A stretch of DNA of 64,000 nucleotides from Pseudomonas brassicacearum. Its GTDB lineage: Bacteria > Pseudomonadota > Gammaproteobacteria > Pseudomonadales > Pseudomonadaceae. The stretch is from the NCBI RefSeq assembly GCF_003732265.1, contig NZ_MOBK01000011.1, positions 186,001 through 250,000 on the forward strand, read 5' to 3'. The position numbers and the translations under genes are program-made. The notes below the pieces were generated by a model. That model ran no database searches and was not told the DNA's origin. It was given only the letters and a program-made list of their open reading frames with translations. Below, one piece after another: positions 1-64,000 of the stretch (positions are counted from its first letter, which is position 1; the number at the start of each line of letters is the position of its first letter).

Positions 1-232
1 GGAAAATCGTACCGAGCATCGAGTACAGATAACCCAGTTCGCTGTGGTTGATCTGGAACACTTCGAGCATGGTGGTCTGGTAAACCTGGCGCAGGTACAG
101 GATCGGGTAGATCGCACCGGCGGCCAGCACCAATAACATCAGTTGGAAATAGCGACTGCCCTTGTCACTCTGGCTGATTGAACCCGCATTTGAACCCTGA
201 ACAGCGGCAGCAGTGGATGCTTGCTTGGACAT
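1..232 (-). CDS. MFS transporter, N-terminal fragment (runs off window)
   Basis: Only the first 77 codons are present; the gene continues past the left edge. The ATG lies at 230-232. The first 28 residues are a hydrophilic Ser/Ala/Gly-rich tail, then residues 30-47 form a hydrophobic helix (MLLVLAAGAIYPILYL) followed by a short polar loop and the start of a second segment around YLYSMLG. This matches the beginning of a 12-helix major facilitator permease, perhaps of the YihN-like group, but the substrate cannot be read. It lies downstream of the AldA-like dehydrogenase on the same strand, with 158 bases between, and probably imports that enzyme's precursor. Confidence 0.7.
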   Translation of the reverse strand, partial: MSKQASTAAAVQGSNAGSISQSDKGSRYFQLMLLVLAAGAIYPILYLRQVYQTTMLEVFQINHSELGYLYSMLGTIF

Positions 233-297
233 CTAGGTGACCTCTGGCCGCCCGGTGGTCCGGGCTGGCCCTGTTAATTGTTTTTATTGGAGTGAAG

Positions 298-382
298 CAG
301 CTGCAAGCGGCAAGCTGTAAGCGGCAAGCCAGAGCCGGTTACTGTTCGCTTTTACTTGCTGCTTGAAGCTTGAAACTTGTCG
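298..382. repeat. Degenerate GCAAGC/GCTTGAAGC intergenic repeat
   Basis: The spacer between the dehydrogenase and the MFS gene contains GCAAGCGGCAAGC and GTAAGCGGCAAGCC on one side and GCTGCTTGAAGCTTGAAAC on the other, so the two halves can partly pair. Similar low-complexity sequences are common between Pseudomonas genes. It may act as an inefficient terminator or an mRNA stabiliser; no function is shown. Confidence 0.4.
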
Positions 383-390
383 CTGCCGCC

Positions 391-1821
391 CTAGTACTTC
401 ATGACCACGAGACGGGTCTGGGTGAATTCGAGCATGCCGTGCTTGCCGTCATCGCCGCCCAGGCCTGAGCGTTTCCAGCCCGCGTGGTAGCCCTGGTACG
501 GGTCGGCCGGGGTGCGATTGACGTAGAGCTCGCCGGCTTCGATGGCGTTGGCGACTTTCATCGTGGTGCGGTAGTTCTCGGTGTAGAGCACCGAGGCCAG
601 GCCGAACTGATGGTCGTTGGCCATCGCCAGCGCTTCGTCGATGTCGCGGTACTTGAGCACCGGCAGCACCGGGCCGAAGATTTCTTCCTGGATGATTTCC
701 ATGTCCTGGCGGCAGCCGCTGAGCAGCGTCGGCGGGTAGAAATGGCCGTTGCCTTGCGGGATAAAACCACCGGTTTCCAGGACTGCGCCGTCCGCGATGG
801 CGCGCTCGACCATGGCGTGGATGTTCTGCTGTGAACTGGCGTTGACCAACGGCCCCATCAGGCTGGCGTCAGTGGCGCGGTCGCCGAACTTTACGGCGCT
901 GATTTTCGCTTTCAGCAGCGCGAGGAATTGGTCGTAGACGCTTTCCTGCACGTAGACCCGCTCCACCGCCGTGCACAACTGACCGCAGTGGGTGGTTTTC
1001 GAGGCGACGATGGCGGTCGCGGCGGCTTCAAGGTCGGCGTCGGCTTCGATGATCGCCGGGGTTTTGCCGCCCAGTTCCAGCGATGGCTTGGCGATGTTGG
1101 CCTTGCAGTAATCGAGCACGATGCGCCCGGCGTTGACGCTGCCGGTCAGGGTGATCAGGCCCACAGCCTTGTGCGTGCACACGGCGGCCGCAGTGGCGTG
1201 ATCCATGGTCAGGATGTTCACCACGCCCGCCGGCAGTCCGGATTGCACCACAGCCTTGGCGATTTCAAAGGCCGAGGTCGGTGTGTTGTTGCTCGGGCGC
1301 ACCACCACGGTGTTGCCGGCAATCAGCGCCGGGGCGATTTTGCGCAGTAGCGTATAGACCGGGTAGTTGAACGGAATCAGGCACGCAACCACGCCAATCG
1401 CTTCGCGGTGCAGGAACAGGTTTTCGTTCGGGCTGTCGCTGGGAATGATCTCGCCTTCAATGCGGCGGGCCCATTCGGCGTGATAGCGGGTGATCTGCGC
1501 GGCGTAACGGGCTTCGTTGCTTGCATCCGCAACGCTTTTGCCCGACTCGGCCGCCAGGGCGGCGCCGATGTTTTCAGCGCAGGCGTCAAGGGCATCGGCG
1601 AAAGAACGCAGGTGTTCGGCGCGTTCGATGCTGGTGAGTTTGCCCCAGACCTTTTGCGCGGCGGCAGCGGCTTCAACCGCGTTGACCGCTTCGACAGCGG
1701 TGGCCGCCGAGACGTGTCCGACCAGTGCTTCGGTCGCCGGGTTATAGACTGCGATCAGCGCGTCGCTGGCAGGTTCGATGAATTGGCCGTTAACAAAATT
1801 TCGCTCGAGTCGCATGTGCAT
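391..1821 (-). CDS. AldA-like NAD(P)-dependent aldehyde dehydrogenase
   Basis: A 476-residue ALDH superfamily protein of normal length with all catalytic elements: Asn152 (IPFNYP), the general base Glu249 (LELGGK) and the nucleophile Cys283 (GQLCTAVERVYV). The order of motifs and the run ...RRIEGEIIPSD resemble E. coli lactaldehyde dehydrogenase AldA, so small hydroxy-aldehydes are likely substrates, oxidised in the cytosol to carboxylates. One deviation is RPSNN (Arg175) where most relatives have KPSE in the cofactor pocket. There are two possible starts (Met1, Met3) and neither has a strong ribosome site. It lies between a LysR gene and an MFS gene on the same strand, suggesting one catabolic unit. 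Confidence 0.85.
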   Translation of the reverse strand: MHMRLERNFVNGQFIEPASDALIAVYNPATEALVGHVSAATAVEAVNAVEAAAAAQKVWGKLTSIERAEHLRSFADALDACAENIGAALAAESGKSVADASNEARYAAQITRYHAEWARRIEGEIIPSDSPNENLFLHREAIGVVACLIPFNYPVYTLLRKIAPALIAGNTVVVRPSNNTPTSAFEIAKAVVQSGLPAGVVNILTMDHATAAAVCTHKAVGLITLTGSVNAGRIVLDYCKANIAKPSLELGGKTPAIIEADADLEAAATAIVASKTTHCGQLCTAVERVYVQESVYDQFLALLKAKISAVKFGDRATDASLMGPLVNASSQQNIHAMVERAIADGAVLETGGFIPQGNGHFYPPTLLSGCRQDMEIIQEEIFGPVLPVLKYRDIDEALAMANDHQFGLASVLYTENYRTTMKVANAIEAGELYVNRTPADPYQGYHAGWKRSGLGGDDGKHGMLEFTQTRLVVMKY

Positions 1822-1940
1822 CGCCCATCGTTGTTTTTATCCAGTTCGACCAGTCTTGGCATCCTGAGCGGGTTGAACAAACGATTTATTGAGCAGGCAA
1901 ACATTCGAAAAATGCAGGTTTCTCTTCGGAGCGATGAAGT

Positions 1941-2071
1941 CCCCCTGTGGCGAGGGGGCTTGTCGAAACGTCGCACCGCCCCGTTGGGTTGCGAAGCAGC
2001 CCCAAAATCTCTGATGCAACAAGATCCTGTGAGTGCTACGCACTCAAACGGGGGCAAGCCCCCTCGCCACA
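1941..2071. repeat. REP doublet (GGCGAGGGGGCTTG type)
   Basis: CCCTGTGGCGAGGGGGCTTG at 1943-1962 is matched by its inverse CAAGCCCCCTCGCCACAGGG at 2055-2074, about 90 bases apart. This is the typical inverted pair of Pseudomonas REP elements. It separates the LysR gene from the dehydrogenase downstream on the same strand and may reduce readthrough. A similar pair is at 54788-54924. Confidence 0.8.
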
Positions 2072-2098
2072 GGGCTCCTACAGGGGGATCTGTGTGGA

Positions 2099-3040
2099 TT
2101 AGAGGGCGGCGGTTGAGGGTTCGAGCTGTCGTTGTGCCAACCAGATTTCTTCCTGCAACCACTGGCTGAACACCTGCAATTGCGGCATCAGGGTCTGCTC
2201 CGGCCGGGTGACCAGCCAATAGGACTGGTGCCCTTCCACGTGCACGTTAAGCACCTGGGTCAGCTGCCCGCTGGCCAGTTCCGGGGCGACCATGTGCCAG
2301 TCGGCGATGGTGATGCCCAGGCCGTCGATAGCCGCACGAATGGCCAGGTCCAGCAAGTCGAATTCATACCCGCCCTGAGTGTCGACACCGGTGATGCGTG
2401 CGGCGTCCAGCCAGTGTTTCCAGGTCAGGTAGCGCTGGTCTTCCCGGGCCAGTACATGCAGCAATGTCAGGCGATTGAGGTCGATGCCCTGCTCGCTCCA
2501 CTCCCGCGCATACAGGGTCGGCGCGCACACCGCGATGTGCCGTTCCTGGATCAGCATCGAACTGTTCAGGCCATCCCATTCGCCATCGCCGAAACGGATC
2601 GCACAGTCGAGGGTGCTGGTTTCCGCCAGGCTGTCCTGCAAGCGCGTGGTGATGCTCAGTTCCAGCTCGGGATGCTTCTCGCGCAACCGCCCCAGACGGG
2701 GCATCAGCCAGCGATTGGTAAAGGTTGGCGGTGCGTTGATGTGCAGGCGATTGGAATGGGTTTTCTGCTGGATGCTGCGCACCGTCAGCTCGATCTTGTC
2801 GAAGGATTGATGCAACGCCCGCAGCAGCACTTTGCCGGCGCTGGTCAGTTCGAGGTGATGGTGGCGGCGCTCCAGCAGGCTCTCGCCGAGCTGTTCCTCC
2901 AGCTGACGCACTTGGCGGCTGACCGCACTCTGGGTCACGTTCAACAACTCGGCGGCGCGGGTAAAACTACCGGTGCTGCCGGCCACTTCAAACGCCTTGA
3001 GGGCATTAAGACCGGGCATTTTGCGTTTCATGAAAAGCAC
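2099..3040 (-). CDS. LysR-family transcriptional regulator (GcvA-like)
   Basis: About 310 residues: an N-terminal winged helix-turn-helix (FTRAAELLNVTQSAVSRQV, roughly residues 26-44), then a linker helix and a substrate-binding effector domain (from about residue 95). The central RFGDGEW-type segment is typical of the GcvA/AmpR branch of LysR proteins. Start choice is uncertain: Met1, Met4 and Met8 are all possible; MPGLNALKAFE is the usual family beginning. It diverges from the outer-membrane barrel gene at 3217 and lies upstream of the aldehyde dehydrogenase, so it probably controls one or both. The effector is unknown. Confidence 0.85.
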   Translation of the reverse strand: MLFMKRKMPGLNALKAFEVAGSTGSFTRAAELLNVTQSAVSRQVRQLEEQLGESLLERRHHHLELTSAGKVLLRALHQSFDKIELTVRSIQQKTHSNRLHINAPPTFTNRWLMPRLGRLREKHPELELSITTRLQDSLAETSTLDCAIRFGDGEWDGLNSSMLIQERHIAVCAPTLYAREWSEQGIDLNRLTLLHVLAREDQRYLTWKHWLDAARITGVDTQGGYEFDLLDLAIRAAIDGLGITIADWHMVAPELASGQLTQVLNVHVEGHQSYWLVTRPEQTLMPQLQVFSQWLQEEIWLAQRQLEPSTAAL

Positions 3041-3216
3041 TCGAGGACGTTAGCTGATCGGCCAAGCATCCCATGGCCGCCACACATTGTCCTACAGGAT
3101 TTTCTCAGTAACATGCATCTGAGGAAGGTTTGCGCGCATTTTTAATCGTTTGTTCAACCCACCGTTCATCGCAAGACTGGCCGGCATCTCATATAAAAAT
3201 AACCGAGAGCTGTCCC

Positions 3217-4395
3217 ATGCCCTTCTCTGCTTCCCTGCGCCTCAGTCCTCTGTACATCGCTCTGTTCTGCACCTTTGCGGCCCCTGCCATGGCCGTGCAA
3301 GTGACCGACAACCTTGACCTCGGCGGCGCGGTTCGTGCGCGCTGGGACTATGACCCGGATCGCGACATCCAGAAGTTCGGCCTGGACACGATGTTCCTCA
3401 GCGCCAAGTACAACTCCGACACCTGGATCGGCGAGGCCCAGTATCGTTTCTACGGCCGGTCCTATCCGTATCAGTACACCAAGAATTACGGTGATATCCA
3501 GTTCGCCAAGTTCGCGTGGGCCGGCTACAAGTTCAACCCCGACCAACAGGTGCAAGTGGGCCTGAACACGGTGCCGTTCGGTCTGCAGCCGTACTTTGGC
3601 AGCACCTTCTACGAAACCCTGGGCAACGTCATCGGCCTGGAAGATGTGCAACAGGTCGGCGCCAAGTACGTCCAGCAATCGGGCGACTGGAACATTCAGG
3701 CCGGTTATTACTTGCGCCCGGCGTGGCAAGGCAAAGGCACCAGCAACGGGGTGACCTACTCCAGCGTGGTGTCCGAAGCCGACAGCTACGTCGCCGACGG
3801 CAGTAACAACCAGGAGCGCAACACCGTGGTGCTGCGGGTGGCCAAGGCACTGGACCTGGGACCGTGGAAATCGGAGGTCGGCCTCTCGGGCCTGAGTTCC
3901 TCACTGGAGAACAAGGACACCAATGACGATGGCCGACGCAATGCCGTGGCCATCCATTACCTGGGCAAGAACGGCCCATGGGGTGTGCAATTGCAGGCGG
4001 CGCGGCAACAAATGTCGCCGCGTAACCTAGGCACCGATGAGCTTGTCACCCTCGGCGGGTATGACGGCACGTACAACGTGGCCAGCCGCGGCAACTTGTA
4101 TGTGGCGGATCTCAGTTACGACGTGGCCGGGAAATACCTGTTCGATCAGGTCAGCGGGGTCAAGCTGTACGCCAACTACAGCGCCTTCGATAAATCCGCC
4201 AGCGAGTTCAAGACCTCGGAGCGGATGATTCTGGGCAGTTCGTTTTCGGTGAGTAAATTGTGGGTCGCTGCGGAGTGGTTGTTTGGCAAAAATGATCCGT
4301 ATATCGGGGGGAGTAGTTATACCCAGAGTCTGGGGGCTGGGGGGAGTGATCAGTGGGAGAATCAGTTGTACGTGAACATTGGGTATTACTTCTGA
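3217..4395 (+). CDS. Outer-membrane beta-barrel porin-like protein
   Basis: A 392-residue secreted protein. A Sec signal peptide ends near AAPAMA-VQ (residue 26). The mature part has alternating aromatic/polar strands (YGDIQFAKFAWAGYKF, WNIQAGYYL) and ends in Tyr-Phe, the C-terminal aromatic recognised by the Bam machinery, so it should be a barrel in the outer membrane. The start at 3217 was chosen because the signal peptide begins there; the 29 in-frame codons upstream do not look like protein. It is divergent from the LysR gene at 2099, which may regulate it. It is probably an uptake channel for the substrate of the local catabolic genes, by inference from position. Confidence 0.8.
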   Translation: MPFSASLRLSPLYIALFCTFAAPAMAVQVTDNLDLGGAVRARWDYDPDRDIQKFGLDTMFLSAKYNSDTWIGEAQYRFYGRSYPYQYTKNYGDIQFAKFAWAGYKFNPDQQVQVGLNTVPFGLQPYFGSTFYETLGNVIGLEDVQQVGAKYVQQSGDWNIQAGYYLRPAWQGKGTSNGVTYSSVVSEADSYVADGSNNQERNTVVLRVAKALDLGPWKSEVGLSGLSSSLENKDTNDDGRRNAVAIHYLGKNGPWGVQLQAARQQMSPRNLGTDELVTLGGYDGTYNVASRGNLYVADLSYDVAGKYLFDQVSGVKLYANYSAFDKSASEFKTSERMILGSSFSVSKLWVAAEWLFGKNDPYIGGSSYTQSLGAGGSDQWENQLYVNIGYYF

Positions 4396-4419
4396 TCCGG
4401 TATTTTTAGCGCCCTTGAG

Positions 4420-4512
4420 GATGTCTTCGAGAGCAAGCCCGCTCCCACATTTGACCGCGTTCCAGGCAACGACTCGGTCTAATGTGGGAGCGGGCTTGCT
4501 CGCGAAGGCGTC
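4420..4512. repeat. REP doublet
   Basis: GAGAGCAAGCCCGCTCCCACAT (from 4429) is inverted at 4481-4506 as AATGTGGGAGCGGGCTTGCTC, with a spacer of about 30 bases. It is an inverted pair in the spacer after the porin gene, where it could end or protect that transcript. Confidence 0.85.
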
Positions 4513-4632
4513 AGCCTAAGCAACACTTGCATCAGCCCTTGGCTAATAGTCAGATAGGCACCACAGAGACCGCCACCAAAACAATAAACCGGCCCGCCGC
4601 AACACCGGAGACCGGTACGGAGCCCACCTTCG

Positions 4633-5508
4633 ATGCGTCAACTGCCCTCGCTCAATATGCTGCGCGTCTTCGAAGAGGTCGCGCGTCATCGCAGTTTCAG
4701 CCAGGCGGCGCTGGGCCTGAACGTCACTCAAGGCGCCGTCAGCCGGCAGATCAAGCAACTGGAAGACTACCTCGGCGTCGCGCTGTTCGTGCGCACGCCC
4801 CAGGGCTTGTCGCTGACCGAATCCGGCATCGCCCTCTCCCCGCACCTCGCGGAAGCTTTCGATCACATTGAACGCGCCCTGCAAGCTGTGCGCGTGCCCA
4901 ACCTGCGCCAGCGCCTGAGAATCCTCGCGCCACCGACCTGGGCGACGCGCTGGTTGTCGGCGCATTTGCGTGTGTTCTGTCAGCGTTACCCCGACATCAG
5001 CCTGAGCGTGACCAACCAGGCCGGCCACGACAGCCTCGCGGAAATCGACTGCCACATCCGCTTCGGCCTCGAAGCCAACAACCATTGCAGCAGTCAATTG
5101 CTGGTGATGGAACGGCACATCGCCGTGGCCAGCCCGGAGTTGTTCAGCGACGGTCAGCCGCCGGATCTGCGAGGCTTCCCGCTGCTGCACATCCTGCACG
5201 ATGGCAAACGCCTGAAGGTCTGGGAAAACTGGCTGGCGGCCATGGGGCGCGACGATGTCGATCCGGCACAAGGGCTGGAATTCAGCACGCTGGATCAGGT
5301 GATCCACACCGCGTTGGCGGGGGGTGGGCTGGCGGTGATTGACCGGCAGATGATCGAGAAGGAATTGGCCAATGGCAGCCTGCTGCCGATTACCCCGGTG
5401 GAGGTGATCGGGCCGTATGGCTATTGGCTGGATGTGGCGAACGACAAGCAAGGGTTGTCGAAGGTGCGGTTGTTTACCGATTGGTTGGGATTAGTCAGCA
5501 ATCCCTGA
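4633..5508 (+). CDS. LysR-family transcriptional regulator (GcvA-like)
   Basis: 291 residues, beginning MRQLPSLNMLRVFEEVA, the usual LysR start. The helix-turn-helix is at roughly residues 17-45 (RSFSQAALGLNVTQGAVSRQI) and the effector domain from about 93 onward, including the IRFG motif of the GcvA branch. It lies tail-to-tail with the MFS gene at 5634-6998, the last gene of the Fae operon, separated by a REP doublet. It is the closest regulator gene to that operon, but the link is positional only. Confidence 0.85.
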   Translation: MRQLPSLNMLRVFEEVARHRSFSQAALGLNVTQGAVSRQIKQLEDYLGVALFVRTPQGLSLTESGIALSPHLAEAFDHIERALQAVRVPNLRQRLRILAPPTWATRWLSAHLRVFCQRYPDISLSVTNQAGHDSLAEIDCHIRFGLEANNHCSSQLLVMERHIAVASPELFSDGQPPDLRGFPLLHILHDGKRLKVWENWLAAMGRDDVDPAQGLEFSTLDQVIHTALAGGGLAVIDRQMIEKELANGSLLPITPVEVIGPYGYWLDVANDKQGLSKVRLFTDWLGLVSNP

Positions 5509-5521
5509 CACACCCCCACTC

Positions 5522-5619
5522 TAATGTGGGAGCGGGCTTGCTCGCGAAGGCGGAGTGTCAGTCACCCTCAATATTGACTGATCCACCGCTTTCGCGAGCA
5601 AGCCCGCTCCCACATTTGA
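5522..5619. repeat. REP doublet between convergent genes
   Basis: TAATGTGGGAGCGGGCTTGC at 5522-5541 and its inverse near 5592-5616 (GCGAGCAAGCCCGCTCCCAC) flank about 50 bases. It sits between the converging LysR and MFS genes and is likely to act as a bidirectional terminator or RNA stabiliser. Confidence 0.9.
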
Positions 5620-5633
5620 ACTTTGGCAGTCAG

Positions 5634-6998
5634 TTAGATCGGGGCAGGGACTTTCACTGCCACTGCCGCACCGCCCTCCACCGGGCTCTGCGCCTTGCAT
5701 GCCTGGCTCAGTGTCAGTGATTTGGTTTCCGGTGCCCACGCCCAGGACAGCCAGGCGCCGATGGCCAGGATCGCCGCCAGAATCCCCATCGTCGGGCTCA
5801 AGCCGATCCCCGCCACACTCACCGGCAACAGGAACGTGCTGATCGCCGAACCCAACCGGCTGACCGCCGTGGCCAGGCCGATCCCGCTGGCCCGCACTTC
5901 AGTCGGGAAGCTCTCGGCCGGGAACACGCCCACCAGGTTACTGACCGCCGACAACACCAGCGTGAACAGCCCAAACACCAACACCATCAGCAACGCTGCA
6001 CTGCTCGGCAACACCGCCAGCATGAACAACGCGACCGCCAGGATGATGAACGAGTTGATCAAGAACCCGCGGCGCGAGAATTTGATCGTGCACCAGATCC
6101 CGATCAACGCACCGAGGATCAGCAGCATGTTCAGCATCAGCTCAGTGCCGAAGCCTTCGGCCAGGCCCATCTTCTGCAGGATCGACGGCAGGAAGGTGTA
6201 GATGGCGAAATACGGCATGACGATGCAGACGAAAAACAGGCAGTTGAACGCGGTGCGCTTGCGGTATTCACGGCTGAACAGCACCGCGTAGCCGGAACGG
6301 GTTTCGGTGGATTGGGTTTCGTCGAGTTCGACGTTGGCGCCCAGGTGCTTCTTGACGATCGCTCGCGCCTCGGCAATTCGGCCCTGGTTCACCAGCCAGC
6401 GCGGCGACTCTGGCGTGCCGATGCGCGCAATCAGAATCAACGCCGCAGGAATCGCTGAAGACGCCAGCATCCAGCGCCAGGCGTCATCGCCGAGGCTGAG
6501 CATGGCGGTGCCGACAAATGTCGCGGCCACGTAGCCGAAGGTCCAGATCACGCTGAACGAACCGAGCAGCACGCCGCGATGTTTCTTCGGCGCGAACTCG
6601 GCCAGCATGGCGTGGCCGACACTGAAATCACCGCCCAGCCCGATGCCGATCAACACCCGGCACAGGAACAGGCCCATGGCGGTTTCGGCGTAGAACTGCA
6701 TCACCGAAGCAATGGTGATCAGCACGAAGCTGACCAGGAAGATTTTCTGCCGGCCGACCTTGTCGGAGATCCAGCCGAAAAACAGGCTGCCGAGGAACAG
6801 CCCAATCAGTGCCGAAGCGCCGATCAGTCCCTGCCAGAACGCATCCAGGTGCATCTGCGGACTCAGCAAGGTGAACGCGATGCCGATCAGGCCGAGGATG
6901 TAGCCGTCGGTGAAGTGTGCGCCGAAGGTCAGGCCGGCGATTTTCAGGTGAAAGCGCCCGATGGGCAGGTCGTCGATTTTTACCGGTTGTAAGGACAT
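5634..6998 (-). CDS. MFS transporter, sugar-porter type
   Basis: 454 residues with about 12 hydrophobic helices. It carries the MFS loop motif GWISDKVGRQKIF after helix 2 and the PESPRWLVNQGR signature before the central loop, as in sugar and aromatic-acid porters. It is an inner-membrane proton-coupled importer; the substrate is unknown. The ATG at 6998 (MSLQPVK) is preferred over an in-frame TTG at 7010 because GGAG lies at the right distance before it. It is the last gene of the minus-strand Fae/AKR/aldehyde dehydrogenase series and is separated from the dehydrogenase by a REP doublet. Confidence 0.85.
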   Translation of the reverse strand: MSLQPVKIDDLPIGRFHLKIAGLTFGAHFTDGYILGLIGIAFTLLSPQMHLDAFWQGLIGASALIGLFLGSLFFGWISDKVGRQKIFLVSFVLITIASVMQFYAETAMGLFLCRVLIGIGLGGDFSVGHAMLAEFAPKKHRGVLLGSFSVIWTFGYVAATFVGTAMLSLGDDAWRWMLASSAIPAALILIARIGTPESPRWLVNQGRIAEARAIVKKHLGANVELDETQSTETRSGYAVLFSREYRKRTAFNCLFFVCIVMPYFAIYTFLPSILQKMGLAEGFGTELMLNMLLILGALIGIWCTIKFSRRGFLINSFIILAVALFMLAVLPSSAALLMVLVFGLFTLVLSAVSNLVGVFPAESFPTEVRASGIGLATAVSRLGSAISTFLLPVSVAGIGLSPTMGILAAILAIGAWLSWAWAPETKSLTLSQACKAQSPVEGGAAVAVKVPAPI

Positions 6999-7050
6999 GT
7001 AAATCTCCAATTGTTGTTATTGACGGAGAAATGAAACCGATCGCTGTTTT

Positions 7051-7139
7051 TGTAGGAGTGAGCCTGCTCGCGATAGCAGTGTGTCAGTGGAAGCAATGTT
7101 GCCTGATACACCGCCATCGCGAGCAGGCTCACTCCTACA
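7051..7139. repeat. REP doublet inside the Fae operon
   Basis: TGTAGGAGTGAGCCTGCTCGC (7051-7071) pairs with GCGAGCAGGCTCACTCCTAC (7119-7138). It is in the gap between the aldehyde dehydrogenase and the MFS gene on the same strand, so the operon may be split or have reduced expression of the transporter. Confidence 0.9.
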
Positions 7140-7156
7140 AGGGGTTGTGGTGGGGG

Positions 7157-8590
7157 TTAGAGACCGCCCATCAACAGGTATTTGATTTCCAGGTAGTCAT
7201 CCAGACCGTACTTCGAACCCTCGCGACCGAGGCCCGATTCCTTGATGCCGCCGAACGGTGCCACTTCCGTGGAAATGATCCCTTCGTTGATCCCGACCAT
7301 GCCGGCCTCCAGGCCTTCGGCCATGCGCCACACGCGGCCGATGTCGCGGCTGTAGAAGTAAGCCGACAAACCAAACGGCGTGTCGTTGGCCTTTTGCAGC
7401 ACTTCGACTTCGTCCTTGAAACGGAAGCAGGCCGCTACCGGGCCGAAGGTTTCTTCCTGGGCAATGAGCATTTCGCTGCTGGCTTCGGCGAGGATGGTCG
7501 GCTCGTAGAACGTGCCGCCGAGCACATGACGACTGCCGCCACACAACAGCTTGGCGCCCTTCTCCAGTGCATCGCCGACGTGCAGTTCAACCTTGGCCAG
7601 CGCCGCCGCGTTGATCAGTGGGCCTTGCTCGGTTTCGCCGTCCAGCGCACTGCCGACGCGCATCGCCGCAACGGCTTCGGCGAGTTTGCCGGTGAAGGCT
7701 TCGTACACACCGTCCTGAATGAAAAAGCGGTTTACACAGACGCAGGTCTGCCCGGTGTTACGGAACTTCGAGGCCATCGCGCCTTTGACCGCAGCGTCCA
7801 GATCGGCGTCGTCAAAGACAATGAACGGCGCGTTGCCGCCCAGTTCCAGCGAGACTTTTTTCAGGGTGTCCGCCGCCTGGCGCATCAGCAGTTTGCCGGT
7901 GCGCGTGGAGCCGGTGAACGACAGTTTGCGCACAATGCTCGACGCTTGCAGCGCCCCACCTATGGCCACCGCATCGCCCGACACGATGTTGAACACCCCC
8001 GCCGGAATACCCGCCTGTTCTGCCAACACCGCCAGGGCGAAAGCCGACAGCGGCGTCTCTTCCGAGGGCTTGAGGATCATCGTGCAACCGGCGGCCAGTG
8101 CCGGGCCGACCTTGCGCGTGACCATAGCCAGCGGGAAGTTCCACGGTGTGATCGCGGCGACCACGCCGATGGCTTCCTTGACCACGATGATCCGCGCATC
8201 AGCCTTGTGGCTCGGAATCACGTCGCCGTAAGCACGCTTGGCTTCTTCGGCAAACCACTCCAGAAAACTCGCGGCGTAGACAACCTCGCCCATGGCTTCG
8301 GCCAACGGTTTGCCTTGTTCGCGGCTGAGCAGGGTCGCCAGGTCCTTCTGGTTGCTCAGCATCAGCTCGCTCCAGCGCTTGAGCTTCTGGCTGCGCTCCT
8401 TGGCCGTGAGCTTGCGCCACGACGGTAATGCGCGATTGGCGGCTTCAATAGCCCGATTGGTTTCTTCGGCACCGGCCTTTTGTACGTCGATGATCAACTC
8501 GCCGTTGGCCGGATTGAACACCGGGTAAGTCGGGCCGCCGGACGACCATTGGCCGTCGATGAAATTACCCGTGCGGATCAGCGCGCTCAT
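7157..8590 (-). CDS. Succinate-semialdehyde-type aldehyde dehydrogenase (GabD-like)
   Basis: 477 residues, with every ALDH active-site element: Asn151 (TPWNFP), Lys174 (LKPSEE, cofactor ribose binding), Glu249 (LELGGN) and Cys283 ([12 protein letters not shown]). The second Cys two residues after the nucleophile is typical of GabD enzymes, which oxidise succinate semialdehyde with NAD(P). The true substrate may differ, because no gabT transaminase is nearby. Its start overlaps the stop of the aldo/keto reductase gene (ATGA at 8587-8590), so the two are translationally coupled in one operon with the Fae homologue. Confidence 0.88.
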
Positions 8591-9621
8591 GCCACAGCCT
8601 CGGTCAGGGTGAAGCGTTCCAGACCCGGACGGGCCGAACGCAAGATACGTTTGCCGGCGGTGTAATCATTGATCACGTCGCACGGGGTGTAATTGCGTTC
8701 CAGTTCGTGCAGTTCTTCGGCATCGAGTCTGGTATCGAGCGCGGCCAGGGCGCTGTCGAACTGTTCGGTGGTGTCAGCGCCCACCAGCATGCAATCCACA
8801 CCCGGATGATTGGCCACCCAGGCCTGGGCGATTTGTGCGTTGGACACGCCACGGGCACGGGCCACGCGCTGCACCGAATGGGCGATTTCGAACGAGGCTT
8901 CGTCGCTGTACATCTGCTGGGTGAAGAAATCGGTCTGGTTGCGGGTCGACTGCACGTCGCCGGTCAGCAAGCCACGGGCCAGCGGGCTGAACACCGAGAC
9001 GCCGAGGCCTTGGTCGCGGCAGAACGGAATCATCTCGCGTTCTTCTTCGCGGTAGGCGCAGTTCAGTTGCAGCTGCATGTTGATCGGCTTGACCCAACCA
9101 TTGCGCTCGCAGGCCATGAGGATCTTCGCCAGTTGCCCGGTGAGCATGGTCGAGACGCCGATGTAACGCGCCTTGCCGGAACGCACGATGTCGTTCATGG
9201 CGCTCATGGTTTCTTCAACCGGGGTGTTCACATCGAAGTAATGCAGCATGAACACATCGACGTAATCCATGTTCAGGCGCTTCAGCGAAGCGTCGATGCT
9301 GTCCATGATGTGCTTGCGCGAATGGCCGCTGGCGTTAATGCCGTTGCGGGTGCCGTAACCGACTTTGGTGGTAATGACCAGGTCTTCGCGACGGGCCAGG
9401 CGCTTGACGATGCGCCCCACCACTTCTTCGCCTGTGCCTGCGGAATAGAAGTCCGCGAGGTCGATGAAGTTCACGCCGTTGTCGAGTGCGTGCGCGACGA
9501 TTGGCTCGCTTTTCTTCTCGTCGAAGATCCACGGTTTCCAGTCCGGGGTGCCCATGTTCATGGTGCCCAGGCACAGGCGGGAGACTTGCAGGCCGGAGTT
9601 GCCCAAACGAATGTATTGCAT
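8587..9621 (-). CDS. Aldo/keto reductase
   Basis: 344 residues of the (beta/alpha)8 AKR fold, beginning MQYIRLGNSGLQVSRLCLGT as in the YajO/potassium-channel beta branch. The catalytic set is visible: Asp and Tyr in FIDLADFYS, Lys in VITTKVGY, and His in FMLHYFD. It reduces an aldehyde or ketone with NADPH in the cytosol. The start at 9621 is the family start; the 19 in-frame upstream codons overlap the intergenic gap. Its stop overlaps the dehydrogenase start and it begins only 10 bases after the Fae homologue, so all belong to one transcript. Confidence 0.87.
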   Translation of the reverse strand: MQYIRLGNSGLQVSRLCLGTMNMGTPDWKPWIFDEKKSEPIVAHALDNGVNFIDLADFYSAGTGEEVVGRIVKRLARREDLVITTKVGYGTRNGINASGHSRKHIMDSIDASLKRLNMDYVDVFMLHYFDVNTPVEETMSAMNDIVRSGKARYIGVSTMLTGQLAKILMACERNGWVKPINMQLQLNCAYREEEREMIPFCRDQGLGVSVFSPLARGLLTGDVQSTRNQTDFFTQQMYSDEASFEIAHSVQRVARARGVSNAQIAQAWVANHPGVDCMLVGADTTEQFDSALAALDTRLDAEELHELERNYTPCDVINDYTAGKRILRSARPGLERFTLTEAVA

Positions 9622-9631
9622 GGCGCGGACC

Positions 9632-10144
9632 TCAGGCTTTTGGCGTGTAGAAAGGGTTGCTGATGTGATTGACCACATCCGCCAGTTGCGCGGTTTCCGG
9701 CTTGCCGGTCAGCGCGGCACGGATCGCCGTGCGGCAGGCGTTGTAATTGTTCAGGTAGACCAAATCGAGGTCATCGCAGGCCGGGTTGACCCAGTTGGCG
9801 GTGACGATGGCCCATTCGTCTTCGGCTTCCGGCGGCAAGGTGCCGTCCAGCAGCGCTTCAAGTACAGCCTTGGCGATACCGGCTTGGGACGCGCCCCAGG
9901 TGGCGTTGCCGTGCAGGTCGCTGCTGATCGCCGCTTTGTTGACGTAAAGGGTCATTGGCTTGACCGGAATATTCGGCTGCGCAATCACCATGAACGGGCA
10001 GTGCCCCTGGCTTGGCGACGCCAGGCTGTTGGCAAACGCCTGGCCGGCCGGGCCGTTGCGCGGGCCGATCAGAATGTTGATGTGCGCGGCGTTCACGCCC
10101 GGGCCTTCGAAACCTTCACCGATGTACAGGTCGAGTTCTTTCAT
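9632..10144 (-). CDS. Formaldehyde-activating enzyme (Fae) family protein
   Basis: 170 residues colinear with Fae of methylotrophs and methanogens. Family hallmarks are IGEGFEGPGVNAAHI then ILIGPRNGPAGQAFANSL, QPNIPVKPMTLYVNK, and the C-terminal NPF. Known Fae condenses formaldehyde with tetrahydromethanopterin, using a His in the AHID motif; here the His is kept (His21) but the motif reads AHIN. No other tetrahydromethanopterin genes are visible, so the carrier or substrate must be different or the pathway lies elsewhere. It is the first large gene of an operon with AKR, aldehyde dehydrogenase and MFS genes, which supports a role in handling a reactive aldehyde. GAAGAG precedes the ATG. Confidence 0.82.
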   Translation of the reverse strand: MKELDLYIGEGFEGPGVNAAHINILIGPRNGPAGQAFANSLASPSQGHCPFMVIAQPNIPVKPMTLYVNKAAISSDLHGNATWGASQAGIAKAVLEALLDGTLPPEAEDEWAIVTANWVNPACDDLDLVYLNNYNACRTAIRAALTGKPETAQLADVVNHISNPFYTPKA

Positions 10145-10175
10145 GAGTCGTTACTCTTCAGGGAGTTGAGGTTGA

Positions 10176-10274
10176 TCAGAAACGCACGCAGGCAGCGGGC
10201 CTGGCGTGGCACATGTCGGGATTCGAAGAGCGCAGCAGGTCGCTGGCGAAGACGCGGCAGAGATGATGAGTCAT
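10176..10274 (-). CDS. Candidate 32-residue leader peptide upstream of fae
   Basis: A short reading frame (MTHHLCRVFASDLLRSSNPD...) ends with TGA 31 bases before the Fae start and contains three Cys, four Arg and the C-terminal ACVRF. It lies in the 5' leader of the operon. It could be a regulatory leader peptide or a chance frame: the ribosome site is weak and no comparison could be made. It was reported because it fills the leader and because it is the only plausible start between the operator palindrome and fae. Confidence 0.25.
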   Translation of the reverse strand: MTHHLCRVFASDLLRSSNPDMCHARPAACVRF

Positions 10275-10467
10275 GGTTGCAAACGCTCTTTTTTGTTGTT
10301 GATGAGCTGGTTTGCGATTTTTTAACACTGGGGGTTTGCGGGGCTGTAACCATTAAAAGTCATGAGGGTATGAGTTCAAGTCATACCCCGCATTTGAATG
10401 CCTGTACCGCACGGTGCTCTGCATTTGTGGTTAAAATGCCGCCCCCTCAAATTGCCGACCCAGCCCG
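10275..10467. other. Divergent promoter region, fae operon / methyltransferase
   Basis: 193 bases between the leader peptide and the methyltransferase gene hold AT-rich runs (TTTTTTGTTG on one strand, GGTTAAAAT near 10430) and a perfect inverted repeat at 10366-10388. No tRNA or other RNA gene is seen. Both transcripts probably start here. Confidence 0.5.
10366..10388. promoter_or_regulatory. Perfect inverted repeat, candidate operator
   Basis: GGGTATGA and TCATACCC form a perfect 8-bp inverted repeat around GTTCAAG. It is about 90 bases upstream of the leader peptide and 80 bases before the methyltransferase. The spacing suits a dimeric activator such as a LysR or AraC protein; the nearest candidate is the LysR gene at 4633. 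The binding protein is not known. Confidence 0.4.
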
Positions 10468-11409
10468 ATGAATTCAGACGCACTTGCCACCCTCCACGCC
10501 CACCTGCTGAAGGCCCTGGCAACGGCCCCTGCGGAAACCCGCCGGCTGTTTCACGGCCGTGGCCGCTGCTGGCCGGGGCTGGAGCAGTTGACCGTCGACT
10601 GGTTGCAGGGCGTGGTGCTGGTCGCGCTGTTCAAAGAGCCGGAAGCGTCGCAGCTGGAAGATTTGAAACGACTGTTGATGCAGATCACCCAGTCACCCGA
10701 GTGGGCACAATCCGGCGCGCACACCTTGCTGCTGCAACATCGCTACCTGCTGCAAAGCACTACCGAGTGGTTGCTGGGCGAGGTGATCGACGAGATGACC
10801 ATCACCGAGGGCGGCTTGCGTTATCGCGTGGACCTGGGCCGCAAGCAGAACACTGGCCTGTTTCTCGACATGCGTTATGGCCGTGACTGGGTGCGGGCCA
10901 ATGCCCAGGGCAAGCGCGTGTTGAACCTGTTTGCCTACACCTGCGGCTTCTCGGTCGCCGCCATCGAGGGTGGCGCCGAGCACGTGGTCAATCTGGACAT
11001 GTCCAGCCCGGCCCTGAGCCGTGGGCGCGACAATCACCGGCTCAACGGGCACGATTTGAGCCAGGTCAGTTTTCTTGGTCATGACCTGTTCAAGTCCTGG
11101 GGCAAGGTGATTGGCAAGGGGCCTTATGACCTGGTGATCATCGACCCACCGTCCTTTCAGAAAGGCAGTTTTTTGCTGACCAAGGATTACCAGCGGGTGT
11201 TGCGCCGGTTGCCGGAATTGCTCAGCCCTGCGGGCACAGTGTTGGCCTGCATGAATGACCCGGCGTTTGGGTCTGACTTCCTGATCGATGGGGTGATGCG
11301 TGAAGCGCCGAGTTTGCGTTTTGAGCAGCGGCTGGAGAATCCGCCGGAGTTTCCGGATGCGGATGTTGAGTGTGGCCTGAAGGCGTTGGTGTTCAAACTG
11401 GAAGATTGA
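10468..11409 (+). CDS. Class I SAM-dependent methyltransferase (RlmI-like)
   Basis: 313 residues. The C-terminal half has the SAM-binding motif VLNLFAYTCGFSVAAIEGGA (about residues 151-170) and the motif IV DPPSFQKG, as in RlmI/RlmK-type 23S rRNA methyltransferases; the preceding QNTGLFLDMRYGRDWV segment is also typical of that group. The N-terminal PUA domain of RlmI is absent, and the N-terminal 90 residues look different, so the RNA target is uncertain. It acts in the cytosol. It is a single gene, divergent from the fae operon and ended by a REP doublet. Confidence 0.8.
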   Translation: MNSDALATLHAHLLKALATAPAETRRLFHGRGRCWPGLEQLTVDWLQGVVLVALFKEPEASQLEDLKRLLMQITQSPEWAQSGAHTLLLQHRYLLQSTTEWLLGEVIDEMTITEGGLRYRVDLGRKQNTGLFLDMRYGRDWVRANAQGKRVLNLFAYTCGFSVAAIEGGAEHVVNLDMSSPALSRGRDNHRLNGHDLSQVSFLGHDLFKSWGKVIGKGPYDLVIIDPPSFQKGSFLLTKDYQRVLRRLPELLSPAGTVLACMNDPAFGSDFLIDGVMREAPSLRFEQRLENPPEFPDADVECGLKALVFKLED

Positions 11410-11422
11410 GTCTTGCTCTACC

Positions 11423-11512
11423 TGTGGGAGCGAGCCTGCTCGCGAAGGCGGTGTGTCAGTCAACATCAATGTTGAATGTGCCGGCGTCTTCGCGAGCAGG
11501 CTCGCTCCCACA
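11423..11512. repeat. REP doublet between convergent genes
   Basis: TGTGGGAGCGAGCCTGCTCG (11423-11442) is inverted at 11492-11512 (CGAGCAGGCTCGCTCCCACA). It separates the convergent methyltransferase and LuxR genes. Confidence 0.9.
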
Positions 11513-11544
11513 AGGGGACCTTCTGTGCAGCGATGATTTTTGGC

Positions 11545-12318
11545 TCAACGCGGCTGCAACACCAACGCAAACAACTCCCCATGCCCGGTCACATTGAGCT
11601 TGTGATAGACATTGCGCCGATGCACTTTCACCGTCTCCGGTGAGATACCCATGTGCTGGGCGATGGCTTTGCTGGAGAAGCCCTGAAGGATCAGCCTGGC
11701 GGTTTCGATTTCCCGTACCGACAGGCGCGCGTCGAAGCGATCGAGCAACGTCGCGAGATCGCCGGCCACCGGCTCAGCGGTCGCGCCTTCCGGTGGCATC
11801 AGTTGCAGATGACGGCGCATCGCCGACAGCACCCAGTCGCGCACGCACAGCAGTCGGCCCTGCTCTTCCAGGCTGAACCGCGTCGAACGTCCCAGCGACA
11901 AACCCAACACCGCGCCCTCCACGTTGACCATGAACTGCAACTCGTCCGCCCCCACCACCGAGCGGAAGTAGCTCAGGTAGTACTCGCTCTGCTGGAACTG
12001 GTCGGGCGCCACCGATTCGAGGCTGTGCAGGCCCTCGGCAATACCGGCGCAAGCGGCCTGGTAAAAGGGGTCGAGCAGGTACATGCCGGCGCTGTAGTCC
12101 GCCAGTTCTTCGAGCTCGGCGGCACCGCCCTTGGAGTCGAAATCAATCAGCAGATGCGGGACCCGCCCCGCGCGCATCACCGCGACCAACGCATTGTCCA
12201 GCGGCACCAGCAGCCGCAACGTGTCGACCAGCGCCCGCCAGAAACCGTCCTGGCCCAACGCGCCAAACACCCGCGCCAGCGACTGGTGCACCGGCAGCTC
12301 TTTCAACAATGCGTCCAC
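11545..12318 (-). CDS. LuxR-family transcriptional regulator
   Basis: 257 residues. The C-terminal 60 hold a LuxR/FixJ helix-turn-helix (SVREIETARLILQGFSSKAI then MGISPETVKVHRRNVYHKL). The N-terminal 190 residues show no phosphoacceptor domain; they have an autoinducer-like or GAF-like look, with no clear acyl-homoserine-lactone signature. It is divergent from the polyamine-binding protein gene at 12430, so it most likely activates the binding protein and P1 peptidase genes. It is a solo LuxR: no synthase gene is near. Confidence 0.8.
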   Translation of the reverse strand: MDALLKELPVHQSLARVFGALGQDGFWRALVDTLRLLVPLDNALVAVMRAGRVPHLLIDFDSKGGAAELEELADYSAGMYLLDPFYQAACAGIAEGLHSLESVAPDQFQQSEYYLSYFRSVVGADELQFMVNVEGAVLGLSLGRSTRFSLEEQGRLLCVRDWVLSAMRRHLQLMPPEGATAEPVAGDLATLLDRFDARLSVREIETARLILQGFSSKAIAQHMGISPETVKVHRRNVYHKLNVTGHGELFALVLQPR

Positions 12319-12429
12319 GCACTACCCCTTTCGAGTAACCCATGATGGGAATGGGTGAGTCCCCCGCCTGCCAGTACGCTGCAAGCACCTGTTCATCACC
12401 GGCCTGCAGCAGGCCAGGAGTGCCGCATC

Positions 12430-13533
12430 ATGAGTCGTCACCGCTCGCATATCAATCTTGGACTGGGCGCCTGTTTGTGCGTCTCGTTGTCGGCCATGGC
12501 CACGGATGCCCCGACGGTGCATGTCTACAACTGGTATGACTACATCGGTCCCAACACCCTGCACGACTTCAAGCGCGACACCGGGATCGAACCGGTCTAC
12601 GACACCTTCGACAGCGCCGAAGTGCTGGAAGGCAAACTGTTGACCAGCCGCAGCGGCTACGACGTGGTGGTGGCGAGTAACTTCAGTCTGCCGACGCTGA
12701 TCAAGGCCGGCGCCCTCGCCCCGTTGCCCCACGCGCAAATGCCCGACTTCAAGAACATGGACAGCGACCTGCTGGCGAAACTGGCCAACAACGATCCGGG
12801 CAACCAGTACGCGGTGCCGTACCTGTGGGGCACCAACGGGATTGGCTACAACATCGACAAGGTCCGTGCGGCGTTGGGCGACAAGGCGCCGGTGGACTCC
12901 TGGGACCTGGTGTTCAAGGAAGAGAACCTGGCCAAGCTCGGCCAGTGTGGCGTGGCGATGCTCGACTCGCCGTCGGAAATGCTCCCGGTGGCCCTGCACT
13001 ACCTGGGCTTGCCACCGAACAGCACCAACCCCGAAGACTACAAGAAGGCCGAGGCGCTGCTGCTGAAGTTGCGCCCGCACATTGCCTACTTCAACTCGTC
13101 CAAGTTCATCAGCGACCTGGCCAACGGCAACATCTGCGTGGCGGTGGGTTGGTCTGGCGCGATGCTGGAAGCCAAGACCAACGCCGAGCAGGCCAACAAC
13201 GGCGTGAAGATCGCCTACAGCTTGCCGAAGGAAGGCGCGCCGGTGTGGTTCGACACGCTGGTGCTGCTCAAGGACGCACCGCATCCACAACAAGGCCTGG
13301 CCTTTATCGACTACCTGATGCGCCCCGAAGTCATCGCCCCGGTCAGCGATCACCTGAACTACCCCAACGGCAACCGCAGCGCGACGCCGCTGGTGGCCGA
13401 AGCGACCCGCACCAACCCGGCGGTGTATCCATCGGCTGAAGCGCTGGCCACGTTGTTCACCCTTCAACCGCTGCCGCCGGCGACTGAACGAGTGCGCACG
13501 CGGGTCTGGAGCAAGGTCAAAAACGGGCAGTGA
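12430..13533 (+). CDS. Periplasmic polyamine-binding protein (PotF/SpuD-like)
   Basis: 367 residues. A signal peptide (cleavage near LSAMA-TD, residue 24) precedes VHVYNWYDYIGPNTL, the classical start of PotF/SpuD. Other family marks are YDVVVASN and PYLWGTNGIGYNIDKV. It should bind putrescine, spermidine or a related amine in the periplasm and hand it to an ABC permease, but no permease or ATPase gene is adjacent. The start at 12430 has AGGAGT before it. The gene downstream, a P1 peptidase, begins 84 bases after the stop on the same strand, and a LuxR gene is divergent, suggesting a small regulated unit. Confidence 0.88.
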   Translation: MSRHRSHINLGLGACLCVSLSAMATDAPTVHVYNWYDYIGPNTLHDFKRDTGIEPVYDTFDSAEVLEGKLLTSRSGYDVVVASNFSLPTLIKAGALAPLPHAQMPDFKNMDSDLLAKLANNDPGNQYAVPYLWGTNGIGYNIDKVRAALGDKAPVDSWDLVFKEENLAKLGQCGVAMLDSPSEMLPVALHYLGLPPNSTNPEDYKKAEALLLKLRPHIAYFNSSKFISDLANGNICVAVGWSGAMLEAKTNAEQANNGVKIAYSLPKEGAPVWFDTLVLLKDAPHPQQGLAFIDYLMRPEVIAPVSDHLNYPNGNRSATPLVAEATRTNPAVYPSAEALATLFTLQPLPPATERVRTRVWSKVKNGQ

Positions 13534-13617
13534 GTGGAGCTCCCTCGCCACAACAGCGCCCTGGCCACAACCCGCGTCACATTAATTTTCTGCCACGAAT
13601 TGAAGATGAGAAACCCC

Positions 13618-14736
13618 ATGAAACTACGTGCCCGTGACCTGAACATTCAGTTCGGCCAACTGCAACCCGGCCCTCTCAATGCCATCACCGATGTACCCGG
13701 CGTCCGTGTCGGCCACAGTGAGGTGCGCGGCCGCACTGACAGCGGTCGTGACATCCACACCGGCGTCACCCTGATCGAACCGCGTGCCGGTTCTACCAAC
13801 CAGCAACCGTGCTTTGCCGGTGTGCATGTGCTCAACGGCAATGGTGACGCCACCGGTCTTGAGTGGATTCGCGAAGCCGGTCTGCTGACCAGCCCGATCG
13901 CCTTCACCAACACCCACAGCCTGGGCGTGGTGCGCGATGCGCTGATTGCGCTGGACCGACAGGCCCAGCCCGATGACGGTCGCTTGTACTGGAACATGCC
14001 GGTGGTGCTGGAGACGTTCGATGGCTTGCTCAGCGACATCAATGGTTTCCACGTCAAACCCGAGCACGTGGCCCAGGCGCAGCGCAATGCCGTCGACGGA
14101 CCGGTGATCGAAGGCGCAGTAGGCGGTGGCAGCGGGATGATCTGTCATGAGTTCAAAGGCGGGATTGGCACGTCCTCGCGACGCTTGAGCCCGGCGCAAG
14201 GCGGCTGGACCGTCGGCGCCATCGTCCAGGCCAACCATGGCATTCGCAACGAGTTGCGCGTCGACGGCTATCCGGTCGGACGCTACATGGAACAGGTCGA
14301 CTCGCCGTTCCTCAAGGCCTCGCTGCCGTATCCGGGCATGGGTTCCATCGTCGTCTGCCTGGCCACGGATGCGCCGTTGCTGCCGCACCAATGCACTCGC
14401 CTCGCGCAGCGCGCCAGCCTGGGATTGGCCCGCACCGGCGGCGGTAACGAAGACCACAGCGGTGACATCTTCATTGCCTTCGCCACCGGCAACCAGCACG
14501 TGCCACCTGCCGCCTATGAAGGCAAAGGCGCGCCCACGTGCGACAACCTGCGCATGGTCAACAACGATCACATCAGCGAGCTGTTTCTGGCCGCCACCGA
14601 GGCCGTGGAAGAAGCCATCATCAATGCGCTGCTGGCGTCTGACACGGTGGAAGGCAACGGCCATACGGTAAAGGGACTGGATGCGCAGACGCTGCTCAAG
14701 GCATTGCGTCAGGCGGGTTGGCCGGGCCAGCGCTGA
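13618..14736 (+). CDS. P1-family aminopeptidase (DmpA/BapA-like)
   Basis: 372 residues of the N-terminal-nucleophile P1 family, which cut themselves into two chains. The predicted autocleavage lies at Gly242-Ser243 within GMGSIVVCLATDAPLLPHQ, the motif of DmpA, leaving Ser243 as the nucleophile. ITDVPGVRVGH near the N-terminus and GAVGGGSGM are also typical. Known members release N-terminal D-, L- or beta-amino acids from small peptides and amides. ATG 13618 and the in-frame ATG 13606 are both possible. No signal peptide is seen, so it is cytosolic. The companion binding protein suggests an amine conjugate as substrate, by inference. Confidence 0.87.
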   Translation: MKLRARDLNIQFGQLQPGPLNAITDVPGVRVGHSEVRGRTDSGRDIHTGVTLIEPRAGSTNQQPCFAGVHVLNGNGDATGLEWIREAGLLTSPIAFTNTHSLGVVRDALIALDRQAQPDDGRLYWNMPVVLETFDGLLSDINGFHVKPEHVAQAQRNAVDGPVIEGAVGGGSGMICHEFKGGIGTSSRRLSPAQGGWTVGAIVQANHGIRNELRVDGYPVGRYMEQVDSPFLKASLPYPGMGSIVVCLATDAPLLPHQCTRLAQRASLGLARTGGGNEDHSGDIFIAFATGNQHVPPAAYEGKGAPTCDNLRMVNNDHISELFLAATEAVEEAIINALLASDTVEGNGHTVKGLDAQTLLKALRQAGWPGQR

Positions 14737-14772
14737 CAGGATCGCCCGATGCCAGCGTCGGGCGAACACTGA

Positions 14773-15228
14773 TTACTCTTCCAGCACCAGCAGCGGCGTA
14801 CCTTTCTTCACGATGTACGTCGCCAGCTCCGACGCTTTGCCACCACCCACGTTCTTCGCGAGATGCGCCGTGCCTTCCGGGATGTATAGCGAATCGCCAG
14901 CCTTGAGCGTGACCGGTGGCTGGCCCTCCAGCTGATACTCAAACGAACCTTCGATGACATAAGCCACTTCCACGCCCGGATGCGAGTGTTTAGGCGAGGT
15001 CACGCCTGCGTCGAAATCGACACGCACCTGAATCACTTCACGCTCGGCGGCACCCAGGTCCTTGCGCACCAGATCGGTACGGTGGATTCCGGCCTGCCAG
15101 TTTTTCGCCGGCTGTGGCTCGGGGTTTGCGTTGCCAGCCTGCGAAAAACTCGCGAAGGCTGCCAGTGAAAGAACGGCAAGGGCGATGCCTGACCGGCCAG
15201 CCGTGTTGCGGGAAGTGATACGGGACAT
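14773..15228 (-). CDS. Secreted cupin-domain protein
   Basis: 151 residues. A signal peptide (ALAVLSLAAFASFSQA) precedes a single small cupin domain with the metal-binding pattern KHSHPGVEVAYVIEG and PEGTAHLAKN. Cupins of this size usually bind Fe, Mn or Zn; the reaction is not predictable. The ATG at 15228 has GGAG nine bases upstream and marks the signal peptide. The larger frame, up to 15360, is not needed. It lies tail-to-tail with the P1 peptidase, and two other small secreted cupin genes occur at 20517 and 34592. Confidence 0.78.
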   Translation of the reverse strand: MSRITSRNTAGRSGIALAVLSLAAFASFSQAGNANPEPQPAKNWQAGIHRTDLVRKDLGAAEREVIQVRVDFDAGVTSPKHSHPGVEVAYVIEGSFEYQLEGQPPVTLKAGDSLYIPEGTAHLAKNVGGGKASELATYIVKKGTPLLVLEE

Positions 15229-15447
15229 TGCAATTCTCCAATGATTGCCACCAATGCGGTGAGCCCATTTAGAGGCTGCGGTGTATCCGGCTCGTGTCAC
15301 GTAGGGCATGGTTTTGTATGCGAAGTTGGCTGCCGGCACCGGGGATACGTAGCGATACAAACCTGCGCCCGCGAAGACCGACTATCTGAAGAAATGCCCT
15401 CTGTCACCAGACAGCTAACATTTCCCGGGGACCTCACTTCAATGTGT

Positions 15448-15966
15448 TCATTGATCCGGATCTGCCCCACGCCCACCCTTGAAGGCGTCTCGCCGTGCCT
15501 TGCGTTCAGCGGCATAGGCGTCGCTAGGCGTGCTGATCAGCTCGCCACGGCGCAATGGTTCGCCGCAATGCGCGCACAGCGGACCCAGCCCGGCAGGATG
15601 GCGACAGGTGGTGTGGGTGTAAACCACCGCCAGCCCCTCCTCCTTTGACTTGCACCAGGTTTCCCCCCAGGCGCGCAGTGCCAGCACCACGGAATAGAAC
15701 GCATCGCCTTTGGGTGTCAGGTGGTACTCGTAGCGCGGGGGGCGCTCGCTGTAGGCGCGGCGCGCGACCAGCCCGTCAGCCTCCAGGCGTTTGAGACGGG
15801 TGGCGATCATTTGCGGGGTCCCGGCGGTTTGCGCCTGGATCTCGTCGAAGCGATGGCTGCCCATGAACAACTCGCGCAGCACCAGGACCGTCCAGCGGTC
15901 GCCGACGACGGCCTCGGCCCGTGAAATCGGGCACAGGGTTTCAGGAACAGGTGTGTTTACCGACAT
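15448..15966 (-). CDS. HxlR-family transcriptional regulator
   Basis: 172 residues. A winged helix typical of HxlR is clear: CPISRAEAVVGDRWTVLVLR, then RFDEIQAQTAGTPQMIATRL and the wing RPPRYEYHLTPKG. The C-terminal 60 residues add a CAHCGEPL pair of cysteines that could bind a metal or sense redox. It is divergent from the isochorismatase-like gene at 16066, with a perfect palindrome between, so it probably represses that gene and the aldehyde dehydrogenase downstream. The effector is unknown. Confidence 0.85.
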   Translation of the reverse strand: MSVNTPVPETLCPISRAEAVVGDRWTVLVLRELFMGSHRFDEIQAQTAGTPQMIATRLKRLEADGLVARRAYSERPPRYEYHLTPKGDAFYSVVLALRAWGETWCKSKEEGLAVVYTHTTCRHPAGLGPLCAHCGEPLRRGELISTPSDAYAAERKARRDAFKGGRGADPDQ

Positions 15967-15991
15967 GCGGTCTTGCCTCTTTTGCAGTTAC

Positions 15992-16004
15992 TATGATTAT
16001 CATA
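15992..16004. promoter_or_regulatory. TATGATTATCATA palindrome, candidate HxlR operator
   Basis: A perfect 13-bp palindrome (6+1+6) in the 99-bp gap between the HxlR gene and the isochorismatase-like gene. It is flanked by GTTAC and ATCAAC, which extend a weaker symmetry. HxlR proteins usually bind such sites in the divergent promoter. Inference from position only. Confidence 0.5.
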
Positions 16005-16065
16005 TCAACAAGATGTCCGGGCAAGTACCGGGCATCGGCCCCTCAACATTCCTGAGAACGCAGCC

Positions 16066-16701
16066 ATGCCAAAAGCCCTTTATCCCCTCGACAGAACCGC
16101 TTATCTGTTGGTCGATCCCTACAACGACTTTCTCTCCGAAGGCGGCAAAGTCTATCCGCTGATCGAACCGATCGCCGCACAAGTCGGCCTGCTCGACAAC
16201 TTGCGCGCACTCGATCGCACCGTCCGTGCCCTCGACATTCCGGTGGTCATCGTACCGCACCACCGCTGGGAAAAAGGCGACTACGAAAACTGGGATCACC
16301 CGAGCCCTACCCAATGCAAGATCATGCACATGCATCACTTCGCTCGCGGCGAATGGGGCGGCGAATGGCACCCGGATTTCGCGCCCAAGGATGGCGACAT
16401 TGTCGTTCAGGAGCACTGGGGGTCGAGCGGTTTTGCCAACACCGACCTTGATTTCCGTCTCAAGCAGAAAGGCGTTACCCACGTGATCATCGTTGGCTTG
16501 CTGGCCAATACCTGCATCGAGGCCACCGCCCGCTACGCCCAGGAACTTGGCTATCACGTGACCCTGGTGCGCGACGCCACGGCCGCGTTCAAGCCAGAAA
16601 TGATGCACGCGGCCCATGAACTGAACGGCCCGACGTTCGCCCATTCCATTGTGACCACGCCAGAACTGATCGCCACGTTGACCCAAGGTGAGCGCCCATG
16701 A
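16066..16701 (+). CDS. Isochorismatase-fold cysteine hydrolase
   Basis: 211 residues. The catalytic Asp17 (LLVDPYNDF) and nucleophile Cys150 (GLLANTCIEATAR) of the family are present. The usual catalytic Lys is replaced: the strand reads DIVVQEHWGSSGF with Glu116 near the Lys position. Amidases and N-carbamoyl or pyrazine-amide hydrolases belong to this fold; the substrate is not predictable. Its last four bases (ATGA) start the next gene, an aldehyde dehydrogenase, so they are co-translated. It is controlled probably by the divergent HxlR regulator. Confidence 0.82.
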   Translation: MPKALYPLDRTAYLLVDPYNDFLSEGGKVYPLIEPIAAQVGLLDNLRALDRTVRALDIPVVIVPHHRWEKGDYENWDHPSPTQCKIMHMHHFARGEWGGEWHPDFAPKDGDIVVQEHWGSSGFANTDLDFRLKQKGVTHVIIVGLLANTCIEATARYAQELGYHVTLVRDATAAFKPEMMHAAHELNGPTFAHSIVTTPELIATLTQGERP

Positions 16702-18263
16702 CCTTGACTGGCAAACTCCTGATTGGCGCCCGCGATGTGCCCGGTTCTGAAGGAACGATGAAGGCGCTCAACCCCGCCACCAATCAATTGATTGAACCGG
16801 ATTTCGCCTTGGGTGGCGTGGCCGACGTCGACCGCGCCGCGACCCTTGCCGATGAGGCGTTCGATGTTTACAGCCACACCTCGCTGGCCAAGCGCGCCGC
16901 GTTCCTCGACAGCATTGCCGACAATCTCGATAAAGTCCGCCAGGCGCTGGCGGCCCGAGCAGCCCTCGAAACCGGCGTGCCAGAGGCGCAACTGGAGGGC
17001 GAAGCGATAAAAGCCGCCACCCAGTTCCGCCAGTTCGCCGATGTCGTGCGCAGAGGACGCTTCCTGCAACTGGCCATCGATCCGGCACAACCTGATCGTC
17101 AGCCGCGTCCGCGCATGGACCATCGCTTGCAGAAGATCGCCCTCGGCCCGGTGGCGATTTTCGGCGCGAGCAACTTTCCCATCGCCTATTCGGTCGCCGG
17201 CGGCGACACCGCTTCGGCACTGGCCGCCGGCGCGACCGTGATCCTCAAGGCGCATAACGCGCATCCCGGGGCTTCGGAAATTCAGGCGCGGGCCATCCGC
17301 GACGCCGTGCAAGCGCACGGTCTGCCCGAAGGCGTGTTCTCGATGGTGCGCGGTGGCGGTAACGCCATCGGTGAAGCGCTGGTCGATCACCCGCTGATCA
17401 AAGCCGTGACATTCACCGGTTCGGAACGCGGCGGTATGGCGCTGTATCGCCGTGCGCAATTGCGTCCGGATCCGATTCTAGTGTTCACCGAGATGACCAG
17501 CATCAACCCGACGTTCATCCTGCCTCATGCTCAGGCTGAAAAAGGTGCGTTGATCGGCGACGGCTTTGTCGAGCGCATGCTGGTCAACGTCGGGCAAGCC
17601 TGCCTGAAACCTGCACTGCTGATTGCCATCGACGGGCCTGGTTTTGAGGCGATGCGCGCCGCGATGATCAAACGCGTCAACGAGACATTGGCGCGACCAA
17701 TGCTGACACCCGGCATTCACGCAGCCTATCTCAACGGTCTTGGCCAGATCGAGGACGCAGGGGCACGGCGTATTGCCGAGGGTTCACCGGCCAGTGCGGC
17801 GCTGCATGGCGCCTCTGCGTTGCTGGAAGTCGACGGCGCGCAGTTCCTGAGCGAAACGCTGCTGGCCGAAGAAGTATTCGGCCCGGCAGCGCTGTTGGTG
17901 AAAGTCAGGAATGAGGCAGAAATGCTCGCCGTTGCGCGTTCGTTGCGCGGCCAACTGTCGGCGGCCATGCACCTTGAGGTCGAGGATTTGCCCTTGGCAC
18001 AGCGCTTGTTGCCCGTCCTGGAACGCCGCACCGGGCGCATCGTCGTCAATGCCTTCGCGCATCCGCAGGAAGTGACGTTTGCCACCGTTCACGGCGGCCC
18101 GTTTCCAGCCACGTCGGACAGCCGCTTTACCTCAGTTGGCATGACCTCGATTGAACGTTTCTTGCGCCCGGTGGCTTACCAGGGCTTTCCGCAAGCGCTA
18201 CTGCCTGAGGTGCTGCGAGACGCAAACCCGTTGGCGTTGCCTCGCCTCATTGACGGTGTCTAG
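16698..18263 (+). CDS. Ketoglutarate-semialdehyde-type aldehyde dehydrogenase
   Basis: 521 residues, longer than the usual 480 and typical of the alpha-ketoglutaric-semialdehyde dehydrogenase (type III) branch. Features are FGASNFPIAYSVAGGDTA (Asn in the active site), the Glu in VFTEMTSINP and the Cys in GQACLKP. It would oxidise a semialdehyde such as 2,5-dioxopentanoate with NAD(P) in the cytosol. It overlaps the hydrolase gene by four bases. The usual dehydratase partners of sugar-acid pathways are absent, so the substrate here may be different. Confidence 0.83.
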   Translation: MTLTGKLLIGARDVPGSEGTMKALNPATNQLIEPDFALGGVADVDRAATLADEAFDVYSHTSLAKRAAFLDSIADNLDKVRQALAARAALETGVPEAQLEGEAIKAATQFRQFADVVRRGRFLQLAIDPAQPDRQPRPRMDHRLQKIALGPVAIFGASNFPIAYSVAGGDTASALAAGATVILKAHNAHPGASEIQARAIRDAVQAHGLPEGVFSMVRGGGNAIGEALVDHPLIKAVTFTGSERGGMALYRRAQLRPDPILVFTEMTSINPTFILPHAQAEKGALIGDGFVERMLVNVGQACLKPALLIAIDGPGFEAMRAAMIKRVNETLARPMLTPGIHAAYLNGLGQIEDAGARRIAEGSPASAALHGASALLEVDGAQFLSETLLAEEVFGPAALLVKVRNEAEMLAVARSLRGQLSAAMHLEVEDLPLAQRLLPVLERRTGRIVVNAFAHPQEVTFATVHGGPFPATSDSRFTSVGMTSIERFLRPVAYQGFPQALLPEVLRDANPLALPRLIDGV

Positions 18264-18279
18264 AACGGGGGTTCGGGGT

Positions 18280-19239
18280 TCAATGCCTGGCCATCAGGCC
18301 ATGCAGGACCCCGAACCTCAACCCGCCCTCTGAAGGCGTCATCTGCGAGATACCAAAGACCTTGAATGCCGCCAGCATCACCACCAGTCCACCCGGCAAG
18401 GTGCTCAAGCGATGGTTTTGCAGGCCGGCCAGTTTTAGCTGTTTCACATGGCCCACTTCCAGCAGGCGCAACGACAGGCGCAGAAGACCGCTGTAAGTGA
18501 TGCCGCTCTCGCCGTCGTCGTTCATGCCGTTGGCCTTCAGCACTTTGGCGAGCATGCGTGCCGTCCCCGATGAGCCGATGGCCTGCTGCCAACCCAGGGC
18601 ACGGTAACGTCGCGCGACTTTTTCAAACTGCAGCGTGGCCACCCGCTCCGCCTCCAGTAGCGCCGGGGCAGTGATGCAACCACCGGAAAAATAACGCGCG
18701 CCAAAGGTGCCGCTGCCAATCGCGATGCTTTCGGTCAACAGCGGTTGAGTGCCCTGGCCCAGAATCAGCTCGGTGGAGCCGCCGCCGATGTCCACCACCA
18801 ATCGCATGCTTAACGGACTGGGAATCGAATGGGCCACACCGGCGTACACCAGATGCGCCTCTTCGTGCCCGGAAATCACATCGATCCGAAACCCGAGATG
18901 ACGTTCGGCACTGGCCAAAAACAGTTGTGCGTTGTCAGCCTCGCGCACCGCGCTGGTTGCCACCGCCCGCACCCGGCCGGGTTCAAAGCCACGTAATTTT
19001 TTGCCGAATCGCGAAAGCGCCTGCCAGCCACGGTCCAGTGCCATTTCATCCAGCGCACCGCCCTGGAAACCCTCCGACAAACGGACCGGTTCACGCAGGG
19101 TTTTCACCTCGTGGATCATCCACTTCTGGTTCCGTTTGACCGGCTGGCCAATCATCATGCGAAACGCATTGGAGCCCAGGTCAATGGCTGCAAACAGGGA
19201 AGCGTCTCCTTTCATGGGGCGGATTCCTGGCAATTTCAT
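18280..19239 (-). CDS. Ppx/GppA family phosphatase
   Basis: About 310-320 residues of the actin-like exopolyphosphatase/guanosine-pentaphosphatase family. AIDLGSNAFRMM is the phosphate-1 motif and LVVDIGGGSTELILG the phosphate-2 motif. It is shorter than full Ppx (about 500 residues) and lacks the C-terminal HD-type domain. It probably hydrolyses polyphosphate or pppGpp in the cytosol. Starts at 19239 and at 19215 (MKGDAS, with AGGA upstream) are both plausible. It is head-to-head with the PPK2 gene, a meaningful pairing of polyphosphate breakdown and synthesis. Confidence 0.82.
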   Translation of the reverse strand: MKLPGIRPMKGDASLFAAIDLGSNAFRMMIGQPVKRNQKWMIHEVKTLREPVRLSEGFQGGALDEMALDRGWQALSRFGKKLRGFEPGRVRAVATSAVREADNAQLFLASAERHLGFRIDVISGHEEAHLVYAGVAHSIPSPLSMRLVVDIGGGSTELILGQGTQPLLTESIAIGSGTFGARYFSGGCITAPALLEAERVATLQFEKVARRYRALGWQQAIGSSGTARMLAKVLKANGMNDDGESGITYSGLLRLSLRLLEVGHVKQLKLAGLQNHRLSTLPGGLVVMLAAFKVFGISQMTPSEGGLRFGVLHGLMARH

Positions 19240-19412
19240 CAGCCCGCGGACGGAGTTCCGCTGAGCGTTCAAGACGGTTTGCGAGGATCCTGCCATGGGT
19301 TAGGTGACACCAAGATGACACCACGGTTTTTTTCGCCATGGCCTCATCGTCATTTGTCCGTCACATCCCCAGGCCTAGCATGGCCACTTCCACCTCTGTC
19401 GGGACTCGGACC

Positions 19413-20330
19413 ATGCTTTTAGACAACGACACCCTGATTCAACGTATCCATCGTGAGTTGCTCGACCACAGCGACGAAGAGCTGGAATTGGAGTTGATGG
19501 AGGACGGACACGATCTGAACGCGCTGTTCGATGAGCACCTCGGTGACAGCAGCGAAAAAGAACAACGCCGCCGCTATTTCAGCGAACTGTTCCGCCTGCA
19601 GGGCGAACTGGTCAAGCTGCAAAGCTGGGTGGTGAAAACCGGGCATAAAGTGGTGATTCTGTTTGAAGGACGCGATGCGGCGGGCAAAGGTGGCGTGATC
19701 AAGCGCATCACCCAGCGGCTCAATCCGCGGGTGTGCCGGGTCGCCGCCCTGCCCGCCCCCAACGACCGCGAACGCACCCAGTGGTATTTCCAGCGCTATG
19801 TCTCGCACCTGCCGGCAGCCGGCGAAATCGTGCTGTTCGACCGCAGCTGGTACAACCGTGCGGGCGTCGAGAAGGTCATGGGCTTCTGCAACGACGACCA
19901 GTACGAAGAATTCTTCCGCACCGTGCCGGAGTTCGAACGGATGCTCGCCCGCTCCGGCATCCAGCTGATCAAATACTGGTTCTCGATCTCCGACCAGGAA
20001 CAGCACCTGCGCTTCCTCAGCCGCATTCATGACCCGCTCAAGCAATGGAAACTCAGCCCGATGGACCTGGAATCCCGACGACGCTGGGAGGCCTACACCA
20101 AGGCCAAGGAAATCATGCTCGATCGCACCCACATCGCCGAAGCGCCGTGGTGGGTGGTGCAGGCCAACGACAAGAAACAGGCCCGACTCAACTGCATCCA
20201 CCACCTGCTGGGGCAGATGCCGTATGAAGAAGTGCAATCCCCGGTAATCGAGCTCCCGGAACGCGTGCGCCAGGAACATTACACGCGCAGCCCGACGCCA
20301 CCGGAACTGATCGTGCCGCAGGTGTATTGA
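19413..20330 (+). CDS. ppk2: Polyphosphate kinase 2 (PPK2)
   Basis: 305 residues from this start. Walker A is FEGRDAAGKGG (residues 84-94), Walker B is VLFDRSWYNRAGVE (Asp143), and the KEIMLDRTHIAEAPWWVV segment is typical of class I PPK2. These enzymes transfer phosphate between polyphosphate and nucleoside diphosphates, usually making GTP or ATP. An N-terminal acidic helical extension (DEELELELMEDG) precedes the kinase fold. In-frame starts at 19338 and 19380 exist; 19413 gives the normal family beginning. It is divergent from a Ppx/GppA homologue and is followed by a terminator. Confidence 0.9.
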   Translation: MLLDNDTLIQRIHRELLDHSDEELELELMEDGHDLNALFDEHLGDSSEKEQRRRYFSELFRLQGELVKLQSWVVKTGHKVVILFEGRDAAGKGGVIKRITQRLNPRVCRVAALPAPNDRERTQWYFQRYVSHLPAAGEIVLFDRSWYNRAGVEKVMGFCNDDQYEEFFRTVPEFERMLARSGIQLIKYWFSISDQEQHLRFLSRIHDPLKQWKLSPMDLESRRRWEAYTKAKEIMLDRTHIAEAPWWVVQANDKKQARLNCIHHLLGQMPYEEVQSPVIELPERVRQEHYTRSPTPPELIVPQVY

Positions 20331-20418
20331 GACCGACGGGGGCGCAAACGCCCCCAACCGTCATCATTCTGTAACCTTGCGACAACAATACTGACGCCAT
20401 ACACCGCGTGCTTTTTTT

Positions 20419-20450
20419 TGGGCTGCCCTTTTGGGCGGCCTTTTTTTTCT
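20419..20450 (+). terminator. Rho-independent terminator after ppk2
   Basis: GGGCTGCCC TTTT GGGCGGCC is followed by eight T; the stem has one G-T pair. A second hairpin, GGGGGCG-CAAA-CGCCCCC at 20338-20355, lies directly after the ppk2 stop codon without a T run. Together they should end the ppk2 transcript. The run of T before the hairpin (20411-20418) also makes it work on the minus strand. Confidence 0.8.
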
Positions 20451-20516
20451 GGCAATACCCGTCAAGCCACCCAATTGCCGCCCGGCTGTCGAACATTCAT
20501 GAACGCGTTGACCGGC

Positions 20517-20930
20517 TCACTTCTTGATCGGTGTGACGAGTTCCTTTTCGTTGGTGTCGAGGACGAACACCGCCAGCAGGCGTGCAGGCTCGGTGTCGCT
20601 GGCGTTGGCGCTGACCAGGTGCACCGAACCCGGCTCCTCTACGAAGTTTTCGCCGACGTGGTAGATCTTTTCCGGCTGGCCTTTGACTTGGATGCGGAAT
20701 GAACCTTCCAGGACGGTTGCATAGATGAAGGCCGTTTTCGGATGGGTGTGGGATGGCGACGCGGCGCCCGGCCCATACTCGACGACGACGCCTTTCATGC
20801 TCTTGCCAGGAAGATTGGGAATGGGACGGTCGAACACGACCGTCACCTTGCCGTGGGGCGGCTCAGCGGCGGACGCTGCGCTGATCGATAGCGCTGCGAA
20901 GGCCGCGGCCAACAGGATTCGAGTAACCAT
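20517..20930 (-). CDS. Secreted cupin-domain protein
   Basis: 137 residues. A signal peptide ends near ISAASA-AEPP (residue 22). The rest is one cupin barrel with SHTHPKTAFIYATVLEGSFRIQ and EEPGSVHLVSAN, which supply the usual His/Glu metal ligands. The catalytic role is unknown. It is followed upstream, on the same strand, by an NmrA-like reductase gene (42 bases away), so both may be co-transcribed. It resembles the cupin gene at 14773 in size and layout. Confidence 0.78.
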   Translation of the reverse strand: MVTRILLAAAFAALSISAASAAEPPHGKVTVVFDRPIPNLPGKSMKGVVVEYGPGAASPSHTHPKTAFIYATVLEGSFRIQVKGQPEKIYHVGENFVEEPGSVHLVSANASDTEPARLLAVFVLDTNEKELVTPIKK

Positions 20931-20972
20931 GGGATGGCTCCTTCGTGGGTGGGAATGTGAGGGTGCGAGCCG

Positions 20973-21725
20973 TTACCGGGCCTTCGATCGAGCGATCCAG
21001 TCTTCGAAGCGGATCGCCCCCAGCCGTGGATTCTTGCCAGGCACCAGCGATTGATCATTGAGCACGGCACCGAAGTAACGCGCGTGCACGTCCGGCAAGA
21101 CCTTGCGGCTGTCCCCAGTCGCCCGCAGAAAACGCCGGGCCAGTTCGTCGATCGGCATGGCTTCCGGGCCGCCGACTTCAACCGTGCCATTGACCGGTGC
21201 TGCCAGCACGACATCGGCCAGCGCCGCCACTACATCGTCGGACGCGATCGGCTGGATCAGCGCCGGCGAAACACAAAATTCCTCGCCGACGGCGAACGAC
21301 TGGACGATGCCTTCGACAAACTCGAAGAACTGCGTGGCACGCAGGAGGGTGTAAGGAATGCCGGACGCCTTGATCAGGCTTTCCTGCGCGACCTTGGCCC
21401 GAAAATAACCGCTGTCGGGAAGGCGTTCGCTGCCGACGATCGACAGGGCTACGTGATGACGAACCCCGGCGGCCGCTTCGGCAGCCAGCAGGTTACGCGT
21501 CGATGTTTCGAAGAAATCGAGTACCGCCTGGTCCTCCCACGACGGCGCGTTCGCCACGTCGACAACGATGTCAGTACCATCCATCGCTGCAGCCAGGCCT
21601 TCACGGGTGATGCTGTTCACGCCTGTGCTGGGGCTGGCGGCGACCGCGTCATGGCCGCGCTCGCGAAGGGTGTTCACAAGTTTCGATCCAATGAGGCCGG
21701 AGCCTCCGATAACAACGATCTTCAT
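20973..21725 (-). CDS. NmrA-like NAD(P)-binding SDR protein
   Basis: 250 residues. MKIVVIGGSGLIGSKLVNTL is a Rossmann GxxGxxG start of an atypical short-chain dehydrogenase. The SDR active-site YxxxK is not in its classical position (GYFRAKVAQ fits instead), as in the NmrA/uncharacterised epimerase branch. These bind NADP(H) and act as reductases or redox sensors in the cytosol. The start at 21725 gives the Rossmann beginning; the 23 in-frame codons upstream are non-homologous. It is divergent from the winged-helix regulator at 21981, which may control it and the cupin. Confidence 0.82.
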   Translation of the reverse strand: MKIVVIGGSGLIGSKLVNTLRERGHDAVAASPSTGVNSITREGLAAAMDGTDIVVDVANAPSWEDQAVLDFFETSTRNLLAAEAAAGVRHHVALSIVGSERLPDSGYFRAKVAQESLIKASGIPYTLLRATQFFEFVEGIVQSFAVGEEFCVSPALIQPIASDDVVAALADVVLAAPVNGTVEVGGPEAMPIDELARRFLRATGDSRKVLPDVHARYFGAVLNDQSLVPGKNPRLGAIRFEDWIARSKAR

Positions 21726-21980
21726 GGCTATTCTCCACGTGTCGACTGCAACCATTGCGTCGGTGTAGAGAGGTTGCGCGCACGCGCACGGCAAGTCCTT
21801 GCAGCAAGCTTGGATTTACCTTCATGAACCCTTGGATTTGCGTCCAAAGAAGTGGTTATTCGTCCATCGTCACCGTGGACCATGCAGCGGGTTTCGAGCT
21901 GCCGTATTATCAATCTCAACTAAATATCGCCAGCGGCCTGGGACACGGAGTTGAAGGCGCTTTGCCAGGGGAAGCCCGCT

Positions 21981-23564
21981 TTGCCATTCGCGTTTGAAGA
22001 CTTCGTGCTCGATCAGGAGCGCCGGGAATTGACCTTGCGTGGGCACGTCGTGGCCGTCGGGCCACAGACCTTCGATCTATTGCAGTATCTGGTGAGCAAC
22101 CGCGATTGCGTTGTCAGCAAGGACGACTTGCTCAAGGCCGTGTGGAGCGGCCGGATCGTCTCGGAATCGACGATCACCAGCCACATCAATGCGGTGCGCA
22201 AGGCCATCGGTGATACGGGCGAAGCACAGCGCCTTGTCCGCACGGTCGCCCGCAAGGGGTACCGTTTCGTCGGGCAAGTCAACGTCGACCATAGCGAGCA
22301 AGCACGACAACCCGACATCGACGAACACGCGGCCGCCACGCAAACGCCCACCTCTGCGCTGCTTCTCCCGGATAAACCCTCGATTACGGTCTTGCCCTTC
22401 CAGAACCTGAGCGGTGATCCCGAACAGGAATACTTCGCCGACGGCGTGGTAGAGGACATCATCGTCGCCCTGTCGCGGATCCGCTGGCTGTTCGTCATCG
22501 CGCGCAATTCGAGCTTCACCTACAAGGGTCAGGCGGTGGACATCCAAGGCATCGGTCAGACGCTGGGCGTTCGCTACGTGCTCGAAGGCAGCGTGCGCAA
22601 GTGCGCGAACAAAGTGCGCATCACCGGGCAACTCATCGACGCGACAACTGGCACGCACATTTGGGCGGAGCGCTTCGAAGGCCTGCTCGACGACATCTTC
22701 GAGTTGCAGGATCAAATCGCCGAAAGTGTCGTCGGAGCCATCGCGCCGCAATTGGAACGGGCAGAAATCGAACGCGCCAAACGCAAACCCACCGAAAGCC
22801 TGGACGCCTACGATTATTACTTGAGGGCCATGGCAAAACTGCACAGCGGCACCCGTGAAGCCATCGCGGATGCGCTGCCGATGTTTAACACAGCCGTAGA
22901 ACTCGATCCGGAATTCGCCTCGGCCTATGGCATGGCCGCCTGGTGCCACTTCTGGCGCAAGCTCAATGGCTGGATGACTGACCGGCCGGCAGAAATTGCC
23001 GAAGGCACACGGCTCGCGCGCCTGGCGGTGACACTCGGACGCGACGATGCCGTCGCGTTGACGCGTGGCGGGCATGCGCTTGCTCATCTGGCCGGTGATG
23101 TCGATGGCGGCATAGCGCTGCTCGACAGGGCGCGCCTGCTCAATCCCAACCTCGCCCCCGCCTGGTTCCTGGGCGGAATCTTGCGTGCACTGCGCGGTGA
23201 AACAGAAGGCGCCATCAAGGACTTGACCCATGCCGTTCGCTTGAGTCCGGTGGACCCTGAAATGTTCAGGATGCAAATCGGAATGTCGCTCGCGCACTTC
23301 TTCGCCGGCCGCTTCGACCTCGCGACGCAATGGGCGGAAAAAGCCTTGGGCAACCTGCCCAATCTGCTGGCCCCGGTGGCCCTGGTGGCGGCCAGTTATG
23401 CGCTCAGCGGGCAAATGGATAAAGCGCAGCAGGCAATGCAGCACCTGCGAGAGCTGGACCCGTTGTTGCGGGTTTCCAATTTGAGGGATTGGTTGCCTAT
23501 CCAGCGTGCGGAGGATCTTGCACGGTTTGCCGATGGGCTGCGGCGGGCGGGGTTGGCTGAGTGA
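21981..23564 (+). CDS. Winged-helix regulator with TolB-like and TPR domains
   Basis: About 527 residues. Residues 1-100 form an OmpR/CadC-type winged helix (AFEDFVLDQERRELTLRG ... GYRFVG). Next is a TolB/adenylate-cyclase-associated segment (ITVLPFQNLSGDPEQEYFAD, FVIARNSSFTYKG), then tetratricopeptide repeats to the end. No receiver domain or transmembrane helix is seen, so it is a cytosolic DNA-binding protein. Such genes were first described in rhizobia and Pseudomonas as HilA/CadC-like regulators. The TTG at 21981 is preferred because AGGGGAAG stands six bases upstream; a TTG at 21951 is the alternative. It is divergent from the NmrA/cupin pair. Confidence 0.82.
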   Translation: MPFAFEDFVLDQERRELTLRGHVVAVGPQTFDLLQYLVSNRDCVVSKDDLLKAVWSGRIVSESTITSHINAVRKAIGDTGEAQRLVRTVARKGYRFVGQVNVDHSEQARQPDIDEHAAATQTPTSALLLPDKPSITVLPFQNLSGDPEQEYFADGVVEDIIVALSRIRWLFVIARNSSFTYKGQAVDIQGIGQTLGVRYVLEGSVRKCANKVRITGQLIDATTGTHIWAERFEGLLDDIFELQDQIAESVVGAIAPQLERAEIERAKRKPTESLDAYDYYLRAMAKLHSGTREAIADALPMFNTAVELDPEFASAYGMAAWCHFWRKLNGWMTDRPAEIAEGTRLARLAVTLGRDDAVALTRGGHALAHLAGDVDGGIALLDRARLLNPNLAPAWFLGGILRALRGETEGAIKDLTHAVRLSPVDPEMFRMQIGMSLAHFFAGRFDLATQWAEKALGNLPNLLAPVALVAASYALSGQMDKAQQAMQHLRELDPLLRVSNLRDWLPIQRAEDLARFADGLRRAGLAE

Positions 23565-23760
23565 GCGTGGGATGGCTGACCGCAGGCGTATCAAATGCTT
23601 TATCGATTCAGGCAGCCATCGGCCACAAGCGACCCTTCGCAGCAGGTGGTTAACGGCGAATAACAGTCGTTCCAGAGGGTCATGATTACGCGAAGAAGAT
23701 GGGTTATCTTGTCAGCCGAATCACCTGCATCAGGTGAAGTTCATCAAGTAAGGATGCTGT

Positions 23761-25227
23761 ATGAATCTATTGCCTCGTCGCCATGCCCTCTTCGCACTGA
23801 CGCTCGTCAGTACACTCGCCGCAACCACCGCGCTGGCCGCCCAGAGCCCTGATGCCCCGGCCTCCATCGCGGGGCCTGTCGCCGGCACCAAAGTGACCGA
23901 ACCCTATGTGCGCATGATGGCGCGCGAAGCGTATTTCTGGGGTTGGCCGATGGCCAATATTTTCAATCGTCGCCAGGCCTTCAAGGACCTGCCCGAACCC
24001 GGTTTGATGGGCGGCATCGTGCCGGTGGCCCCGATCAACCGATTGTCGATGCTCAGCGACTACATCGACCCGGCCGAGCGGCTGGTGGCCTGTCCGAATC
24101 AGGACGTCGTGTACGGTGCTGGCAGCATCGCCCTGGACCTTGAGCCAGTGGTGCTGCAAGTGCCGGACTTCGACGGCCGCTTCTGGGTGTATCAGGTGGT
24201 CGACCTGCGTTCCGACAGTTTCGCCGAGCTGGGCAAGATGTATAACACCCAGCCAGGTTTCTACCTGTTGGTCGGCCCGGACTGGAACGGCAAGGTGCCC
24301 CCAGGCATTACCCGAGTGTTCCGGGCACGTACCAACACCGGCTTCGTCATACCCCGGGTGTTTCAGGACGACACGGCAGCCGATCGCCAGGCCGTGCAAC
24401 CGGCCCTGGCCGGTATCGACATGTACCCATTGTCCCAATATGACGGCAAGGTCAAAAAGCGCAATTGGGCCAAACTGCCGAAATTCCCGGCCCAGGCCTC
24501 GGATGGCAAAGCCGAAACCAAGTGGGTGATCCCGGAGCAGTTCTTCGACGAACTGCCGGCCCTGCTCAAGGACGCCAAGCCGTTGCCGGGTGAAGAAGCC
24601 CGCTACGCGCAAATGGCGGCCCTCGCGGCCATCGCCAAAGCCGACCCGCAACTTCGTGCAGCGATGATCGACGAAGCGAAAAAAGCCGACAGCGAAGTGA
24701 TCGACCCGCTGTTGCAGTTCCGCAACTATGGCCTGCAGCTGCCGGATCACTGGAGCACTGTCAGCAACGGCGCGGCGTTCGGCACCGATTACTTCAGCCG
24801 TACCGCCGTGGCACGCTCGAATATCTTCGTGAACCAGCAGAAAGAAACCAAATACTTCTATCAGGACCTGGATCAGTCCGGCCTGCGCCTCAATGGCCAG
24901 AACAACTACAGCGTGACCTTTGCCAAGGGCAAACTGCCGCCAGTCAAGGGTTTCTGGTCGCTGACGCTGTACAACGAACAGCACTTCTTCTCGCCGAACG
25001 AACTCAAGCGCTTCTCCATCGGCACCAAGAACAAATCCCTGCAAACCAATCCTGACGGCTCGCTGACCCTTTACGTGCAAAGCGAATCGCCGGGCAAGGA
25101 CAAAGAAAGCAACTGGCTGCCGTCGCCAAAGGACGCGGATTTCTCGCTGTACATCCGCGCCTACTGGCCGCAAGCCGATGCCCTCGACGGCAGCTGGACT
25201 CCACCGGCCGTGCTGAAAACCCATTGA
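23761..25227 (+). CDS. DUF1254/DUF1214 secreted protein
   Basis: 488 residues. The signal peptide (ALTLVSTLAATTALAA) is followed by a DUF1254 region (MMAREAYFWGWPMANIFNRR, about residues 50-75, and PNQDVVYG) and a C-terminal DUF1214 region (GFWSLTLYNEQHFF). It is predicted periplasmic or outer-membrane associated. No biochemical role is established. It is alone, and the next frame downstream is a frameshifted remnant that may have been a co-transcribed partner. Confidence 0.82.
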   Translation: MNLLPRRHALFALTLVSTLAATTALAAQSPDAPASIAGPVAGTKVTEPYVRMMAREAYFWGWPMANIFNRRQAFKDLPEPGLMGGIVPVAPINRLSMLSDYIDPAERLVACPNQDVVYGAGSIALDLEPVVLQVPDFDGRFWVYQVVDLRSDSFAELGKMYNTQPGFYLLVGPDWNGKVPPGITRVFRARTNTGFVIPRVFQDDTAADRQAVQPALAGIDMYPLSQYDGKVKKRNWAKLPKFPAQASDGKAETKWVIPEQFFDELPALLKDAKPLPGEEARYAQMAALAAIAKADPQLRAAMIDEAKKADSEVIDPLLQFRNYGLQLPDHWSTVSNGAAFGTDYFSRTAVARSNIFVNQQKETKYFYQDLDQSGLRLNGQNNYSVTFAKGKLPPVKGFWSLTLYNEQHFFSPNELKRFSIGTKNKSLQTNPDGSLTLYVQSESPGKDKESNWLPSPKDADFSLYIRAYWPQADALDGSWTPPAVLKTH

Positions 25228-25241
25228 AAAGGTTTTCGACG

Positions 25242-25366
25242 ATGAACGCAGCCAGAAAGCGCTGACCTCACTGGCCTTGGCCTTGGCCGTTTCGGTCAGC
25301 CTCGGCGCCCAGGCAGCCACGCACTATCTTGATGAAGTTAAACACGAGCCACCCGTCGGCTTCTGA
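25242..25366 (+). pseudogene. Frameshifted signal-peptide gene remnant
   Basis: Following the DUF1254 gene, ATG at 25242 with AAAAGG upstream opens MNAARKR and meets TGA at once. One frame over, the text continues as LTSLALALAVSVSLGAQAAT, an excellent signal peptide, then HYLDEVKHEPPVGF and a stop. A single missing base near 25257 would join both parts. The rest of the mature protein is absent, so this is the broken start of a secreted protein. The partner could have been another small secreted protein of the DUF1254 operon. Confidence 0.55.
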
Positions 25367-25577
25367 CCAATTTCTACCGGTCATCACCGGCGGCTATATT
25401 GGGTTGTTTGCTGCGCTTCGCGACTGGCAACAACCGGTCAACTGCTACCAGTCCTCGACAAAGCGCACGCGCTCAACGATCAACCCAAACCTGCGACAAT
25501 GCTGCCTCTTCGGGCTACGTAACTTGCGTGGCAACCGTTCAGGTAGTTGAATAACAAATTAGCGGGGAGCAGCAACA
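25367..25577. other. Promoter-side spacer of tcuR
   Basis: No reading frame with protein-like composition is seen here. The AT-rich end GTTGAATAACAAATTAGCGG just before the tcuR start is likely the promoter. No REP element or RNA gene is present. Confidence 0.4.
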
Positions 25578-26513
25578 TTGGAATTGAGACAACTGCGCTA
25601 TTTCGTAAAAATCATCGAGCTTGGCAGCCTGGGGCGTGCGGCACTTGAACTGGACGTTGGTGTGTCAGCCCTCAGTCAGCAAATCTCCAAGCTGGAAAGC
25701 GAGCTGTGCACCCGTCTGCTGAATCGAACCTCCACCGGCGTGACCCCCACTAGTGCCGGATTTGCGTTTTTACACCATGCCCAATTGACGCTACGCCAGG
25801 CGGAAAACGCAATTTTGGCCGCCCATCGCGGGCGAATGAGCGGTTATGTCAGCGTCGGCTTACCACCCACTACCGCGACGGTGCTCGCGTTGCCGTTGAT
25901 CAACGCTATGCGTGCGCGTTATCCGGACATACAACTGCATTTGGTGGAAATGCTTTCCGGCCACTTGGCGGCGCAGCTCAACGCACGGCAAATAGACTTG
26001 GCCATTCTGTTCCAGCTCGAAGGGGGTAAACGCTGGAGCGTGACGCCGCTGCTGGATGAAAAGCTGTTTGTCATTGCCTCGCCCAGCCTGCCTCAAGCGC
26101 CTTCTGGTGACAGCGTGCAGTTAGCCGACCTCGGCGGGCTGCCGCTGGTGATGCCCAGCGCGCAACATGGATTGCGCTCGACATTGATGAGCGCGTTTGA
26201 GCGGGTCGGGCTAACACCCAATGTCATTATGGAAGTCGACGGTCTCGCTGTTTTGATGAACGCCGTTCGGGCTGGTCATGCGGCAACGATACAACCGGGG
26301 GCGGCCGCTGCATTGAAAGACAGGTCCGGACTCTCAGTGATCAGGATTGCCGATCCCCATGTGGGCCGGCGTAATCTTCTGGCGACGCTGGCTGACGACG
26401 AACTTTCTCCGGCGGCGCTGGCAACGCGGTTGGTCATCGTCGATGTGGCGCGACAGTTGGTCGTCGACAAACAGTGGCCTGGAGCTACCTGGATAGAAGG
26501 GGTAGACGCGTAA
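25578..26513 (+). CDS. tcuR: LysR regulator of tricarballylate genes
   Basis: 311 residues. MELRQLRYFVKIIELGSLGRA begins the winged helix-turn-helix (to about residue 60); the effector domain starts near 90 (SVGLPPTTATVLALPL). It uses TTG as start; GGGGAG lies nine bases upstream. It is followed by tcuA, tcuB and tcuC in the same order and strand as in Salmonella, where TcuR activates the genes with tricarballylate. The assignment rests mainly on this synteny plus the good LysR match (Nac/CynR branch). Confidence 0.85.
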   Translation: MELRQLRYFVKIIELGSLGRAALELDVGVSALSQQISKLESELCTRLLNRTSTGVTPTSAGFAFLHHAQLTLRQAENAILAAHRGRMSGYVSVGLPPTTATVLALPLINAMRARYPDIQLHLVEMLSGHLAAQLNARQIDLAILFQLEGGKRWSVTPLLDEKLFVIASPSLPQAPSGDSVQLADLGGLPLVMPSAQHGLRSTLMSAFERVGLTPNVIMEVDGLAVLMNAVRAGHAATIQPGAAAALKDRSGLSVIRIADPHVGRRNLLATLADDELSPAALATRLVIVDVARQLVVDKQWPGATWIEGVDA

Positions 26514-26672
26514 TCCTCTTCAACCCAGGACATCTCCTGACGACAAAGTCTTTAGAAAAACTAAACGCCCCGCGTTAAACACAGCCTTTCGGCCACTGCT
26601 TCCCCACCCTATCGTTCTCCCCACTCGCAAGGAGCACTTCGGTCCCGCTTCCTTGCAAATCGAGGAGCGATA

Positions 26673-28127
26673 ATGATCGATGTCTTAATCATAGGGGGTG
26701 GCAACGCTGCCTTGTGCGCCGCTCTGATGGCGCGAGAAGCGGGTGCCAGCGTGATGCTGCTGGAAGCCTCTCCGAAAATCTGGCGCGGTGGCAACTCCCA
26801 ACACACCCGTAACTTGCGGTGCATGCACGACGAACCGCAGGACGTGCTGATCGATGCCTATCCGGAAGAAGAATACTGGCAAGATCTGCTGAAGGTCACC
26901 GGTGGCCTCACGGATGAAAAGCTCGCACGCATTGCCATTCGGGCATCGTCCTCTTGCCGCGATTGGATGCGTTCACACGGCGTGCATTTTCAGCCGCCGC
27001 TGTCCGGTGCGCTGCACGTGGCGCGGACCAATGCATTTTTTATGGGCGGCGGCAAAGCGCTGGTCAATGCGTATTTCCGCAGCGCCGAGCGCCTCGGTGT
27101 AAAAGTTCGCTACAGCACGCAAGTGACCGACATCGAGTTGGACGAGGGTAAATTTGTTGCCGCCCATGTGGGCGAACATGAGGTCGATGGTCAGCGTTTC
27201 GCTGCAGAACGCATTGAAGCCCGGGCCTGCGTGTTGGCGGCCGGCGGCTTCGAATCCAACCGTGAATGGCTGCGCGAAGCCTGGGGTCAGAACGATCGCG
27301 GTGAATGGCCATCGGACAATTTCCTGATCCGGGGCACCCGATTCAACACCGGGATTTTGCTACGGCGCATGCTCGATCTTGGCGCCGATGTGATCGGCGA
27401 TCCGACGCAAGCCCACATGGTCGCGATTGATGCCCGCGCGCCACTCTACGACGGCGGCATCTGCACCCGAATCGACTGCGTATCGCTGGGTGTGGTGGTC
27501 AATCGTGATGGCGAACGCTTCTACGACGAAGGTGAGGATTTCTGGCCAAAACGTTATGCAATCTGGGGGCGTCTGGTGGCCGGACAGCCCGGTCAGCAGG
27601 CGTATTCGATCATCGATCAACAAGCCATCGGCCGCTTCATGCCACCGGTCTTTCCCGGAACCACCGCCAATACTCTGCAAGACCTCGCCCGCCAGTTGAA
27701 GCTGCCTGAAGAAAAATTCGTCAAGACTGTCGAGGACTACAACAGCGCCTGCCGCGTTGGCACGTTCGATCACACGGCGTTGGACGACTGCCACACCCAA
27801 GGACTGACGCCCGCCAAAACCCATTGGGCGCGGCCATTGGTGAAACCACCTTTCTACGCCTACCCGCTTAAACCAGGTGTCACGTTCACCTACCTCGGCC
27901 TCGCCACCGACGAAACCGCTGCCGTGCATTTCAACGGCAAAGCGAGCCCCAACCTGTTCGTCGCGGGAGAAATGATGGCTGGCAATGTTCTGGGCAAGGG
28001 CTACACCGCCGGCATCGGCATGGCCATCGGAACCGCGTTTGGCCGCATCGCCGGTGTGCAAGCGGCCGCCTCGGTGGGCTTTGGCGTTTCATCTGCAACC
28101 ACGGAGTCTCGACATGCAACTGTTTGA
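26673..28127 (+). CDS. tcuA: FAD-dependent tricarballylate dehydrogenase TcuA
   Basis: 484 residues of the succinate dehydrogenase/fumarate reductase flavoprotein fold. The FAD-binding start is [20 protein letters not shown] and the closing FAD segment is [18 protein letters not shown]. In the known pathway TcuA oxidises tricarballylate to cis-aconitate, feeding the citric acid cycle. GAGGAGCGATA precedes the ATG. It overlaps tcuB by 14 bases, which couples their translation. It is cytosolic, perhaps on the membrane through TcuB. Confidence 0.92.
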
Positions 28128-29271
28128 TCCCCAAGCGTCGGGCGGCTTGATCCCGGTGTTGAATCTTGACGAAAGTGAAGTCCAGCGGCAGATGACCATC
28201 TGCAATGCCTGCCGATATTGCGAAGGCTTTTGCGCGGTATTTCCGGCGATGACCCGGCGCCTGGAATTCACTCAGGCCGACATCCATTACCTGGCGAACT
28301 TGTGCCATAACTGCGGCGCGTGCCTGCACGCGTGTCAGTACGCCGCCCCACATGAATTCGACGTCAACATACCCAAAGCCATGGCCAAAGTGCGCCTGGA
28401 TACTTACGCCGAATACGCCTGGCCGCAAGTGATGGGCAGGTTGTATCAGCGTAACGGCCTGACCCTGGCGCTGGCTTCCGGTGGGGGATTGGCCTTGTTT
28501 TTATGCCTGACCCTGATGCTCATGGGCAACCTGTTCACGGCCATTCCCGGAGGCAACTTCTACAAGATTTTCCCGCATAACACCCTGGCGCTGATGTTCG
28601 GCTCAGTGTTCGGCTTTGCGGTACTTGCCCTGACCCTGGGTGTACGGCGCTTCTGGCGCAACGTTTCACCGGCCGCAGCGCCACTGCAGCTGAAGACGTC
28701 CGCTGCATTGGAGGCTACGGCCAACGTCGCGAAGCTCAAATACCTGGACGGCGGCCATGGCGAAGGCTGCAACAACGCCGACGACCAATTCACCTTGTGG
28801 CGACGCCGATTCCACCACCTCACCTTCTACGGCTTCATGCTGTGCTTCGCCGCCACCGGTGTCGCCACGCTCTTTCACTATCTGCTGAAGTGGTCGGCGC
28901 CTTATCCGATCTTCAGCTTGCCGGTGATGTTGGGTATTGCCGGTGGCATCGGCCTGCTGATCGGCCCGGCGGGTCTTCTTTGGCTGAACCTGCGTCGTAA
29001 TCCTGCGCACGGTGATGAGAACCAAAAACCCATGGATCGCGGCTTCATCGCGCTGCTGTTTCTGGTCAGCGCAAGCGGCCTGGCGCTACTGGCTTTGCGT
29101 GAAACCAGTGCCTTGGGCTTGATGTTGGCTATCCATCTCGGCCTGGTCATGGCGTTTTTCCTGACCATGCCCTACAGCAAATTCGCCCATGGAATATTCC
29201 GCAGCGCAGCGCTGCTCAAACACGCCATCGAGAAGCGTCAACCCAACCCGATCAACGCCGGCAGCGACTGA
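28114..29271 (+). CDS. tcuB: Tricarballylate utilisation protein TcuB (4Fe-4S, membrane)
   Basis: 385 residues. Two cysteine clusters near the N-terminus ([11 protein letters not shown] and [11 protein letters not shown]) are typical ferredoxin-type 4Fe-4S sites. The C-terminal two thirds hold about six hydrophobic helices with His residues suited to heme. In the known system TcuB re-oxidises the FADH2 of TcuA and passes electrons to the quinone pool. The start at 28114 (MQLFDPQAS) has GGAG upstream and overlaps the tcuA end. The longer in-frame start is not needed. Confidence 0.9.
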
Positions 29272-29318
29272 CGGTTAAAGCACTCATTCCAAAAACAATA
29301 GTGAGCATAACGGTAGCC

Positions 29319-30620
29319 ATGATGAAAACAACAACGGCAACAACCCGAGCCAAGGGGTCCAAATTGGGCGCCATTTTGCGGGTCACCAGCGGTAACTTTC
29401 TCGAGCAGTTCGACTTCTTTCTGTTCGGGTTCTACGCGACCTACATCTCCCAGACTTTCTTTCCGGCCACCAGCGAGTTTGCCTCACTGATGATGACCTT
29501 CGCGGTGTTCGGCTCCGGATTCCTGATGCGTCCGTTAGGCGCCATTGTGCTGGGGGCGTACATCGACAAGGTGGGTCGTCGCAAGGGGTTGATCGTGACG
29601 CTGTCGATCATGGCCGCCGGAACCGTGTTGATCGCCCTGGTGCCGGGTTACGCCACCATCGGCGTGGCGGCACCCATTCTGGTGTTGTTGGGCAGGCTGC
29701 TACAGGGCTTCTCCGCCGGCGCGGAAATGGGCGGTGTTTCCGTGTATCTGGCGGAAATTTCCACCCCCGGCCACACCGGTTTCTACACCAGTTGGCAATC
29801 GGCCAGCCAACAGGTGGCGATTGTCGTCGCAGCCGCGTTGGGCTACACGATCAATGCCACGATGCAAGCCGCTGAAATCGCCGATTGGGGATGGCGTATT
29901 CCGTTCTTCATTGGCTGCGTGATCATCCCGTTCATTTTCATTATTCGCCGTTCACTGGAAGAAACCGCTGCCTTCACGGCTCGCAGCCATCGTCCAACAA
30001 CTCGCGAAGTTTTTCGCTCGATGCGTGACAACTGGCGAACCGTACTGGCAGGCGGTTTGCTGGCGTCCATGACCACCACCACGTTCTACCTGATTACGGT
30101 TTACACACCAACGTTTGGCAGGACAGTCCTGAACCTGAGCACCACCGACAGCCTGGTGGTCACACTGCTGGTCGGCATCAGCAACTTTATCTGGCTGCCT
30201 ATCGGCGGCGCCCTCTCAGACCGCATTGGCCGTCGGCCACTGTTGCTGGCGATATCGTTGCTGTGCATCTTCACTGCTTATCCCGCCATGCACTGGCTGG
30301 CAGAGGCGGCGAGTTTCGAACGACTGCTCGCTGTTCTGCTGTACTTTTCATTCTTCTTTGGCATTTATAACGGCGCCATGGTCGCGGCACTGACCGAAGT
30401 CATGCCACAGAACGTGCGGGTAGTCGGGTTTTCACTGGCCTTTAGTTTGGCCACCGCGGTGTTTGGCGGTTTTACCCCGGCAATCTCGACGCTGCTGGTC
30501 CAGGCTACGGGCGACAAGGCATCACCTGCCTACTGGCTGATGTTCGCGGCGGTGTGCGGGTTCACGGCGACGACAATTCTGTATCGTCGGCAAAAAGCGT
30601 TGGCAGTCAGAACCGTTTAG
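29319..30620 (+). CDS. tcuC: Tricarballylate/citrate proton symporter TcuC (MFS)
   Basis: About 433 residues with 12 hydrophobic helices of the MHS (metabolite:H+ symporter) branch of MFS. Marks are [18 protein letters not shown] at the first helix and [12 protein letters not shown] in the loop 2-3 motif. TcuC-type proteins import tricarballylate or citrate through the inner membrane. The start can be ATG 29319 or 29322 (MMKTTT); GTG 29301 is a further in-frame option. It begins 47 bases after tcuB in the same operon. Confidence 0.9.
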
Positions 30621-30707
30621 TTCCTCGATGACCGACGCTTTTCAGGCGTCGGTCCACGACGGAAAACTTCTTCAGGCTTCGGCATTTACCCACGCTAACG
30701 GCGCTGC

Positions 30708-31022
30708 TCAAACCATCTGTCCGCCAGCAGAAAAAGCGGCGCCTTCAATATGATAAACCGTCGGTTCTTCCGAAAAATATTCCTCCAGGCCCAGCATGAA
30801 CAGCCGATGGTCTTCACTCTCCTCGAAGCCTGGCGTGTGATCCTCGAGTGAAGCCCAACGCACGATCAGGTTGAATCGCTCGGGGGTTTCAATCCCTTGC
30901 GCGAGCAAGTGGCCGCCGTAACCTTTTGCGCGGGTGAGCAAAGGAGCGACCTCGGCAAATGCTTGCCTGAATTGTTCAGTGCGTTCTTTGTAAACGGGGA
31001 GCAAAGCGATTTCATAAATCAT
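30708..31022 (-). CDS. Antibiotic-biosynthesis monooxygenase (ABM)-like protein
   Basis: 104 residues forming a ferredoxin-like alpha+beta domain: MIYEIALLPVYKERTEQFRQ, KGYGGHLLAQGIETPERFNL and LEDHTPGFEESEDHRLFM. Such small dimeric proteins act as quinol or cofactor-free monooxygenases or as heme/quinone handling enzymes. The start at 31022 gives the normal domain start. It lies 43 bases downstream of the quinone-oxidoreductase-like gene on the same strand, so both belong to one ArsR-controlled unit, and a quinone-related function is plausible. Confidence 0.8.
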   Translation of the reverse strand: MIYEIALLPVYKERTEQFRQAFAEVAPLLTRAKGYGGHLLAQGIETPERFNLIVRWASLEDHTPGFEESEDHRLFMLGLEEYFSEEPTVYHIEGAAFSAGGQMV

Positions 31023-31065
31023 GACGTGCCTCTGATATGACCTGAACGGATAAAAAAGCACGCGC

Positions 31066-32040
31066 TTACGGGATGAGCGAGGGCTCGACCGCAATCACGA
31101 TTTTTCCTTGAAGGCCGTTGTTGCGACTCTCCAACCGGGCATGGGCGAGTCCAATGTCGGCAAGCGAATAGACGGCGCCAACGTGTGGCCGCAACTGACC
31201 GCGCGCGACCAATGCGCTCAGCTCATCAAGCTTGCCGCGGTTCTGTCGGGTGAACACGAAGTGATAACTGGCGTTCTTGCCCCAGGCCTGAACGACGTTT
31301 TGTGGCTGAGCAATGTCCACGATCGAGACCACGCGGCCCAGTTGTGCAAGCACGTCGGGGCTGCGCGACAGGGTGTTGCCGCCGATGGTGTCGAACACCA
31401 CATCGACGCCGCGACCACCCGTTTCCCGGAGGATGGTGTCGACGTAATCGTCTTTTTCGTAGTCGATGACCCCATCGGCGCCCATGCTTTTTGCGAACTC
31501 AACGTTCGCCTCGCGCACGGTCGTGTACACCCTTGCACCCATGGCCTTTGCCAACTGGATCGCCACATGACCGACGCCCCCCGCGCCGCCGTGTATGAGG
31601 ATGCTCTCCCCCACCCTTAGCGCGGCACGCACGACCAGTGCTTCCCACGCCGTCCCGCCCACCAGGGTCAGGCTCGCCGCCTCAAGATGGCTCAGTGAAG
31701 GCGGCTTCTTCCCGATAATGCTTTCAGCCGCAACGTGGTACTCGGCATAGCTTCCTGGCCCGTCAAATATTTGCGGGGTGTACCAGACTTCATCTCCCGG
31801 AACGAAGGCTGTCACCCCCTGCCCCACTGCTTCGACAACGCCCGATACGTCGTGCCCGGTGATGGCCGGCAGTGGCACCAGGTCGGAATAGTCGCCACGT
31901 CGAACCTGATAATCCAGGGGGTTGATGGAGGTTGCGTGCACCCGCACCAGGACTTGTCCGGCACCCGGTACTGGCTTGGGCACGTCGCAGAGTTCAAACG
32001 ATTCCGGGCCGCCAAATGAGTCAAGCAACATCGCTTTCAT
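31066..32040 (-). CDS. Zinc-free MDR oxidoreductase (quinone oxidoreductase-like)
   Basis: 324 residues of the medium-chain dehydrogenase fold. [21 protein letters not shown] is a typical start; the Rossmann motif is [23 protein letters not shown]. The structural and catalytic zinc cysteines of alcohol dehydrogenases are absent, as in NADPH:quinone reductases and enone reductases. It works in the cytosol with NADPH. Directly before its start lies a perfect 20-bp operator (32069-32088) that repeats in front of the adjacent arsR gene, so it is probably repressed by that ArsR protein. Confidence 0.85.
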
Positions 32041-32068
32041 GGAAAAATCCTCGTATCGACAAAAAGGG

Positions 32069-32088
32069 ATATCGAGATATCTCGATAT
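32069..32088. promoter_or_regulatory. 20-bp perfect palindrome, ArsR operator copy 1
   Basis: ATATCGA-GATATC-TCGATAT is a perfect palindrome 28 bases before the quinone-oxidoreductase ATG, in the gap after arsR. The identical arms with the same 6-base spacing recur in front of arsR. This two-site layout is that of an autorepressed ArsR regulon. Confidence 0.8.
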
Positions 32089-32104
32089 ATTGTGGTAAAA
32101 AAAA

Positions 32105-32407
32105 CTACAGATCCTTCCCTATGATCTCGGCAAGCGCACTGATGGTTGCTTCGTTGCGCTTGTAGTAGGTCCACTGACCAATGCGCCTGACTTCAACCAG
32201 GCCCACCCGTTGCAGCGTTGCAAGGTAACCGGACACCGTTGACTGCGACAGCCCGATACCTTCTTGAATACTGCTGACGCAAACCCCCACCGTGAGAACG
32301 TCTCCTTCATCCTGCGGAGGGAAGTTCTTAACGGGATCCTTCAAGCCTTTCAGGATTTCAAGACGTGTAGGGTTTGAGAGGGCTTTGAATATTTCGAGTA
32401 GGTCCAT
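32105..32407 (-). CDS. ArsR-family transcriptional regulator
   Basis: 100 residues, a typical small ArsR/SmtB winged helix: [20 protein letters not shown], then [20 protein letters not shown] as recognition helix and a wing at [10 protein letters not shown]. No CxC or His-rich metal site is seen; one Cys (GVCVSS) occurs, so it may sense thiol-reactive quinones or aldehydes rather than metals. It is transcribed toward the quinone oxidoreductase and ABM genes. Two matching palindromes, one before each gene, are its likely targets. Confidence 0.87.
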
Positions 32408-32416
32408 GAGCAGAGG

Positions 32417-32436
32417 ATATCGAGATTTATCGATAT
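32417..32436. promoter_or_regulatory. 20-bp inverted repeat, ArsR operator copy 2
   Basis: ATATCGA-GATTTA-TCGATAT begins 10 bases upstream of the arsR start. Both 7-base arms equal those of copy 1 at 32069, only the 6-base centre differs. It supports autorepression by ArsR. Confidence 0.8.
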
Positions 32437-32576
32437 GTCAATACAAGTGATCCTTGGCGGATGTGAACAGCGTCGCCCTTCAGCCCGCGCAGCGTATTGC
32501 CCATGCGTAGGCTATGGTTCAAGCGGACGCGTTTCCTGACGTCCGTGAATGGCAAAAACAAAAAAAAGGATAGGTT

Positions 32577-33821
32577 ATGCACTCATCCGCTGTTTCTCGT
32601 CCGGCTGCGCCTGGTCGCTCGCTGCTTCTCTCGCTGGGTGTGCTCGCTGCGGGTATAACCTCGGGCGCATGGGCTGACGATTATCCCCACGCCCATGAAC
32701 CGATTGGCACCGTGGAGCAGATCTATGACGGCGCCATGCTCCCCGATCTGGCGGTCAGTACCTACCGGAACATAGACCGGCTGTTCCCTACCCACAGGAT
32801 CAAAGCCGGCGATCACCCGTATGCGCTGCCGAAATCGGACAAACAATTGCCCAATGTTCACTTCACTGTCGGGGACAAAAAGTACGACCTGTATGACGTC
32901 ATCGCACTGGACAGCATTACGGCGATGCTCGTGCTCAAGGACGGCAAGATCGTGTTCGAGACCTACCAGCGTGGCAACACCGAGAAAACCCGATGGATGT
33001 CGATGTCGATGGCCAAGTCCATCACCTCCACGCTGGCGGCTGCGGCGATCAAAGACGGCCTTATCAAAGGCCTCGATGCGCAAGTGGTGGATTACGTTCC
33101 CGAGCTCAAGGGCAGCGCCTATGAGGGTGTGACAGTGCGCAACGTGCTGATGATGTCTTCGGGCGTGAAGTGGAACGAGACCTACACCGATCCGGCGTCT
33201 GATCGTCGCGCGCTACTCAAGGCGCAAATATCGCAGAAACCGCATTCGGCCATGGCGTTGATGGCCAGTTTGCCGCGAGCGGCGGAGCCCGGCACGGTCA
33301 ACAATTACAGCACTGGCGAAACGCAGGTACTCGGCGAGATCGTTCGTGGCGCTGTGAAGATGCCACTGGCCGACTATCTATCGCAGAAGATCTGGCAGCC
33401 GTTCGGTATGGAGAGTGATGCCCGATGGTGGCTCGATTCGCCTGACGGCGTGGAAATCGGTGGCAGCGGTATCAGCGCCACGTTGCGCGATTATGGACGC
33501 TTCGGGCTGTTTTTCATGAACGGCGGCAAGATCAATGGCACGTCGATTTTGCCCGAGGGCTGGATCAAGGAGGCGACGCTGCCCACCGCCCTCAAAGGCG
33601 GCAAGTCCCTGGACTACGGCTACATGTGGTGGACGGCGTGGACCGAGCCTTCGGTGAAAGACGGCGCTTATTCGGCGGTCGGTATCCAGGGCCAGAACAT
33701 CTACGTCAATCCCGCCAATAACGTAGTGATTGTCACCTTCGGTGCCCAGCCCAAGCCGGTTGATAAAGAGCCGATCGACCCGATGGTGTTCTTCGATGCC
33801 GTGGTAGCCGCGTTGAAGTAA
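32577..33821 (+). CDS. Periplasmic serine hydrolase (class C beta-lactamase fold)
   Basis: 414 residues. The signal peptide is LLLSLGVLAAGITSGAWA-DD. The catalytic SxxK is Ser144-Met-Ala-Lys147 (MSMAKSIT), and the second motif Tyr244 lies in NNYSTGE. This group includes 6-aminohexanoate-dimer hydrolases, esterases and DD-peptidase relatives, so beta-lactam hydrolysis is not implied. It is exported. It begins after a run ending AAAAAGGATAGGTT and lies divergent from arsR. A strong hairpin terminator follows. The physiological substrate is unknown. Confidence 0.82.
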   Translation: MHSSAVSRPAAPGRSLLLSLGVLAAGITSGAWADDYPHAHEPIGTVEQIYDGAMLPDLAVSTYRNIDRLFPTHRIKAGDHPYALPKSDKQLPNVHFTVGDKKYDLYDVIALDSITAMLVLKDGKIVFETYQRGNTEKTRWMSMSMAKSITSTLAAAAIKDGLIKGLDAQVVDYVPELKGSAYEGVTVRNVLMMSSGVKWNETYTDPASDRRALLKAQISQKPHSAMALMASLPRAAEPGTVNNYSTGETQVLGEIVRGAVKMPLADYLSQKIWQPFGMESDARWWLDSPDGVEIGGSGISATLRDYGRFGLFFMNGGKINGTSILPEGWIKEATLPTALKGGKSLDYGYMWWTAWTEPSVKDGAYSAVGIQGQNIYVNPANNVVIVTFGAQPKPVDKEPIDPMVFFDAVVAALK

Positions 33822-33867
33822 CTGTGCGCGCCGGATGACATTAATCTCATCCAGAGCAATGACCATG

Positions 33868-33898
33868 AAAAAGCCCGGCTGATCAGACCGGGCTTTTT
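33868..33898. terminator. Bidirectional terminator
   Basis: AAAAAGCCCGG-CTGATCAGA-CCGGGCTTTTT: an 11-bp perfect stem with A run on one side and T run on the other. It serves both the serine hydrolase (plus strand) and the repeat protein (minus strand), which converge here. Confidence 0.9.
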
Positions 33899-33922
33899 GG
33901 GGATTGCGGTGACGCGATTTGT

Positions 33923-34246
33923 TTATGCGGCGCGGCTTTCGATCAGGCGATCCGAGCCACCTTCGGCAACGCGTTTCTCGATCAGACGGTCCGAGCCACC
34001 TTCGGCAACACGTTTCTCGATCAGACGATCCGAGCCACCTTCAGCTACACGTTTTTCGATCAAACGATCCGAGCCACCTTCGGCCACCCGTTTTTCGATC
34101 AAACGATCCGAACCACCTTCAGCAACACGACTTTCAATCAGACGATCCGAGCCGCCTTCAGCCACAACCGGGTGAGTCGAGGTAGAGGCATAAGCGTTAA
34201 CTGCAAAAACCGAGAAAGCGATGCTGAGGATGGTTTGGCGTTTCAT
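33923..34246 (-). CDS. Secreted 13-residue tandem-repeat protein
   Basis: 107 residues. A signal peptide (MKRQTILSIAFSVFAVNAYA) is followed by STSTHPV and six perfect or near-perfect copies of VAEGGSDRLIEKR (four with KR, two with SR), ending in AA. The 39-base DNA units differ at wobble positions, so selection on the protein is likely. GGAG precedes the ATG. I remember related small Pseudomonas proteins, sometimes labelled phage infection protein, but no function is proven. The repeat is hydrophilic and charged and could be exported to the periplasm or cell surface, or cut into repeated peptides. Confidence 0.8.
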   Translation of the reverse strand: MKRQTILSIAFSVFAVNAYASTSTHPVVAEGGSDRLIESRVAEGGSDRLIEKRVAEGGSDRLIEKRVAEGGSDRLIEKRVAEGGSDRLIEKRVAEGGSDRLIESRAA

Positions 34247-34591
34247 GATCGTGTGCTCCGGGGGTGTTGTTGGTTGGTGTGGAGCAGATGTTACGCCGCG
34301 GATTTTTTAAGAGAACTTCATTGACGTGATGGTGACCATCGACGGCATTGATAGGGCAAGCTGCCTACCTTTGGTAAGCGTGATGTTGGGGGGGCAGCCT
34401 TCACAACCGGCATGTGACCGCGCATTGATTACATTGCGTATCAACTGTAATGCGCGACAACGCCATTCTCATTGTCGCCAGTGACAAATACAGTAAGCCG
34501 CACGCGACTCGCCACGATTTTGCCCACCGGATGTACTCGGCGGCATAGGCGACGATCTCAATGTGTTTACTGCGTAAATAAGGTGCCTTTC
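34247..34591. other. Intergenic region with hairpin
   Basis: 345 bases between two divergent genes. It contains a 7-bp inverted repeat GCGACAA/TTGTCGC (34454-34478) and several AT-rich stretches, which can supply both promoters. No gene, tRNA or REP doublet is seen. Confidence 0.4.
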
Positions 34592-35086
34592 ATGATTCGG
34601 AGCATTATGAACACTGCGGGTCTGGCCGCACTTCTTGTCGCCAGCGCAGCACTGCCGTTCGCCCAAGCCCAACCATTGCCACTCGATAAAGTCGGTGCTT
34701 TGCACAATGAAGACGTGGAGTGGCGCAGCTTTCCAGCGTTCCCGAAGGAAGTGAAGCTGGCTGTATTGGCCGGCGACCCGAGTAAGCCAGCACCCTATGT
34801 GGTGAGAGTCAAAGTGCCGAATGGCACAAAATTAATGCCCCATACCCATCCTGAGGATCGTATCTACACCGTCATGTCTGGTGTTTTCTACATTGGCTTC
34901 GGCACCGTTTTCGATCCGGCCAAGCTGGTGGCTTATGGGCCAGGCAGCGTAGTGATACTTCCGGCCAATACGCCACACTTTCACTGGGCTAAATCAGGCG
35001 AGTACATCTCACAGGTTTACGGAACGGGTCCGCTAGGCCTTGAGTATGTTGATAGCCAGGATGATCCTCGTAAGGCTGCAAAGTAG
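34592..35086 (+). CDS. Secreted cupin-domain protein
   Basis: 164 residues. The signal peptide is AGLAALLVASAALPFAQA, then one cupin barrel (LMPHTHPEDRIYTVMSGVFYIGFG and LPANTPHFHWAKSG) with a normal His/Glu ligand set. The ATG at 34592 has AGGTG upstream; 34607 is an alternative. The neighbouring genes give no function. It resembles the small secreted cupins at 14773 and 20517 but is more divergent. Confidence 0.78.
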   Translation: MIRSIMNTAGLAALLVASAALPFAQAQPLPLDKVGALHNEDVEWRSFPAFPKEVKLAVLAGDPSKPAPYVVRVKVPNGTKLMPHTHPEDRIYTVMSGVFYIGFGTVFDPAKLVAYGPGSVVILPANTPHFHWAKSGEYISQVYGTGPLGLEYVDSQDDPRKAAK

Positions 35087-35524
35087 CTTCACTTGAAATA
35101 GCCTCTATCCGGATCGTTCGGGTAGGTCTTTGACACCCTGGTGAAGCAGTCTTGCAAGCAACCACTTTTGGCCAATGGGTGGCTGTCGCAAAGGGCCGTA
35201 ATCCACAACCCAAAGCAGCCATTCGCGGAGTGCGGATTACGACCCAAAGCTGCCTGTCACGACAGGCAGCAATCGGCCAGCAGCAGCCGGTGGACGGAGC
35301 GATAGCTAATGAGTAGCTATGCTTGGTCTACTGCCGGAACTGATTGAGCAGATTGGGCTTTCCATCCATGGTGTATATACCCCTTCAGCGGACACTCGAC
35401 TGTCACAATGCCCGGTCTAGTCAGGGCTAGACGACAGAACAAGGAATGTTCTCCACCAAGCCCGCGAAGGTGTTATCACCCCACTTGGGGTCAATTCAGA
35501 GTCAGGCCCAAAGAGGAGTTCGCC
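35087..35524. repeat. Pseudomonas dispersed non-coding sequence with hairpins
   Basis: 438 bases without a gene. ACCCAAAGC(A/T)GCC appears twice (near 35204 and 35242) with GTAATCC/GGATTAC as flanking inverted copies, and CTGCCTGTC-AC-GACAGGCAG forms a perfect 9-bp hairpin at 35250-35269. The tail AGGCAGCAATCGGCCA also appears, slightly changed, at 23610-23626 after the winged-helix gene. Similar text occurs in many Pseudomonas intergenic spaces, as I remember it. It may be a degenerate mobile or REP-like family. Confidence 0.5.
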
Positions 35525-35929
35525 ATGACCGTAGTCGATCGCCTCAGGTATTTGCGCGTCGTTCTGGTTTTGGCTGGCCTCGCGTGCCTTGCTCTCTACC
35601 CCCTTATGTTGTTCTAGCCGTCCGGCTGGGTCTGGCACGTCGGTCACTCGGACTACCCGATGATGATCGTTGGCCTCTACGCCACACTTGGCGTGTTCTT
35701 GATTCTGGCCGCACGTGATCCATTAGCCAATCTGAGCCTGATCTGGTTCACCGTGTGGTCTAGCGCCGTACACGGAGGAATCATGACCGTCCAGGCGGTC
35801 ACCCAGCCGGAGCAAATGGGGCACTTGGCAGGTGACGTGCCGGCGCTCTTCATCGTGGCGGTTGCCTTGGCCATCTTGACGCCGCGCTCACAATTGGCCG
35901 CTCGGCCCCGGACACACAATGGGGCCTGA
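35525..35929 (+). pseudogene. Small membrane protein gene broken by a TAG codon
   Basis: The frame begins MTVVDRLRYLRVVLVLAGLA with AGGAG upstream, runs to LYPLMLF and meets TAG at 35615-35617. In the same frame it continues PSGWVWHVGHSDYPMMIVGL and three more hydrophobic segments (WFTVWSSAVHGGIMTVQA, VPALFIVAVALAILT) to TGA at 35929. Together it is a normal 134-residue four-helix membrane protein (DUF6632-like). The position of the stop most simply replaces TGG (Trp) by TAG. The downstream part keeps a good coding pattern, so the change is recent or a sequencing error. Confidence 0.7.
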
Positions 35930-36383
35930 GAGCAGGTTTGACTGTCAGGATCGGGACGAAAATCGCGTTTCTACGCTATCTAAAAAGATGTCGGACATTT
36001 CCTCGATTTCTGGAAAGCTTTCACGCGTTTAATGGCGCCTGTTTAAAGACATCCGAAGTTACTTCCCAAAGGCTACAAGACCTTGCGCCGTTACCTACGG
36101 CTAAGCCAGAATCCGCCGGCTTGTGCGTCGATGGCTTGGGTTTTATCGTTTCCCTGTCGCTGAAAAACAGCGATCGGGTTTGGTAGCCCGTCCTTCACAT
36201 GTCGCATAACGTCACCTTTTACAGATGCTTTTTCGGCATTCGTTTTTATGGTGGCCATGCGCAGGGCGCCCTCGGGCGCGCCGGATTTTCCATGTGGGCC
36301 GGTCTACCAACCTTCGTATGGTCACCACCCTTCGTTTGGTAGCGAGGGTGATGGCTCCGATAATCCCATATGGAGTTTCATCT
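35930..36383 (+). promoter_or_regulatory. Structured leader of the DUF6124 gene
   Basis: 454 bases without a gene. Near the 3' end three hairpins appear: TCGCTG-AAAAA-CAGCGA (36157-36173), CGGG-TTTGGTAG-CCCG (36175-36190) and CACCCTTCG-TTTGGTAG-CGAGGGTG (36326-36350, one bulge). The same loop TTTGGTAG is used twice, and CTACCAA at 36304-36310 is complementary to either loop. The last hairpin ends 33 bases before the ATG. I recall very similar leaders before paralogous genes in other Pseudomonas. It may be a cis-regulatory RNA. Confidence 0.5.
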
Positions 36384-36779
36384 ATGTTCAAGGTAACGCC
36401 CAATCCACCCGACGCCGACTCACCCGAAACCGACACCGAAACCGAAACCGATCCGGCCTCTCCCTACTCATCCCTCGATTCCAAAAAACTCCATGCCGCC
36501 GCCGAGCGTGCCCTCGATTTCTACCTCAACCCGGCGGCACTCATGAACGACATCCCACGCAAACCCAGCACCATTTACATGATTGCCCCGGATGTCGACC
36601 ATGAAACCTTGCTGGTGCAAACCTGCGAGAACCTGGCGTCGGCCAGTGTCATGGCCAGCAACGTGGCGGCGTTGTTAGAGGGCACCCACCGCAGCACCGT
36701 GCTGGCGCTGCAACAGGTCATCATGCTGGGGGAGTTGGCGGTGAATCGAATGCTCGATAACTTCGTTCCGCCCAAGTAA
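36384..36779 (+). CDS. DUF6124/DUF3077 family small protein
   Basis: 131 residues: MFKVTPNPPD, an acidic Thr/Glu/Asp-rich stretch, then KLHAAAERALDFYLNP and a helical body (LVQTCENLASASVMASNVAA, VNRMLDNFV). This is a Pseudomonas-specific family, often with several paralogues per genome; no function is known. It is soluble and has no signal peptide. The ATG at 36384 with GGAG upstream is clear; the 53 in-frame codons before it belong to the structured leader. Confidence 0.82.
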   Translation: MFKVTPNPPDADSPETDTETETDPASPYSSLDSKKLHAAAERALDFYLNPAALMNDIPRKPSTIYMIAPDVDHETLLVQTCENLASASVMASNVAALLEGTHRSTVLALQQVIMLGELAVNRMLDNFVPPK

Positions 36780-36808
36780 GCACTCGCGCTGAAGCCGAAC
36801 TCACCCGG

Positions 36809-37243
36809 TCAGGCGTTTGCATTGCCCGACCGGGTGAACGAATACCGATCGATATCGGTCCGGAGCGTCCAGCCCTGACGCTGCCAATAGCGGGCCGCCG
36901 CCTCATTGGTCTTGAACACATCGAGATGGCATTTAAGGATGCCAAGTGACTCCAGACTCGACAGACAACGCTCCACCAACTCACTCGCGATGCCCTGACG
37001 CCGAAACACCGGTTCAACGATCAGGTGCTGCAAGTAACCTCGACGCCCGTCGTGGCCCGACATGATGCAACCGCACACCGCGCCGCCGACTTCAGCCACG
37101 AAGCTCAACCCGGGGTTTCGTTGCAGATAACGGGCGGTGGATTCACGCGAGTCTGCGTCACGCAACGAGACGCCTGGCGTGCGCCGCATCAGTTCGATAA
37201 CCGTCTCGTAATCGCCCAGGGTCATGACACGAATGTTGAACAT
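36809..37243 (-). CDS. GNAT-family N-acetyltransferase
   Basis: 144 residues of the GNAT fold. The acetyl-CoA loop is VEPVFRRQGIASELVERCLS (the R-x-x-G-x-A motif) and the following helix-strand LGILKCHLDVFKTNEAAARYW is typical. It probably acetylates an amine or protein N-terminus in the cytosol; the substrate is unknown. It lies on the minus strand between the DUF6124 and ohr genes, with no obvious operon partner. Confidence 0.87.
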   Translation of the reverse strand: MFNIRVMTLGDYETVIELMRRTPGVSLRDADSRESTARYLQRNPGLSFVAEVGGAVCGCIMSGHDGRRGYLQHLIVEPVFRRQGIASELVERCLSSLESLGILKCHLDVFKTNEAAARYWQRQGWTLRTDIDRYSFTRSGNANA

Positions 37244-37476
37244 TGAGGGCGCCTGAAGGTGGGAGTTATCTGGCGCAGAAGCCTACCAGATGCGATTCCG
37301 GCGGGCAGAATTGTATCGATCTGTATGTTCGCCGGTGATCTTACACAGCGATACACAACGACCGGTTCCAGACACATACGCACGACATGAGGGTGCAAAA
37401 GTGCGCCACGTCGCAAGGACTTCCCTGAACCCGCGACCTGAACTCACAAGCCCTCAACCCTCAGCAGGAACTTGCC

Positions 37477-37896
37477 ATGATCAATCAAATCGACACCGTG
37501 CTGTACACCGGCAAAACCCACACCACCGGCGGCCGTGATGGTCAGTCCAAAAGTTCGGATGCACGCCTGGCCATCAAGCTGTCCCCGCCCGGTTCTTCGG
37601 GCAGCGGCACCAATCCGGAACAGTTGCTGGCGGCCGGTTGGTCGGCGTGTTTCATCGGTGCCATGGGTAAGGCGGCGGTGGCGTTGAAAGTGACCCTGCC
37701 GAGCGATGTCGCGGTGGATACCGAAATCGACTTGGGCAAAACCGAGAATGCGTTTTTCCTCCAGGCACGCCTCAATGTCAGCCTGCCGGGCCTGGATCCA
37801 GCCGTTGCTCGGGCCGTCGTGGATGCCGCTCATCAAACCTGCCCGTACTCCAAAGCGACCCGTGGCAACATCGATGTCGAGATCAATCTGGCTTGA
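37477..37896 (+). CDS. ohr: Organic hydroperoxide resistance protein Ohr
   Basis: 139 residues, the normal size of Ohr. The redox cysteines are Cys58 (WSACFIGAMG) and Cys122 (HQTCPYSKATRG), and the active-site Arg20 and Glu48 are kept. Ohr is a cytosolic thiol peroxidase that reduces organic and fatty-acid hydroperoxides, recycled by lipoylated proteins. The MarR-type regulator OhrR is not next to it. It lies before a candidate small RNA and msrA, all linked to oxidative damage. Confidence 0.95.
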   Translation: MINQIDTVLYTGKTHTTGGRDGQSKSSDARLAIKLSPPGSSGSGTNPEQLLAAGWSACFIGAMGKAAVALKVTLPSDVAVDTEIDLGKTENAFFLQARLNVSLPGLDPAVARAVVDAAHQTCPYSKATRGNIDVEINLA

Positions 37897-38019
37897 TCCG
37901 GCCCGCTGGAACAGCCTGCCTTGCGGGGTGGGCTGTGCCGATAGCAGTTTTCCGTCCTGCGGTGTTTTTCACAGGACGAAATCGGTCTAAAAACGGCGCT
38001 GTACACAGCGCATGCTTTG

Positions 38020-38026
38020 CTATTCT
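38020..38026 (+). promoter_or_regulatory. Candidate -10 box, sigma-S type
   Basis: GCTATTCTCAAG resembles the extended -10 of RpoS-dependent promoters (CTATACT consensus). It lies just before the structured RNA region. No convincing -35 box is seen, which is usual for this class. Confidence 0.4.
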
Positions 38027-38032
38027 CAAGGT

Positions 38033-38262
38033 GTAGGTGAAGACGCAGACTGATGCGCAAGCGGATAGCAAGGAGACGTGGGGCACGTCCCGAAGGGTAC
38101 ACGGTTAGAAAGGTCTCCGCGCTGAGACCCAGCCCTTACGCCGTGTGAAGCAGAAGCACATTACACTTTTCTGTCAGAGTCCTGATAAACCTTGTAAGCC
38201 AGAAACCAGCACTGGCCACCTACTCGAAATCCGAAGCCCGCCTTGTGCGGGCTTTTTCGTTG
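38033..38262 (+). ncRNA. Candidate stress small RNA
   Basis: Between ohr and msrA lies about 230 bases without a protein but with strong RNA structure: hairpin GACGTG-GGG-CACGTC (38075-38089), hairpin GTCTC-CGCGCT-GAGAC (38113-38128), closed by ACACGG (38099-38104) with CCGTGT (38141-38146). GGAGAC (38072) can alternatively pair with GTCTCC (38113). A -10 like box precedes and a classic terminator ends it. GC content and lack of codon bias differ from neighbours. I do not recognise it as RsmX/Y/Z or another named RNA. Confidence 0.5.
38236..38257 (+). terminator. Rho-independent terminator
   Basis: GCCCGC-CTTGT-GCGGGC followed by TTTTT: a 6-bp GC stem. It ends the candidate small RNA and separates it from msrA, whose ATG is at 38378. 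Confidence 0.88.
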
Positions 38263-38377
38263 TTCGTTCATTGCCCTCCTCCACGTGCCTCCCGGATGAA
38301 TTCACAAAGAAGCAGAAAGTAGTCGCGAGGCTGCGCAATAATCGGGTCAAATCGATGAACACTGAGGAGTGAGTTTT

Positions 38378-38887
38378 ATGACCACGCAATCCGAAACCGC
38401 AATTCTGGCCGGCGGCTGCTTCTGGGGCATGCAGGATTTGATCAGGCGAATGCCCGGCGTGCTGTCTACCCGGGTCGGTTACTCGGGCGGCGATGTGCCC
38501 AACGCCACTTACCGCAATCATGGCACCCATGCGGAAGCCATCGAGATCGAGTTCAATCCGGCGGTGATCAGCTATCGCCAGATCCTCGAGTTTTTCTTCC
38601 AGATTCATGACCCTTCCACGGCCAATCGTCAGGGTAACGACATCGGCCTCAGCTACCGTTCGGCGATCTTCTATCGCAACGAAGATCAACGCGATATCGC
38701 CGAGGACACCGTGGCCGATGTCGATGCCTCTGGCCTGTGGCCTGGCAAGGCCGTGACCGAAATCGCCCCCGCCGGCCCGTTCTGGCAGGCCGAGCCGGAG
38801 CATCAGGATTACCTCGAAAAAGTGCCCAATGGCTACACCTGCCATTTCATTCGGCCGAACTGGAGACTGCCGAAACGCGCACTCTGA
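38378..38887 (+). CDS. msrA: Peptide methionine sulfoxide reductase MsrA
   Basis: 169 residues, the short form of MsrA. The signature GGCFWG is present with the nucleophile Cys14. It reduces methionine-S-sulfoxide in proteins, with thioredoxin as electron donor. The ATG at 38378 has GAGGAG eight bases upstream; a GTG at 38369 is not needed. The neighbouring ohr and candidate small RNA suggest an oxidative-damage cluster. Resolving Cys residues of the longer MsrA C-terminus are not seen. Confidence 0.93.
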
Positions 38888-38926
38888 AGCAGTGACTTGG
38901 GTCCCGATAACGGGACCCAACGTTCA

Positions 38927-40015
38927 TCAGGTATTGGTCTTCAACTTGGTCCACAACCGGGTACTCAGCCGTGCGATGGCCGCCGGCAGTTCCTCTACGG
39001 TGAACAGTTTATCCAGCACACTTTTCGGCGGGTAAATCGCTGCGTCCTCTTTCACCGCCGGTACGACGTAGGCATCGGCAGCACTGTTAGGGTTGGCGTA
39101 ATGGATGCTGTTGCTGATGTTGGCAATGACTTGCGGCGTCAGCAGGTAGTTCATGTAGGCGTAGCCGTTCTTCTCGTGGGGCGCGCTCTTGGGCATGACC
39201 ACCATGTCGAACCACAGCGTCGAACCTTCGTCCGGAATCGAATACGCGATGTCGATGCCATTGTTGGCTTCCTTGGCACTGGCGGCGGCTTGCACAATGT
39301 CGCCGTTGAACCCGATCACCGCGCAGACATTGCCGTTAGCCAGGTCGCTGATGTACTTGGAGGCATGGAAGTACTGCACGTAGGGCCTGATTTTGAATAA
39401 TGCCTGTTCGGCTTTTTTGTAGTCCGCCGGTTCGTGACTGTGCGGTGGCAGGCCCAGGTAATTAAGGGTGATTGGCAGAACTTGCGTCGGGTTATCGATA
39501 ATCGCCACCCCGCACGTACTCAACTTTTTGATGTTGTCTTCATCAAAAAACATTTTCCAGGAATGGGTGATGTCGGTGTTGCCGAAGATCGCTTTGATCT
39601 TCTCGACGTTGTAGCCAATGCCCGCCGTGCCCCACATATACGGATAGCCATACTGGTTGCCGGGGTCGTTGACCTCAAGCTTCTTCATTAACGCAGGGTC
39701 AAGGTTTTTCCAGTTCGGCAACTGGCTCTTGTCCAGTTTCTGGATTGCCCCGGCCTTGATCAGTCGAGACAGGAAATGGTTCGACGGGCTGACCACGTCA
39801 TAACCGGTGTTGCCGGTCATCAACTTGGATTCCAGCACTTCGTTACTGTCGTGAATGTCGTAAGTGGCCTTGATCCCGGTGGCCTTGGTGAAGTTGACCA
39901 GGGTGTCGTCGGCGATGTAGCCGTTCCAGTTGGAAATATTGACCTGGTCGTCGGCAAACGTGGCCACCGAAAACGTCGTGAGCAAGGCCATCAGGGAAAG
40001 CGTTTTAACGCGCAT
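38927..40015 (-). CDS. Periplasmic polyamine-binding protein (PotF/SpuE-like)
   Basis: 362 residues. A signal peptide (SLMALLTTFSVATFA) precedes DDQVNISNWNGYIADDTLVN, the PotF/SpuD/SpuE start, and PYMWGTAGIGYNVEKI follows. It binds putrescine, spermidine or a relative in the periplasm. No permease or ATPase gene is adjacent, as for the paralogue at 12430. The upstream gene on the same strand (40 bases from its stop) is a PuuB-like oxidase, so they form a unit of amine capture and oxidation. AAGGTG precedes the ATG at 40015. Confidence 0.88.
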   Translation of the reverse strand: MRVKTLSLMALLTTFSVATFADDQVNISNWNGYIADDTLVNFTKATGIKATYDIHDSNEVLESKLMTGNTGYDVVSPSNHFLSRLIKAGAIQKLDKSQLPNWKNLDPALMKKLEVNDPGNQYGYPYMWGTAGIGYNVEKIKAIFGNTDITHSWKMFFDEDNIKKLSTCGVAIIDNPTQVLPITLNYLGLPPHSHEPADYKKAEQALFKIRPYVQYFHASKYISDLANGNVCAVIGFNGDIVQAAASAKEANNGIDIAYSIPDEGSTLWFDMVVMPKSAPHEKNGYAYMNYLLTPQVIANISNSIHYANPNSAADAYVVPAVKEDAAIYPPKSVLDKLFTVEELPAAIARLSTRLWTKLKTNT

Positions 40016-40054
40016 GTTCAATCACCTTTTTGTTCTTTTGTGATAAGCGGAGGT

Positions 40055-41356
40055 CTAGATTTCTGTCTTTGCCCGGATGGCCTCTACGCGCATCCGCAGC
40101 ATGGCACCGATGTCGAGCAAGGGTTTGGGCGGCAGCCAGCCGGGCTGTGCCCTTCGCATCACTGAATCGAGCATTGGCGAGTCAACGCCCGACGCCAGTT
40201 CGGCGAGCAACCGCCCCCACAACGTGCCGCGCGCCACGCCGGAACCGTTGCAACCGGCCACGGCAAATACGCCCTCTTCCACCTGCGAAAAAAACGGCTG
40301 TCCGGAGCGCGAGGCGCTCAGGTGACCGGTCCAGGTGTAGTGGATGTCTTGCTCGCCCAGCCAGGGGAAACGCCGTTGCAGGCCGAGCACATGGTGTTGG
40401 CGGCGGATCGACAGCTCGCTGGCGGATAAATCCCGCGAGCGGTATTCCGCGGTGTTGCGGATCATCACGCGCCGATCCGGGGTCAGCCGCACCGTGGCGC
40501 CCAGCGGTCGGGTGGACAAAACGCCCCACGGTTCGACGCTGCCCATGTCGCGAAACTCGGCGTCGGTCAGCGGCCGTGTGAGGCTGGCGCTGAGCTCCAT
40601 GGCAAAGGTGCCGCTGTCCTGAATGCCCGCGCGGGGCACGAAGGCGTTGAGGCACACCAGCACCTGTTTCGCTTCGATGCTGCCCTCGATTCCGTTGGCG
40701 CGCAGGCGGCCTTTGCCCAGGCGTTCAAGGCGGGTGATGTCGGTATTTTCGTAAACAGTGACCGACTGGGGCAGCGCATCGAGCAAGCCCTTCACGTACT
40801 TCGCCGGTTGCAGCAGCGCGTTGCCTTTGCCACACCAGATCGCCGCGCGGTAATGCCCGGTGCCGAGTTTTTGCACCAGCTGCTCACCTTCCAGAAACTG
40901 CGCAGAAGCACCCAGTACCCGCAGCGTTGTGAGCTTTTCCTCGACATGGGTCAATTTACGCGGATCACTGACAGCGAAGAAATAGCCGGAATCCTTGAAG
41001 TCGCACTCAATGCCGTGACGGGCAATCATCTCGCGCACTTCAGCGCTGGCAGCGCGTGAAATCGTCGTGTCCACTTCAAATTCGGTGAACCCGGCGCTGC
41101 CGAGCAACTCTTCGTTGCCCGGATGTTCGTGAGCCACTACAAATCCGGAATTGCGTGCCGAAGCGCCTTGCGCGGCGCGCTGGCGGTCGACCACCACGAT
41201 GCGCGCCTGCGGGTGCAAGTGTGCGAGGGCATGGGCGGCGCTCAGGCCGGTAATGCCAGCGCCGATTATCAGCCAGTCAGCTTTTTGCGCACCGCTCAGA
41301 CGATCACGCACCGGCGCGTTTTGAACCTGCGCGATCCAGCCACATTCATTTTTCAT
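40055..41356 (-). CDS. FAD-dependent amine oxidase (PuuB-like, DAO family)
   Basis: 433 residues. The FAD motif is WLIIGAGITGLSAAHALAHL near residue 28, followed by ASARNSGFVVAHEHPGN; the C-terminal FAD segment is GVFAVAGCNGSGVARGTLWG. These marks are typical of gamma-glutamylputrescine oxidase and related DadA-type enzymes. It probably oxidises an amine or N-acyl polyamine to an aldehyde in the cytosol. It is first in a unit with the PotF-like gene and is divergent from a LysR gene at 41503. Confidence 0.83.
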   Translation of the reverse strand: MKNECGWIAQVQNAPVRDRLSGAQKADWLIIGAGITGLSAAHALAHLHPQARIVVVDRQRAAQGASARNSGFVVAHEHPGNEELLGSAGFTEFEVDTTISRAASAEVREMIARHGIECDFKDSGYFFAVSDPRKLTHVEEKLTTLRVLGASAQFLEGEQLVQKLGTGHYRAAIWCGKGNALLQPAKYVKGLLDALPQSVTVYENTDITRLERLGKGRLRANGIEGSIEAKQVLVCLNAFVPRAGIQDSGTFAMELSASLTRPLTDAEFRDMGSVEPWGVLSTRPLGATVRLTPDRRVMIRNTAEYRSRDLSASELSIRRQHHVLGLQRRFPWLGEQDIHYTWTGHLSASRSGQPFFSQVEEGVFAVAGCNGSGVARGTLWGRLLAELASGVDSPMLDSVMRRAQPGWLPPKPLLDIGAMLRMRVEAIRAKTEI

Positions 41357-41502
41357 GCATCACCTGCCTGGAGTGTCGTTCCCGGCCTGCGCATGCAGTA
41401 ATCGCATAGGCGATGATTGATGGCAGCCGTCAGGGCTAGAATCTATTCGGTCTTCGGTGATACAACCAACGTTATAAAATCATTGAGCCATTCTGAAAAC
41501 GC

Positions 41503-42414
41503 ATGGATAAAATCCGCCACGTCCCCAATCTCCAGGCCATGCAGGCGCTGGTTGAAGTCGCCGAGGCCGGCAGCTTTACGCAAGCGGCGCACACACTGTG
41601 CCTGACCCAAAGCGCCGTCAGCCGGCAGATCCAGCAATTGGAAAGTCACTTTGGTGTGGCGCTGTTTGTGCGCAGCAGTCGCCGCCTGCAAATGACGCCG
41701 GAGGGTGAGCTGGTGCTGGCCAGCGCGCGCACTATTCTCGAGCAACTGAAAACCCTTGAAGATCGGCTGTCCCCACAAAAACGCACCTTCCGCATTCGCA
41801 TGCATGTGTCGCTGGCGGTTCGTTGGTTGCTGCCGAAACTGAGCGATTTTTATCGCCATCACCCGGATGTTTCCCTGTCGATCGAGACGGTGGCCACCGA
41901 GATTGTCGAGCCGGCCAGCGACAGTGACGCGTACATTCTCTATCTACCCGAACCGTCCAGCGATCCGACGTGCCTGACCCTGTTCGAGGAATCGCTGATT
42001 CCGGTGTGCGCTCCCGGTCTTGGCAGTCCGAGCCGGCCACTGAACTCGGTGGAGGATCTGAGCGGGTTTGCGTTGCTGCATCGTTCGGCGGACAAGCAAG
42101 CGTGGATCGACTGGCTGGCGGCCAATGGCGGCCAGTCGCTGGAACACTACCGGCACATCCCCTTCAACCTCGACGAGTTGGCGCTGGACGCCGCCGCACG
42201 CGGACTTGGGGTGGCGATGACGGACCTGACCCTCGCCGAGGAATCGATCGAGCGCGGGGTGCTCGTTGTCCCGTTCGGCCATCCATTGAAGACCCGGGGA
42301 TGTTATTCGCTGTGCCTGCAACCTTCGGCCGCGTCGCACCCGGCGTGCGCGCTGATCATGCAATGGTTTGCCGGGCAGGCTGAGGGAATTGCCAGTCTCA
42401 GCGAGACCACCTGA
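41503..42414 (+). CDS. LysR-family transcriptional regulator
   Basis: 303 residues. The winged helix-turn-helix at about residues 20-48 (GSFTQAAHTLCLTQSAVSRQ) is followed by an effector domain from about 92 with the SDAYILYLPE segment. It is divergent from the FAD oxidase and the binding protein, the normal layout for a LysR activator of that unit; an amine or its aldehyde could be the effector. The gap of 146 bases would hold both promoters. Confidence 0.85.
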   Translation: MDKIRHVPNLQAMQALVEVAEAGSFTQAAHTLCLTQSAVSRQIQQLESHFGVALFVRSSRRLQMTPEGELVLASARTILEQLKTLEDRLSPQKRTFRIRMHVSLAVRWLLPKLSDFYRHHPDVSLSIETVATEIVEPASDSDAYILYLPEPSSDPTCLTLFEESLIPVCAPGLGSPSRPLNSVEDLSGFALLHRSADKQAWIDWLAANGGQSLEHYRHIPFNLDELALDAAARGLGVAMTDLTLAEESIERGVLVVPFGHPLKTRGCYSLCLQPSAASHPACALIMQWFAGQAEGIASLSETT

Positions 42415-42427
42415 CAGATATGGATCC

Positions 42428-42520
42428 AATGTGGGAGCGGGCTTGCTCGCGAAGGCGGTGGTTCAGTCGACATTACTGTTGAATGACAGTCCGCATTCGC
42501 GAGCAAGCCCGCTCCCACAT
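42428..42520. repeat. REP doublet between convergent LysR genes
   Basis: AATGTGGGAGCGGGCTTGCTC (42428-42448) and GCGAGCAAGCCCGCTCCCAC (about 42499-42518) flank a 50-base centre. It lies between two convergent LysR genes. Confidence 0.9.
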
Positions 42521-42575
42521 TAGATATTTGCAGTTTCAGAAGTGAGTTGTGTCAGATAGGGGCTCTGAGTTCGCC

Positions 42576-43466
42576 TTAGGCTGATTGCTGCACCACCCCA
42601 CGCTCTTCCAGCAACCGCACAAACATGGTCAGGCTCTGCGACACCGTCCCCCGCCGCCACACCAGCCACGTGCGCAAATAGCGGAACGATTCCGACAGCG
42701 GCCAGATACTCACCGTCGTGCACCCCGGCATGCTTGCCAGCATGCTGCGCGGCATCAGCGCCAGGCCGGCACCGGCGCTGACGCAGGCCAGCATGCCGTG
42801 ATAGGACTCCATTTCGAAAATCTTGCCCGGCACCGCCGCGTCCTTGCTGAACCAGCTCTCGAAGTGGTGCCGGTACGAGCAATTGGAGCGGAAGGCATAG
42901 ATATTTTCGCCGTTCACATCCTGCGCGCGGTGAATCGGCGAATGGTTGAGCGGCGCGATCAGCACCATCTCTTCCTCAAACGCCGGCACGCCTTCCAGCG
43001 CTGGGTGCAGCACCGGCCCGTCGACAAACGCAGCAGCCAACCGCCCCGACAACACCCCATCAATCATCGTCCCCGAAGGGCCGGTCGTCAGATCCAGTTC
43101 AACCTTGGCGTGTTTCTGGTTGTAGGCCGCCAACAACTCGGGAATCCGCACCGCCGCCGTACTTTCCAGTGAACCCAAGGGAAACGAGCCTTGCGGTTCT
43201 TCTCCTGCCACGGTGGCGCGGGCTTCCTGCACGAGGTCGAGGATACGCCGGGCATAGTCGAGAAAACTCCATCCGGCCGGCGACAGGCGCAGGCGGCTTT
43301 TCTCGCGGATAAACAGGTCCACGCCCAGGTCCAGTTCCAGCTGCTTGATCCGCGTGGTCAAGTTGGAAGGCACGCGATGGATGTGCTGCGCGGCGACGCT
43401 GATGCTGCCGTGCTCGGCAACGGCCTTGAAGATTTCCAGCTGAACCAGATCCAAGTCATTCTCCAA
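42576..43466 (-). CDS. ptrR: LysR-family regulator of putrescine use (PtrR-like)
   Basis: 296 residues beginning [20 protein letters not shown]; helix-turn-helix [20 protein letters not shown]. The unusual [11 protein letters not shown] recognition helix is characteristic of E. coli YneJ/PtrR and relatives. In E. coli ptrR is divergent from sad (yneI), and the same arrangement is seen here with 88 bases between. It probably controls the sad gene in response to putrescine or its breakdown products. The symbol rests on synteny plus the helix sequence. Confidence 0.8.
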
Positions 43467-43554
43467 ACGTGAACGATATGCTCAGCATTATTCAGTTTCC
43501 AGAAAACAAACGCCACCGTAACCTGAGCGCATTCCCACCTAGCAGGACGGTGCC

Positions 43555-44946
43555 ATGACCAGCGTTTCCAGCCTTACCCACGCCCTTTCGATCAACCCGA
43601 CCACCGGCGAGCAGATCGGCCACTACCCATTTGAGTCCGAGTCGGCACTGCAAGCCGCCCTGTCGCGGGCCGCAGGCGGCTTTCGTGTCTGGCGCAAAAC
43701 CGCTGTCGAGCAACGCTCGCAGTTGTTGATCGCCCTCGCCCAGGCCCTGCGCAACAGCACCGACAAAATGGCCACCATGATCACCCTGGAAATGGGCAAG
43801 CCGATCTCCCAGGCCCTTGGCGAAATCGAAAAGTGCGCGCAACTCTGCGAGTGGTACGCCGAACACGGCCCGGCCATGCTCAACGCCGAATCAACGCTGG
43901 TTGAAGGTGGCAAGGCGCGCATCGAATACCGCCCGCTCGGGCCGATTCTTGCGGTGATGCCGTGGAACTTCCCGATCTGGCAAGTGCTGCGCGGCGCCGT
44001 TCCAGCGCTGATCGCCGGCAACACCTACGTGCTCAAACACGCTCCCAACGTCATGGGCAGCGCTTACCTGCTGCTGGAAGCTTTCAAGAACGCCGATTTC
44101 CCTGAAGGTGTTTTCGAAGTGCTGAACGTCACGCCGGACGGCGTATCCAAGGCGATTGCCGACCCGCGCATCGCCGCAGTGACCCTCACCGGCAGCGTGC
44201 GCGCCGGCATGGCCATCGGCGCTCAGGCCGGTGCGGCATTGAAGAAATGCGTGCTGGAACTCGGCGGTTCCGATCCGTTTATCGTGCTCAACGATGCCGA
44301 CCTCGATGAAGCGGTCAAAGCCGCCGTCATCGGCCGCTATCAGAACACCGGGCAAGTCTGCGCGGCGGCCAAGCGCTTGATCGTCGAACAAGGCATCGTC
44401 GAGGAATTTACACGCAAATTCGTCGAAGCCACGGGCAAACTGGTGGTCGGTGACCCACTGGCCGCCGACACTTACCTCGGCCCGATGGCGCGGTTTGATC
44501 TGCGAGATGAACTGGATCAACAAGTGCGCGACACCCTGGAAGAAGGCGCAACCTTGTTGATGGGCGGCAAGAAGGCGCAAGGCCCGGGCAACTTCTACGA
44601 GCCGACCGTGTTCGCCAATGTCACCGACCAGATGACCTCGTTCAAACAGGAACTGTTTGGTCCGGTGGCGTCGATCATCACTGCACGCGACGCCGCCCAT
44701 GCGCTGGAACTGGCGAATGACAGCGAGTTCGGCCTGGCTGCGACCGTCTTCACGGCCAATGTCGCGCTCGCCCAGCAGATGGCCGGCGAACTGCAAACCG
44801 GTGGCGTGTTCATCAATGGCTACAGCGCTTCCGACCCCCGCGTAACCTTCGGCGGCGTGAAGAAAAGCGGGTTTGGCCGCGAGTTGTCGCACTTCGGCGT
44901 GCGCGAGTTCTGCAATGCCCAGACCGTGTGGCTGGACCGCCGCTAA
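43555..44946 (+). CDS. sad: NAD-dependent succinate semialdehyde dehydrogenase Sad
   Basis: 463 residues, very close in sequence pattern to E. coli YneI/Sad: HALSINPTTGEQ, WYAEHGPAML, EYRPLGPILAVMPWNFP. Active-site residues are Asn138, Glu235 (LELGGSDP) and Cys269 (NTGQVCAAAKR). It oxidises succinate semialdehyde to succinate with NAD+, the last step of putrescine/GABA breakdown. It is divergent from ptrR. It complements the polyamine-binding and PuuB-like genes 3 kb upstream. Confidence 0.93.
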   Translation: MTSVSSLTHALSINPTTGEQIGHYPFESESALQAALSRAAGGFRVWRKTAVEQRSQLLIALAQALRNSTDKMATMITLEMGKPISQALGEIEKCAQLCEWYAEHGPAMLNAESTLVEGGKARIEYRPLGPILAVMPWNFPIWQVLRGAVPALIAGNTYVLKHAPNVMGSAYLLLEAFKNADFPEGVFEVLNVTPDGVSKAIADPRIAAVTLTGSVRAGMAIGAQAGAALKKCVLELGGSDPFIVLNDADLDEAVKAAVIGRYQNTGQVCAAAKRLIVEQGIVEEFTRKFVEATGKLVVGDPLAADTYLGPMARFDLRDELDQQVRDTLEEGATLLMGGKKAQGPGNFYEPTVFANVTDQMTSFKQELFGPVASIITARDAAHALELANDSEFGLAATVFTANVALAQQMAGELQTGGVFINGYSASDPRVTFGGVKKSGFGRELSHFGVREFCNAQTVWLDRR

Positions 44947-45045
44947 GCGAAAAACGCAGCCTGGGCGTCGATGGCACCCAGGCTGCGGTTTTACTCGCGG
45001 GCGGCGACTATGCTGTTGTTGGTCACTTCCCGGGAGGCGCTGGAG

Positions 45046-45717
45046 ATGTCCCTGACGCTTTATTACCATCCGTTGTCGTCGTACTGCCACAAAGTACTGA
45101 TCGCGCTCTATGAGCACGCGGTCGACTTCGACAAAAGGATCATTGATCTGGGCAACGCGGCTGAGAAGGCCGAGTTGCAGGCACTCTGGCCGATCGGCAA
45201 ATTCCCGGTCATTCATGATCACACCGGCCAGTGCGACGTGGCGGAGTCGACGATCATCATTGAATACCTGGATCACTATTTTGCCGGGCAAAACCGGCTG
45301 ATTCCGGGCAATTGGGACACAGCGTTGGAGGTCCGCCTGTGGGACCGGGTCTGCGACAACTACCTTCAGACGCCGTTGCAACAGATTGTCCTGGATCGCA
45401 TCCTCGGCGCGAACGGCAATCTGACCCAACAGCGCTCCACGCTACAGACCGTGTACGGCATGCTTGACCGCCAGTTGGCGAACAATTCCTGGCTGGCCAG
45501 CGCGGAGTTCAGCCTGGCCGATTGTTCAGCGGCCCCGGCGCTTTTCTATGCCAGTACGCTTGAGCGGATGCCTGATGAACACGTTCACTTGAACGCCTAT
45601 TTCGAGCGGCTGATGAACCGGCCGTCCGTTCAGCGGGTGATCGACGAGGCCAGGCCTTACTTCTCGCTCTACCCGTTTGAGCAAGACATCCCGCAACGGT
45701 TTTACCCGCGGCCCTAA
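45046..45717 (+). CDS. Glutathione S-transferase
   Basis: 223 residues. The N-terminal thioredoxin-like domain (LTLYYHPLSSYCHKVLIALY ... GKFPVIHD, VAESTIIIEYL) binds glutathione, with a Ser-Tyr-Cys at the active position; the helical C-terminal domain includes FSLADCSAAPALFYA. Conjugation or reductive detoxification in the cytosol is expected. The ATG at 45046 with GGGAGG upstream is the family start; the 25 in-frame codons before it are not homologous. Its stop codon overlaps the stop codon of the convergent AKR gene. Confidence 0.87.
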   Translation: MSLTLYYHPLSSYCHKVLIALYEHAVDFDKRIIDLGNAAEKAELQALWPIGKFPVIHDHTGQCDVAESTIIIEYLDHYFAGQNRLIPGNWDTALEVRLWDRVCDNYLQTPLQQIVLDRILGANGNLTQQRSTLQTVYGMLDRQLANNSWLASAEFSLADCSAAPALFYASTLERMPDEHVHLNAYFERLMNRPSVQRVIDEARPYFSLYPFEQDIPQRFYPRP

Positions 45718-46658
45718 CGCACGATGTCGATCAATTGCTCGCGCTGCGCCCCCGTGAGCATCGGTCCGAAACCGGCGCCGGCGTTGTCTGCCATGTAGCG
45801 CGGATTGCCGGTGCCGGGGATCACGCAGGTCACCGCCGAATGGGACAGCAAGAACTTCAACGCCAGTTGCGCCCAACTGGTAACCCCCACTTGCGCGGCC
45901 CACCCGGGCAGTGGCTTGCCCTTCAAGCGTTCGAGCAAACCGCCGCCACCGAAGGGCCGGTTGCAGATCACCGCCACCCCGCGTTCGCGACACAGCGGCA
46001 GGATGCGTTTCTCGACACCTCTATCATCCAGCGCATAGTTGATCTGCAAAAAATCCAGGGCTTCGGCCTTGAGCACCGCTTCCACTTCCTCGTAGGCCGT
46101 CGGCGTGTAATGGGTGATGCCGATGTAGCGAATCCGCCCTTGCTCCTTCCATTCGCGCAACGTCGGCAAATGGGTTTGCCAGTCCAGCAGGTTGTGGATC
46201 TGCATGAGGTCGATGCGGTCGGTTTGCAGCAGGCTGAAGGACTGTTCCATCTGCGCAATCCCTTCATCGCGGCCACGGGTCCACACCTTGGTGGCGAGAA
46301 AGGCCGGCGAGCGCGGCTCATGGATCGACAGCAATTCACCGGTGGTCTGTTCGGCGCGACCATACATCGGCGAGCTGTCGATGACGGTGCCGCCCTTCTT
46401 GAACAAGGCGCTAAGCACCTCCGGCAGTTGTTTGTAGGCGGGGCTGGAGGGCTCGACATCAAAACCGCGATACGTGCCCAACCCGACGATGGGCAATGGC
46501 TCGTTGCTGGAGGGAATGGCGCGGGTCAGCATGGTCTTGCCTCCTGTTTCCGTCGACGGCGCCGAGGTTGCAAAAGCCCGATCGAAGGTGAATACCGCCG
46601 AAACACCGGCAGCCAGCGTGAGAAATCGTCGACGCGTGTATTCGTCAGTGTGGCTCAT
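45714..46658 (-). CDS. Tat-exported aldo/keto reductase
   Basis: 314 residues. The N-terminus DEYTRRRFLTLAAGVSAVFT is a twin-arginine signal (RRRFL) with a hydrophobic stretch; the mature part is an AKR barrel with VIDSSPMYGRAE (Asp, Tyr), TKVWTRG (Lys) and LMQIHNLLDW (His). AKRs normally need NADPH, so export to the periplasm is odd; the protein may carry bound cofactor or be retained in the cytosol. Start at 46658 gives the Tat signal. It is convergent with the GST gene. Confidence 0.82.
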   Translation of the reverse strand: MSHTDEYTRRRFLTLAAGVSAVFTFDRAFATSAPSTETGGKTMLTRAIPSSNEPLPIVGLGTYRGFDVEPSSPAYKQLPEVLSALFKKGGTVIDSSPMYGRAEQTTGELLSIHEPRSPAFLATKVWTRGRDEGIAQMEQSFSLLQTDRIDLMQIHNLLDWQTHLPTLREWKEQGRIRYIGITHYTPTAYEEVEAVLKAEALDFLQINYALDDRGVEKRILPLCRERGVAVICNRPFGGGGLLERLKGKPLPGWAAQVGVTSWAQLALKFLLSHSAVTCVIPGTGNPRYMADNAGAGFGPMLTGAQREQLIDIVR

Positions 46659-46756
46659 CGTATTGCCCGTGTGGCCCAACCCGGCGTGCCCCGCTACCGT
46701 TGAACTAAACTCTGGCACCGATCCTGTGTTAGCGGACCTCGATCCCAGAGCCGTCA

Positions 46757-47545
46757 ATGTCGCCCCCTAAAGTTAGTCGAATGTTCAGAACCCTGGCGCT
46801 TATCGTTGTCATCCTTGCTGCGTTGTACCTGGCGCTGTGTGCGGCATTGTTCGTGTTTCAGCGCGCGTTGATCTATTACCCGCAACCCAGCGCCCTCGCC
46901 ACACCCGCGTCGCTGCTGACGCTGAACGTCGAAGATGCGCAAGTACAGGTGTCGGTCAGGCCTCATGACGGCCCGAACGCCTTGATCTATTTCGGTGGCA
47001 ATGCCGAGGATGTGTCTCGCAGCCTGTCCGGGTTTTCGCAGGCGTTCCCCGAGTATGCGCTGTACTTGATGCACTATCGCGGGTTCGGCGGCAGTAGCGG
47101 CTCGCCGTCGGAAGAGGCGATTGCCCGTGATGCGCTGACCTTGTTCGACAAGGTCTACAGCATCCATCCGAACGTTGCCGTGGTCGGACGCAGCCTCGGC
47201 TCGGGCGTCGCCGTGCGCCTGGCCAGCCAACGCCCGGCCGCGCGGCTGATCCTGATCACGCCCTACAACAGCCTGGAAAGCCTCGCCCGGCAGCAGTTCC
47301 GCTGGTTTCCGGTGAAGTGGCTGTTACAGGACCGCTTCGAATCCTGGCGGTACGCCGCGCACATCACGGTGCCGACGTTGCTGATCGTCGCGAGCCACGA
47401 CGAGGTCATCCCGCGTTCCAGCACGCAGCAGCTCTACACCCATTTCGCCCCCGGTGTGGCGACGTTGAAGGCGATCCCGGGCACCGGCCATAACTCCATT
47501 TCCGACAGCCCGGAATACCTCAAATTGATACGTGATGGATTATGA
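46757..47545 (+). CDS. Membrane-anchored alpha/beta hydrolase
   Basis: 262 residues. One N-terminal hydrophobic segment (TLALIVVILAALYLALCAAL) anchors it in the membrane; the rest is an alpha/beta hydrolase of the ABHD13/BEM46 type. The nucleophile elbow is VVGRSLGSG, the acid lies in ASHDEVIP and the His in GTGHNS. Hydrolysis of a lipid or peptide ester at the periplasmic side is plausible. Starts at 46757 (MSPPK) and 46781 (MFRTL) are both possible. No partner gene is evident. Confidence 0.83.
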   Translation: MSPPKVSRMFRTLALIVVILAALYLALCAALFVFQRALIYYPQPSALATPASLLTLNVEDAQVQVSVRPHDGPNALIYFGGNAEDVSRSLSGFSQAFPEYALYLMHYRGFGGSSGSPSEEAIARDALTLFDKVYSIHPNVAVVGRSLGSGVAVRLASQRPAARLILITPYNSLESLARQQFRWFPVKWLLQDRFESWRYAAHITVPTLLIVASHDEVIPRSSTQQLYTHFAPGVATLKAIPGTGHNSISDSPEYLKLIRDGL

Positions 47546-47658
47546 GCGCGCGCGTATTCATAGACAGCATCGATCACGCGGTCATCGAGAGTGATTGGAC
47601 TCGCTGCCCGCAAGCTCTTAGCCTGCCCGCGACGCGAAACAGCTGAAGGCACAACTCC

Positions 47659-48558
47659 ATGATCGTCAGACCCAAACCGAATTTCATCAACATCCTCAGC
47701 GCCATCAAGGGCTCCATCGCCAAACGGATTGCCTTGCGCAGCCTGATGGTGACCCTGCTGGCGGCGGTCATCGTGCTGGTCGAGACCTTGCACCCGAGCT
47801 ACTTTTCCAAAGTCAGCGCGACGCCGTTCACGCTGCTCGGTTTGTCGCTCTCGATCTTCATGAGTTTTCGCAACAACGCCTGTTATGACCGCTGGTATGA
47901 AGGCCGCAAAGCCTGGGGCGACGTGATCGTGGCGATTCGTTCGATGATTCGCGAAACCGTGATCATCAAGGACGCCGACACGCGCAACATTCTGCTGAGC
48001 CATTTGTGCGGGTTCGCCCATGCGCTCAACGCCAAACTGCGCCAGGAAAACGAACTGGCGGCGAGTGGCCGCTGGCTCGACCCGATCCCCAAGGACAACG
48101 TGCCGGACTTCAGCGGACGCATTTTGCTGCAGGCCGGCCAGCAGTGCTCGGCGCTCAGCGAGTCGGGGGTGATCAACGAATGGCGCTACACGATCATGGC
48201 CAATCATCTGGCGCACCTGACCCAGGCGCAGGCCGCCTGCGAACGGATCAAACACACGCCGCTGCCATTTGCCTACACCTTGCTATTGCACCGCACCAGC
48301 TACCTGTTCTGCTTCCTGCTGCCCTTCGCCATGGCCGAACCTTTGGGTTGGCTAACCCCGATTTTCACGGCGATTGTCAGCTACACCTTTTTTGGCCTGG
48401 ACGCGATTGGCGATGAACTGGAGGACCCGTTTGGCCGCGACGAAAACGACCTGCCCCTCGATGCGATAGTGCGCACCATCGAGCGGGAAATCCTCACCGC
48501 GATGGGCGAAACACAACTTCCACCGGCGCTGGAACCGGTGGACTTTGTGCTGAAATGA
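47659..48558 (+). CDS. Bestrophin-family ion channel (UPF0187)
   Basis: 299 residues. MIVRPKPNFINILSAIKGSI, followed by hydrophobic helices (LMVTLLAAVIVLVETL, FTLLGLSLSIFMSFR) and NNACYDRWYEGRKAWGD, the motif of bacterial bestrophins. The C-terminal FFGLDAIGDELEDPFG is the conserved Ca/gating region. It forms a pentameric chloride or cation channel in the inner membrane. It is convergent with the epimerase gene, with two bases between stop codons. Confidence 0.9.
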   Translation: MIVRPKPNFINILSAIKGSIAKRIALRSLMVTLLAAVIVLVETLHPSYFSKVSATPFTLLGLSLSIFMSFRNNACYDRWYEGRKAWGDVIVAIRSMIRETVIIKDADTRNILLSHLCGFAHALNAKLRQENELAASGRWLDPIPKDNVPDFSGRILLQAGQQCSALSESGVINEWRYTIMANHLAHLTQAQAACERIKHTPLPFAYTLLLHRTSYLFCFLLPFAMAEPLGWLTPIFTAIVSYTFFGLDAIGDELEDPFGRDENDLPLDAIVRTIEREILTAMGETQLPPALEPVDFVLK

Positions 48559-48560
48559 TT

Positions 48561-49538
48561 TCACACCTGATAAAAGCCTCGATACCACGCCACAAAGTGC
48601 GCCACGCCGGTTTCAACGGTGACTTGCGGGCGGAAGTCGACCCAGTCCGCCAACGCCGACACATCGGCCCAGGTCTTGATCACATCACCCGCTTGCATCG
48701 GCAGGTTGTTGCGCTGGGCTTTGATCCCCAATGCCGACTCCAGGCACTCGATAAAATCCAGCAACGCGACCGGCTGGCCTCGGCCGATGTTGAAGAGGCG
48801 GTTGACGCCCCCGCTCTCGTGGGTCGCCAGTGGCGGCTTTGTTCGTAAGCGGGCGATGCCTTCGACGATGTCGTCGATGTAGGTGAAGTCGCGCGCCATC
48901 TGACCATGGTTGAACACCTCGATCGGCTGGCCCTTGAGGATCGCTTCGGTGAACTTGAACAGCGCCATGTCGGGACGCCCCCAGGGCCCGTAGACGGTGA
49001 AAAAGCGCAGGCCGCTAGCCTTCAGGCCGTACAGATGGCAGTAGCTGTCGGCGAGCAATTCGTTGGCGCGCTTGCTTGCGGCGTATAGCGAGACCGGATG
49101 GTCCACTGGATCATCGACGCTGAACGGTAGCTTGTTGTTGGCACCGTACACCGAGCTGCTCGACGCGTAGATCAGGTGCGCCGGCGGATGGTGTCGACAG
49201 GCTTCCAGCACATTCAGGAAACCCACCAGGTTGGATTGCGCATAGGCGTCCGGATTGTCCAGCGAATAACGAACGCCCGCTTGCGCCGCCAGATGCACCA
49301 CTTCGGTGAAGTGCTGCTCGTTGAACAACGCCATCAACGCAGGTTTGTCGACAATGTCCATCTTCTGAAAACGGAAGCCCTGCAACATACTCAATTGCTT
49401 GAGTCGGGCCTGTTTGAGTTCAACGCTGTAATAGTCATTGAGATTGTCGACACCTATCACTTCAAGGCCTTGCAGGCACAACCGTTTAACCGTGTGATAC
49501 CCGATGAACCCTGCGGCGCCAGTCACAAGAACAGTCAT
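48561..49538 (-). CDS. NAD-dependent UDP-glucuronate 4-epimerase-like SDR
   Basis: 325 residues. MTVLVTGAAGFIGYHTVKRL is the NAD-binding start and YAASKRANE provides the catalytic Tyr-xxx-Lys. GVDNLNDYY and HLAAQAGVRYSLDNP are hallmarks of UDP-glucuronate 4-epimerases (CapI/WbnF branch). It would make UDP-galacturonate from UDP-glucuronate in the cytosol. The UDP-glucose dehydrogenase at 56548 would supply the substrate. It is divergent from the exopolysaccharide operon. The ATG at 49538 is clear; the 19 upstream codons are not homologous. Confidence 0.88.
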   Translation of the reverse strand: MTVLVTGAAGFIGYHTVKRLCLQGLEVIGVDNLNDYYSVELKQARLKQLSMLQGFRFQKMDIVDKPALMALFNEQHFTEVVHLAAQAGVRYSLDNPDAYAQSNLVGFLNVLEACRHHPPAHLIYASSSSVYGANNKLPFSVDDPVDHPVSLYAASKRANELLADSYCHLYGLKASGLRFFTVYGPWGRPDMALFKFTEAILKGQPIEVFNHGQMARDFTYIDDIVEGIARLRTKPPLATHESGGVNRLFNIGRGQPVALLDFIECLESALGIKAQRNNLPMQAGDVIKTWADVSALADWVDFRPQVTVETGVAHFVAWYRGFYQV

Positions 49539-49782
49539 AGTGCCTTGCTCCGCTGTCTGCACAAGAAAGTGATAGTTATAGCTTTGCAATTGCATTGGGT
49601 CTAGATCTGGCGCTAACTACTAATACTCCCCACAGTTGGGGTTTTATATTCAAATGGCGTGACTATCAGTACCAGCAAAAGTTTAATTTTCCCGACGAAA
49701 GAAAAATACCCCCTGAAAACAATAACTTGAGCAGTAGCAAAATCACTAATGGATAAAAGGCGTGCTTTTTGACGAGGAACGT

Positions 49783-49811
49783 TTGACAGCTCGCTTAGAG
49801 TGGTCGATAAC
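49783..49811 (+). promoter_or_regulatory. Sigma-70 promoter of the exopolysaccharide operon
   Basis: TTGACA (49783-49788), 17-base spacer, GATAAC (49806-49811). The -35 box is perfect and the -10 box keeps the key A2 and A-rich core. Start of RNA is expected near 49818. Confidence 0.7.
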
Positions 49812-49917
49812 TACACCGGCCTATTGAAACAGTTATGCGATCGCAGACTCCCTGTTTAGCGACTGTTCCTTAGTCTCCTACCGAATTGTTTTTTATGTGG
49901 GTCCCTTGTGCAGACCG

Positions 49918-49929
49918 TGCGGTAGCTTT
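49918..49929 (+). promoter_or_regulatory. ops-like RfaH recruitment element
   Basis: TGCGGTAGCTTT matches the E. coli ops sequence GGCGGTAGCGTG at 9 of 12 bases, including the full GCGGTAGC core read by RfaH on the non-template strand. It lies about 100 bases after the promoter. The outer stem ACCGTGC/GCACGGT (49914-49920 and 49970-49976) and hairpins GCTTTG-CC-CAAAGC (49925-49938) and TCGGC-TTAT-GCCGA (49949-49962) surround it. Confidence 0.65.
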
Positions 49930-50144
49930 GCCCAAAGCAACGATCACTTCGGCTTATGCCGATTGCACTGCACGGTATAGCGTCACGTCATTGTCTTGTG
50001 CCCTTTCGTGAGGCGTTTTGTGATTCATTATTGATACACAACTGCGTAACTCTATAAAAAAAACATATCTGCTCGAATAACATTTCATAGGCCTCAATAG
50101 AGCCACTGCCTGCCTAAACTTCTCAATTCACAGAGTTTACCAGC

Positions 50145-50681
50145 ATGCCAGCATTAAGCTCCGAGCGGTCTAATTGGTACCTTCTGCAATGCAAACCACG
50201 TCAGGATGAACGTGCCCACCTCAACCTGCTTCAGCAGAACTATGTGATTTTCCACCCCCAGCTGGTGACTGAACGCGTGATACGCGGCAAACGCCACAGG
50301 GTGCTGGAATCGCTGTTCCCCGGGTATCTGTTTATCCACCTCAGCCGTAACGACAATTGGGCGCCCCTACGTTCCACCCGCGGCGTCAGTCGTATTGTCG
50401 AATTCAATCATGGTCCTGCGACGGTGGCAGAGCACGTCATCGAGCATCTGCGCGCACGCTGTTTTGAATCGGCGGATGCGCACGTCGACCACGATCTGAA
50501 ACCCGGCGAACACTTGCAAATCCTTCGAGGGCCACTGTCGACACTGGAAGGTATCTTCGTGTCCTCGCTGGGCGATGAACGCGTGATGATCCTGCTACAG
50601 TTCCTTAACCGCGATCAAACTATTTGCGTTCCGTTAAGTGATCTCGGACGCCAGAGCATGCCCATACTAATCAATAACTAA
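50145..50681 (+). CDS. RfaH/NusG-family transcription antiterminator
   Basis: 178 residues. The NGN domain is clear (NWYLLQCKPRQDERAHLNLL, LFPGYLFIHL) and the C-terminal KOW region is GEHLQILRGPLSTLEGIFVS. It is a NusG paralogue of the RfaH type. Bound to RNA polymerase at ops, such proteins suppress pausing and Rho termination and may recruit ribosomes. Being the first gene after an ops-like leader, it probably drives its own long operon. rfaH itself could be elsewhere; this copy is specialised for the exopolysaccharide. Confidence 0.88.
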   Translation: MPALSSERSNWYLLQCKPRQDERAHLNLLQQNYVIFHPQLVTERVIRGKRHRVLESLFPGYLFIHLSRNDNWAPLRSTRGVSRIVEFNHGPATVAEHVIEHLRARCFESADAHVDHDLKPGEHLQILRGPLSTLEGIFVSSLGDERVMILLQFLNRDQTICVPLSDLGRQSMPILINN

Positions 50682-50717
50682 TTGTTTTCCTTATATGCTT
50701 TCCTCAGGAGCTAGGAT

Positions 50718-51878
50718 ATGGCCTTGAAGTCACGCTGCCCTGTTGCACTGCTTATGGCCTCTCTTTACCCAGGGATGGCATGGAGTATCAATCCACAAAA
50801 CATTGATGTTTACGGTTTTAACTTCACACCCACTTTCTTGATGTCAGAAAGTTACGACGACAACTTTCGCGAACTGGAAAAAAATACGCAGTCTTCCATG
50901 ATCACCCGGTTGGCGCCCTCCTTCGAGCTCAAGGCTGAAGACCGCAATAGCGCCACCCGCTTGATCTGGCAGCCTTCTCAGAACATTTACCATGATGAGT
51001 CGGATGCCTCGTATACGGCACAACGGGTGCGAGCTGACAGCATCATGGAGTTCACTGACCGGCACCGTCTGAAGCTTGAAGCCGAATACCGCAAATGGGA
51101 GCGCACGGAATCGACGGCAGTCCCAGACGAGAATGACAAACTCAACAATAAACGCGTGGGCGGCCTGTACACCTACGGCGCCAAGAGTGCTGATAACCAG
51201 ATCGATGTCGGCGCCAACTACGCAGAACTTCGCTACACCAATGCCGACGGTGTCAACGAGGACAAAGAACGTAATACCACCGGCGTGACCACCACCTGGT
51301 ATCACCGCATCGGCAGCAATACCCGTGGTTTGCTGGAATACGACCACACCAACTTCGATTACCTGGAATCAAACAGCCCGCGCAGCAGTAAATCCGATGC
51401 AATTCTGGGCGGCGCCACATGGGACTTCACCGCCCGCACCTCGGGCAAAGTGCGCATTGGTTACGAGAAAAAGAACTTCGACAGTAGCGAATCCAAAGAC
51501 CTCGACAACCCCACCTGGCAAGTGGATCTGCAATACAAGCCGCGCACTTACTCGACGTTTACCTTCGTCGCCCGCCAGGCGCTCGCCGAAGGTGACGATG
51601 GCGCCGACGCGGTGAAGTCGACCTTCACCCAGGTCGGTTGGCGCCATGGCTGGACCGAACGCATCACCTCCATCGCCCAGGCCGGTTACGGTACTTATGT
51701 CTACGAAGGCGAAAGCCGCACGGACAAGGTGCAGGACTACAACCTGGCCATGGTGTACGCCATGCGTCGCTGGCTGGATATAGAACTCGGCTATCGCTAC
51801 CGGGATGACAACTCGGATGCCGACAACGAAAGCTACACCCGCAACATTGTTTCGATCAGCTTCAACGTAAGCCTTTAG
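50718..51878 (+). CDS. Exopolysaccharide outer-membrane beta-barrel protein
   Basis: 386 residues. A signal peptide (MALKSRCPVALLMASLYPGM-AWS) precedes a long region of repeating amphipathic strands (FNFTPTFLMSESYDDNF, VGANYAELRYTNADG, WLDIELGYRYRDD) ending in FNVSL. It fits the BBP2-type barrels found in many exopolysaccharide clusters, such as EpsL. It may assist export of the polymer through the outer membrane. It begins 36 bases after the antiterminator gene and 11 bases before the Wza-like gene. Confidence 0.78.
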   Translation: MALKSRCPVALLMASLYPGMAWSINPQNIDVYGFNFTPTFLMSESYDDNFRELEKNTQSSMITRLAPSFELKAEDRNSATRLIWQPSQNIYHDESDASYTAQRVRADSIMEFTDRHRLKLEAEYRKWERTESTAVPDENDKLNNKRVGGLYTYGAKSADNQIDVGANYAELRYTNADGVNEDKERNTTGVTTTWYHRIGSNTRGLLEYDHTNFDYLESNSPRSSKSDAILGGATWDFTARTSGKVRIGYEKKNFDSSESKDLDNPTWQVDLQYKPRTYSTFTFVARQALAEGDDGADAVKSTFTQVGWRHGWTERITSIAQAGYGTYVYEGESRTDKVQDYNLAMVYAMRRWLDIELGYRYRDDNSDADNESYTRNIVSISFNVSL

Positions 51879-51889
51879 GAGGGTTGGCC

Positions 51890-52423
51890 ATGAACTCACA
51901 CACTCTTGGCTTGTTGTTCGCATTGGCATTTGTCCCCAACACGTACGCTGCAGACCCCGGCACCCAGTACAAACTGGCGGCGGGCGATGTGTTGCGCATC
52001 ACCGTGTTCGGCGAGCCGGAACTGAGCATAAAAAGGGTCCGCCTCAACGACGCCGGAACGTTTTCCTACCCGTTCCTGGGTGAAATTTCCGCCAGGGGCC
52101 TCACCCCCAACCAGGTCGAAAAGATCATCGTCGATGGCCTCAAACAGGGCTACCTGACCGATCCGAAAGTCAGCCTGAGCCAGATCGAATACCGCGCGTT
52201 CTACATCAACGGCGAGGTCACCAAGCCCGGCAGTTACCCGTTCGTGCCCGGCCTGACGCTTGAGAAAGCCATTGCCTTGGGCGGTGGCCTCACCGAGCGC
52301 GCCTCGATCAAACGCGTGACGATCGTGCGCGGTGACAGCGGCCAGACCCTCACCGATGAAGTGACGCGCAGCACCACGATTGCCCCCGGCGACACCATTT
52401 CCATTGCACAAGGCTTTTTCTAA
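51890..52423 (+). CDS. Polysaccharide export protein (Wza-like)
   Basis: 177 residues. A signal peptide is followed by YKLAAGDVLRITVFGEPELS, the poly-export domain, and SLBB-like sequences (FYINGEVTKPGSYPFVPGLT). It lacks the lipobox Cys and C-terminal helix of full Wza, so it is a short export protein of the Gum/Eps type. It should form a periplasmic/outer-membrane ring with the Wzc-like kinase. AGGAGGG stands before the ATG at 51890. The stop is two bases before the Wzc-like start. Confidence 0.9.
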   Translation: MNSHTLGLLFALAFVPNTYAADPGTQYKLAAGDVLRITVFGEPELSIKRVRLNDAGTFSYPFLGEISARGLTPNQVEKIIVDGLKQGYLTDPKVSLSQIEYRAFYINGEVTKPGSYPFVPGLTLEKAIALGGGLTERASIKRVTIVRGDSGQTLTDEVTRSTTIAPGDTISIAQGFF

Positions 52424-52425
52424 TC

Positions 52426-54738
52426 ATGGACAACAGCCCTAGCAACTACGTCGAACGTCCTCTGCAAACGCACGTGTATCAACAGCACAGCGAAGACAGG
52501 GACACCATTGATCTGCTCAAACTGTGGAGAGTGATCTGGCGCGCGAAATGGAAAATCGGCTGGCTGGTCGTGCTCAGCGTTGCCCTGGCGGTGGTGGCCG
52601 TCTCGCTGATCACCCCGCAATACATCGGCAGCACCACGTTGCTGTTCAACGACAAGACGCCGCCGCTGATGTCCTTCCAGCAAGTGAAGGATTCAGGCAC
52701 CAACGCCACCGACTACTTGCAGACCCAACAGGCCCTCCTCGAATCACGGGACCTGGCCGAGCGAGCAGTGAAAAAACTCGCCCTCACCACTAACCCGATC
52801 ACCGACCCGCGCCAGCAGCCGGCGCCGTGGTTCACGCCGCGCAAATGGCTGGCGGACCTCAACCTTGATCAGTGGATACCCGGACTGGGCATGCTGTTGC
52901 CGGTGAAGGACGCGCCCACCGAGGAAGACGTGTTCAATCAGGTCACGCAAAACCTGATGCTGCACACCACCGTCAAGTTTGTCGGCAAAAGCCAACTGCT
53001 GAACATCGAGGTCGAGCTGCCGGACCCTGATCTCGCCGCCGCGGTGGCCAACGCACTGGCCCAGGGCTTTACCGACAGCCAGATCGACACCAGCGAAAAA
53101 TCTTCGCAGACCACCACCGCGTGGATGAACACCCGACTGGTCGACTTGCGCAACAACCTGCGCGTGGCCGAGAAAAAACTTCAGGGCTACCGCGAAGAGC
53201 AAGGGCTGGTCGATGTCGGTGGGGTCTCCACCATCAGCGCCAACGAACTGGAGGCTACCGGCAGCCGCATGGTCGACGCCCGCCGCACCCGCGCTGAAGC
53301 CGAGAGTGAATACCGTCAGGCCAAGGCCTTGAGCACTGGCGACCTGAGTCGGCTTTCCAGCGTACCCGCCGTGTTGTCCAACCCGCTGGTCCAGCAATTC
53401 CAGGCGGACCGGGCCAAAGCGCAAGCCAAGGTCGATGAGTTGTCGGGGCGCTATGGGCCGAAACATCCGAGCCTGATTTCCGCGCAGTCCGAATTGCGCG
53501 CCGCCACCACCGCCCTGCAATTGCAGGTGCAGCAAGTGGTCGCCGGGATCGAGCGGCAATACCAACTCGCCTCGGCCAGCGAAGCCTCGATCCGCCAATC
53601 GTTCAACAGCAACAAAGCGCAGATCCAGGACATCGCGCGCAAAGAGTTTCAATTGCGCGAGTTCCAGCGTGAGGTCGACAGCACCCGTGCGCTGTACGAA
53701 ACCTTCGTCACTCGCTTGAAGGAAACCGCCGCCACCGCCGACATGGACTCGACCAAAGTGCGCATCGTCGACCCGGCGATTGTGCCGATGGAAGCCAGCA
53801 AGCCACGCAAAACGTTGATCGTGGGCATTGTCGGGTTGCTGGCCGCGCTGATTGGCGTTGCGCTGGCCCTGCTGTTCGACAGCCTGAGCAACACCTTCAA
53901 GACCGACGAGACCATCGAGAGCACGCTCAATATTCCACTGCTCAGCGTCGTACCGTTGGTGATGAAGAAAAGCCGCCGGCAACTGGCGCGGTTGTTCGAG
54001 GACAACGACAACCCGCGTTTTTCCGAGACCATTCGCAACCTGCGCACCTGGTTGATGTTGCAAAGCAGCGAGATGCCGTCGCAGGTGGTGCTGGTGACCT
54101 CGACCGTGGCCGGCGAGGGCAAAAGCACCATCGCCAACAACCTCGCCAGCTCGCTCACCTCCCTTGAGCGGGTGCTGCTGATCGATGCCGACATGCGTCA
54201 GCCGACCCTTTCGCTGAACTTCGACTTCCCGCCGGACAGTCCGGGACTGGCGAATGTGATTGCGGGCACGGCACGGCTCGAAGACTGCATCGTGTCGGTG
54301 GGCAACCTGGACTTGCTGCCGGCCGGGAGAATGCTGCAACCCTCGGTGGACTTGTTCACCGCGCCGCGCCTGCCGTCCCCCGCCGACGCGCTCAATCCGG
54401 CACGCCAGCCTCCGCCTCAGGACTTGCTCAGCTCGCCGCGTATGGCGCGGATGCTCGAAGCACTGAAATCGCGTTACCGCCACATCATCATCGACTCGCC
54501 GCCGGCGGAGATGATCAGCGATGCGTTGCTGCTGGCCCAGCATTCGGACGCCGTGATCTACGTGGTCAAGGCCGACAGCACGCCGATCAGCCAGGTGCAA
54601 AGGGGCATCGCGATGCTGCAACAAAGCCACGTGCCGGTGTTCGGCACCGTGCTCAACCAGGTCGACCTGCGCAAGGCGCGCAAGTACGGCTACAACCACT
54701 CCCGCACCTTCTATAACTACGACTTCGCGCCCCGGTAA
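52426..54738 (+). CDS. Wzc-like tyrosine autokinase and co-polymerase
   Basis: 770 residues. The N-terminal Wzz domain has one helix (WLVVLSVALAVVAVSLI, residues ~45-61) and a second before the kinase (LIVGIVGLLAALIGVALALL); between them lies a coiled coil. The kinase has Walker A VAGEGKSTIANN (Lys566), Walker A-prime LLIDADMRQP (Asp587) and Walker B IIIDSPP. The C-terminus is Tyr-rich (KYGYNHSRTFYNYDFAPR), the autophosphorylation cluster. It sets chain length and controls polymerisation in the inner membrane. No separate phosphatase gene of the Wzb type is seen. Confidence 0.93.
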   Translation: MDNSPSNYVERPLQTHVYQQHSEDRDTIDLLKLWRVIWRAKWKIGWLVVLSVALAVVAVSLITPQYIGSTTLLFNDKTPPLMSFQQVKDSGTNATDYLQTQQALLESRDLAERAVKKLALTTNPITDPRQQPAPWFTPRKWLADLNLDQWIPGLGMLLPVKDAPTEEDVFNQVTQNLMLHTTVKFVGKSQLLNIEVELPDPDLAAAVANALAQGFTDSQIDTSEKSSQTTTAWMNTRLVDLRNNLRVAEKKLQGYREEQGLVDVGGVSTISANELEATGSRMVDARRTRAEAESEYRQAKALSTGDLSRLSSVPAVLSNPLVQQFQADRAKAQAKVDELSGRYGPKHPSLISAQSELRAATTALQLQVQQVVAGIERQYQLASASEASIRQSFNSNKAQIQDIARKEFQLREFQREVDSTRALYETFVTRLKETAATADMDSTKVRIVDPAIVPMEASKPRKTLIVGIVGLLAALIGVALALLFDSLSNTFKTDETIESTLNIPLLSVVPLVMKKSRRQLARLFEDNDNPRFSETIRNLRTWLMLQSSEMPSQVVLVTSTVAGEGKSTIANNLASSLTSLERVLLIDADMRQPTLSLNFDFPPDSPGLANVIAGTARLEDCIVSVGNLDLLPAGRMLQPSVDLFTAPRLPSPADALNPARQPPPQDLLSSPRMARMLEALKSRYRHIIIDSPPAEMISDALLLAQHSDAVIYVVKADSTPISQVQRGIAMLQQSHVPVFGTVLNQVDLRKARKYGYNHSRTFYNYDFAPR

Positions 54739-54787
54739 TGTGTGGTGATGGGGTCTGTAGCCAGGAGGCTTCTGTGAACAGGAGGCT

Positions 54788-54924
54788 TCTGTGGCGAGGG
54801 GGCTTGCCCCCGTTCGGCGGCGAAGCCGTCGTAAAACCATTCAGCGCAGTTTTATCTGAACGGCAGCGGTGACTGGTCTTTCAGCGCCGCTGCGCCGCCC
54901 AACGGGGGCAAGCCCCCTCGCCAC
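54788..54924. repeat. REP doublet inside exopolysaccharide operon
   Basis: TGTGGCGAGGGGGCTTGCCC (from 54790) and GGGCAAGCCCCCTCGCCAC (54906-54924) form an inverted pair of the same type as at 1941. A short repeat AGGAGGCTTCTGTG occurs twice just before it (54763 and 54780). Confidence 0.88.
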
Positions 54925-55125
54925 CGGAGCCCCCCAGCCACGGAAGCCCCCTCGCCACAGGTACGTGCCACACCGCAGTTATCCGCCATAACAAAAAGCT
55001 GCTTCACCTCTGCCAAAACAAAAACAACTGCTTCACCTCTGCCGAGCTACGGAAAAGCCTGCGGGAGCCACGCCGTGTCCGCCCGTTTAATGCTGGAGCA
55101 TTACTTCTGCCTTGAGGTCAAGCTC
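54925..55125. repeat. Spacer before the WcaJ-like gene, with direct repeat
   Basis: The 387-base gap after the kinase gene ends here. CTGCTTCACCTCTGCC occurs twice, at 54999-55014 and 55028-55043, 29 bases apart. No RNA gene or promoter is certain. The gap with its REP doublet may lower expression of the following genes, unless antitermination by the RfaH-type protein carries polymerase through. Confidence 0.5.
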
Positions 55126-56517
55126 ATGACACCGCTCTATACCGCTCACCTGACCCACCGCCGAGGCCTGACGTTCTGGGGTCAGTGGGTCTGCGCAATG
55201 ACGCTGACCATCGGGCTGCTGATGCTGCTCGTACTGTGGCGCGTCGGCTACCTGACCAGCGATTACCGGATCCTGATCATTCTGACCGTGCTCGGCTCGG
55301 TGCCGATCTACAGCCTGATGCAGGTCTACCACAAGCGTCATGGCTTGCTGGTCGGGCTCGGTCGATTGCTGGCCGGCTGGCTGATCCTGCTGGCTGTGCT
55401 GGCGGCCATTGCCTTCATCACCCAGACCAGTGCGACGTACTCGCGTCAGGTCATCATGGTCTGGGCGGTGATGGGGTTTCTGGTCCAGGCGTTGAGTTTC
55501 CTGCCCCTGCATTACTTCGCCCGGTTGCATTCGCGCATGGTCTGCAAGGAACGCCGGTCGGTGATCATCGGCACCTGCCCGACCGCCCATGAACTGGCGA
55601 AAAAACTCTCCCAACCGAACCGCGCGCTGGTCCTGGGTTTTATTGCCGCCGCCGACGACAGCGGCCCGGCACCAAGCATTCTGCCGTTGCTGGGGCGGGT
55701 CGACGGGATTCGCGAGATCATCACCCGCCTGTCCGTGCGACGCGTCTACATTGTCCTGACGATGGCGCACGCCGCGACCATCGAAGCGCTGTACATCGAC
55801 TTGCTGGACATGAACGTCGACGTGGTCTGGATCCCGGATTTCGGCAGCATGGTGCTGCTCAACCATTCGATCTCGGAAATCGAGCGGATGCCGGCGATCT
55901 ACCTCAACGAAAGCCTGATCAGCTCGCACCCCGCCAGCCTGTTTTGCAAGGACCTGTTCGAACGCAGCCTCGCGGCCACAGCCCTGATTGTGCTCAGTCC
56001 GCTGCTGCTGGTGGTCGCGGCCGCCGTCAAGTTGAGTTCCCCGGGTCCGGTGTTGTTCAAGCAAAACCGCCACGGCTGCAACGGCGAAGTGATCAAGGTC
56101 TGGAAGTTTCGCTCGATGCGCGTCCACGACGACCGCGAGGTGCGCCAGGCCACCCGCGAAGACGATCGCGTCACGCCGGTCGGGCGCTTCCTGCGCCGCA
56201 GTTCCATCGACGAATTGCCGCAGCTGTTCAACGTGCTGTTCGGTCAAATGGCCCTGGTCGGCCCGCGCCCGCATGCCGTCACTCACAACATTTACTACAC
56301 CGGCAAAGTCCGCGCCTACATGGCCCGCCATCGCCTCAAGCCGGGGATCACCGGGCTGGCGCAAGTAACCGGGCATCGCGGCGAAACCGAGACCGTGGAA
56401 AAGATGCAGCTGCGCGTGGCCCAGGACCTCAACTACATCAACCAATGGTCGCTGTGGCTGGACATCAAGATTCTGATCAAGACGCCCTTCACGTTGTTTT
56501 CGAAAAACATCTACTGA
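55126..56517 (+). CDS. Undecaprenyl-phosphate glycosyl-1-phosphate transferase (WcaJ-like)
   Basis: 463 residues. Four or five hydrophobic helices at the N-terminus, a Rossmann-like CoA-binding region (VIIGTCPTAHELAKKL), then the C-terminal bacterial sugar transferase domain: LSSPGPVLFKQNRHGCNGEV, KFRSMRVHD, SSIDELPQLFNVLFGQMALV and PRPHA. It attaches the first sugar phosphate to undecaprenyl phosphate, starting the repeat unit. ATG 55126 has AGGTCA upstream; GTG 55075 is an alternative. It is the initiating enzyme of this locus. Confidence 0.92.
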   Translation: MTPLYTAHLTHRRGLTFWGQWVCAMTLTIGLLMLLVLWRVGYLTSDYRILIILTVLGSVPIYSLMQVYHKRHGLLVGLGRLLAGWLILLAVLAAIAFITQTSATYSRQVIMVWAVMGFLVQALSFLPLHYFARLHSRMVCKERRSVIIGTCPTAHELAKKLSQPNRALVLGFIAAADDSGPAPSILPLLGRVDGIREIITRLSVRRVYIVLTMAHAATIEALYIDLLDMNVDVVWIPDFGSMVLLNHSISEIERMPAIYLNESLISSHPASLFCKDLFERSLAATALIVLSPLLLVVAAAVKLSSPGPVLFKQNRHGCNGEVIKVWKFRSMRVHDDREVRQATREDDRVTPVGRFLRRSSIDELPQLFNVLFGQMALVGPRPHAVTHNIYYTGKVRAYMARHRLKPGITGLAQVTGHRGETETVEKMQLRVAQDLNYINQWSLWLDIKILIKTPFTLFSKNIY

Positions 56518-56547
56518 CGCCCTGCTTCGACTCCCCGAGGTTTGATC

Positions 56548-57888
56548 ATGAATGTGAGCGTATTCGGTATTGGTTATGTGGGCCTGGTCCAGGGCGCCGC
56601 GCTGGCAGAAGTCGGCCATAACGTGATGTGCGTGGATGTCGACGCCGCCAAGGTCGAGGCCCTCAAGGACGGCACCTTGCCGATCTACGAGCCGGGCCTG
56701 AAAGCCCTGGTGCGCGACAACTACCAGAGCGGTCGCCTGCAATTCGGCACCGACCTGGCCAGCGCCGTGTTGCATGGCGATGTGTTGTTGATCGCCGTTG
56801 GCACGCCGCCTGACGAAGACGGTTCGGCAGACCTGAAGTACGTCCTGAGCGTGGCGCAAACCATCGCGCAGAACATGGATCGCCATCAGATCATCGTCGA
56901 CAAATCCACCGTGCCGGTCGGCACGGGCGACCTGGTCCGCGAACGCATCGAGCAGGTGCTGGCCGATAACGGTCGCAGCCACCTGACCTTCGACGTGGTC
57001 TCCAATCCGGAATTTCTCAAGGAAGGCTGTGCGGTAGAAGACTGCATGCGCCCGGACCGGATCGTCATCGGCACCGACAGCCCGCGCGCCGAAGAAGTCA
57101 TGCGAGAGCTGTACGAACCGTTCAATCGCAATCGCGAAAAGATCATCGTCATGGACATTCGCAGCGCCGAGCTGACCAAGTACGCGGCCAATTGCATGCT
57201 GGCAACCAAGATCAGCTTCATGAACGAAATGGCCAACATCGCCGAAAAGCTCGGCGCCGACATTGAAATGGTCCGCCACGGTATCGGTTCCGATCCGCGC
57301 ATTGTTTATCAATTTATCTACCCCGGCCTCGGCTACGGCGGCTCGTGTTTTCCCAAGGACGTGAAGGCGCTGATTCACGCCGCCACCAGCGTCGACATCG
57401 ATGCACGGGTGCTCAAGGCCGTGGAGTCGCGCAACAACGAGCAGAAAACCACCCTCTACAGCAAGATTTTCAATCACTTCGACGGCGCCCTGCGCGGCAA
57501 GACCTTCGCCCTGTGGGGCTTGAGTTTCAAACCCAACACCGACGACATGCGCGAAGCCCCCAGCCGGGTCTTGATGGAAGCCTTGTGGCACGCCGGCGCA
57601 AGCGTCCAGGCCTACGACCCGAAAGCCATGGAGGAAACCCAGCGCATTTACGGCTCGCGCGACGATCTGACCCTGGCAGGCACCAAGGAAGCGGCGCTGA
57701 AAAATGCCGACGCCTTGATCATCGTGACCGAGTGGCAAGCGTTCCGCGCACCGGACTTCGACCTGATCAGCCGACAGCTCAAGCAACCGCTGATTTTTGA
57801 CGGACGCAACCTGTTCGACCCGCAACGCTTGAGCAAGCGTGGCTTCACCTACGTGTCCGTGGGCCGTCAGACCCACGCCGTTATCTGA
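56548..57888 (+). CDS. ugd: UDP-glucose 6-dehydrogenase
   Basis: 446 residues. MNVSVFGIGYVGLVQGAALA is the NAD-binding start; the catalytic Cys267 lies in GYGGSCFPKDVKAL. It oxidises UDP-glucose to UDP-glucuronate with two NAD+. A GDP-mannose dehydrogenase (AlgD) has a similar fold and cannot be fully excluded; the general pattern and VKALIHAA fit either. ATG 56548 is preferred over TTG 56542. Together with the epimerase gene it points to a uronic-acid-containing polymer. Confidence 0.82.
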   Translation: MNVSVFGIGYVGLVQGAALAEVGHNVMCVDVDAAKVEALKDGTLPIYEPGLKALVRDNYQSGRLQFGTDLASAVLHGDVLLIAVGTPPDEDGSADLKYVLSVAQTIAQNMDRHQIIVDKSTVPVGTGDLVRERIEQVLADNGRSHLTFDVVSNPEFLKEGCAVEDCMRPDRIVIGTDSPRAEEVMRELYEPFNRNREKIIVMDIRSAELTKYAANCMLATKISFMNEMANIAEKLGADIEMVRHGIGSDPRIVYQFIYPGLGYGGSCFPKDVKALIHAATSVDIDARVLKAVESRNNEQKTTLYSKIFNHFDGALRGKTFALWGLSFKPNTDDMREAPSRVLMEALWHAGASVQAYDPKAMEETQRIYGSRDDLTLAGTKEAALKNADALIIVTEWQAFRAPDFDLISRQLKQPLIFDGRNLFDPQRLSKRGFTYVSVGRQTHAVI

Positions 57889-57901
57889 AGGGAGTCAGGC
57901 C

Positions 57902-58606
57902 ATGATCACGCTGAAAATTATCAGGCATTACTCACCGACGTTGCTGGAGGCCAGCCAGGCGTATTCCTTCATTAATTTCGCGTCCATTGGCAGCCTGATC
58001 AAACACACCCCAGGCACCGTCGCCTACTTTTGTGACGGCATGCTGATGTCGGCGTTCATGTCGCGGGTCACCGGGCGCAACGTTGGCCGGGTCAGTTTCG
58101 ACTTCACTTCCATCGCTCATCCGGTGCTGGGCAGCGCCGAGCAACAGGGCAAACGGGTGTATTTCGTCGGTGCCCGGCAGGACGAACTGGAGCTGTTCAT
58201 CAGCAAGATCAAGGCGCGCTACCCGCAACTGATCATCGCCGGCTATCACAACGGCTATTTCGATGCGGCCCAGGCCGAGGGCATTCAGGCCGAGATCTGC
58301 CGCAGCGAAGCGAACATCCTCATCGTCGGCCTCGGCGCCGGATTGCAGGAGCAGTTCGAGCAGGACGCGCAGCGCTCGGGCTTTCGCGGTGTTGCCTTTA
58401 CCTGTGGCGGGTTCATTCGCCAGGAGGCCATGGCCACGCATCAGTACTACCCGGCGGCGATCGATCGCCTGCACCTGCGTGCGTTCTATCGCATGTACCG
58501 CGAGCCGCACACCATCAAGCGCTACCTCGTCGACTACCCGAGCAATTTCTTGCAGCTGCTGGCGATGGTCGTTCGGCGCGAAGTCAGCATCAGTGTCGGG
58601 GAATGA
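57902..58606 (+). CDS. WecG/TagA/CpsF-family glycosyltransferase
   Basis: 234 residues. YFCDGMLMSAFMSRVTGRNV and VYFVGARQDELELFISKIKA fit the GT26 family, which adds ManNAc(A) or glucose-type residues to lipid carriers. IIAGYHNGYFD and LIVGLGAGLQEQF are typical. It is cytosolic, membrane-associated. GGGAG stands before the ATG at 57902, 13 bases after the dehydrogenase stop. Its stop overlaps the next start (ATGA). Confidence 0.88.
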   Translation: MITLKIIRHYSPTLLEASQAYSFINFASIGSLIKHTPGTVAYFCDGMLMSAFMSRVTGRNVGRVSFDFTSIAHPVLGSAEQQGKRVYFVGARQDELELFISKIKARYPQLIIAGYHNGYFDAAQAEGIQAEICRSEANILIVGLGAGLQEQFEQDAQRSGFRGVAFTCGGFIRQEAMATHQYYPAAIDRLHLRAFYRMYREPHTIKRYLVDYPSNFLQLLAMVVRREVSISVGE

Positions 58607-59691
58607 CCATGCACATTCTGTTCATCCTCAAGGATTTCACCTCGGGCGGTGGCGTCGAGCGCGTGCAGCAGCGCTTGTCCGAGCAGTTTCTCAAGGACGG
58701 CCAACGGGTGAGCTTCTTCGTCATTAATGGCGACACGCCGGACACTGAAGGCGTGCAAAGCCTCAATGACGGCGGTGGCAGCGGTGTGTGGGGGATGCTC
58801 AAATCGATCGTCCAGTTGCGCCGGCTGATTCGCCGCGAAGGCATCACCCACCTGATTTCCGCCAAAGAGCAGGCCAACCTGTGCACGTGGTTCGCCACCC
58901 TCGGCAGCTCCTGCAAGGTGATCTATAGCCGCCACGCCTCATTCGATTGCACGGAACAGAAAACCGGCCCCGCCAGCCTGCGCCTGCTCTACGCGCTGTA
59001 CCTGTGTGGCAGCGGCAAGGTGGTGGCGGTGTCCACCGCGCTGCGCCAGTCGCTGGCCGAAATGATGCCGTGGGGTCAGCAGCGCATCCGTTATTGCCCG
59101 AACGCGGTCATCACCGATCAACTCCTGCGCGCCGCCAAGGGGCCGTTGCCCACGGAAGTCCCCCGCAATTACTGGCTGGGCCTGGGCCGGTTGGTCGAAC
59201 CCAAAGGCTTCAACCTGCTGCTCGACGCCTACGCCATGGCCCTGCAAAGCGAAGCGGTGCCGGACCTGGTGATCGCGGGTGACGGCCCGTTGCGCGAAGC
59301 CCTGATCATTCAGGCAAACCGTCTGGGGATTTCGCATCGGGTGCATTTCACCGGGTTCCTGAGCAACCCCTATCCCCTGCTCAAACAGGCACGACTGTTC
59401 ATTCTCAGCTCGTTGCACGAAGGCATGCCGACCGTGCTGATCGAGGCCTTGGCGCTGGGTACGCCAGTACTGGCTAGCGACTGTGAGACCGGACCCCGGG
59501 AACTGCTGGACCACGGTCGACTCGGCCAACTGGTCAACGTCAACGACGTACCCGCATTGGCCGAAGGCATGTTGCAAAGCCTGTTTTTGCAGGGTCAGGT
59601 GGCGATCAGCGGGGAAATGATCAGTGACGCGATTCGCCAGTACACCAGCCAGGACGCCGCGCAGGCGTATTACCAGGTATGGAACCAATGA
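58603..59691 (+). CDS. GT4-family glycosyltransferase
   Basis: 362 residues, GT-B fold. FILKDFTSGGGVERVQQRLS is the acceptor-side start, GRLVEPKGFNLLLDAY and the ESEF-like SSLHEGMPTVLIEALALGTPV are donor-site motifs. It transfers a nucleotide sugar to the growing lipid-linked repeat unit. Starts at 58603 and 58609 are both possible. The start overlaps the previous stop, and the end overlaps the next gene by four bases: tight translational coupling. Confidence 0.9.
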   Translation: MTMHILFILKDFTSGGGVERVQQRLSEQFLKDGQRVSFFVINGDTPDTEGVQSLNDGGGSGVWGMLKSIVQLRRLIRREGITHLISAKEQANLCTWFATLGSSCKVIYSRHASFDCTEQKTGPASLRLLYALYLCGSGKVVAVSTALRQSLAEMMPWGQQRIRYCPNAVITDQLLRAAKGPLPTEVPRNYWLGLGRLVEPKGFNLLLDAYAMALQSEAVPDLVIAGDGPLREALIIQANRLGISHRVHFTGFLSNPYPLLKQARLFILSSLHEGMPTVLIEALALGTPVLASDCETGPRELLDHGRLGQLVNVNDVPALAEGMLQSLFLQGQVAISGEMISDAIRQYTSQDAAQAYYQVWNQ

Positions 59692-60800
59692 AAAAGCTGC
59701 TGATTATCCTTCACGACCTCAGCGCCGGCGGGGCGGAAAAAATGATGACGCGCCTGGCCGGTGCGTTGGTGGACGCGGGCAATGATGTGACCCTGCTGAT
59801 GCTCACGGGCGGCGGCATCAACGCGGCGTCCCTCGACCCACGGGTGAAAAAGGTTGAACTGGGCAGCCCGCGCAGCTCAAGGGCAGTGCCGGCGCTGGCG
59901 CGTTTCCTTCGGCAAAACCGTTTCGATGCACAGCTGGCGGCGCTGACGCACGTCAACGTGGTGGCGATCGTTGCCGCCGCGCTGTCGGGGACGCTGGCCC
60001 GGTTGCACGTCAGCGAGCGCAATGCGTTTTCCCACGACAAGCACGTCAACCCCGACCTCATGGTGCGAATCGCTTACCGCGTAGCGCCGCTGTTGTATCG
60101 GCTGATTCCCAACCCGGTGATTTGCGTGTCACGCGGCGTCGCCCAGGACCTGATCGACACGACTATTGCGCGCCGACAGGATGTGACCATCGCCGACAAC
60201 CCGGTGCTCGACAACGACTTTCGCGACAAGCCGCCACGCCCACCCAGCCATCGCTGGCTGCTGGAAGCGTCGAGCCCGGTGATTGTCGCCGTGGGTCGCC
60301 TGGCGCCGCAAAAAGGTTTCGACACCTTGATCACCGCGTTCGCCGCGCTGCCGAATCGCAAGGCACGCCTGATCATTTTTGGCGAAGGCGTGCTGCGCGA
60401 TCGTTTGCTGGCGCAGGCACGCAAGCTGGGGGTAGAGGATCGGGTCGACCTGCCGGGTTACACCCATGAGCCGATGGCGGAAGTGGCAGCGGCCGATTGC
60501 TTCGTGTTGTCGTCGCGTTTCGAAGGCAGCCCCAACGCGCTGGTCGAAGCCTTGTCCACCGGCACGCGGGTGGTCTCGACCCGTTGCCCCCACGGCCCGC
60601 AAGACATCCTGATCAATGGCGTCGTCGCCCCCCTCGTGGCGGTCGACGACCCGATTGCGCTGTCGCAGGCGATTGCCCTGCAACTCACCACCCCTCGCGA
60701 TGTACACCGCCAGGCCCGCCTCGATGCGGCGGCCCGGTTCATGAACGCCAGCGCAGTGAAAACCTACCTCACCGCCCTGCTCGGGAGCCCCTCGCCATGA
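59688..60800 (+). CDS. GT4-family glycosyltransferase
   Basis: 370 residues. MKKLLIILHDLSAGGAEKMM is the usual GT4 start; VGRLAPQKGFDTLITAFAAL and SRFEGSPNALVEALSTGTRV hold the donor motifs. HGPQDILINGVVAPLV is a typical C-terminal segment. ATG 59688 overlaps the previous stop (ATGA); ATG 59679 is an in-frame alternative. Its stop overlaps the polymerase start at 60797. The sugar is unknown. Confidence 0.9.
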   Translation: MKKLLIILHDLSAGGAEKMMTRLAGALVDAGNDVTLLMLTGGGINAASLDPRVKKVELGSPRSSRAVPALARFLRQNRFDAQLAALTHVNVVAIVAAALSGTLARLHVSERNAFSHDKHVNPDLMVRIAYRVAPLLYRLIPNPVICVSRGVAQDLIDTTIARRQDVTIADNPVLDNDFRDKPPRPPSHRWLLEASSPVIVAVGRLAPQKGFDTLITAFAALPNRKARLIIFGEGVLRDRLLAQARKLGVEDRVDLPGYTHEPMAEVAAADCFVLSSRFEGSPNALVEALSTGTRVVSTRCPHGPQDILINGVVAPLVAVDDPIALSQAIALQLTTPRDVHRQARLDAAARFMNASAVKTYLTALLGSPSP

Positions 60801-62110
60801 ACAGACTGGAGATCCGCTATTCCACCCTGCGTGACGGCTTCACCTTGTTCGGCGTGCTGTTTTACATCCAGGTGATTTCGTTTGTCCTCGGTTTGGGCAG
60901 TGCTTCGAGTTTCGACGACATCGACAAAGACCTCGAAGGCAACGTGGCCAACCAGGTCTGCGGCCTGATCACGCTGCTGGTGCCGTTGTATTTCTTCATC
61001 CGCAACAAGGTGTTCCTCAGCAAAAGTTTCTACCGCGGCAACTTCTTTCTGCTGCTGTTCCTGCTCTGTGTGATCGCCTCCATCGGCTGGTCCTTCGACC
61101 CGATGCTCAGCCTCAAACGCTTTGTCGCGATGATCAGCGTGGTGTTTTTTGCAGGCTTCATCGCCTACAACTACAGCCTCGAAAAAATCACCTTCATGCT
61201 CGGCTGTGCCATTGGCGCGGCGGCGTTGATCGGCTTGATTCTCGCGCTGGTGATGCCCAGTGCCGCGTTCGTTTCCGGCGGCATTCGCGAAGGCGCGTTC
61301 AAGGGGATTTTCATGGAGAAGAATGCCGGCGCACGGATCAACGCCATCGCGATCCTGTTGCTGCTGCCGATGATTCGCCAGCGCAACCGCTGGGCACTGT
61401 TCTGCTCGTTCTTCTCGCTGATTGCCATCTTGCTCGCCCAATCTGCGACCGGGGTGGTGCTGGTGATTGCCGGCACCATCAGCTACTGGTATTTCCTGAC
61501 GCTGATCCGTCTGCGCATGAACCGATCGCAGCTGTTGTTCCTCGGTTGCACCCTCCTCTACCTGCTGGTGTGCCTGTTCCTCTACAGCAACTTTGCGGTG
61601 TTGCTGGAGATGGCCGGGCGTGACCCGTCACTTACCGACCGAACGATGATCTGGGAACTGCTCGGGCCATTTGTCGACGATCAATACCTCAAGGGCTACG
61701 GCTTCGGCGCCTTCTGGTCCAGCCCCGATGCCGCCGCGTTCATCAAGCGTTGGGGTTACATCGGCAACGCCCACAGCGGCTACATGGAAACGCTGCTCAA
61801 TGGCGGCATCATCCAGCTGGCCGCGCTGGCGCTGCTGCTCGGTGAAGCGCTGCTCAAACAGTACCGGGCCGTGACGGCGAACCAGTCTGCACAGTTTCGC
61901 GCCAGCGCCCTGGTGATCATCGGTCTGTTCGTCGTCACCAATTACGTGGCGTACGTGATTCCCAACTACCGCTCTGCCGAGTTCCTGGTGTTCTGCACCC
62001 TGGCCCTGTCCTTCCGGCATCACCACGCGACTGCCCCCGAATTGTCACCGACAACGCTGCGTCAACCTCCGTCTGGCCGAGCATTCCCGCGCGATTCAGC
62101 CAACGCTTGA
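60797..62110 (+). CDS. O-antigen ligase/polymerase-like (Wzy)
   Basis: 437 residues, about ten hydrophobic helices and a large periplasmic loop (MEMAGRDPSLTDRTMIWELL to the NAHSGYMETLLNGG segment). HSGYMETLLNGG and the GRxxxW-like RTMIWELLG fit the Wzy_C/O-antigen ligase fold. It polymerises repeat units at the periplasmic side of the inner membrane. The hydrophilic C-terminal tail (HHHATAPELSPTT...) is about 35 residues. The start overlaps the preceding stop (ATGA). Confidence 0.88.
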   Translation: MNRLEIRYSTLRDGFTLFGVLFYIQVISFVLGLGSASSFDDIDKDLEGNVANQVCGLITLLVPLYFFIRNKVFLSKSFYRGNFFLLLFLLCVIASIGWSFDPMLSLKRFVAMISVVFFAGFIAYNYSLEKITFMLGCAIGAAALIGLILALVMPSAAFVSGGIREGAFKGIFMEKNAGARINAIAILLLLPMIRQRNRWALFCSFFSLIAILLAQSATGVVLVIAGTISYWYFLTLIRLRMNRSQLLFLGCTLLYLLVCLFLYSNFAVLLEMAGRDPSLTDRTMIWELLGPFVDDQYLKGYGFGAFWSSPDAAAFIKRWGYIGNAHSGYMETLLNGGIIQLAALALLLGEALLKQYRAVTANQSAQFRASALVIIGLFVVTNYVAYVIPNYRSAEFLVFCTLALSFRHHHATAPELSPTTLRQPPSGRAFPRDSANA

Positions 62111-62125
62111 AAAGGAGAAACACCC

Positions 62126-63079
62126 GTGTCTGACCAAGCCCCGTCCTTACCGCATTCAGTGTGTGTCGTGATCCCGATGTACAACGGCGCCGACAGCATT
62201 GAGCAAACACTGGCGTCCCTGGCCGGGCAAACCCGACTGCCCGACCACGTCATCGTCGTCGACGATGGTTCCTCCGATGACGGGCCACAACGGGTCAAAG
62301 CCTTCGCGGCGCCGTTTCGCCTGACGCTGTTGCACCAGGCCAACGCGGGCCAGGCCAGCGCCCGCAACCACGGTCTGCGGCACTCTGAAGAGACCTTTGT
62401 GGCGTTTCTCGACGCCGATGACCAATTTCGTCCGCAAAAGCTGGAGCTGCAACTGGCCCTGTACGACGAACTCAGTCGTCAAGGCCGACCGGTGGGGCTG
62501 ATCGATTGCTACACGCAGGTCAACTACAGCGACGGCCGGCGGCAAATGGACGATCTGCGCAAGAACGGCCGGCATTTCTACGATTTCATCCATGCCAACG
62601 TCCTCAATGGCGTATCCACCGCGCTGGTCAGGCGCGACGTGATCCTGCAATACGGCGGCTTCGACGCCAGCCTGCGTTACTCCGAAGACCGCTTCATGTG
62701 GACCCGGATCGCCGAACACTGGGAGATCCACACGGTGCCGCAGGTGCTGCTGGAGCGCACGGTCAATGGCAACAACATGACCGCGCAACCGAAGAAGTAC
62801 TACCCGAACAAGATCAAGTTCATCGAGGTCTACCTCGCCCGTTACGGCGCGCAGCTCAGCAAGCAGCAACGGATCGATTTCGTGCTGGGCAACCACACCG
62901 ACTTTCTCAATGCGTTTTCCCGCAAAGGCGAGTATGCCGACGTGATCGGCGTCTACCGGCGAATGCTGGACTACTCCTGGCAAACGCTGTTCTTCGCCAA
63001 CGGCAAACCGACCTTGCGCTACCTCAATGCCTGCGCCCGCTCATGGCGCAAGGCAACGGCGTCAACCACCGCTCATTGA
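62126..63079 (+). CDS. GT2-family glycosyltransferase
   Basis: 317 residues, GT-A fold. CVVIPMYNGADSIEQTLASL is the start, VIVVDDGSSDDG binds UDP-sugar and AFLDADDQF is the metal-binding DxD region. GNNMTAQPKK and later helices are variable acceptor parts. It uses GTG as start with AAAAGGAGAAACACCC upstream. It transfers one sugar of the repeat unit. Confidence 0.9.
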   Translation: MSDQAPSLPHSVCVVIPMYNGADSIEQTLASLAGQTRLPDHVIVVDDGSSDDGPQRVKAFAAPFRLTLLHQANAGQASARNHGLRHSEETFVAFLDADDQFRPQKLELQLALYDELSRQGRPVGLIDCYTQVNYSDGRRQMDDLRKNGRHFYDFIHANVLNGVSTALVRRDVILQYGGFDASLRYSEDRFMWTRIAEHWEIHTVPQVLLERTVNGNNMTAQPKKYYPNKIKFIEVYLARYGAQLSKQQRIDFVLGNHTDFLNAFSRKGEYADVIGVYRRMLDYSWQTLFFANGKPTLRYLNACARSWRKATASTTAH

Positions 63080-63092
63080 ACCGGTATCCGCC

Positions 63093-64000
63093 ATGGCCAA
63101 TCATCGTCTGGTGACATTGATCTGGATCTTCACCGAGAAATTCGGCCTGATTTTCCTGTCGATGATTACCTTTGTCGTGTACGCCCGGCTGCTGTCGCCC
63201 GCAGAGTTGGGTGTGGGCACGGTGATCATTGCCATCGTCGAGTTGATCGGCCTGGTGTATTCATCGGTACTGGAAGATCCGCTGGTACGACTCGAGCGGC
63301 TGGAGGACAAACACATCTCCACGGCCTTCTGGGCGGCGGTACTCGTCAGCCTGGTGTCCATCGTCGTCATCTCGGGTGCGGCAGTTCTGTATACGCCCGA
63401 CCCGGTGCTGCAATGGATGACGGCGGTGGCCTCGGTGAAAATCCTGTTCACCATGATGGCGCGGGTCTATGTGGCGCAGATGCGCCGTAGCGGCGACTTC
63501 AAGACGCTGGCGTCGCGCACGCTGCTGGGCAAAGTGTGTGGTGGCGTCGGCGGCGTCGCTGTCGCGCTGTGGGGATTGGGGGCCTGGGCGGTCATTGCCC
63601 AGGCGCTGATCATGGAGTTCGTGTCCATCATCGTATTGATGCGCGCAGACTCGCGACGCATTGCCTTTTATATTGACGGCCCGTTCTTGCGCGAACTGTT
63701 GAAGGCCGGTGCGCCGGTAGCCGTCAACGCGCTGAGTTCGCAAACGCTGCAGCGCGGGGTCAACGTGGTTCTGGGCATGACGGCCGGCGCCAACGCGGTC
63801 GGCATGTTCAACATGGCGATGCGCATCATCGAGCTGCCACGCACGGCGATTTACAACGGCCTGCTGAGCTATGCGCTGCCGGTGTTCGCCCGGCGCAGCG
63901 CAGACCCGTCACGGTTGCGCGCGATCATCAGCGATTCCACCGCCGTCAGCGGCTTCCTGCTGACGCCCTTGTTCATCGGCATCGCACTCACGGCGCACGA
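63093..64000 (+). CDS. Wzx-type oligosaccharide flippase, N-terminal part (runs off window)
   Basis: 302 codons are present; the gene continues past the right edge. Hydrophobic helices (WIFTEKFGLIFLSMITFVVY, VIIAIVELIGLVYSSVL, WAAVLVSLVSIVVISGAAVL) and ARLLSPAELGVGTVI are typical of the polysaccharide transport/MOP flippases. It moves the undecaprenyl-linked repeat unit to the outer face of the inner membrane. It completes a Wzx/Wzy-dependent set with the Wza, Wzc and Wzy-like genes upstream. Confidence 0.88.
   Translation, partial: MANHRLVTLIWIFTEKFGLIFLSMITFVVYARLLSPAELGVGTVIIAIVELIGLVYSSVLEDPLVRLERLEDKHISTAFWAAVLVSLVSIVVISGAAVLYTPDPVLQWMTAVASVKILFTMMARVYVAQMRRSGDFKTLASRTLLGKVCGGVGGVAVALWGLGAWAVIAQALIMEFVSIIVLMRADSRRIAFYIDGPFLRELLKAGAPVAVNALSSQTLQRGVNVVLGMTAGANAVGMFNMAMRIIELPRTAIYNGLLSYALPVFARRSADPSRLRAIISDSTAVSGFLLTPLFIGIALTAH

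Follow-up and report, generated by a model that had tools for sequence, protein, structure and literature searches.

An apparently tetrahydromethanopterin-independent clade of formaldehyde-activating enzyme homologues in a conserved aldehyde operon of Pseudomonas and its relatives

To our knowledge, the fold of the formaldehyde-activating enzyme (Fae) has been described only for the transfer of C1 units to a pterin. A gene for a Fae homologue is present in a 64,000-nucleotide stretch of Pseudomonas brassicacearum DNA (the window), where it heads an operon for aldehyde-converting enzymes "with no methanopterin genes in sight", as an earlier reading of the letters alone (the sequence-only reading) had put it. 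This raises the question of what the fold is used for in such a host. The operon (operon 1) and its surroundings consist of the following features (some gene calls, including those in the operon 2 region described further below, came from a codon-usage script):

2099..3040, minus strand: LysR regulator 2, whose relatives are ~39% identical to LysR regulator 1
3130..4395, plus strand: porin-like protein, start uncertain (no Pfam or NCBIfam match; "porin" is a reading of the sequence)
4633..5508, plus strand: LysR regulator 1 (GcvA-like, by Pfam and NCBIfam), convergent with operon 1
5634..7010, minus strand: MFS importer at the end of operon 1, similar to sugar porters or aromatic-acid symporters (scores under the cut-off of each NCBIfam model shown)
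7157..8590, minus strand: GabD-like succinate-semialdehyde dehydrogenase (SSADH; TIGR01780, best PDB match 3jz4)
8587..9621, minus strand: aldo/keto reductase (AKR; Pfam Aldo_ket_red, E 8e-68); translation probably starts at the ATG at 9621, within an ORF that is open from 9678
9632..10144, minus strand: AHIN-type Fae homologue (AHIN-Fae) of 170 amino acids, identified by HMM, fold and tree, first structural gene of operon 1
10176-10274, minus strand: 32-codon upstream ORF between the 5′ block and fae
10275..10329, minus strand: 5′ block conserved upstream of Pseudomonas fae, with an inverted GCAAAC/GTTTGC pair

The tight packing of fae with the genes for the AKR, the semialdehyde dehydrogenase and the MFS protein, which had been noted before, was confirmed: 10 nt separate the fae stop from the AKR start, the AKR and SSADH genes overlap by 4 nt, and the MFS gene follows at a distance of ~150 nt. 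The assignment of the 170-residue protein to Fae was likewise borne out. Its ORF lies on the minus strand, all the motifs quoted earlier are present, and the match to the Fae HMM, the failure of which had been named as potential counter-evidence, was strong (PF08714, E 2.3e-49, 167.9 bits versus a cut-off of 27); no other Pfam domain was found in the protein. A PDB sequence search returned two matches, 1y5y and 8ub7_B (an "Avd" chain containing a Fae stretch). The AF2 model (mean pLDDT 92.7) superimposed on 1y5y with a Z score of 25.9 (rmsd 1.8 over 158 residues) and on 1y60 with a Z score of 25.7, the best non-Fae structure reaching only 9.7. The host genome, 6.47 Mb in 485 contigs with a completeness of 100, encodes this single Fae. 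The protein also passes the cut-off of the NCBIfam "formaldehyde-activating enzyme" equivalog (TIGR03126, 138 bits versus 118), so automatic annotation could assign a tetrahydromethanopterin (H4MPT)-dependent reaction to pseudomonads in which no H4MPT markers are detected.

Capture of formaldehyde is not confined to the Fae fold; that of the glutathione-dependent formaldehyde-activating enzyme, Gfa, is unrelated. Gfa resembles the Fae scheme in that carrier-dependent capture of formaldehyde is followed by a dehydrogenase, but differs, according to excerpts of PMC4776306, in being zinc-dependent and in using glutathione as the carrier.

How far AHIN-Fae has departed from the canonical enzyme was apparent from 180 distinct Fae stretches, which were grouped by identity, not by motif. 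The first group comprised 118 sequences with 51–100% identity to the window protein, mostly from close Pseudomonas relatives, and the second, canonical group 53 sequences with 60–100% identity to Fae of Methylobacterium extorquens; the remaining nine comprised the protein of Streptomyces clavuligerus, which reads AHIN at 44.7% identity, and eight His-less proteins, which read AMPE or AEPE. The replacement of AHID by AHIN, which the sequence-only reading had pointed out for the single protein, turned out to be a feature of the whole clade (AHIN in 117 and SHIN in one of the 118 sequences, as opposed to AHID in 43 and AHVD in 10 of the canonical 53). A separate count with classes defined by motif gave 119 distinct AHIN rows and is circular for the His and the Asn. 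At 40 positions, three of which are gaps in canonical Fae, the two groups differed in state while each was at least 95% fixed; among them (M. extorquens numbering) are D24N, Q79H, M83T, F84W and F119W. The His of the AHID motif is presumably the catalytic residue of Fae, and His22, Asp24, Leu53, Lys71, Thr73 and Gln88 are taken here to be its pterin contacts. His22, Lys71 and Gln88 were invariant in both groups (118/118 and 53/53). In contrast, Asp24, Leu53 and Thr73, each present in 53/53 canonical sequences, were replaced in the window-like group: Asp24 by Asn in 118/118, Leu53 by Met (83), Val (33) or Gln (1), with Leu in one, and Thr73 in all but 1 of 118. In a tree of 48 rows, as had been suggested with the clade to be marked, one change sufficed for each class, and AHIN formed one separate group (support 92/82) next to AHID (91/86) and the His-less proteins (100/99), with which it did not branch. 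The support for the AHIN clade is good, though not overwhelming; it lies below the star that the tree program itself awards. Thus, AHIN-Fae resembles Fae of M. extorquens AM1 (5,6,7,8-tetrahydromethanopterin hydro-lyase; 1y5y and 1y60) in fold, length, the His and a conserved core, but is only ~30% identical to it, belongs to a separate clade set apart by the 40 near-fixed differences, and differs from it in its gene neighbors and in a host that lacks the H4MPT markers tested.

Those markers, Mch, Ftr, TIGR03123 and β-RFAP synthase, were all absent from the whole genome of the host; the search consisted of these four, and each of them was detected in two to four genomes of a control set of 14, both methanogens being among the positives each time. 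The statement that no methanopterin genes are in sight can thus be extended to the entire genome for the four markers, none of which gave any indication of the full H4MPT pathway that would have contradicted it. Mch was also sought in 74 chosen genomes, among them 60 of the 76 Fae-matching genomes of family f20 (probably Burkholderiaceae, judging from named plasmid relatives) and 12 of the 58 from Pseudomonas. It was present in 10/10 genomes that have canonical Fae and lack a full AHIN-Fae and in 22/22 genomes with both (partial in G918), as compared with 0/42 genomes with AHIN-Fae alone (28 from f20, 12 from Pseudomonas, G441 and G461). Canonical Fae and Mch therefore travel together (32/32 versus 0/42), and AHIN-Fae is indifferent to both. 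AHIN-Fae is almost certainly H4MPT-independent. Of the earlier proposal, the part supported by the absence of the markers together with the fixed gene partners is that the Fae fold serves independently of H4MPT, within a conserved operon for aldehydes/semialdehydes that includes an importer; the different aldehyde or carrier that it also envisaged would be a further step. The clade amounts to a clean natural experiment, in which fold and His were kept while the surroundings changed, with fixed partner enzymes and in hosts without the cofactor; identifying the substrate would reveal what Fae can do apart from H4MPT.

The AHIN-Fae clade is widespread and extends to a second phylum. A Fae match was found in 58 of the 298 genomes drawn from the genus, full length in 57 (89–100% identity) and a remnant of 62 residues in one (G121). 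Among 249 genomes of f20, 76 matched, 52 with a full-length copy of at least 288 bits (54 places); some of the other matches were only broken pieces (149–198 bits and smaller), and the rest, at no more than 147 bits, were canonical or more distant Fae. A draw of 398 genomes from the phylum yielded 22 with any Fae-like match, six at 284 bits or more (the own genome, one from the same family and four from the same class) and the others at no more than 144. No match at the AHIN level occurred among the 50 matching genomes of the 297 from family f51, which appears Rhizobiaceae-like (top score 152.7 bits). The class draw (369 genomes, E ≤ 1e-50) returned the own genome alone, having missed other AHIN-Fae because the clade is concentrated in few families and the draw was sparse. 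Scanning of genome contigs gave 331 relatives; the best 80 of these 331, which were kept, were all titled Pseudomonas save one MAG labeled Paucimonas. Named Pseudomonas records share the region, with up to 99% identity for fae and up to 100% for the operon genes, and the S. clavuligerus Fae was found on 16 plasmid records of that species. A phage origin of the locus was considered and rejected, no match being present among 50,697 phage records.

Passing the equivalog cut-off and occurring so patchily in the genus (58/298) would also befit a stray H4MPT enzyme, acquired horizontally and without function in these hosts, as would the existence of two decayed loci. One of these (L154, ~9791) contains a fae remnant of ~60 codons and neither AKR nor SSADH; the other (L155, ~9681) contains a full fae and the MFS gene, again with neither AKR nor SSADH. 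Such an origin is barely credible, however, given that the 57 Pseudomonas copies are full length with 89–100% identity, that the residue signature is strict, and that AHIN-Fae is retained in at least 22 f20 genomes alongside a separate canonical Fae. It also conflicts with the constancy of the gene neighborhood. Both AKR and SSADH were encoded within 6 kb of AHIN-Fae in 80/80 Pseudomonas and 20/20 f20 loci, an MFS protein in 69/80 and 11/20, and a LysR protein in 73/80 and 14/20, respectively; two of the 11 Pseudomonas loci without MFS (L086 and L100) lie where the contig ends. A porin-like gene accompanied operon 1 in 57/80 Pseudomonas loci. Both partners were present in nine of 11 further genomes, the other two being those with the decayed loci L154 and L155, and AKR and SSADH were also found with AHIN-Fae on three Burkholderia/Caballeronia replicons and an Ensifer plasmid. 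Homologues of AKR, SSADH, MFS and LysR were found, at the cut-off used, in 0/20 stretches around canonical Fae (13–20 kb each; six from f20). At the Fae locus of S. clavuligerus, SSADH was 46% identical, and no AKR match but a 3-hydroxyisobutyrate-dehydrogenase-family enzyme was present. On the plasmid record examined (L036, 4502-11778), Fae, a glycine-betaine-type ABC importer, the 3-hydroxyisobutyrate-dehydrogenase-family gene and SSADH lie together, and an NRPS/PKS gene lies a few kb away.

The same neighborhood bears on whether AHIN-Fae is an enzyme at all. A formaldehyde sensor, EfgA, does exist (excerpts of PMC8153426), and AHIN-Fae might serve its operon non-enzymatically as an aldehyde sensor, carrier or chaperone; the sequence-only reading had also entertained a role in sensing aldehydes. 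Nothing sensor-like was found at the locus, and sensing in the manner of EfgA was rejected. The idea gained no support from the other data either: the His and the presumed Lys and Gln contacts are kept, Pfam detected no domain beyond Fae, fae stands at the head of an operon of enzyme genes, and most loci have a distinct LysR gene close by (73/80 and 14/20, as given above). Any non-enzymatic role is thus very improbable. As a member of a catabolic pathway, on the other hand, AHIN-Fae is placed with considerable confidence; this pathway would be present in about one-fifth (58/298) of the sampled genomes of the genus and in Burkholderia relatives.

The partner enzymes give some indication of the compounds handled. 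The AKR of the window contains the motifs DLADFY, TTK and MLH (DLADFY in 107/108 relatives), whose D, Y, K and H are taken to be its catalytic tetrad. SSADH scored 694 bits with TIGR01780 (cut-off 646) and 746 bits with PRK11241 (cut-off 828), i.e., it remained under the latter equivalog. It contains TRK (108/108 rows), RNTGQTC (RN.GQTC in 107/108) and a Ser motif of 11 letters, seen in the window protein only; the two Arg and the Ser presumably are the carboxylate-binding positions. Because the subfamily score was passed and the Arg motifs are kept, the substrate of this SSADH is probably a C4-like semialdehyde. Like GabD-type SSADH operons, operon 1 thus contains, as its third gene, a dehydrogenase that exceeds the SSADH subfamily cut-off and has its best PDB match in 3jz4, which we take to be E. 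coli GabD. Unlike in those operons, it is partnered by Fae and AKR, and no aminotransferase was present among the seven window proteins scanned.

While the enzymes are constant, the importers are not: three types (MFS, OpuAC-type ABC and Dpp-type ABC) occur with AHIN-Fae. In the f20 loci of type II, the MFS of operon 1 was missing from 8/8, and an OpuAC-type ABC importer was carried, with the gene for the binding protein adjoining that of the permease in five of the eight and lying across the fae operon in three; at least five of the eight also hold another MFS gene. A Dpp-type binding protein, 60% identical to its counterpart in Ensifer, was encoded in 10/80 Pseudomonas loci, nine of which lack the MFS gene. 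A core of enzymes combined with exchangeable importers is the pattern to be expected of nutrient catabolism. In the OpuAC-type protein of the type-II loci, Trp residues are aligned with Trp of ProX (1r9l) and of 7yle, which presumably form the ligand cage, and this hints at a cationic ligand. Naming the substrate from the importers was nevertheless rejected, the MFS, OpuAC-type and Dpp-type proteins being in disagreement on the substrate class.

A second group of genes, partly outside the window, was associated with fae and is here regarded as operon 2:

391..1821, minus strand: ALDH2, a PRK10090-type aldehyde dehydrogenase (525.7 bits versus a cut-off of 500), which heads the inferred operon 2
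1..232, minus strand: MFS gene following ALDH2, 5′ part in the window
contig C10, 184920-183694 (= L256:13694-14920), outside the window: enolase-superfamily gene
contig C10, 183531-181924, outside the window: GMC oxidoreductase gene

In the own genome, ALDH2, which we take to be AldA-like, MFS, the enolase-superfamily protein and the GMC oxidoreductase are encoded in this order. Beside AHIN-Fae in f20 (L250) lie genes whose products are 84% identical to this enolase-superfamily protein and 66% identical to this GMC oxidoreductase. An ALDH2 homologue of more than 50% identity was found in 22/80 Pseudomonas, 7/26 f20 or plasmid and 0/20 canonical control loci, the enolase-superfamily gene (at least 84%) in 7/8 type-II, 2/18 type-I and 0/20 canonical loci, and the GMC gene in 7/8, 3/18 and 0/20, respectively, all such counts in stretches of 10–20 kb being lower bounds. 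The enolase-superfamily protein scored best with galactonate dehydratase, yet below the cut-off, and possibly lacks the first metal ligand, since FGTHGQ stands where galactonate dehydratase presumably has DFHGR. The relative encoded in f20 (L250:17356-18573) matched over the whole length PDB entry 4e4u (E 1e-243), named mandelate racemase/muconate lactonizing enzyme. The gene for this dehydratase-like protein (E ≤ 1e-180) was present in 53 of the 298 genus genomes, namely in 52/58 with fae as compared with 1/240 without (Fisher P 4e-50, uncorrected for kinship); six fae-bearing genomes lacked it at the cut-off used, and one of the 52 sharing both (G121) carries the fae remnant only. In 16 of the 52, fae and the dehydratase-like gene were either more than 25 kb apart on the same contig (four) or on different contigs (12). 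With AldA-like and GMC enzymes next to a dehydratase-like protein, the pathway would seem to oxidize an alcohol to an acid and then to remove water. Unlike the Trp residues of the OpuAC-type protein, the genes for the AldA-like and dehydratase-like enzymes hint at a substrate of the polyol or aldonate kind.

Taken as a frame, and not for each of its steps, an H4MPT-independent catabolic enzyme with C1-like chemistry is a somewhat better than even description of AHIN-Fae. An imported hydroxylated compound would be oxidized to an acid by GMC and then ALDH2, the acid would be altered by the dehydratase-like enzyme of the enolase superfamily, and AHIN-Fae, AKR and the GabD-like dehydrogenase would degrade the product to a C4 dicarboxylate that enters the citric-acid cycle; whether a C4 semialdehyde stands at the end of the pathway is evenly balanced. 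In this scheme, AHIN-Fae most likely would keep the C1 chemistry of its parent, formaldehyde being added or released with the conserved His acting as the acid, and an intermediate of the pathway would take the place of H4MPT. The subfamily, the lack of the four markers, the constant gene partners and the association with operon 2 are established, whereas the direction of the pathway, its substrate, formaldehyde as the C1 unit and the C4 product are inferred. Such formaldehyde chemistry on a pathway intermediate is favored because His22, Lys71 and Gln88 are fixed, and formaldehyde chemistry as such has a little less than an even chance of being what AHIN-Fae performs.

Because so much else in AHIN-Fae has changed, the main rival is a different small carbonyl: the fold may have abandoned formaldehyde and been recruited, within the same pathway, to act on another small carbonyl or alcohol intermediate, be it as lyase, isomerase or dehydratase. 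The 40 near-fixed differences, D24N, Q79H, M83T, F84W and F119W among them, speak for such a change, as does the fact that, fae aside, operon 1 contains no known gene of a C1 pathway, but the invariance of the same three residues in all sequences of both groups does not, and this reading is considered unlikely, albeit the least so of the alternatives. Tetrahydrofolate (H4folate) is a related pterin carrier and expected in these hosts. AHIN-Fae could load onto it formaldehyde freed elsewhere in the pathway, which would fit the absence of H4MPT markers and a parent protein that is tetrahydromethanopterin-dependent according to the titles of the structure entries. The loss of Asp24 and Thr73, two of the presumed pterin contacts, argues against such scavenging, and no folate-C1 gene was present among the chosen subset of neighbors scanned by Pfam; we regard it as rather improbable. 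Within formaldehyde chemistry on a pathway intermediate, the preferred reading, a more specific version can be formulated, although it is a long shot. AHIN-Fae, removing or accepting formaldehyde, would be a formaldehyde lyase for a β-hydroxymethyl 2-oxo acid, which operon 2 would make from a branched or C4 polyol (e.g., apiitol/apionate or a tetritol) via an aldonate and dehydration, and AKR and the GabD-like enzyme would oxidize the remaining 4-hydroxy-2-oxobutanoate to oxaloacetate. If true, this would be a carrier-free C–C lyase use of the Fae fold. Alternatively, the substrate could be an alcohol of the betaine type, since OpuAC-type importers flank two of the lineages.

Upstream of fae, the short ORF begins directly after the 5′ block in 53/80 Pseudomonas loci, and hardly any sequence separates the block from the fae ATG in 12/80; the pattern used for the block missed 15/80 loci. 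The ORF was present in 36/81 loci in 35 distinct versions, whose differences were spread evenly over the codon positions (5317, 5133 and 4630). There is thus no sign of selection on the encoded peptide, and the ORF was rejected as a leader peptide. A promoter scan gave one site versus 2.3 in shuffled sequences.

Divergent Fae homologues are already known in methylotrophs; the AHIN-Fae clade and its operon appear new. Among the open-licence literature, which misses most subscription papers, no paper was found on the clade, its operon or the pairing of Fae with AKR and SSADH, and the available excerpts of PMC8879981, PMC4776306, PMC7073904, PMC5209427, PMC3160333 and PMC12180729 contain nothing on clade or operon. 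The third group of Fae proteins, with AMPE or AEPE in place of AHI(D/N), comprises eight distinct sequences (L142, L143, L144, L145, L146, L147, L037 and L245) and presumably corresponds to Fae2/Fae3 of methylotrophs. Judging from excerpts, single fae2 and fae3 mutants of Methyloversatilis grew like the WT on C1 compounds (PMC5023235), and a table of PMC4109929 lists fae2/fae3 for Methylophilaceae. AHIN-Fae is similar to these in being a divergent Fae homologue of unclear function, but the organisms dealt with in those excerpts possess the H4MPT pathway. One f20 genome (L245) carries AHIN-Fae at 7220 and a His-less Fae-like gene at 16546, ~9 kb apart, and in further f20 genomes, AHIN, canonical and distant Fae scores occur side by side.
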